Part shown: positions 1 to 22,858 of the stretch, piece after piece | Numbering within the stretch: the stretch's first letter is position 1 | How the letters are laid out: each line of letters opens with the position of its first letter | Notes under the pieces: generated by a model | What the model was told of the DNA's origin: nothing | The model's database searches: none | The model's input: the letters and a program-made list of their open reading frames with translations, nothing else | Source: a virus | Length of the DNA stretch: 22,858 bases | Virus record (IMG/VR): IMGVR_UViG_3300019776_000156 | Location: 1-22,858 of that record | Strand: one strand, 5' to 3' | Position numbers and translations under genes: made by a program

Positions 1-143
1 GTAAACTTAATCTTGTTGTTTTCAAGGTGTACATTTATTTCACCTGCTAATTGGGCAAAATTCATTGAATAACAAGCGATGTCGCCCAAAGGTGATTTAA
101 CTGTATCAGCCGATTTTAAGGCTTCTTTTAAATTAGTCTGCAT
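1..143 (-). CDS. Partial hypothetical protein downstream of the holin (3' end outside the window)
   Basis: An ATG at 143-141 on the minus strand opens a frame that runs without a stop to the window edge, giving 47 complete codons that begin MQTNLKEALKSADTVKSPLG. It starts 10 bases after the holin stop codon, in the same direction and with the tight spacing seen throughout the block, so it is probably the next gene of the late operon. The visible part has no signal peptide or membrane segment and I do not recognise it. Endolysin genes often follow a holin, but nothing in these residues shows a lysin domain, so that remains a guess from position only. Confidence 0.55.
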   Translation of the reverse strand, partial: MQTNLKEALKSADTVKSPLGDIACYSMNFAQLAGEINVHLENNKIKF

Positions 144-153
144 GATTATTATT

Positions 154-558
154 TTAACGATTAAAAAAACGTGTTATTAAAACGCCCAGATTTACACCTG
201 TGATGCGTTTAATATTTTCCGAAATAGAATAAAGCTCCACCGTTGCTATTAAAAACGCTGCCATATACGTTATGTTGAATGGAAGCGAAAAAGTATTTCT
301 TGCACCCTCAAAAATAAGGATCCCACAAAAATAAACCACTATCTTTTCCATTGTCCGGTAAAGCCCTTTGCTATTTATATTTTGCTGCTCTTTCTTTGCT
401 GCCAGGATTCCCGTTGCCATGTCGGCAAAAACGACAAATACCGTAAAAATCAGGAATCCCTTTATTGGTATGAAAAAAGAAAAAATATATCCGCAACAAA
501 TCGCGTATGTTATTTTCTCCCATCCAAGGTGCAAAAAGTTGATTAAAGTTGTTTTCAT
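154..558 (-). CDS. Phage holin (toxin secretion/phage lysis holin family)
   Basis: A 134-residue membrane protein that should form pores in the inner membrane late in infection and allow lysis. The sequence shows a short N-terminal head, a long hydrophobic stretch at about residues 15-45 leading into FADMATGILAAKK, a polar linker with SKGLYRTMEK, two further hydrophobic segments at about 72-84 and 96-108, and ELYSISENIKRITG near the C-terminus. The D-x-x-TG plus ExxSIxEN arrangement and the length fit the small holin family 4 found in many Gram-positive and Bacteroidota phages. Its ATG overlaps the upstream stop codon by one base (TAATG), so it is translationally coupled to the 200-aa gene. 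No endolysin is visible before the window ends. Confidence 0.85.
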   Translation of the reverse strand: MKTTLINFLHLGWEKITYAICCGYIFSFFIPIKGFLIFTVFVVFADMATGILAAKKEQQNINSKGLYRTMEKIVVYFCGILIFEGARNTFSLPFNITYMAAFLIATVELYSISENIKRITGVNLGVLITRFFNR

Positions 559-1160
559 TATTCCTTTTTTATCAGCCTAACATCATTATCCACGGTGGCA
601 AATTTGCCATTAGCAAATTTGTACAAGTCATATTTTACACCGCTAAATGAAAATGAAACCTGGTTGGTAAAAGTCGAGAGTAACAGGTTGCTGCTTATTG
701 TGTACACCTTGCCGTTATCAGGATTAAAGATTAATCTTTTGTTAGCATTCAACTGTATTTCTCCCAGAATATTTTCTCCGTTAAAATTCAATGTCCAATC
801 GCCCAAAAAAGCCGTTGTGTCCCTAATTGCCGTTGAAGTATAGACAGGTCTCCCGTTTATTTGCTGGTGTAAATCATTAAAATATTTAATTTGTTTTTGA
901 CTTTTATTTTTAAAAATAAATGGATAAGCATATTCAGACATTTTACTGCTAATTCTTTCTGCGCCATCAACTGTATATAAAATAGCTTTTAAACTATCTC
1001 CAATAAATTTCTTGTCAATATTTACAGTAGAATCAGAATAAATAATTTGAGATATTATATAATAATTATCTCCTTGTTTTTGTAAATATACTGTATCGCT
1101 TACCACGTCTTGACTAAAGGAAAGGCAAGGAATTAAAATAAAAAACAATATCTTTTTCAT
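558..1160 (-). CDS. Secreted hypothetical protein of the fibre region
   Basis: A 200-residue protein with a clear Sec-type signal peptide: MKK, a hydrophobic core ILFFILIPCL, then SFSQ, with probable cleavage before Gln, as is common in Bacteroidota. The mature part is mostly beta-prone, with alternating hydrophobic residues and motifs such as DTVYLQKQG, GDWTLNFNGE and KRLIFNPDNGK, the last two suggesting a small beta-barrel. It starts two bases after the S74 fibre stop and its own stop overlaps the holin start. I do not recognise the family. Position and beta content suggest a fibre accessory or a secreted or surface protein made with the fibres. A phage virion protein would not be expected to need export, which is why this gene and its two upstream neighbours stand out. 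Confidence 0.7.
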   Translation of the reverse strand: MKKILFFILIPCLSFSQDVVSDTVYLQKQGDNYYIISQIIYSDSTVNIDKKFIGDSLKAILYTVDGAERISSKMSEYAYPFIFKNKSQKQIKYFNDLHQQINGRPVYTSTAIRDTTAFLGDWTLNFNGENILGEIQLNANKRLIFNPDNGKVYTISSNLLLSTFTNQVSFSFSGVKYDLYKFANGKFATVDNDVRLIKKE

Positions 1161-1162
1161 AT

Positions 1163-2587
1163 TTATTTGTTTTCAAGAATTAATAATCTTTGTTTTAAAG
1201 CTTCAATTTGTGCTTGTTGCTCTTGCATTGCTTTAACTAAAATAGGTATTAAATTACCGCTTTGCATTGATAATTGATTTTGATTTTCATCATTTACCAA
1301 TTTTATATTATCTGCCTCATTGTTTATATTTTGCACACCCAAAGCCTCTTGCGCAATAAAACCAATATCTTTATAACCAACTTTTCCATAATCTCTCATA
1401 TTCCATTGGAATTTTACTGGTCTTAATTTTAATATTAAATCTAATCCTGTATTTAAATTTTCAATATTTGTTTTATCTCTAAAATCAGATGGAGTTGAAA
1501 ATGTATTGTCGTAACAATAAGCATTTGTTACAGAGGAATTACCAAGCATAATAGAATTTGAACCCTGACCTTTTGCATCTTTACCAATTACTATTTCATT
1601 TGTAACTCCTGTGGTTGCTGATGGGGCAGCCAATTGACCAATGTATATACTATTATCAAATGACGTCACTTGACTTCCATTAACCGCATCAAAAATACCA
1701 GCATTTGAACCAATTCCAATATTTGAATTTCCTATTGTTAAAAATCTTAAAGCACCATCACCTATACCAAGATTAGTTTCTCCTGTTGTCATATTTTCTA
1801 AAGTTACAGTACCAACAGCTACATTTGATCCTCCAGTAGTTAATGAAGCTAAAGAATTTGCACCTAATCCAGTATTAAATGCACCAGTTGTTACTGATGA
1901 CATATTGTTATATCCAATACTTGTGTTAAAAACACCTTGATTAGTACTTGCACTTTGTGTTAAATTTTTTAAATTATTAAAACCTATTCCAACGCTGCCG
2001 TGCCTACTTGAGTTTGGATTTGAAACTGTTGTGGCATTGCTTAATACACCATTACCAATGGCTATATGGTATAAACCGTTTTGATTTTTATAATCTTTTG
2101 TAAAATAATAATTACCTGTACCAGCAGAATAAATATAAGCATTATTTGCACCTACTTTTATTGCATCTTCAATTCTTACAGTATCAGTAAATGTCTTAGC
2201 TCCACCTACACTTTGTGTCGTTGTTAAATCTACAAAATTTTGTGTTCCGCTTCCCGTTCCCCCATTTGCCACAGGTAATGTTCCCGTGACTTTTGTCGTT
2301 AAAGATAATTGCCCTTGCAAATTATTTAAGCTATCTACTAACCTTGTCCATTTTGGCGTTGTGGATACTCGATAATACCACATGGCTCGCGTTCCTGTGT
2401 CAAGTACAATGTACACCGATGTGTCAAGTTTATTAGTCAATAGGTTTGCCGTATCAGCCAATCGACCACGCCACACCAGCCCGTCTGCCGTCGTTTGTTC
2501 GCCCAGTGTAATCTTTTGGTTAGAATTCCCTTGATACTGTGCCAAAGCAAGGCAAGGGAAAAGGAGGAGGAAAAGGAGTTGTTTCAT
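1163..2587 (-). CDS. Tail fibre or surface adhesin with signal peptide, NTxxG beta-roll repeats and C-terminal S74 chaperone
   Basis: A 474-residue protein. I chose the ATG at 2587 because it begins a signal peptide (MKQLLFLLLFPCLALAQ) and lies 17 bases after the preceding stop; a longer frame to 2668 lacks these features. Next comes a module with TTADGLVWRG shared with the upstream fibre. Roughly residues 180-350 carry repeats of the type NTSIG, NTGLGANSL, NVAVG, NLGIGDGAL, NIGIGSNAG and IVIGKDA, resembling the YadA-head/left-handed beta-roll repeats of trimeric fibres. From about residue 367 to the end is an intramolecular chaperone (Peptidase_S74): SDFRDKTNI fits the self-cleavage site with Ser367 and Lys372, followed by RPVKFQW and IGFIAQE and ending in a coiled coil. 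S74 domains trimerise fibres and then cut themselves off. It could be a virion fibre or an exported adhesin. Confidence 0.85.
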   Translation of the reverse strand: MKQLLFLLLFPCLALAQYQGNSNQKITLGEQTTADGLVWRGRLADTANLLTNKLDTSVYIVLDTGTRAMWYYRVSTTPKWTRLVDSLNNLQGQLSLTTKVTGTLPVANGGTGSGTQNFVDLTTTQSVGGAKTFTDTVRIEDAIKVGANNAYIYSAGTGNYYFTKDYKNQNGLYHIAIGNGVLSNATTVSNPNSSRHGSVGIGFNNLKNLTQSASTNQGVFNTSIGYNNMSSVTTGAFNTGLGANSLASLTTGGSNVAVGTVTLENMTTGETNLGIGDGALRFLTIGNSNIGIGSNAGIFDAVNGSQVTSFDNSIYIGQLAAPSATTGVTNEIVIGKDAKGQGSNSIMLGNSSVTNAYCYDNTFSTPSDFRDKTNIENLNTGLDLILKLRPVKFQWNMRDYGKVGYKDIGFIAQEALGVQNINNEADNIKLVNDENQNQLSMQSGNLIPILVKAMQEQQAQIEALKQRLLILENK

Positions 2588-2604
2588 GTTTATGTTTTTG
2601 TTAT

Positions 2605-5600
2605 TTACAATGCGCTTCCTGTTGCAATAATGTACCAATTTGTGCCGTTGCTTTGCACGGTTATCCAACGCTTTGCAGCAATAGATGATTCAGCCGCACC
2701 GTCCATTCCTAATGGTCTTGCATTTGAATAAGAACCACTTGTATTTAAAACAATGCTTTGGGTTGACCTTAAATTTGTAATTGTAATAGTTCTTCCTGTT
2801 GTAAATACAGATGCGTTTGTTGGGTCAGGAAGTAATATGTACGCTGTTCCTGTTGAACAGTTATTAACATAATTTCCTGTACTTATTCCTATTAAATTTG
2901 GTGAGCCTGATGATCCGCAATTTGTTGAAACGGTTATTGGTTCTGTAAAATATTCACCTGTACTAACTCTTTTATCAGAAGATAAGCCATAAGATTCAAA
3001 TCTTAATTGATTATTTACCGTATTCCTAAAAATAGGTGAATTAACTATAAATGTTGATGAAGAAAATAATGGTAAGTAGTCAGATGTTCCATTTGCAGAT
3101 GCGTTGCCAGTACCAACATTTAAATTACCTGTACCAAGCAAAGTTGTGCCATTTACTGTTTTTATATTAACCGTGGATATTAAAGTATTTTGTTTTTCTG
3201 CAAATCTTGAAGTAAGATTTAAAGAAGTTGTATCAGCATCTCGAAAGTAAGGAGTAAGCATTGAAGTTGTATCTGCACTCGTTAAAACATTGTTTCCAGC
3301 TTCGGTGATGTTGCCTGTAACGGTTAAGTCTTTATGAATGGTTGTATTTCCAGTTTGTCTTACGATTGATATTGCCAATTCGTCTCCGCTTGGGTCGGCA
3401 GAAAAAGAATCACGCATTATAAATTCTAATCTGTCGCTTGGTGAATTGTATTGAATCTTTGCACCAAATTGAACGTCGTTTTCATTCCGTGCGTTTGATT
3501 CATAAAATAAAATTCTCGGTATATTATTTGACGAAGCATCAAGCATTATATTTTTACCTTGACCCAATGTTAATGATGCAAAAGGTGTGGTATTAATCCC
3601 AATGTTATTACTTGATTGTTGAACAACTGAATTTCCTAAAGTTGAAGACCCTGTAAATAAAGGCAAAGTATTTGTTGTTCCCGTGCCAGTGACTGGGTTG
3701 GTTAATGTGTTTTGCTTACCATTCAACGCCGTTTGTGTTGCCGTTGATACGGGCTTATTAGCATCCGAAGTATTATCCACATTTCCTAATCCCACCATGC
3801 TTTTAGTTATTCCCGAAACCGTACCCGTGAACGTGGGATTTGCCAACGGCGCAACCGTGGTGAAATCAACCGCCACCGTGCCCGTGGATGTAATTGTTCC
3901 ACCTGTTAACCCAGTACTTGCAACTATTTGCGTCACCCCTTGCAAGTCGGTAAACGTTGGCGCAAATGTACCTCCGTCATATTGAGTTAAAGTCAATGTC
4001 TTTGTCGTTGTTCCTGAAAACTCAGCATTGTTTATTTTGTCATTGAATGCGACGTTCCAATTGCTTGAATTATTTGCAATGCTTGAAGCCCACGCGCTAC
4101 CCGTGGATACCGCTATTCCTGCCTCAGGGTAAACGGGATTAGGAAAAACGCCAGTACCCACCGAACCAATGCCCGAAACCGTAACAACCGTGTAATTAGC
4201 CCCTGATTTGAATGAGTTGGAAACAATGGTAATTTTATTAGTATCTGTTAAATTGTATTGAGTATTTATAAGAAGCTGACCATTCCTAAACACCAAAATA
4301 AAAGACTTAGATTGGATGGGAAATTTTGATGTTACCGTCCAAGTTAAAACGCTTGTTGTAGCTGGTGCATATTCCTGTTTTAAAATCTTTATGGTATCAT
4401 TCCCGATGGCAACGTCAACAATCGAATCACGAATGCGTGAAAAAACAACGGCTGAATCAAGTAACAAAGTACCCGTTGAACTAATTGTACCACCTGTTAA
4501 TCCATAGCCAGTGGCAACACTTGTAACCGTGCCCGTGCCCTTTGCATTTATTCTGTTGGAAATGGAAGCCGTGTCAGTTGCATTTAATTTAAGGTTAATC
4601 CGATTTGACAATGAAGACGTATCGGTTGAATTTAACTTTGTATTTATTCTGTTAGATAATGAAACCGTATCAACTCCAACCAATGTTCCGACGCTTATAT
4701 TTCCTGATCCTAATAAGTTATTTGAATTTACCGTCTTGATATTTGTTCCTGATACTAAGGTATTTTGCTTTGTTGCAAATCTTGATGTAAGGTTTAATAA
4801 AGACGTATCAGTCAACTCCATTAAAACCGAAAGGTCAGCCGAAACCGTGCCCGTGGTTGTTATTGGGTCAGGTGAAACAAGAATGCCCGTACCTCCTGAA
4901 ATAGAAGTTAAACTTCCCGATCCTCCACCACTTCCTGCACCACCACCACGCGGAAAAATAATCGTGTAATTATCATTTACTTTAAATGATGAAGCTGCAA
5001 TAATTATTGTTGTTTTATTTGGAATGGTATATTGCGAAGGCAAAAGTATTTGTCCATTACGATATACTTGAACAACGTTAACTCCCCCAGGAATCAAAGT
5101 GTCAGTTTGTGTCCATGTCAAAGTTGAAGACGTTACTCCCGTTGTATAATCCTGTCTTGCATATAACCTTCCAGTTGTGTCCGCGTAGGCTTTTGTGGCA
5201 TAGTTTGAAAGCATGGAAGCCGTGTCACTTACCAAAAGGGCTGCTGTTGTATCGCGCCAAAGTTTTTCATTTAATTTATAATACAAAGAAGCCCTGTCAA
5301 CTGGATTAATTATTCGAGTGTCGTGTAGCTCGTTCATTTCCAATCCATTTCTTATCTTAACGAACAATTCCCCCGAACCGTTATTGCTTTTTACACATAC
5401 GCCAATATATACGCTGTGCTGTGGTGCTTGAGGCTTTGTTGAAGTCAATGCCCCTGGCACCGTTGGCGATAAATAAACAGCTGAATCCTCAACTAAAGCA
5501 CTTGTATTTATATTTGTAATTAAACCTTCTGTAATTACATAACCGCTTTGATTATTGTCAATGGATTCTGCAACGATTCCAAAAGTATTAGCCGATGTTG

Positions 5601-6249
5601 GGTCACTTGTCGCTAAGGCTTTTGCAACTGTTATTCGATTTCCCTGACTGCCTGATAAATAAACAGCGTCGCCTTTATTAAGCGTTGCGCCTGTTCGATT
5701 ATTCACCCGTTGGTGTAATTGTTGTCCAATAACATTAGTAACGTTACCACCTTTTAACCCTTGTATTAAACTTCCCTGTGTATCATTGTATTCCACTTCG
5801 CCCACGCCCACCGTGCCATTTTTTGCCGTGTTAAAGGTAATGGAATCAAAAGGCATGGTTAAACCTTGCGCACCTCCTACCAAATTCCAAACGTTGGATG
5901 TAAAATCAAAGGAGTACATTTTTAAATTTACCGTATCAAGAATGACCCATGCGTTTTGATTGTTGACCGGTTGAATGGAAGCCGTATCTGAAATTGAACC
6001 ACGCCAAACCAGCCCGTCGGCTGTAGTCTGGAAACCAAGCCGTTGTTTGTTGCCAGTGTTTGGGAATTGGGCGAAAAGGCTGAGGGAAAGGAATAAAAAA
6101 AGAATTGAAGGCAATGTTTTTTTGCCTCCAATCTTTCGAATCAAATTGCTCCCTACTTTGAAAAAAAGTTCTTGAATCAAAACCTCTCCGATTTTTCCTA
6201 ATGCCTTTAAAAACTTACGTTCTTTTTTTGGCTTTATTATTTCACTCAT
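2605..6249 (-). CDS. Large modular tail fibre protein with internal repeats and signal-anchor-like N-terminus
   Basis: A 1214-residue protein, the longest in the window. Residues 1-44 are basic and amphipathic, and 46-61 form a hydrophobic segment ending SLSLFAQ. Residues 71-83 carry the TTADGLVWRG module also present in the next gene. Residues 179-300 look like the phage-fibre beta domain with NRTGATLNKGDAVYLSG and NTFGIVAESI. Two copies of a module with YRNGQ/FRNGQ and DNYTI/ANYTV lie at about 371-435 and 629-692. RFATKQNTL...NIKTVN...LLG-GN occurs at 490-520 and again at 1015-1047. Three SLSNRINxKLN-like units lie at 530-570, and LGNVDNTSDANKPVS at 821-835 is typical of tail fibres. Low-complexity Thr/Ser/Gly/Asn composition fits a trimeric receptor-binding fibre. 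The start overlaps the connector stop as ATGA. Confidence 0.85.
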   Translation of the reverse strand: MSEIIKPKKERKFLKALGKIGEVLIQELFFKVGSNLIRKIGGKKTLPSILFLFLSLSLFAQFPNTGNKQRLGFQTTADGLVWRGSISDTASIQPVNNQNAWVILDTVNLKMYSFDFTSNVWNLVGGAQGLTMPFDSITFNTAKNGTVGVGEVEYNDTQGSLIQGLKGGNVTNVIGQQLHQRVNNRTGATLNKGDAVYLSGSQGNRITVAKALATSDPTSANTFGIVAESIDNNQSGYVITEGLITNINTSALVEDSAVYLSPTVPGALTSTKPQAPQHSVYIGVCVKSNNGSGELFVKIRNGLEMNELHDTRIINPVDRASLYYKLNEKLWRDTTAALLVSDTASMLSNYATKAYADTTGRLYARQDYTTGVTSSTLTWTQTDTLIPGGVNVVQVYRNGQILLPSQYTIPNKTTIIIAASSFKVNDNYTIIFPRGGGAGSGGGSGSLTSISGGTGILVSPDPITTTGTVSADLSVLMELTDTSLLNLTSRFATKQNTLVSGTNIKTVNSNNLLGSGNISVGTLVGVDTVSLSNRINTKLNSTDTSSLSNRINLKLNATDTASISNRINAKGTGTVTSVATGYGLTGGTISSTGTLLLDSAVVFSRIRDSIVDVAIGNDTIKILKQEYAPATTSVLTWTVTSKFPIQSKSFILVFRNGQLLINTQYNLTDTNKITIVSNSFKSGANYTVVTVSGIGSVGTGVFPNPVYPEAGIAVSTGSAWASSIANNSSNWNVAFNDKINNAEFSGTTTKTLTLTQYDGGTFAPTFTDLQGVTQIVASTGLTGGTITSTGTVAVDFTTVAPLANPTFTGTVSGITKSMVGLGNVDNTSDANKPVSTATQTALNGKQNTLTNPVTGTGTTNTLPLFTGSSTLGNSVVQQSSNNIGINTTPFASLTLGQGKNIMLDASSNNIPRILFYESNARNENDVQFGAKIQYNSPSDRLEFIMRDSFSADPSGDELAISIVRQTGNTTIHKDLTVTGNITEAGNNVLTSADTTSMLTPYFRDADTTSLNLTSRFAEKQNTLISTVNIKTVNGTTLLGTGNLNVGTGNASANGTSDYLPLFSSSTFIVNSPIFRNTVNNQLRFESYGLSSDKRVSTGEYFTEPITVSTNCGSSGSPNLIGISTGNYVNNCSTGTAYILLPDPTNASVFTTGRTITITNLRSTQSIVLNTSGSYSNARPLGMDGAAESSIAAKRWITVQSNGTNWYIIATGSAL

Positions 6250-6785
6250 AGTACTATCCCCATCGTGTTATAAATATCAAATATTTCTTCATCCTCATTA
6301 CAAGTTGCCTCAGGACAACCAATGGCGCTGGGAATAAATCCAAGTAAATTACTTGCGCAAGTACACAAATAATCCTTAATCCTTTTCTTCTTCACCCCAA
6401 GCCTTTGAAGCATCGTGTCTTGATAAAATTTCAAGCCGTCAACCCCCACGTTTTGCCCATACTCGTTATCTAATGTATAAAGTCCATTTGTACCAAGTTG
6501 CATCACCATGTACGGAGCTGCTTCGTAAAGAACGGCGTTGGCGCAAAAGGATTTTAAATGATCATTCCATAACGCCTGATAAGCCGTTGACGTGAATGCT
6601 GTTGAACTTCCTTTGTCCGAAACAAGGGCATCGTAAAAAGATACGCCAATCGCTGGGACAATCCATTGAAATTCAGCATCCTGAATATGAGGGCTTATAA
6701 GGCTTTTATCAATCCTTATATCCGCTGGCGTTGGTCTTGCAACTCCGCCGCTTATAACCTCAGACGGTTGTATTAATTGTGCCAT
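6246..6785 (-). CDS. Putative head-tail connector / head completion protein
   Basis: A 179-residue protein that overlaps the end of the portal gene by 26 bases. It contains HIQDAEFQWIVPAIGVSFYDAL near residues 33-54, then ALWNDHLKSFCANAVLYEAAPYMV, the mainly helical pattern seen in small proteins that dock under the portal in Bacteroidota phages. This pattern and its place next to the portal are the basis of the call. Residues about 140-165 carry four cysteines (CTCASN, then GCPEATC), an unusual C-terminal cluster that could bind metal or form disulphides. It has no signal peptide. Alternatives are a neck or tail-completion protein. Confidence 0.5.
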   Translation of the reverse strand: MAQLIQPSEVISGGVARPTPADIRIDKSLISPHIQDAEFQWIVPAIGVSFYDALVSDKGSSTAFTSTAYQALWNDHLKSFCANAVLYEAAPYMVMQLGTNGLYTLDNEYGQNVGVDGLKFYQDTMLQRLGVKKKRIKDYLCTCASNLLGFIPSAIGCPEATCNEDEEIFDIYNTMGIVL

Positions 6786-8169
6786 TTGTATCGATTGGTG
6801 AATAACCTAATATTTCCCTCTTTTCATCTTGCGTCAAATTATCCTCAACCTTTATTTCACCCATGAAAGACACGGGCAAAGTATTTGATATTGAGAATTG
6901 AACGTCTTTAAATGCTGGGTTGTATTGCCCAATTTCGGCTAAATAAGGATTTATAATTTTAGATAACATCAAGTTTTGGCGCGGTTTAATCACCGTACTT
7001 TGCAAGTATTCCATTTCTTGTCTTATCTGTTGATTGCTTCCAAGTTGCCCCGCCGTTGCGAAGCCTGCAAGTGACTTGCTCCACCTGTTTGCCACGACAA
7101 TCGCTGAGGCTGCCAAGTTTTGCAAGTTTAAAAATTCGCCCTCGCTTTCTTTTGACGTGGGAATCCAATTTGCTTTTAATTTTTCGTCCCTTAAAACTTG
7201 AACAAATAACTTATGATTATTACCCATTCCAGTGAACTTGCTTTCAATTCCTTCGACAAGTTTCTTTGCCTGATCGGGAGTAATTGAGCCAAAGAATTGC
7301 ATCACCCCCGAAGGCATGAAACCATTTTCGAACTTACTTGTATTAAACCGCTGAATCCTATATTCAATTTCAGCCCACATCTTCGCCCCTATCCATTCTG
7401 GTAAGCCAAAGTAAAAATACCCTGCCGCGTATTGCTTCACATGAATTACGCTTCTTTGCGTTCCGTCTTCAAATTTCTTAAAGTCTGGGTAAATTGGTAC
7501 TTCCCTAAATCCTTCGCTCTCGTAAAACACGCCGTCGGTAGTGAGTGGCACCTCTTCCCAATTATCGTAAATGCCAACCGATTTTATAATCTGGTCGGCT
7601 TCCGCTTTCCTTATACCGACGTTATAAACGGGTACATGGTAAATATAAGTGAATGGTTCTAAGCCTACTTTGCCCTTAACAATTTCGCAAAAGCTATTCC
7701 CAAAAGCATCATAGTCAAAAGCAAGTTGAGCCAAAACCTCCTGCAGATTTTGACCGTGTAAATTAACCTGTGAAATAACATCTTCTATTTCGCTTAAAGA
7801 ATCGTCGGTGATAACCTCACCCTTCATTGACGTGGTAAGCAATGTATTTGCTTTGCCCTTCATGGGAATGAAGCCGTCACCGACAACCATATTTGTTTTA
7901 TCTTCGATTATCCTTCGTAACGTCGGCGAATTATTTACAATAGCTATAAGGCTCTTTAAAAAGTCATCCTTTTGTGTAAAGAACCGCACCCATTTTGCCC
8001 CCGTGAAATCAAGCCTCTCCCGTGACGGCTCATTAAAAATGTCCTCCTTTACAAGCATTGTATTGGAGGTATCTAAGGTAACCGAAGCAAGTAAAGGGCT
8101 TTGATTCCGTTTACTTACTCGATTGTTCCTGTTCGGGACTGCCTGTATTTTCTTTAATTGTTGGCTCAT
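6760..8169 (-). CDS. Phage portal protein
   Basis: A 469-residue protein from the ATG at 8169 (MSQQLKKIQAVPN). A TTG-started frame reaches 8208, but I prefer the ATG because GAG lies at a suitable distance upstream and the overlap with the preceding gene is smaller. The portal forms the ring at one capsid vertex through which DNA enters and leaves. Portal-like features are NSPTLRRIIEDKTNMVVGDG at about 80-99 (the membrane-free helical entry region), FDYDAFGNSFCEI at 151-163 matching the usual '(Y/L)GNaxxEi' pattern, YHVPVYNVGIRK shortly after, then an aromatic-rich segment with IYPDFKKF and YFYFGLPEW, and a helical C-terminal half with RQNLMLSKIINPYL. It lies downstream of the capsid gene, opposite to the usual terminase-portal-protease-capsid order. 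Confidence 0.85.
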   Translation of the reverse strand: MSQQLKKIQAVPNRNNRVSKRNQSPLLASVTLDTSNTMLVKEDIFNEPSRERLDFTGAKWVRFFTQKDDFLKSLIAIVNNSPTLRRIIEDKTNMVVGDGFIPMKGKANTLLTTSMKGEVITDDSLSEIEDVISQVNLHGQNLQEVLAQLAFDYDAFGNSFCEIVKGKVGLEPFTYIYHVPVYNVGIRKAEADQIIKSVGIYDNWEEVPLTTDGVFYESEGFREVPIYPDFKKFEDGTQRSVIHVKQYAAGYFYFGLPEWIGAKMWAEIEYRIQRFNTSKFENGFMPSGVMQFFGSITPDQAKKLVEGIESKFTGMGNNHKLFVQVLRDEKLKANWIPTSKESEGEFLNLQNLAASAIVVANRWSKSLAGFATAGQLGSNQQIRQEMEYLQSTVIKPRQNLMLSKIINPYLAEIGQYNPAFKDVQFSISNTLPVSFMGEIKVEDNLTQDEKREILGYSPIDTNGTINTTV

Positions 8170-8347
8170 AGCTTTTTTTCTCAGGGGTATAAATGACGTG
8201 TTGCCCAACGGTCTGAGGGCTTGATTGATACCAAGCCCTCAATTCGTTTTGTGAAAGTTCGCCGATAGTTTTTCGAATAATGCCAGCTTTGCCCGAAAGG
8301 TCAGCCCCAACGTAAAGCATTTGCCTACTTTTTTCTCTAACTATCAT
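8111..8347 (-). CDS. Small hypothetical protein between the tail-tube-like gene and the portal
   Basis: A 78-residue protein starting at an ATG six bases after the preceding stop. It begins MIVREKSRQMLYVGADLSGK and has a polar Glu/Lys/Ser-rich tail, with a short helical region (IGELSQNELRAWY) in the middle. Its 3' part overlaps the portal gene by 59 bases in another frame. I do not recognise it. Length, position in the head module and a disordered tail would fit a small head or neck accessory protein, but there is no direct evidence of function. Confidence 0.55.
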   Translation of the reverse strand: MIVREKSRQMLYVGADLSGKAGIIRKTIGELSQNELRAWYQSSPQTVGQHVIYTPEKKSYEPTIKENTGSPEQEQSSK

Positions 8348-8353
8348 ACTTTA

Positions 8354-8902
8354 TTAATCTAAGGCGTTCATCACTGTTTCGCCGTTCACAATGTACCTCG
8401 CTTTGTTCGTTGTTCTACAAGTAATGGTAAGCGTTTCTTGGTTTGAATCGGTAAACAATGCACCTGATAAACCCTCCGCACTTGTTAACCTTGCAACCCT
8501 TTTCTTACCGCCTACTGGTTCAACGCCCCATATCCAATAGTTGCCCGTGTTTTCAACATGTACACAAACCAAGCCGCAAGCCTGATTTGCCATATCTTGA
8601 ATAAGGTTACGTAATTCCTGATCGCGGCAATTAATAATTCCAGTTAAACTTTGCTCAATGGCTACCGACAAAGTATCAGGATCTTGCGTTACCGTTTCCG
8701 TGAACGCGCCTGAGTTATCCCTAAATTCAATTTCGTAAAAAACGGCAGCCGTTGAGGTCATTGTTATTGCCGTGGTTGCTCCTGATGCATTGTTGGTAAT
8801 GCTTGTCACCTGATTGGCATTAGCAACATAAAATTTGCCAATACCACCAGCGCAAGTGCCATCCGTACATTGATTAAGCCAACCGCCTGTTATTGCGCTC
8901 AT
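8354..8902 (-). CDS. Putative structural protein, possibly tail tube
   Basis: A 182-residue, strongly beta-prone protein starting ten bases after nothing but a short leader, just downstream of the capsid gene. It opens MSAITGGWLNQCTDGTCAGG, continues with a Thr/Ser/Ala-rich part, then GNYWIWGVEPVGGKKR, LTSAEGLSGALFTDSNQ and a final TLTITCR...ARYIVNGETV. The pattern of a displayed ligand-like strand, 'sG.xftDsNxxTlTitc' and a closing strand is like small tail-tube proteins in Bacteroidota phages, and no other tube candidate is visible in the window. Against this, it sits in the head module rather than beside the tape measure, so a second head decoration or head-tail joining protein is also possible. 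The paired cysteines at the N-terminus (C12, C17) are notable. Confidence 0.45.
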   Translation of the reverse strand: MSAITGGWLNQCTDGTCAGGIGKFYVANANQVTSITNNASGATTAITMTSTAAVFYEIEFRDNSGAFTETVTQDPDTLSVAIEQSLTGIINCRDQELRNLIQDMANQACGLVCVHVENTGNYWIWGVEPVGGKKRVARLTSAEGLSGALFTDSNQETLTITCRTTNKARYIVNGETVMNALD

Positions 8903-8912
8903 TCGTTATTGA

Positions 8913-9896
8913 TTAGTAGCCTAAGCTGATTAATGATGGGTGAATATAATTTACGCCCATTTTGAAGCGCGCTTTAATGTACACCTTTTCGTCCTTCTGG
9001 TCATACCAAAGTTCCAAAGCCGTTTCAGGGCTTAACACGTCCGTAGCAAGTACCTTGTTTTGCGGCGTGGTATATTCAACGTAATGCGGCTTAGTTGTTC
9101 CAAGTGACGTAGCAATGTCATCCCAACGGAATTGAGGAATAACGGTTACACCACGGAAGGTGAATTGTTCAACTCCGTTAATCAACTGAAGTAAACCGTA
9201 GTCACCACCACCGCCATTTTCAATATCCTCTCTTAATTGAGAATAAACGCTTTGAGTTACATTAAATACCTTTTGGTTGGCAGGTAAACCTTTCAACTGC
9301 AAAGGAGCTTGGTCATACACCGCGCGAAGGATTGCGAAGCCGTCACCTGCGCCAAGGTCAGAACCTGATCCCGTGTTGCAACGTGGAACTAAGTCTTGCG
9401 TAACCAATTGAGGGTAATAAACAGTCCAAAAACCGTCTAATGAATCAAAGTTTGGATTATTCGAAGACTGGTCACCAAAGTAAGAAAGACGGGTAATGTC
9501 GTTTCTTATCGCCTGTTGTGTACGGGTCAAAAGAATGTTTTCAATCAATGTACCTGAAACATCTGGAAGCCTTGTACCTGTTTTTAATAATTCCTCAAAA
9601 ACGGTATCCTCGAACTCGTCCCAGCACATTTCAAGATCCACCTTCATTTTTTCAACGTCGATGGTACGCTGGTAAATGTCAACTGAACCAATTGGATTAA
9701 ATCCGCAGCCTGAGTACTTGCGTACAATGTTTTCAAGCTGCTGAACAAAAACCATCTTCTTTTTATTCGCGACGTTTCCAAGAACGCGAAATTGTCCGCG
9801 AAGGTCATCGTCAAAGAATACTGGCTCTAAAAAAATGTTATTTGCCTCCGTACCTCTGAAGGATACGTCTAATTGGCTTATTTCAACTAATGCCAT
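8913..9896 (-). CDS. Major capsid protein
   Basis: A 327-residue protein, a normal size for an HK97-fold capsid subunit without a delta domain. It lies directly downstream of the protease/scaffold gene and decoration candidate. Visible features are an N-terminal arm with FRGTEANNIFLEPVFFDDDL, a basic NKKKMVF segment, a long acidic stretch IYQRTIDVEKMKVDLEMC continuing WDEFEDT near 74-98 that could be the E-loop or spine region, YFGDQSSNNPNFDSLDGFW at 139-157 (the 'g-x-DGf' element common in phage capsids), and a C-terminal ALELWYDQKDEKVYIKARF strand pair typical of the HK97 P-domain end. The scaffold function is probably supplied by the C-terminal part of the protease gene. Confidence 0.8.
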   Translation of the reverse strand: MALVEISQLDVSFRGTEANNIFLEPVFFDDDLRGQFRVLGNVANKKKMVFVQQLENIVRKYSGCGFNPIGSVDIYQRTIDVEKMKVDLEMCWDEFEDTVFEELLKTGTRLPDVSGTLIENILLTRTQQAIRNDITRLSYFGDQSSNNPNFDSLDGFWTVYYPQLVTQDLVPRCNTGSGSDLGAGDGFAILRAVYDQAPLQLKGLPANQKVFNVTQSVYSQLREDIENGGGGDYGLLQLINGVEQFTFRGVTVIPQFRWDDIATSLGTTKPHYVEYTTPQNKVLATDVLSPETALELWYDQKDEKVYIKARFKMGVNYIHPSLISLGY

Positions 9897-9908
9897 TTGT
9901 TTTTAATT

Positions 9909-10373
9909 TTAAAGGTTTGGATAAGAAATGGTTGCAGACGTATTTGTTAAAACAAATGAATCCTCGATACCAAATGAAAACTCTGTCTTTGCGCCTGCGG
10001 TTGTTGCCACGGCAAATAATACCTTCCAATCATTACCAGGATTTAACGCCGAAGTATTGATTTGTAAGATTGCCGTTGGTGCTGAGGATTGCCAGTTTGC
10101 GTATGCCTCCTTTCCTGATTCGTCCATCACGGTAACCTTGTAAAAATCGCTTGCACTTGTTACACCTGTAAGCGGTGCAAAGTTCAAGCGCTTTCCAGCT
10201 GAGGAAGTTCCATAAGTGAAAGAAACTGGAATGCGATCCGTAAAGGTATCAATTCCATATAACTTTTCCGCGTTGATTCCACCTGCGTTGGCGTATGGGT
10301 TGGTGCGGTTTAAATTGTTTTGCCCGACGTATGTGTTTGAGTCGGAAAAACCATTGACGTTTGCTGTTGCCAT
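9909..10373 (-). CDS. Putative head decoration / capsid accessory protein
   Basis: A 154-residue protein located between the prohead protease and the major capsid gene, the usual place for decoration or stabilisation proteins. Its ATG overlaps the protease stop by one base (TAATG), and the capsid start follows after 12 bases. The first 40 residues are Asn/Gly-rich and likely flexible (MATANVNGFSDSNTYVGQNN), followed by a beta-rich body with RIPVSFTYGTSSAGKRLNF and DWKVLFAVATTAG and a Thr/Ser-rich end. An N-terminal arm plus a small beta domain fits proteins that cap capsid threefold sites. I do not recognise a named family. Confidence 0.5.
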   Translation of the reverse strand: MATANVNGFSDSNTYVGQNNLNRTNPYANAGGINAEKLYGIDTFTDRIPVSFTYGTSSAGKRLNFAPLTGVTSASDFYKVTVMDESGKEAYANWQSSAPTAILQINTSALNPGNDWKVLFAVATTAGAKTEFSFGIEDSFVLTNTSATISYPNL

Positions 10374-11716
10374 TATCTTTGTGAGATTTTAGTTTGAACT
10401 AATGAAGCGAAAGAATCAAAGTAACTCGATTTCGCTTTTGTTTCCTGAACCTTTTCGTGTGCTGAGCCGCCCGAAGGAAGTCCAACGCCTTTTTTTACTT
10501 GATTCCTTAATGCAACTAATTCTGTTGATAAGGTTTCAAGAACTGTTTCAATTTCGGTTATTGACGTACTTTGCTCGTTTGATTTTTCAGATAAAGCGGT
10601 CATTTCTTCGGCATTTAAAACCGTGTAACCTTTTGCCTTTAAAATCTCAATAGCCATTTCATCTGTTATAACTACCTCGTCCGCTTTTGAATCAACTGCC
10701 GCTGGTGCATCAATTACCTCAATCGTTTCGGTTTGGTTTAACAAAGATTTGATTTTTTCTAAAATGGAATTACCCATGTCATCGTTATTTTTGTTATTTA
10801 TTAATAATGCGGCTGGAACATTCAAGAACTTGCTTAGGCTATTTTGCAACGGTAACATATCTATGTTTTTTTCGCCAACTTTCACAATTTCATCAATGAA
10901 GCCAAATTCTAATGCCTCCTGAGCGGTCAGCCATGTTTCCGCTGCCATCATATTTGTAATAATTTCTTTTAGGTTCTTTTGTTCTCCTTTGCGTTTAATA
11001 ACCGAAGCTGTGTAAATGTCAAGTAACTTTGCCTCCATCTTGTCCAATAATTCAGCCGTTGCCTCGAGTTCGTCGGCGTTACCCATCGTGTAACTCCAAG
11101 GGCGGTGAATCATCATGAAAGCGTTTTCGGTCATCTTTACATTATCAGCCGCCAACAGTACAACCGTTGCAATGCTTGCTACCAAGCCGATTCCTGTTGC
11201 CGTGGTTTCTTCTGGGTAATTAGCAACTAAGTCAGCAATACCCATGCCTTCGGTGACTGAGCCACCGCCTGAGGATATTGTCAAATTAATTGGTTGCCCG
11301 TTCGCCTGGTTAATCTTTGCCCTTACCGAGTTGTAAGAATTAACCGATTCCGAAATTTCCCCTAAAATATCTATACTTACTTTTGCCATGTTTTTCGCTT
11401 TGTCCTTTTGTATCGCCTTGTACTTTGCCTCCGCCCAAACCCTCATAGCACTCCCGCCCCATGCGTCGTACATTACTGATCCGCAAATTTCTGAACCATC
11501 TTCATCAAAGTATTTGCCCTGGTCGTACGTTTCCGCGCGGCTTAAAAATGAATAAGTACGTTGAACCGTTTCTTCCGATAAGCCTTCACCATTGGCTATT
11601 TGATTCGCCCGTTGCCAGCCAATAAGCGTGCCGCAATCCGAACCATTCTTTTCCTTATGGTCAAGTGCGCGTCGTGCGTTGTTCTTTGCTGCATCTGGAT
11701 AATCGGCGTATGTCAT
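10373..11716 (-). CDS. Prohead protease (ClpP-type serine protease) with extra N-terminal domain and C-terminal scaffold-like region
   Basis: A 447-residue protein with three parts. Residues 1-100 (YPDAAKNNARRALDHKEKNG, later GWQRANQIANGE, YSFLSR, MYDAWGG) match a phage domain often seen in front of head proteins, of unknown role. Residues 110-290 are a ClpP/S14-type protease: MAKVSIDILGEI, SSGGGSVTEG at 148-157, nucleophile Ser181 in GLVASIAT, His204 in MMIHRPW, a likely acidic residue Asp233, and TWLTAQEALEFGFIDE. Residues 300-447 are helical and coiled-coil-like and could act as a scaffold. It would cleave scaffold and capsid arms inside the prohead. Met110 could be an internal start for a short form. 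The 26-base AT-rich gap upstream is one of the larger gaps in the block. Confidence 0.85.
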   Translation of the reverse strand: MTYADYPDAAKNNARRALDHKEKNGSDCGTLIGWQRANQIANGEGLSEETVQRTYSFLSRAETYDQGKYFDEDGSEICGSVMYDAWGGSAMRVWAEAKYKAIQKDKAKNMAKVSIDILGEISESVNSYNSVRAKINQANGQPINLTISSGGGSVTEGMGIADLVANYPEETTATGIGLVASIATVVLLAADNVKMTENAFMMIHRPWSYTMGNADELEATAELLDKMEAKLLDIYTASVIKRKGEQKNLKEIITNMMAAETWLTAQEALEFGFIDEIVKVGEKNIDMLPLQNSLSKFLNVPAALLINNKNNDDMGNSILEKIKSLLNQTETIEVIDAPAAVDSKADEVVITDEMAIEILKAKGYTVLNAEEMTALSEKSNEQSTSITEIETVLETLSTELVALRNQVKKGVGLPSGGSAHEKVQETKAKSSYFDSFASLVQTKISQR

Positions 11717-11742
11717 AAAATAAAAATAATTTATTTACAAAA

Positions 11743-12093
11743 TTACTCGCTCTTCTTTTTATCTTTTCTTTTTTGCTTGATTTGAAAACCAAACCGCTCA
11801 GGGTGTTGAACCATGTTATAAACGTGCTTCTTTGAAATACCCGTGCGTATGCTTATTTCCATCATGGCATCCATTTTCGAATCATTTGAATAAAGGCTAT
11901 TCGGGTAAAGGTGCATAACCATATATTTCGCCACTGTCTTTTCCTTTACCACGTCTGTTTTTACAAGGAAGGAAATAAGGTGAAAAAAGCTGGGAGTAAT
12001 GCCTTCTTTTTGGCAAAATGCACTGTATTTATTCAGGATTTCATGTGTAAAATCCTGCAATAAATCAGCGTTAATCATTTCAAATTCATCCAT
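11743..12093 (-). CDS. Small basic protein with a helix-turn-helix-like C-terminal half
   Basis: A 116-residue protein. The N-terminal half is helical and acidic (MDEFEMINADLLQDFTHEIL). Residues about 75-98 read KMDAMMEISIRTGISKKHV, followed by YNMVQHPERFGF: a helix, a turn at TGIS and a recognition-helix-like segment. The end is strongly basic (KQKRKDKKKSE). This resembles small DNA-binding proteins, but I do not recognise a named family. It overlaps the preceding gene by eight bases and lies between the tape measure and the head genes. A regulator of late genes or a packaging-related DNA-binding protein are both possible. Small-terminase homologues usually carry the HTH at the N-terminus, so that assignment is not favoured. 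Confidence 0.55.
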   Translation of the reverse strand: MDEFEMINADLLQDFTHEILNKYSAFCQKEGITPSFFHLISFLVKTDVVKEKTVAKYMVMHLYPNSLYSNDSKMDAMMEISIRTGISKKHVYNMVQHPERFGFQIKQKRKDKKKSE

Positions 12094-12349
12094 TCTCGTT
12101 CCAATAATTTACAATTTGCCTCATTTTACCAACGACTTTTGTCCGACACGCGGGACAATTTCGCCGCTCAGGCTCGTAATGATTAACAAAATTGTTATAA
12201 ATGTTAAATAAATAATCCATATCCGCGGGGTCGATGTTTAAAACCCTATAAGTCCTATTAACTGTGGCGGTAACTTGCGCTTTGTATTCCTCTGGAATGC
12301 GTGAACCAAGTTCTCCCCAAATGCTATCTGTCTTCATGCAATTACACAT
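12086..12349 (-). CDS. Small protein with possible zinc-binding cysteines
   Basis: An 87-residue protein starting MCNCMKTDSIWGELG directly after the tape-measure stop codon (TAA followed at once by ATG). An in-frame ATG at codon 5 is an alternative start. The middle is helical (YLFNIYNNFVNHY) and the C-terminal part has NCPACRTKVVGKMRQIVNYW. The CPAC pair together with the N-terminal CNC pair could hold one zinc ion, though only if the first start is used. I do not recognise the family. It is coupled to the tape measure upstream and to the helix-turn-helix-like gene downstream. Confidence 0.55.
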   Translation of the reverse strand: MCNCMKTDSIWGELGSRIPEEYKAQVTATVNRTYRVLNIDPADMDYLFNIYNNFVNHYEPERRNCPACRTKVVGKMRQIVNYWNENG

Positions 12350-15283
12350 TTATAAAGTGGCGTTTATTTTCAATTTATTTCCCTCAGCAAGATCGCGCGC
12401 AATGTCCTCGCTCACAACATAAGCCTGCAACCTGTCTATCCTATTGTTTATCGCATCTGTCTTTGCCTCCATGACTTGCAAAAATTCGTTCATATTATTT
12501 TGTAAACCTAAGCCTTGTATCGGTGGGTTAATCGGTGGAACCATGCCACCTTCAGCGAATCCTTTGATACCAAGTTTCCTGAATGTGGGAGAACCACCCA
12601 ATAAACTTTGTTGGCGTTGGTTCAATACAACCTCACCACGTTTAACATACGCAAGAACATTGTCACCATTTGAACGCGTTGGTATGTTTTGCTTTTGATT
12701 CACCCGTTGCCCTGTGACCACGCCACCCTCGGCAAGGGGCTGGGCTGCAATGGTTGCAATTTGTGCGGCGGCTGCTATACCCGTGGGAATAGCAAGTAAG
12801 AAGCTGCCTTGCGCTAAAGCCCTTTGAAAAGCTAAAGCACCCTGAATGATTGCTTGAATAATGGCAATGCGTTTTTCTTCCTTTGCCGCTTTGATTCTTA
12901 TCGCTTCGGCTTCGGCTTGTTGTTGTTTTAATAATTCCTTTTGTGAGGCAATGTCTCTTTCAATTCTTTTCTTTCTTAATCCACTTGCTTTTTCAGCCTT
13001 TGCCTCCAGTTCTGTTATATTGTTTTCCGTGTTGGTTATTTGCTCGTTTATCGCCTCAGCTTCCTTTTCGGCTCTTGCTTGTTGGAAGGTTGCGATAATA
13101 TCGGTAACGGAAAGAATTGAATTACTGACCGATTCAATTAATTTTTGAGTATTTTCTTGTTTGTCTTTTAATTGCTGGTCATTTATTTCTTTTTGTTTTT
13201 TCGCTGCGTCGGCTGAGTTTTTAATTATTTCATCTTGAACCTTTTTCAAGTCTTCCTTTTCCTTCTTTGCCAAATCCGAAGCCTTAATACTTTTTAAAGG
13301 TTCAACCGTTAACGGAAGCGTCGCAAGTTGCTGGGCATCCTGAAGGTTTTTAAGCAATTTACCACGCGCCGCATCCGCTAAGATTTGGTTTTGTTGTTCA
13401 ACCGCTGATTTGATTTGGTTATTAATTGCGCTCAACTTTACCGCCAATTCTTTCTGTGTCCCTGAGCCAACCACGGCGTTGGAAAAAGCAGTTTGCAATT
13501 TACTTCGTTCATCTTCGAGGGCTGCAAGGGAACCAGCCGCATATTCTTTTGCCGCGTCCCTGCCTCCTTTATTTGCCGTGGTGCTTAACTCTTTATTTTG
13601 AGCTTTTAATCTTTTCTTTTGTTCTTCGGCGTTCTGCTTTTCAAGTGCAATCCGATCCTTTTCAACTTTCTCAATGGCTAACTTATCTTCTTTATCTATC
13701 TTTTGTTTTTCGGCTCTAAATACATCTCGATTCGCTTTTAATGCACCGCTTATGCTTCCCGTTGTAAAAAAGGTTGTTAACCCTGCCCCCATGGCTTTTA
13801 AGGTTGCAGGAAACTCATTTGCGAAATCAAGTAAACCGCCTAATAAGTTGTTAAAAAATATCTTTGCTTTAGATGATATAATTGTAAATTCTCCTCCAAA
13901 CTTTGTGAATGATTCATTTAATTCTGATTGACTTGCTTCCAAGTCTAAGTTTGTTTGGTAAAGAATTTCCTGTTGTGTTTGATATTGGTTTGTTGATTTT
14001 GTGACGTCGTCGGTATTTTTTAAAATCTTTTCCAACGAAAGAATGTAAGCCAAACCAGCATCTTCACCAGCCGCGCCAAAAACATCTGCAATAACCGTCT
14101 GTAATTTATCTCCCGCAATTTCGGTGTCTCTCATTTTGCCGCTTACTAAGGACAAAGCTTCAGCGGTTGTTATTGAGCCATTATTTAAATTCTCAAATAA
14201 TTCTCCCGTAAATTCTTTGCCAAATGCACCCTCTAAAGCATCCTTTGAACTCTTTGTTTGTTCTCTTATCCTGAATCCAAATTCCTTAACAACATTTAAA
14301 CCACTGTCAGAAAATACGCCTTGATTTGCCGCCTCAATTGAAATAGCTAAATAATCTTTAATGCTTAATCCAGCCGCCGCAAATTGCGTTGGATATTCTT
14401 TTAGATTATCTAAGAACTCCCCATTACTATCTGCACCCTTTCTAAATCCTGCCTCAATGGCATCCAATGCCTCATTAAAACCTATACCTAATGCTTTGCT
14501 TGCCGTGTTGGCTGCTACGGTTATTTCATTTACATCTTTTTTATATGTGGTTGATATTGCTTTTGATTTGCTTACAAAATCACTTAATACGTTTCCCGTT
14601 GCCCCCGTGAATGATGCTACTTGATTAGATAACTCTTTTGTTTCAGCAACTGATTCATTTATACTTTGAAATATTTCAGATATACCACTAAATGCGGTTA
14701 ATGCTATTCCAATAGCACCGAGAGACTTGTTAAACGCTCCTGTTGTTGCGCTTAATCCAGTTATGCCCTGTGACAAACCACCTATTAATCCAGTAACCTG
14801 ACCCACCGTTCCCCCAAGCTTAGGGAAAAATTGCCCCAATGCCTCCGTGTAACCTCCGACGTTTCTTTGAAATTGTCCAACCGTGGCATCAATTCCCTTT
14901 AGTTTTTTATCGAGGTTATTGATACTTACCAATAAATCTTTTGCCTCCTGACTTGTTTCTTGTTCCGCTGCCGCCAAATCTTTGTAACGGTTGCGCTGGT
15001 CATTCAATTCCTTGCTTAACTTGCGATAAGCTCCGTTGGCTTTGTCGGTCGCGGTTATTTCTTCGTTGCGGCTTTTGATTTGTTCCTTAACAACTTTGTT
15101 AACCTCCATTTGCGCCGCCTTCAAGTCAACCAACTTCGCTTCAAGTTTCTTTATTTCTTGAACGTCGCTTGTTTTCTTGATTTCCGCGTTTACGTCAGCA
15201 ATGGCTCTTTTTAACTCCGTTGCCGTTTCAACAGTTTTTCCAAGCCCGTCTATTACTATTTGAAAACCTATTACTTTTGACAT
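12350..15283 (-). CDS. Tail tape measure protein
   Basis: A 977-residue protein that spans the inside of the tail and sets its length. The sequence shows a predicted coiled coil at about residues 20-130 (ELKRAIADVNAEIKK onward), Gly/Leu-rich hydrophobic segments at 150-210, a TP901-like tape-measure core with KKDVNEITVAANTASKALG, a second long Lys/Glu/Gln coiled-coil region at about 520-800, a hydrophobic stretch near 815-845, and a C-terminal signature around 850-915 with LAEGGVV, NGDNVLAYVKRGEVVLNQ and KGFAEGGMV, which is common at the ends of Bacteroidota tape measures. The rule of about 0.15 nm per residue suggests a tail near 145 nm (an inference). It starts with a one-base TAATG overlap after the hub-like gene. 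Confidence 0.92.
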   Translation of the reverse strand: MSKVIGFQIVIDGLGKTVETATELKRAIADVNAEIKKTSDVQEIKKLEAKLVDLKAAQMEVNKVVKEQIKSRNEEITATDKANGAYRKLSKELNDQRNRYKDLAAAEQETSQEAKDLLVSINNLDKKLKGIDATVGQFQRNVGGYTEALGQFFPKLGGTVGQVTGLIGGLSQGITGLSATTGAFNKSLGAIGIALTAFSGISEIFQSINESVAETKELSNQVASFTGATGNVLSDFVSKSKAISTTYKKDVNEITVAANTASKALGIGFNEALDAIEAGFRKGADSNGEFLDNLKEYPTQFAAAGLSIKDYLAISIEAANQGVFSDSGLNVVKEFGFRIREQTKSSKDALEGAFGKEFTGELFENLNNGSITTAEALSLVSGKMRDTEIAGDKLQTVIADVFGAAGEDAGLAYILSLEKILKNTDDVTKSTNQYQTQQEILYQTNLDLEASQSELNESFTKFGGEFTIISSKAKIFFNNLLGGLLDFANEFPATLKAMGAGLTTFFTTGSISGALKANRDVFRAEKQKIDKEDKLAIEKVEKDRIALEKQNAEEQKKRLKAQNKELSTTANKGGRDAAKEYAAGSLAALEDERSKLQTAFSNAVVGSGTQKELAVKLSAINNQIKSAVEQQNQILADAARGKLLKNLQDAQQLATLPLTVEPLKSIKASDLAKKEKEDLKKVQDEIIKNSADAAKKQKEINDQQLKDKQENTQKLIESVSNSILSVTDIIATFQQARAEKEAEAINEQITNTENNITELEAKAEKASGLRKKRIERDIASQKELLKQQQAEAEAIRIKAAKEEKRIAIIQAIIQGALAFQRALAQGSFLLAIPTGIAAAAQIATIAAQPLAEGGVVTGQRVNQKQNIPTRSNGDNVLAYVKRGEVVLNQRQQSLLGGSPTFRKLGIKGFAEGGMVPPINPPIQGLGLQNNMNEFLQVMEAKTDAINNRIDRLQAYVVSEDIARDLAEGNKLKINATL

Positions 15284-17718
15284 TATCCTTTTGTTACGCC
15301 GTTTACAATAACTTCATAATTCGCCCCATCGTAATGGGTATCAATGTTTATTCCGATGGTTGAGCCACCGATAATATATTGAATGGTTGGTATCAACTTT
15401 TGTCCGTTCTGGAATACAAGTACATTTGCATTCGTGTTACTTACCTGCGTTATGCCCGAGTTAACGGGTAATACAAGTACGTTGGTCATTGAATTAAGGA
15501 ACGGCGTATAAGATAACTGAATGTTTACCGTCGCTCCATTTGCGCCAACCAAGCCGCTTCCTGACCCTGTAACCGTGCCACCTTGCGGCGGTGCGCCTGC
15601 CAAAGTTATCGTATTGCTTACTTTGCTTAGGTCATTTACATTTGGCTTTTCATCGTATAAAATAACCGTTCTTGCTGGGCTATTGCTTTTGGGATTGTAT
15701 TCCAATTCCTGAATAATGAAATTGGAACTTCCAATCATTCCTTTGCGCCTGAATGACAGTTGCGTTATATCTTTATTTTCCCATTTGACAAAGGTCGTAT
15801 ATTGTTTACCGAGTTCTATTCGCTTGTACGTTTGCAAGTGAAACGTTTTAAAAACGCCTTGCATCACATTTGTATAATTCGTGACCTCGTCGGAAAAAGA
15901 AAGGTTAAAATCTCCACCGCTCGGGTCATTGTAATTTACCATGAACGCCGCTGGAAAATCAAAAGCCGAAGCCGCTGAACTTGCTTCATCGTACAGACGA
16001 ACGTATCCGTCTAATCCGCTGCGCCTCCCTGCATAATAAAGCAAACGAGGTGCAAGGTTGTAATTAGGTTCTGCATCGGGAACGGTATTGTAATCGTCAC
16101 CAAAAACAAGGGGCATCTGCGCCCCGTATGTTCCACCCGTGGTTATTGCCACGTCGTTTATATGAATGGCTTTTGCAAAGAACTTTGTATAAAGAAATTC
16201 AATACCATTTGGAAACCTGTCCTCAGGAAAGTTGTAACCTCCTGAATAAATGTTAACGCCGCGCCTTGCTTCTTCTTTGTTTGTAGTGTCATCATCCGTG
16301 GCATACGCCAACACTTGACTTGATTTGTAATTATCAAGAATGGTTAATTCGCTTCCGTCAATGTCGCGGGTATTTAAATCGTACTTATTCGTATCCTTAA
16401 AAAAGCCGTCAAAGGTTGTAAGGGTAATCGCTCCGCTTGCATTTGCCCTGTATCTTACCGTATAATTGTCCTTTGGGTATGCGTAAACTTGTTTGCTTAG
16501 TACGTCGGTCTCCCATGCTAAATTGAAAATGGTTGTTAAGTCCGCGATAATATCTTTGACATACCATGAATTAGGTATAATATATTGCAAGTTTACCGTT
16601 TCGCCTTGTTCCAAGCCTTCCTTTTCTGCAACCACGGACAAAGAACCTGCGATAACTAAGTTAAATGTTACGTTCTCGTACCTCAACCGCATTTTAACCG
16701 TGTCCCCTGCCACCAAGTCCCCCAGAAATTCAAGGGCTATGGAATCATTCAACGTGGTTTCGTTGGTTAAATCATACGTTGAAACGTTATTTCCGTTGAC
16801 CTCAAAGAAAAGAATGAGTTCTGCAAATTGGTTTAAGTCACCAATCGAAGCCGTTAAGGTAACATTTAACTCAGCGATTAATTCATATAACGCATTTATC
16901 GGAACGGTATAAACGCCGCCTGTGTAATTGCCCCCTGTGTCAAAGTTAGGTGACGTTGTTTCGTTTGTGAATACAATGTCAATTGTCCCATAATCACCTG
17001 AGGAATAAACGAAGGACGAAGGCAAAGGATTGGAAGCCCTCATGTTGACAAAGTCTTTTATATAATCAGCATCCAAGTTTAATCCCATTGGGATAATCAA
17101 ACGACTGAAAGGATCGGTTTTGAAAATACTATTTAATTGGTATCCTTTGTTTTGAAAAGCCTTTTGAAGTATTTGCCAAATGAAAATGGCAGGTGTCAAC
17201 TCATTGTCAACAATGTACGTTTCATTTTCCCAAGCTTTCCATTTCATCAAGATGAAACAATGTTCCGAAGTCAATGGATTATAATTCGTTTTTACCGTTG
17301 CCGTGGATACGGTTATGTCCTGCCAGCCCAATGACCTGACTAAGATATTACCAACGTCTGCAAACCAATCCGCATTGTTTCCAATCAATGCAACCTTGTA
17401 ATTATTTGCTTTGAATCCGTGGTTCATCGCGGTTAATTCGCCTGAATCAAGTCGCGCTTTTCCAGTAAGAATTGGAACGCCGTTTGCCTCCAGCCGTGCA
17501 GATAACAACTTGTAGGCATTGGTAACAATGACGTTGGGCGTTTCAATGTTTTCAAAAATATCAATGTTCGTCTTTGTACCCGGAAGTGTCACATTCCTTT
17601 TCGAGTGCGCTCCCGATATGTTACCAAGCTCAATGTTCTCAATCGAATAATCAATGGTTACATTGACATCCTTTTGGTTTAAATCGACCTCTTGATTATT
17701 TATAAATAATTTTATCAT
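15283..17718 (-). CDS. Putative baseplate/tail hub protein (tail-associated protein) with C-terminal fibre-like module
   Basis: An 811-residue protein starting MIKLFINNQEVDLNQKDVNV, then SGAHSKRNVTLPGTKTN, a beginning I associate with Bacteroidota phage tail proteins next to the tape measure. The body is beta-rich with many aromatic strands, including YVKDIIADLTTIFNLAWETD near 385-405, a pattern like the lysozyme-like or gp27-like hub domains of tail-tip proteins. The last ~75 residues (about 735-811) contain VLVFQNGQKLIPTIQYII and GANYEVIVNG, the same module found twice in the 1214-aa fibre. It starts in an ATGA overlap after the 400-aa gene. In canonical siphophages this gene would come after the tape measure; here it comes before it. 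Confidence 0.6.
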   Translation of the reverse strand: MIKLFINNQEVDLNQKDVNVTIDYSIENIELGNISGAHSKRNVTLPGTKTNIDIFENIETPNVIVTNAYKLLSARLEANGVPILTGKARLDSGELTAMNHGFKANNYKVALIGNNADWFADVGNILVRSLGWQDITVSTATVKTNYNPLTSEHCFILMKWKAWENETYIVDNELTPAIFIWQILQKAFQNKGYQLNSIFKTDPFSRLIIPMGLNLDADYIKDFVNMRASNPLPSSFVYSSGDYGTIDIVFTNETTSPNFDTGGNYTGGVYTVPINALYELIAELNVTLTASIGDLNQFAELILFFEVNGNNVSTYDLTNETTLNDSIALEFLGDLVAGDTVKMRLRYENVTFNLVIAGSLSVVAEKEGLEQGETVNLQYIIPNSWYVKDIIADLTTIFNLAWETDVLSKQVYAYPKDNYTVRYRANASGAITLTTFDGFFKDTNKYDLNTRDIDGSELTILDNYKSSQVLAYATDDDTTNKEEARRGVNIYSGGYNFPEDRFPNGIEFLYTKFFAKAIHINDVAITTGGTYGAQMPLVFGDDYNTVPDAEPNYNLAPRLLYYAGRRSGLDGYVRLYDEASSAASAFDFPAAFMVNYNDPSGGDFNLSFSDEVTNYTNVMQGVFKTFHLQTYKRIELGKQYTTFVKWENKDITQLSFRRKGMIGSSNFIIQELEYNPKSNSPARTVILYDEKPNVNDLSKVSNTITLAGAPPQGGTVTGSGSGLVGANGATVNIQLSYTPFLNSMTNVLVLPVNSGITQVSNTNANVLVFQNGQKLIPTIQYIIGGSTIGINIDTHYDGANYEVIVNGVTKG

Positions 17719-18917
17719 AGCTGAGCGACTGGCGTATTTTGATAAATGATTTCAAAGATAACACCAATGTCCGTCGCCCTGTTGTTATCCGTGTTTATCT
17801 CCCCGTTGGCAATGGTGACGTTTACGTATTTCCCATTTTCAATAATGTATACCTCAGGGGAATCAAACATTGTGGCAATATACAACGCATCCTCATGACT
17901 TACCGCCACCGTGACCGTCTTACTTTTGTTTGACCTTTGATTAACCTTAATTACATTTTTATCAAACGTGTTAGCTTTTGGGCTTGCGGCAATGTTCCAT
18001 CTTTGCGCAAGGTTAATCGTATCTGCGTTGCTTGTTTGCTTATCAATCATTAAGCCCGTAAATTGGTAACTTTCCGCGCCTCCATGCTTACCGAACCAAT
18101 GAAGCTCGATGTTATCGTTGCAATTTGGGTAAATGTAAATACGTTGCCTTTCGCTTAGGCGCGTGAATGCACCGTCGTATGAGCCAACGGAAACGTCGTA
18201 ATAATCGTACAAATCTGGATTGGTTGGAAAATTGCCCGCGTGAAAAATGGCTGTCTTTCCAAATATATTTGAAACGCCAACGGACAAAGAATATAAGTCA
18301 TTGTTTGCCGTTGAGTTTAAATTGTCCACAATAGTAACGGCTGAACTTCCAGACTTTAAATAAAATTCAAATTGAGCCGCGTTTGTCCCACGCCCAAGGT
18401 AGCTTAAGAATATATTTCCCGATGAATTGCATTTTATAAAATCATTCCTTTGTGTCAGGAATAAGAAAGGATTTGCAGAAGGTTGATAAAAGTCCCCCAT
18501 GTCATATTCCCCATCGACGAACAATGAAGGCAAAACGTATGCCGTGGTGCTGCTTTGTGCTGCCGTGGAGGTAACTACGAAGCCAGATGAATTAATCGTT
18601 TGATTAAATGCCGTGCAATACAATGATGAAATAACGTCGGTATTATTTGTAAGGCTGAACCCGTAAAGGTTTCCGAAGAAACTTGTTTTGGCGTTTGTCT
18701 TTGGTGCAAGTTGCGTAATCAAGAAGGATTGGACATTTGTGTCAAACACCGCAGACGTTCCACTTGTTCCCGTTTGAGCCGCCAAGAAAGAACCTTCCAA
18801 TATTCCATCAAGATAAACATTGACTTGCTGTTGAATAACCCCAGACGGTTCAATGGAGCGAAACGCCACGGGGTAAAGGCTGCTTGAAATAGTATCGGGG
18901 TTTATCGTGTAACTCAT
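17715..18917 (-). CDS. Putative distal tail / baseplate protein
   Basis: A 400-residue beta-rich protein. Near residues 255-300 it has IYIYPNCNDNIELHWFGKHG followed by GAESYQFTGL, and its C-terminal part has SHEDALYIATMFDSPEVYII and GVIFEIIYQNTPVAQL. This resembles a Bacteroidota phage tail family in which an 'LxWxNxxGgxdxYtF' motif is followed by a 'wLxxLxxSpeVyl' motif. That resemblance is from memory and not verified. The position immediately upstream of the hub-like gene, coupled by an ATGA overlap, suggests a Dit-like adaptor at the tail tip. A tail-tube or other minor tail role remains possible. Confidence 0.5.
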   Translation of the reverse strand: MSYTINPDTISSSLYPVAFRSIEPSGVIQQQVNVYLDGILEGSFLAAQTGTSGTSAVFDTNVQSFLITQLAPKTNAKTSFFGNLYGFSLTNNTDVISSLYCTAFNQTINSSGFVVTSTAAQSSTTAYVLPSLFVDGEYDMGDFYQPSANPFLFLTQRNDFIKCNSSGNIFLSYLGRGTNAAQFEFYLKSGSSAVTIVDNLNSTANNDLYSLSVGVSNIFGKTAIFHAGNFPTNPDLYDYYDVSVGSYDGAFTRLSERQRIYIYPNCNDNIELHWFGKHGGAESYQFTGLMIDKQTSNADTINLAQRWNIAASPKANTFDKNVIKVNQRSNKSKTVTVAVSHEDALYIATMFDSPEVYIIENGKYVNVTIANGEINTDNNRATDIGVIFEIIYQNTPVAQL

Positions 18918-19441
18918 CTGTTAAGTATTGATTTGTAAAATGTTTCAACCGTTGTTTCAATGCTGTATGTTATCGCCCTGTTTATCAAGTCTGCCATTTC
19001 AGCCTCTTTCTTATCCAACGCCTGTTCAATAAAACCAGTGCGCTTTCCCGTCTTTGAATGCTTTTGACTTTTAATCGTTGGCATACCCTCTTTCTTATGT
19101 TTACTTGCAATAGCGAAGGCGATTGACTTAGCTTCTTTATCCGATGCGCCAAACCTTTGTTTAGCATATCTCATTAAGCCTTTAATATATTCGCTTTCTT
19201 TCCTTCCGCTGCCTGGGTAATAAGGAATCTTTGTTGCAAGTACCCCTTTGTTATTGATTGCCATATACTCAGGAACATAGCCTTCAATAATTAATTCATT
19301 TGTTTGGAAGCGTATAACCGTTTCCATGTTCTTTATAGCTGCCCCCGTCAAGTTGTGCCCTTGCGCCTTCCATTCATTCGCCACGGCTTCGATAGCCATT
19401 TGCGCAATGTCATCCGCTAAAATTTGCAACTCAATTAACAT
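18914..19441 (-). CDS. Putative tail completion / head-tail joining protein
   Basis: A 175-residue protein with an N-terminal helix (LADDIAQMAIEAVANEW), GHNLTGAAIKNMET, a strand region, then FAIASKHKKEGMPTIKSQKH and KTGKRTGFIEQAL near 110-142, and a final helix. The 'NLTGxxxxsm' start and basic 'HxxxGxP...S.TGkrtgFiexaL' part are reminiscent of HK97 gp10-like neck or tail-completion proteins in phages of this phylum. It overlaps the preceding gene by seven bases and the next one as ATGA, so it is part of the same tail operon. The assignment rests on pattern and position, not on catalytic motifs. Confidence 0.45.
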   Translation of the reverse strand: MLIELQILADDIAQMAIEAVANEWKAQGHNLTGAAIKNMETVIRFQTNELIIEGYVPEYMAINNKGVLATKIPYYPGSGRKESEYIKGLMRYAKQRFGASDKEAKSIAFAIASKHKKEGMPTIKSQKHSKTGKRTGFIEQALDKKEAEMADLINRAITYSIETTVETFYKSILNR

Positions 19442-19890
19442 GATGAAATAACGTTTAAGTTGAACGTCGCCTGTACACTTATTAACCTTTGTATCGATGA
19501 AAAGCTATCCAATGTCATTTGAACGCCTTCGGAAATATTACCAGCTTGCTTATTTGTATTTATTTGCAACATGAATTTTTCAGCCAATACGGTTAAGGCT
19601 GACCACTTTTCTATTTGCGTATCCTCGTTCACCGTTCCGTCTTCATTGTAACCAAGCAAGTCATCAAAGAACAAGGTAATTTGATACACGTCGCGGCGTG
19701 TTATCGGGTTGTTGGTAAGCGTTGGAACGGCAAAGAAAACCCTGGGGAATAAGTTTGTACTGTTTTCCCCAACGTCCGCGTAATCCTGTGACCGCGTCCT
19801 GTCCGAAGCCCAACCGAATGAAAAGCCGTTTAACCCTTGCGTTGCGTCTGTGGTACTTTTGAATAAGTCTGCTATTTCTAATAGTGTCAT
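19435..19890 (-). CDS. Putative tail terminator-like protein
   Basis: A 151-residue alpha/beta protein. It opens with a helix (LLEIADLFKSTTD), then has FPRVFFAVPTLT, a strand pair with RRDVYQITLFFDDLLGYNED, a helix WSALTVLAEKFMLQI and a final strand SVQATFNLNV. The helix-strand-strand-helix-strand order and the size are compatible with the tail-terminator (gpU-like) fold. Its ATG lies in an ATGA overlap with the stop of the -1 frame extension rather than with the zero-frame chaperone stop, which lies 180 bases upstream. That links its translation to ribosomes that have frameshifted or re-initiated. A minor tail protein is an alternative. Confidence 0.45.
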   Translation of the reverse strand: MTLLEIADLFKSTTDATQGLNGFSFGWASDRTRSQDYADVGENSTNLFPRVFFAVPTLTNNPITRRDVYQITLFFDDLLGYNEDGTVNEDTQIEKWSALTVLAEKFMLQINTNKQAGNISEGVQMTLDSFSSIQRLISVQATFNLNVISSC

Positions 19891-20159
19891 TTCTTTTGCT
19901 TTTGTATCTCATTGTAAAGGTTATCCTCAGCCGCTTTGCTCGCAAGGTATTGAAAGACCTCATATAAATTTGCCCTTTCGCTTGATTGTAAAGGCGTGAA
20001 CCCTGCCAAGTTGAACAATCCGCACTCAGCTATTTTTTTTATTGTCAAGTACCAACCATATTTGTCATTCAATTGCTTTGAAGCGCTGGCATACTTTTCA
20101 TCGCCTTTTTGAGCATAGAGGTCTGCAAATCTACTTGATAATTCTCGCTTAACTTCATC
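19887..20159 (-). CDS. C-terminal extension of the tail assembly chaperone, made by -1 frameshift (gpGT-like)
   Basis: This frame has no ATG. A caller would report a 61-residue protein from a TTG at 20072, but the frame is open upstream for another 29 codons to a nine-T run at 20160-20168. In the -1 frame it encodes 90 residues after the slip: DEVKRELSSRFADLY, a polar linker, LNDKYGWYLTIKKIAECGLF, FTPLQSSERANLYEVFQYL, and it ends KQKK. A slip on U UUU UUG in the chaperone gene would give about 358 residues (268 + 90). Its stop overlaps the start of the next gene as ATGA. This mirrors gpG/gpGT of lambda-like phages, in which the T part contacts the tape measure or tail tube. Expression by independent initiation at the TTG is the alternative. 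Confidence 0.7.
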   Translation of the reverse strand, partial: DEVKRELSSRFADLYAQKGDEKYASASKQLNDKYGWYLTIKKIAECGLFNLAGFTPLQSSERANLYEVFQYLASKAAEDNLYNEIQKQKK

Positions 20160-20962
20160 AAAAAAAAACCAACCTCAAAAGCAACTTGTAATGGCAATTT
20201 TAAAAAGTCAATGCAATTCCTTTGAAATACCTCGTCGCTATATGCCTCGTCCTTTTTCCTGAGTAACACGGCAATAACATGAAGCAAGCCCTGAGCATCA
20301 TTGTTTTCAATGGCTTTCCTTCCTTTGTCAAATTGGGCTGCCTCAGCGAATTCAAGTAACGTGGATTTTGCCATTAACTTATCAGGAAGGTAATACAAAG
20401 TGCCGTTGAAGTCGTAAATCTGTTTGTATTTCAATTCCTCGGGGACGCTTATTGCATTGAGGATCTTTGTAAACATGAAGGTTAAATATTTTAACTCCAG
20501 ACTTTCGGCAACTTTGCCATAACACGCATCTAAAGGAATACCCGTGAAATAATTTACCACCTTTGCCATGTACGGGTATTTTACCTGCGTCTCCCAGACT
20601 TCGTCCATGATTTCAAAGCATTCAATAAGTTTACTTTGACTTTGATTAAATTGGTCAATCAATGCTGGAAGGAAACGGCGAACATTGTCTTTGACATCTT
20701 TTGTCAAAAGAATTATTTCACATTCCTGAATAACGTCCTCACGCAATTTAAACAAATCAATGCCCAACTTCTTTGCATACGGTTTAATCTTTTCATAAGC
20801 CGCAATCATTTGCTTTTGTGCTATCAAGGCATCAAGTTCAACTTCGGGGTATTGAGGAAGGATAAACTTATGGAAATAAACGTATTGTTCAAGCGTTATA
20901 TCCGATGCCGTCTCAGGATAAAAATACTTTGTATCGGAGTGGCTTAAATGAAATTGTACCAT
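20069..20962 (-). CDS. Putative tail assembly chaperone (gpG-like, zero-frame product)
   Basis: A 297-residue mostly helical protein. It starts MVQFHLSHSDTKYFYPETAS, has ITLEQYVYFHKFILPQYPEV, a middle with YYLPDKLMAKSTLLEFAEAA, then LLHVIAVLLRKKDEAYSDEV and KLPLQVAFEVGFFLMKLSEN. The order 'strand of LP.. , sTxxEfaea, LlxxiAxLlRkkdexY, lPlxvaxxvgFFlmkL' is one I associate with Bacteroidota tail-chaperone-like proteins. The strongest support is the slippery heptamer at codons 267-268 followed by a long -1 open extension, the hallmark of chaperone genes. The zero-frame C-terminus is 30 residues past the slip. Unusually, it is about 4.8 kb upstream of the tape measure instead of beside it. It starts with a one-base overlap after the 99-aa gene. 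Confidence 0.6.
   Translation of the reverse strand: MVQFHLSHSDTKYFYPETASDITLEQYVYFHKFILPQYPEVELDALIAQKQMIAAYEKIKPYAKKLGIDLFKLREDVIQECEIILLTKDVKDNVRRFLPALIDQFNQSQSKLIECFEIMDEVWETQVKYPYMAKVVNYFTGIPLDACYGKVAESLELKYLTFMFTKILNAISVPEELKYKQIYDFNGTLYYLPDKLMAKSTLLEFAEAAQFDKGRKAIENNDAQGLLHVIAVLLRKKDEAYSDEVFQRNCIDFLKLPLQVAFEVGFFLMKLSENYQVDLQTSMLKKAMKSMPALQSN
20159..20165 (-). promoter_or_regulatory. Programmed -1 frameshift slippery heptamer (U UUU UUG)
   Basis: Nine consecutive T on the minus strand (20168-20160) followed by G give the heptamer T|TTT|TTG in the chaperone reading frame (codons Phe267 and Leu268). This matches the X XXY YYZ rule, and both tRNAs can re-pair after a -1 slip. The -1 frame is closed by a TGA just 5' of the run and open for 91 codons (with stop) after it. 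GAGG lies at 20176-20173, a possible stimulatory Shine-Dalgarno-like element, although such elements are weak in Bacteroidota. I did not identify a clear downstream stem-loop by eye. Confidence 0.65.
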
Positions 20963-21261
20963 TATTTGCGCCTGTTTTTCTTTGTTGGTTCGGGAATATT
21001 ATCTGCAATTATTGCGCTCGGTTCTACGCTTTTTACATTTTCTTTAACCTCTGGGGTTAATACTTTTGCATGGCTAACAAGTGGCAAAGATTCAGGACGT
21101 TTCAACTCCCTGTACCTGCCAGTGCCCGTCAACCGTACCGCCTTTTCCAAGTGGGAGCGAAGGAGAAGAAGTTGTTTCCTTCGCATTGGGTGTTCTTGTA
21201 TTTCTTTGGTTATTTCCTCAATCAGGTGAATGATGTAAACCGCCTTTTCGTTGTTTGTCAT
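20962..21261 (-). CDS. Small basic hypothetical protein
   Basis: A 99-residue protein. The N-terminal half is helical (NNEKAVYIIHLIEEITKEIQ) with a basic MRRKQLLLLRSHLEK segment; the rest is Pro/Val/Lys-rich and likely disordered, ending PTKKNRRK. No motif points to a function that I recognise. It is coupled by ATGA to the preceding MTPKEKA-type gene and by TAATG to the chaperone gene. The N-terminal helix pattern (xxEKAxxIIxLIxE) loosely recalls the start of the three upstream paralogs, but the remainder does not align by eye. Confidence 0.6.
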   Translation of the reverse strand: MTNNEKAVYIIHLIEEITKEIQEHPMRRKQLLLLRSHLEKAVRLTGTGRYRELKRPESLPLVSHAKVLTPEVKENVKSVEPSAIIADNIPEPTKKNRRK

Positions 21262-21500
21262 TTCGTTATTATGTTTTTTAAATGCAGTTCAACTTCGCAC
21301 CAATAAGCCGTGTTTTCATCCACGTATGAGCCAAGTTGTCCGCAAATCGTTTGGTTGTTACTTATAATTACGTCTGTCAAAAGCAAGCATATTTTCTTTG
21401 CCTTTTTAAATCCGTCGTATTCACCCGTGACATTATGCCTGTATGGCAATTGGTCATATATTTGTAAATGCAATTCCCTTGCTTTGTCTTTCGGTGTCAT
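21258..21500 (-). CDS. MTPKEKA-type small protein, paralog 3 (most diverged)
   Basis: An 80-residue protein beginning MTPKDKARELHLQIYDQL and ending YWCEVELHLKN. It aligns at both ends with the two genes just upstream (shared MTPK-KA...L start, central helix with AKKICLLLTDVIIS and a W-x-EV-x-x-x-L end) but has a different middle. Small proteins with this start are frequent in Bacteroidota phages and prophages and have no known function. It is joined to both neighbours by ATGA overlaps. Confidence 0.65.
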   Translation of the reverse strand: MTPKDKARELHLQIYDQLPYRHNVTGEYDGFKKAKKICLLLTDVIISNNQTICGQLGSYVDENTAYWCEVELHLKNIITK

Positions 21501-21715
21501 AGGTTATCAAGTTCTTGTTTTACTTCTTTCCAGTAATTAATAGAAGGAGATGTGTTGTGCGTAGTCGTTAAAAGATAATGGATTTTTATTAACTCGTCCA
21601 CGGCAATCAAAGCGCATCTTTTTGCGTTTTGGTCTTTTATTCTATCGTTTAAAAATGATAGTATTTCATTCCTAAACTTATCAACTAACTCCTGCGCCTT
21701 TTCCTTCGGTGTCAT
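21497..21715 (-). CDS. MTPKEKA-type small protein, paralog 2
   Basis: A 72-residue protein: MTPKEKAQELVDKFRNEIL, a central AKRCALIAVDELIKIHYLL helix and the end YWKEVKQELDNL. It is clearly homologous to the next gene upstream. The two share a perfect 26-base direct repeat at their 3' ends, which points to duplication or recent exchange between them. The proteins look helical and soluble, with no metal-binding or catalytic motif that I can see. ATGA overlaps join it to both neighbours. Confidence 0.65.
   Translation of the reverse strand: MTPKEKAQELVDKFRNEILSFLNDRIKDQNAKRCALIAVDELIKIHYLLTTTHNTSPSINYWKEVKQELDNL
21507..21532 (-). repeat. 26-base direct repeat, copy in paralog 2
   Basis: The plus-strand 26-mer from 21507 to 21532 is identical to 21722-21747. 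It encodes the WKEVKQEL-type C-terminus of paralog 2. The copies lie 215 bases apart, about one gene length, as expected from tandem duplication or from recombination between neighbouring paralogs. Confidence 0.85.
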
Positions 21716-21936
21716 AGTTTTTCAAGTTCTTGTTTTACTTCTTTCCAAAAATGAGTATGTTCAACGCTATTATATTTCCAAATAGCACATTTTATTATTT
21801 CATCCACGGCAACCAAGGCGTGTCCCTTTGCCTTGGATGAATCAATGTGTTCAACCCAGCCTTTTGTTTCAGTTAAAATTTTTCTGCGTTCACTAAACTT
21901 ATTAATCAAATCGTCTGCTTTTTCCTTTGGTGTCAT
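21712..21936 (-). CDS. MTPKEKA-type small protein, paralog 1
   Basis: A 74-residue protein beginning MTPKEKADDLINKFSERRKI, with GWVEHIDSSKAKGHALVAVD in the middle, then EIIKCAIWKY, ending FWKEVKQELEKL. It is the first of three tandem paralogs that directly follow the terminase gene, separated from it by six bases. The conserved elements are the MTPKEKA start, the AxxxALxAVDEII helix and the (W/Y)WKEVKQEL end; the middles vary. Function is unknown. Confidence 0.65.
   Translation of the reverse strand: MTPKEKADDLINKFSERRKILTETKGWVEHIDSSKAKGHALVAVDEIIKCAIWKYNSVEHTHFWKEVKQELEKL
21722..21747 (-). repeat. 26-base direct repeat, copy in paralog 1
   Basis: This is the partner of the copy at 21507-21532, with identical bases throughout. 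It encodes the matching C-terminal segment of paralog 1. The identity ends sharply on both sides, so it is longer than expected from conserved protein sequence alone and suggests a recent exchange. Confidence 0.85.
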
Positions 21937-21942
21937 ATCTTT

Positions 21943-22858
21943 TTAATTAAATGCCAATACGTCTGAACCTTCCAAAAGCCTCATGCACCCGTAGCGAAGC
22001 GCGTCAATCCCGTGGTTATCCGCGTCCATTGGTGTTGAAGATTTCTTATCGTTCCAAATGTAATTCCTTAATTCATACTTTAAATTATACGATTCCTCAG
22101 TGACCACAATGGTAAAATCAGTCATTTTCTTAATCCCATCAACCACGCTGCCAGCGTACTTTTCCGTTTTATGAACGTTGATACCATTTGAGGTAAGCGC
22201 GTCAATCAAACGTGGTTCGCTTGTGTCCGCCACAACCATGGCATCAATCTCAATGCTATTCCTAATCTTTGTCAAAACCATGCCGTAAGAAAGACTTTGT
22301 TCATAAATGATTTCCCTTACGTATATCTTGTTTGCCGTGGTATCAACCGCGACTTTGACCAATGCCAAAGGATCGGGGTAAAACCCGAAGTCAAGCCCGT
22401 AAGCAAAAGGCAAAGATTCATCAAATTCACTTTCAATCCAGTTTGGAAATACAACGCCTTGCTTCTTGTCCAGCCATTTACCAAGAAACCTGTGTGCGTA
22501 TGCCTCAGGTGACTTTGTTTTTATTGCGTCAATCTTTGCAATATAATCCTTACTTATATTGTGGTAATTATCCAAGTAGGTTGTATGAATGTGTGTTATG
22601 TCCTCATGTGTACTTATCGGTATCGCGTGCCCGTCAATCGTCTCCATGCGATGCGATTTTTCAAACCACCGTTTCCAAATCCAATGTTCCACGTCCTGAG
22701 GGTTCATCACCAGAATAACAATGTTTGGCGTGTCAGGCATACGGATACTTTCGTCAATTGTATCGAAGTCCTTTTCGCTGACAAATTCTTCAGCCTCATC
22801 CACGATGAAAACATTTAACCCGGGTATCGACTTTAACTTTGCCGTTTGATTCCCTGAA
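21943..22858 (-). CDS. Terminase large subunit, C-terminal portion (5' end outside the window)
   Basis: The frame is open to the window edge and shows 304 residues; a GTG at 22803 is not the true start because the upstream codons continue the ATPase domain (KLKSIPGLNVFIVDEAEEF). VFIVDEAEEF is the Walker B with catalytic Glu. The coupling motif LVMNPQDVEHW and HTTYLDNYHNI with GKWLDKKQGVVFPNW follow. The nuclease domain has acidic residues in GLDFGF (Asp138, counting from the GTG), VADTSEP (Asp193) and DADNHGIDALRYG (Asp267). It is the packaging motor that cuts and pumps DNA through the portal. The Walker A region is beyond the window. The small subunit is not visible here and may lie upstream. 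Confidence 0.95.
   Translation of the reverse strand, partial: SGNQTAKLKSIPGLNVFIVDEAEEFVSEKDFDTIDESIRMPDTPNIVILVMNPQDVEHWIWKRWFEKSHRMETIDGHAIPISTHEDITHIHTTYLDNYHNISKDYIAKIDAIKTKSPEAYAHRFLGKWLDKKQGVVFPNWIESEFDESLPFAYGLDFGFYPDPLALVKVAVDTTANKIYVREIIYEQSLSYGMVLTKIRNSIEIDAMVVADTSEPRLIDALTSNGINVHKTEKYAGSVVDGIKKMTDFTIVVTEESYNLKYELRNYIWNDKKSSTPMDADNHGIDALRYGCMRLLEGSDVLAFN

Follow-up and report, generated by a model that had tools for sequence, protein, structure and literature searches.

A conserved nine-T run as a candidate site of programmed frame change in a tail gene of Bacteroidota phages

Tail chaperones that occur in two forms, the second arising by frameshifting, are a classic example of ribosomal recoding. 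The lambda proteins gpG and gpGT bind the tape measure protein and the major tail protein and are absent from the virion, and the ratio of the long to the short form matters; their gene lies between those for the major tail protein and the tape measure protein and adjoins the latter. A single gene of the tail block gives rise to two products with a common N-terminus, the longer one by a net -1 shift of frame close to the 3' end (reviewed in PMC5009743), and the shift takes place at a heptamer with stimulators. Among HK97-like genes that have been tested, ribosomal frameshifting occurs at 6-7% (PMC3711429).

Long homopolymer runs offer another route to a second product. In Shigella mxiE and spa13, Citrobacter tssM1 and Thermus dnaX, RNA polymerase can add bases when it transcribes a long A/T run (PMC1088944, PMC4256274, PMC5009743); the outcome is a longer second product in mxiE (PMC1088944) and in tssM1, where it amounts to about 20-25% (PMC4256274). 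In bacteria, transcriptional slippage usually sets in at nine A or T, and this is also the length from which genes tend to avoid such runs (PMC1088944).

Here we describe a gene found in the 22,858-nucleotide stretch of viral DNA that we analysed (IMG/VR record IMGVR_UViG_3300019776_000156, referred to below as the window). We propose that this tail-morphogenesis gene gives two proteins sharing their first ~267 residues. The short form, of 297 aa, would come from the gene read as written, and the long form, of ~358 aa, from a programmed net -1 frame change at a run of nine T (T9), ending in a separately conserved C-terminal domain of ~90 residues. The layout is that of gpG/gpGT, with a long T run in place of a heptamer with stimulators.

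The slip site and its surroundings in the window

The run, on the minus strand, consists of exactly nine T followed by G (Table 1), and the window holds no other T run of nine or more. The zero-frame codons across it are GGT TTT TTT TTG. An earlier reading made from the sequence alone had noted that U UUU UUG falls on codons 267-268 of the 297-aa gene and had taken this heptamer as the site of ribosomal slippage; the heptamer is exactly where it was placed, and it is one of two in-frame candidates of the X_XXY_YYZ type used for ribosomal -1 frameshifting, U_UUU_UUU (20168-20162) and U_UUU_UUG (20165-20159).

The other features listed in that reading are likewise all present. The -1 frame is blocked by a TGA just upstream of the run and then stays open, without any ATG, until its stop at 19889-19887; the earliest start that could be used in this frame is a TTG at 20072, which overlaps the zero-frame stop. 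The stop of the extension and the start of the following 151-aa gene (19890) share an ATGA.

Table 1. Features of the slip site and of the neighbouring genes in the window
Feature	Position	Strand	Basis
Zero-frame gene, 297 aa, short product	20069..20962	-	ORF; relatives; AlphaFold2
T9 run, putative slip site	20160..20168	-	sequence; kept in relatives; synonymous-choice probability
-1 frame extension, 93 codons from the run; predicted fused product ~358 aa	19887..20168	-	open frame; third-position variation; motif
Zero-frame stop TGA, overlapped by TTG (only early -1 frame start)	20069..20071	-	sequence, ORFs
TGA closing the -1 frame upstream of the run	20175..20177	-	sequence; absent in some relatives
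151-aa gene, start overlaps extension stop (ATGA)	19435..19890	-	ORF; syntenic in most relatives
175-aa gene	18914..19441	-	synteny; position of P12024L gp43
400-aa gene, syntenic	17715..18917	-	synteny
811-aa gene, syntenic	15283..17718	-	synteny
Tape measure protein, 977 aa	12350..15283	-	Pfam PhageMin_Tail 3e-12, PHROG_1272 1e-14
99-aa gene between terminase and frameshift gene	20962..21261	-	ORF; synteny
Terminase large subunit (TerL), cut by contig end	21943..22857	-	Pfam Terminase_3 9e-18

The order TerL, (99-aa gene), frameshift gene, 151-, 175-, 400- and 811-aa genes and tape measure gene is kept in the relatives examined, with the 99-aa and 151-aa genes sometimes undetectable. The frameshift gene is thus consistently separated from the tape measure gene by four genes (151, 175, 400 and 811 aa), and the distance that the sequence-only reading had remarked upon is real and conserved. 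The 175-aa protein of the window has no direct family match. In two relatives (L147:3119-5389 and L309:6562-8196), the homologue of the 151-aa protein sits inside a far longer open frame, of 757 and at least 545 aa, which suggests an insertion or a fusion.

Two further observations concern other genes of the window. Three adjoining small genes between TerL and the frameshift gene (21258-21936; 80, 72 and 74 aa) all start with MTPK(E/D)KA and are apparently tandem paralogues. At 1163-2668, the C-terminal SDFRDKTNIENLNTGLDLILKLRPVKFQWN of a 501-aa protein resembles, by eye, the S74-type self-cleaving chaperone domain of tail fibres.

Conservation of the run and of the extension

Relatives were counted as distinct DNA variants carrying both ORFs, of which there are 77, falling into 16 groups at less than 70% protein identity. 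Identity among them reaches down to about 25-30% at the protein level and their G+C content ranges from 31 to 54%. The run is T9 in 76 variants and T10 in one, and the extension lies in the -1 frame in all 77; in no relative does the extension occur in the absence of the run.

This result was obtained with queries that differ in their dependence on the run. The 297-aa protein retrieved 33 contigs at 89-95% identity, with T9 in every one that spans the site. With the 811-aa neighbour as query, which is blind to the run, the frameshift-gene relatives recovered are only 57-60% identical, and all those with a full site carry T9 and the -1 extension. Diverse alignments used as queries extended the set to members of 25-35% identity, with G+C contents of up to 50-54%, and here too every run is T9. 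Finally, a query consisting of the extension only, i.e., the sequence after the run, could not select for the run itself, and yet the 21 contigs inspected from this search are all T9 except for one. In this exception (L323), a G-to-T substitution has turned T9-G into T10-C and left the frame unchanged.

Homopolymers in general attract errors and mutate readily, and a nine-T run might therefore be a sequencing or assembly error, mark a decayed single gene, or act as an on/off switch through replication slippage; nothing found at this site points that way. We regard these explanations as the least probable of those considered, since the run length is constant in 76 of the 77 variants, from many assemblies and two cultured phage genomes, T8 is not seen at the slip site in any of the 77, the sole T10 arose by substitution, and both frames are under selection.

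The pattern of variation in the close group follows the codon structure of the two frames. Upstream of the run, variable sites at zero-frame codon positions 1, 2 and 3 number 54, 29 and 176; in the overlap they number 6, 8 and 7; and past the zero-frame stop 3, 29 and 7, where the 29 correspond to third positions of the -1 frame. At the run, codon periodicity passes from the zero frame to the -1 frame. Across the family, the extension forms a conserved domain with the motif GWY...IAES/CG..FN, in which GWY and AE.G.F are invariant, and conservation extends to the residues that the -1 frame encodes from the run to the zero-frame stop.

The latter residues argue against a separate small protein, encoded by the 61-aa frame and translated by coupling from the TTG (or an ATG) overlapping the zero-frame stop. 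Such a start is present in the window, and the corresponding genes of two cultured phages discussed below (P12024L gp41 and P12024S gp39) are annotated in this way, but in 56 of the 77 variants there is no ATG, GTG or TTG in the -1 frame within 12 nt of the zero-frame stop, and a separately initiated protein would not need the run to be conserved. We therefore consider it very improbable. With starts mostly absent, run length constant and both frames selected, separate initiation, sequencing error and phase variation were all rejected.

Selection on the run itself was gauged from codon choice. Given the amino acids and the local codon use, the probability of the codons observed at the run is 0.002-0.08 per lineage in the 16 lineages below 70% identity, and the product over them is ~1e-25, a value that is only indicative because the lineages are not fully independent. 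The wobble-position T preceding the run (in GGT, GCT, TCT or TGT) and the TTG that ends it are each kept in 15-16 lineages, each with a probability of ~1e-10 by codon choice. Comparison of the relatives thus shows that both frames are coding, and that the run is under selection in its own right.

Two of the accompanying features are less general. The -1 frame is open for a further 15-108 nt upstream in 26 of the 77 variants, and a TGA before the run is therefore not required; of the conservation expected by the sequence-only reading, the run and the open extension held throughout, and the closed frame before the run did not. The ATGA overlap between the extension stop and the next gene is present in 57 of the 77. 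Taken together, the conservation of the run, the -1 extension and the shift in codon periodicity make it almost certain, as far as comparative evidence goes, that a programmed frame change joins the gene to its start-less extension, as that reading had proposed. Of the findings that it had named as refuting this view (an extension lacking the slip sequence, a start for the 61-aa frame, an error in the run), none turned up.

No cultured phage was matched by sequence when the 297-aa protein, the fused protein or distant members served as query, and the link to a cultured phage came solely via the extension profile and the predicted fold. The profile matches Nonlabens phage P12024L (E=2.6e-5), in which gp40-gp41 (NC_018272), like gp38-gp39 of phage P12024S (NC_018271), form an overlapping pair in -1 relation at a T9 and are annotated as two separate hypothetical genes. 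The pair directly follows TerL, and from there to the tape measure gene the order is that of the window; P12024L gp43, which takes the place of the 175-aa gene, is a match to PHROG_5 ('tail completion or Neck1', E=4e-4) and gp50 matches a tape measure family (E=6e-12). The frameshift gene therefore belongs to a tail block. The Nonlabens genes differ in that the zero-frame protein is only 175 aa long and in that the run starts one base earlier in the codon frame, reading CTT TTT TTT TAT and lacking U_UUU_UUG. These nearest cultured relatives support the assignment of the window to a Bacteroidota phage.

The 297-aa protein is predicted to be mostly helical, with its last ~25 residues disordered. 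An AlphaFold2 model built from 30 diverse rows has a pLDDT of 80 and a pTM of 0.72, and one built from 22 close rows is poor (pLDDT 54). In a viral fold library, and independently of the extension profile, the model of the zero-frame protein matches P12024S gp38 (E=3e-4) and, more weakly, gp10 of Flavobacterium phage 6H. In phage 6H (L393), gp10 is followed by an unannotated gap of 304 nt (10048-10351) containing an extension-like stretch, GLGMKGVLLSMAESGVYG, that can be reached only by crossing frames, which could reflect either recoding or sequencing errors.

The frameshift gene had no close relative in the bacterial genomes scanned. Two Bacteroidota genomes (L318 in G077 and L320 in G365) carry genes of ~271 and 291 aa in which both domains seem to be joined in frame in a single ORF; with hhalign values of 92% and 85%, respectively, these lookalikes are too distant to carry weight. 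Cellulophaga phage Ingeline gp5, which looked alike by eye, was rejected as a relative because the profile comparison gave only 2.6%.

Possible transcriptional and ribosomal routes to the long form

For a ribosomal route, the -1 shift would occur at U_UUU_UUG, at U_UUU_UUU or at both, in the style of lambda gpG/gpGT, and would give the junction G-F-F-L-D. Ribosomal frameshifting is the mechanism of the known tail chaperone pairs of the lambda type (PMC5009743), nearly every variant has both heptamers in frame, and U_UUU_UUU is in frame in every T9 and in every member. For a transcriptional route, RNA polymerase would add one U on the nine-T run to give a U10 mRNA, with the junction G-F-F-F-D.

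The first observation that bears on the choice is that the conserved unit is the whole nine-T run and not one heptamer. U_UUU_UUG alone would not need the wobble T, and U_UUU_UUU alone would not need the terminal TTG; since both are kept, no single heptamer explains the conservation. Moreover, P12024L and P12024S lack U_UUU_UUG. A homopolymer of about nine or more, kept in whatever codon phase, is what slippage by RNA polymerase would call for, and T9 or T10 is found throughout, in two phases.

Slippage would also lead one to expect such runs to be depleted elsewhere in coding sequence, and they are. In the coding sequence of the same phages, with the slip site excluded and the expectation taken from synonymous shuffling, we counted 3 T8+ runs where 11.8 were expected and no T9+ run (2.1 expected), as well as 16 A8+ runs (35.6 expected) and 4 A9+ runs (13.2 expected). 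This avoidance may instead reflect replication slippage. For the heptamers, U_UUU_UUG is not depleted elsewhere (8 against 10.9 ± 2.7 expected), which speaks against its use by ribosomes, whereas in-frame U_UUU_UUU is mildly depleted (23 seen, 31.5 expected, SD 4.5), as a slippery heptamer would be.

Pseudoknot-free folding of 17 representatives gave no downstream RNA structure (z-scores of -1.7 to +1.9), a further point against ribosomal frameshifting. Some known ribosomal -1 sites need no such structure. With all nine T conserved in either of two codon phases, no RNA structure found and long runs depleted elsewhere, slippage is favoured, and we lean towards RNA polymerase as the main route, with ribosomal slippage the main alternative or a contributor; as the source of the long form in its own right, the ribosomal shift is rather unlikely. 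The sequence-only reading was right about a heptamer in frame, and the evidence on mechanism points more to transcription. In the bacterial genes mxiE, spa13, tssM1 and dnaX slippage has been shown experimentally, whereas at T9 we infer it.

A probable tail assembly role and a second family with a homopolymer run

Comparative evidence gives the pair a hallmark of gpG/gpGT, namely two products with a shared N-terminus made by a net -1 change near the 3' end of the gene. In contrast, gpG/gpGT adjoin the tape measure gene and the window pair lies four genes away from it, and no sequence match or clear fold match between the two was found. Comparisons of the frameshift gene with Pfam, PHROG and PDB folds found no match to a known chaperone, and one BFVD fold annotated as a chaperone is matched weakly (E=1.5). 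The tail chaperone role put forward in the sequence-only reading is nevertheless plausible, and more likely than not, on the basis of layout and of position within the conserved block that runs from TerL to the tape measure gene; the pair would then work like gpG/gpGT, the long form being needed in a set ratio.

PHROG_8914, a separate family of tail chaperones from Bacteroidota phages, also carries a conserved homopolymer run. It includes the annotated tail chaperone of Elizabethkingia phage TCUEAP2, as well as proteins of B124-14 and P2559Y, and no homology with the window family is detectable (hhalign probability 0.2%). Unlike the window gene, these genes lie directly before the tape measure gene and have a poly-A run of 8-11 in mid-gene. 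Among the 14 phages examined (L068:11250-11259 in TCUEAP2, L069:11244-11253 in BKO1-3, and L395-L406), the run is A10 in nine, A11 in three (Fpv11, tant8-1 and BF8P1), A9 in BF486P2 and A8 in P2559S; the A8 and A11 runs may be artefacts of sequencing. Eleven of the 14 have the long form in frame, and a frame change is needed in 1/32 (A10), BF8P1 and P2559S. In TCUEAP2 and BKO1-3, the two that were read out, both other frames stop just past the run. The run is thus kept while the frame relation varies, as slippage would give. It is conceivable, but we put it forward only tentatively, that Bacteroidota siphophages make both tail-assembly forms by RNA-polymerase slippage and not by ribosomal frameshifting in two unrelated families, one with T9 and the other with poly-A of 8-11.

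The principle is already known, and the chaperone of Flavobacterium phage 1/32 (KJ018210, F132_37/38), already annotated as a joined, frameshifted gene, is a precedent in a Flavobacterium phage. The T9 family, its fixed run length across large divergence, the position of the gene and the case for transcriptional slippage are new; we found no published description of the T9 family or of the PHROG_8914 poly-A run in the openly licensed literature. For annotation, paired 'hypothetical' genes in Bacteroidota phages such as those of P12024L and P12024S would be treated as one frameshifted gene.

With exactly nine T kept at such different base compositions and down to the lowest identities in the family, this run would stand out in tailed phages as a strong candidate for programmed slippage during transcription. 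The mechanism is open to direct test in the cultured Nonlabens phages. If slippage is indeed the route, it would be RNA polymerase that sets the ratio of the two forms.
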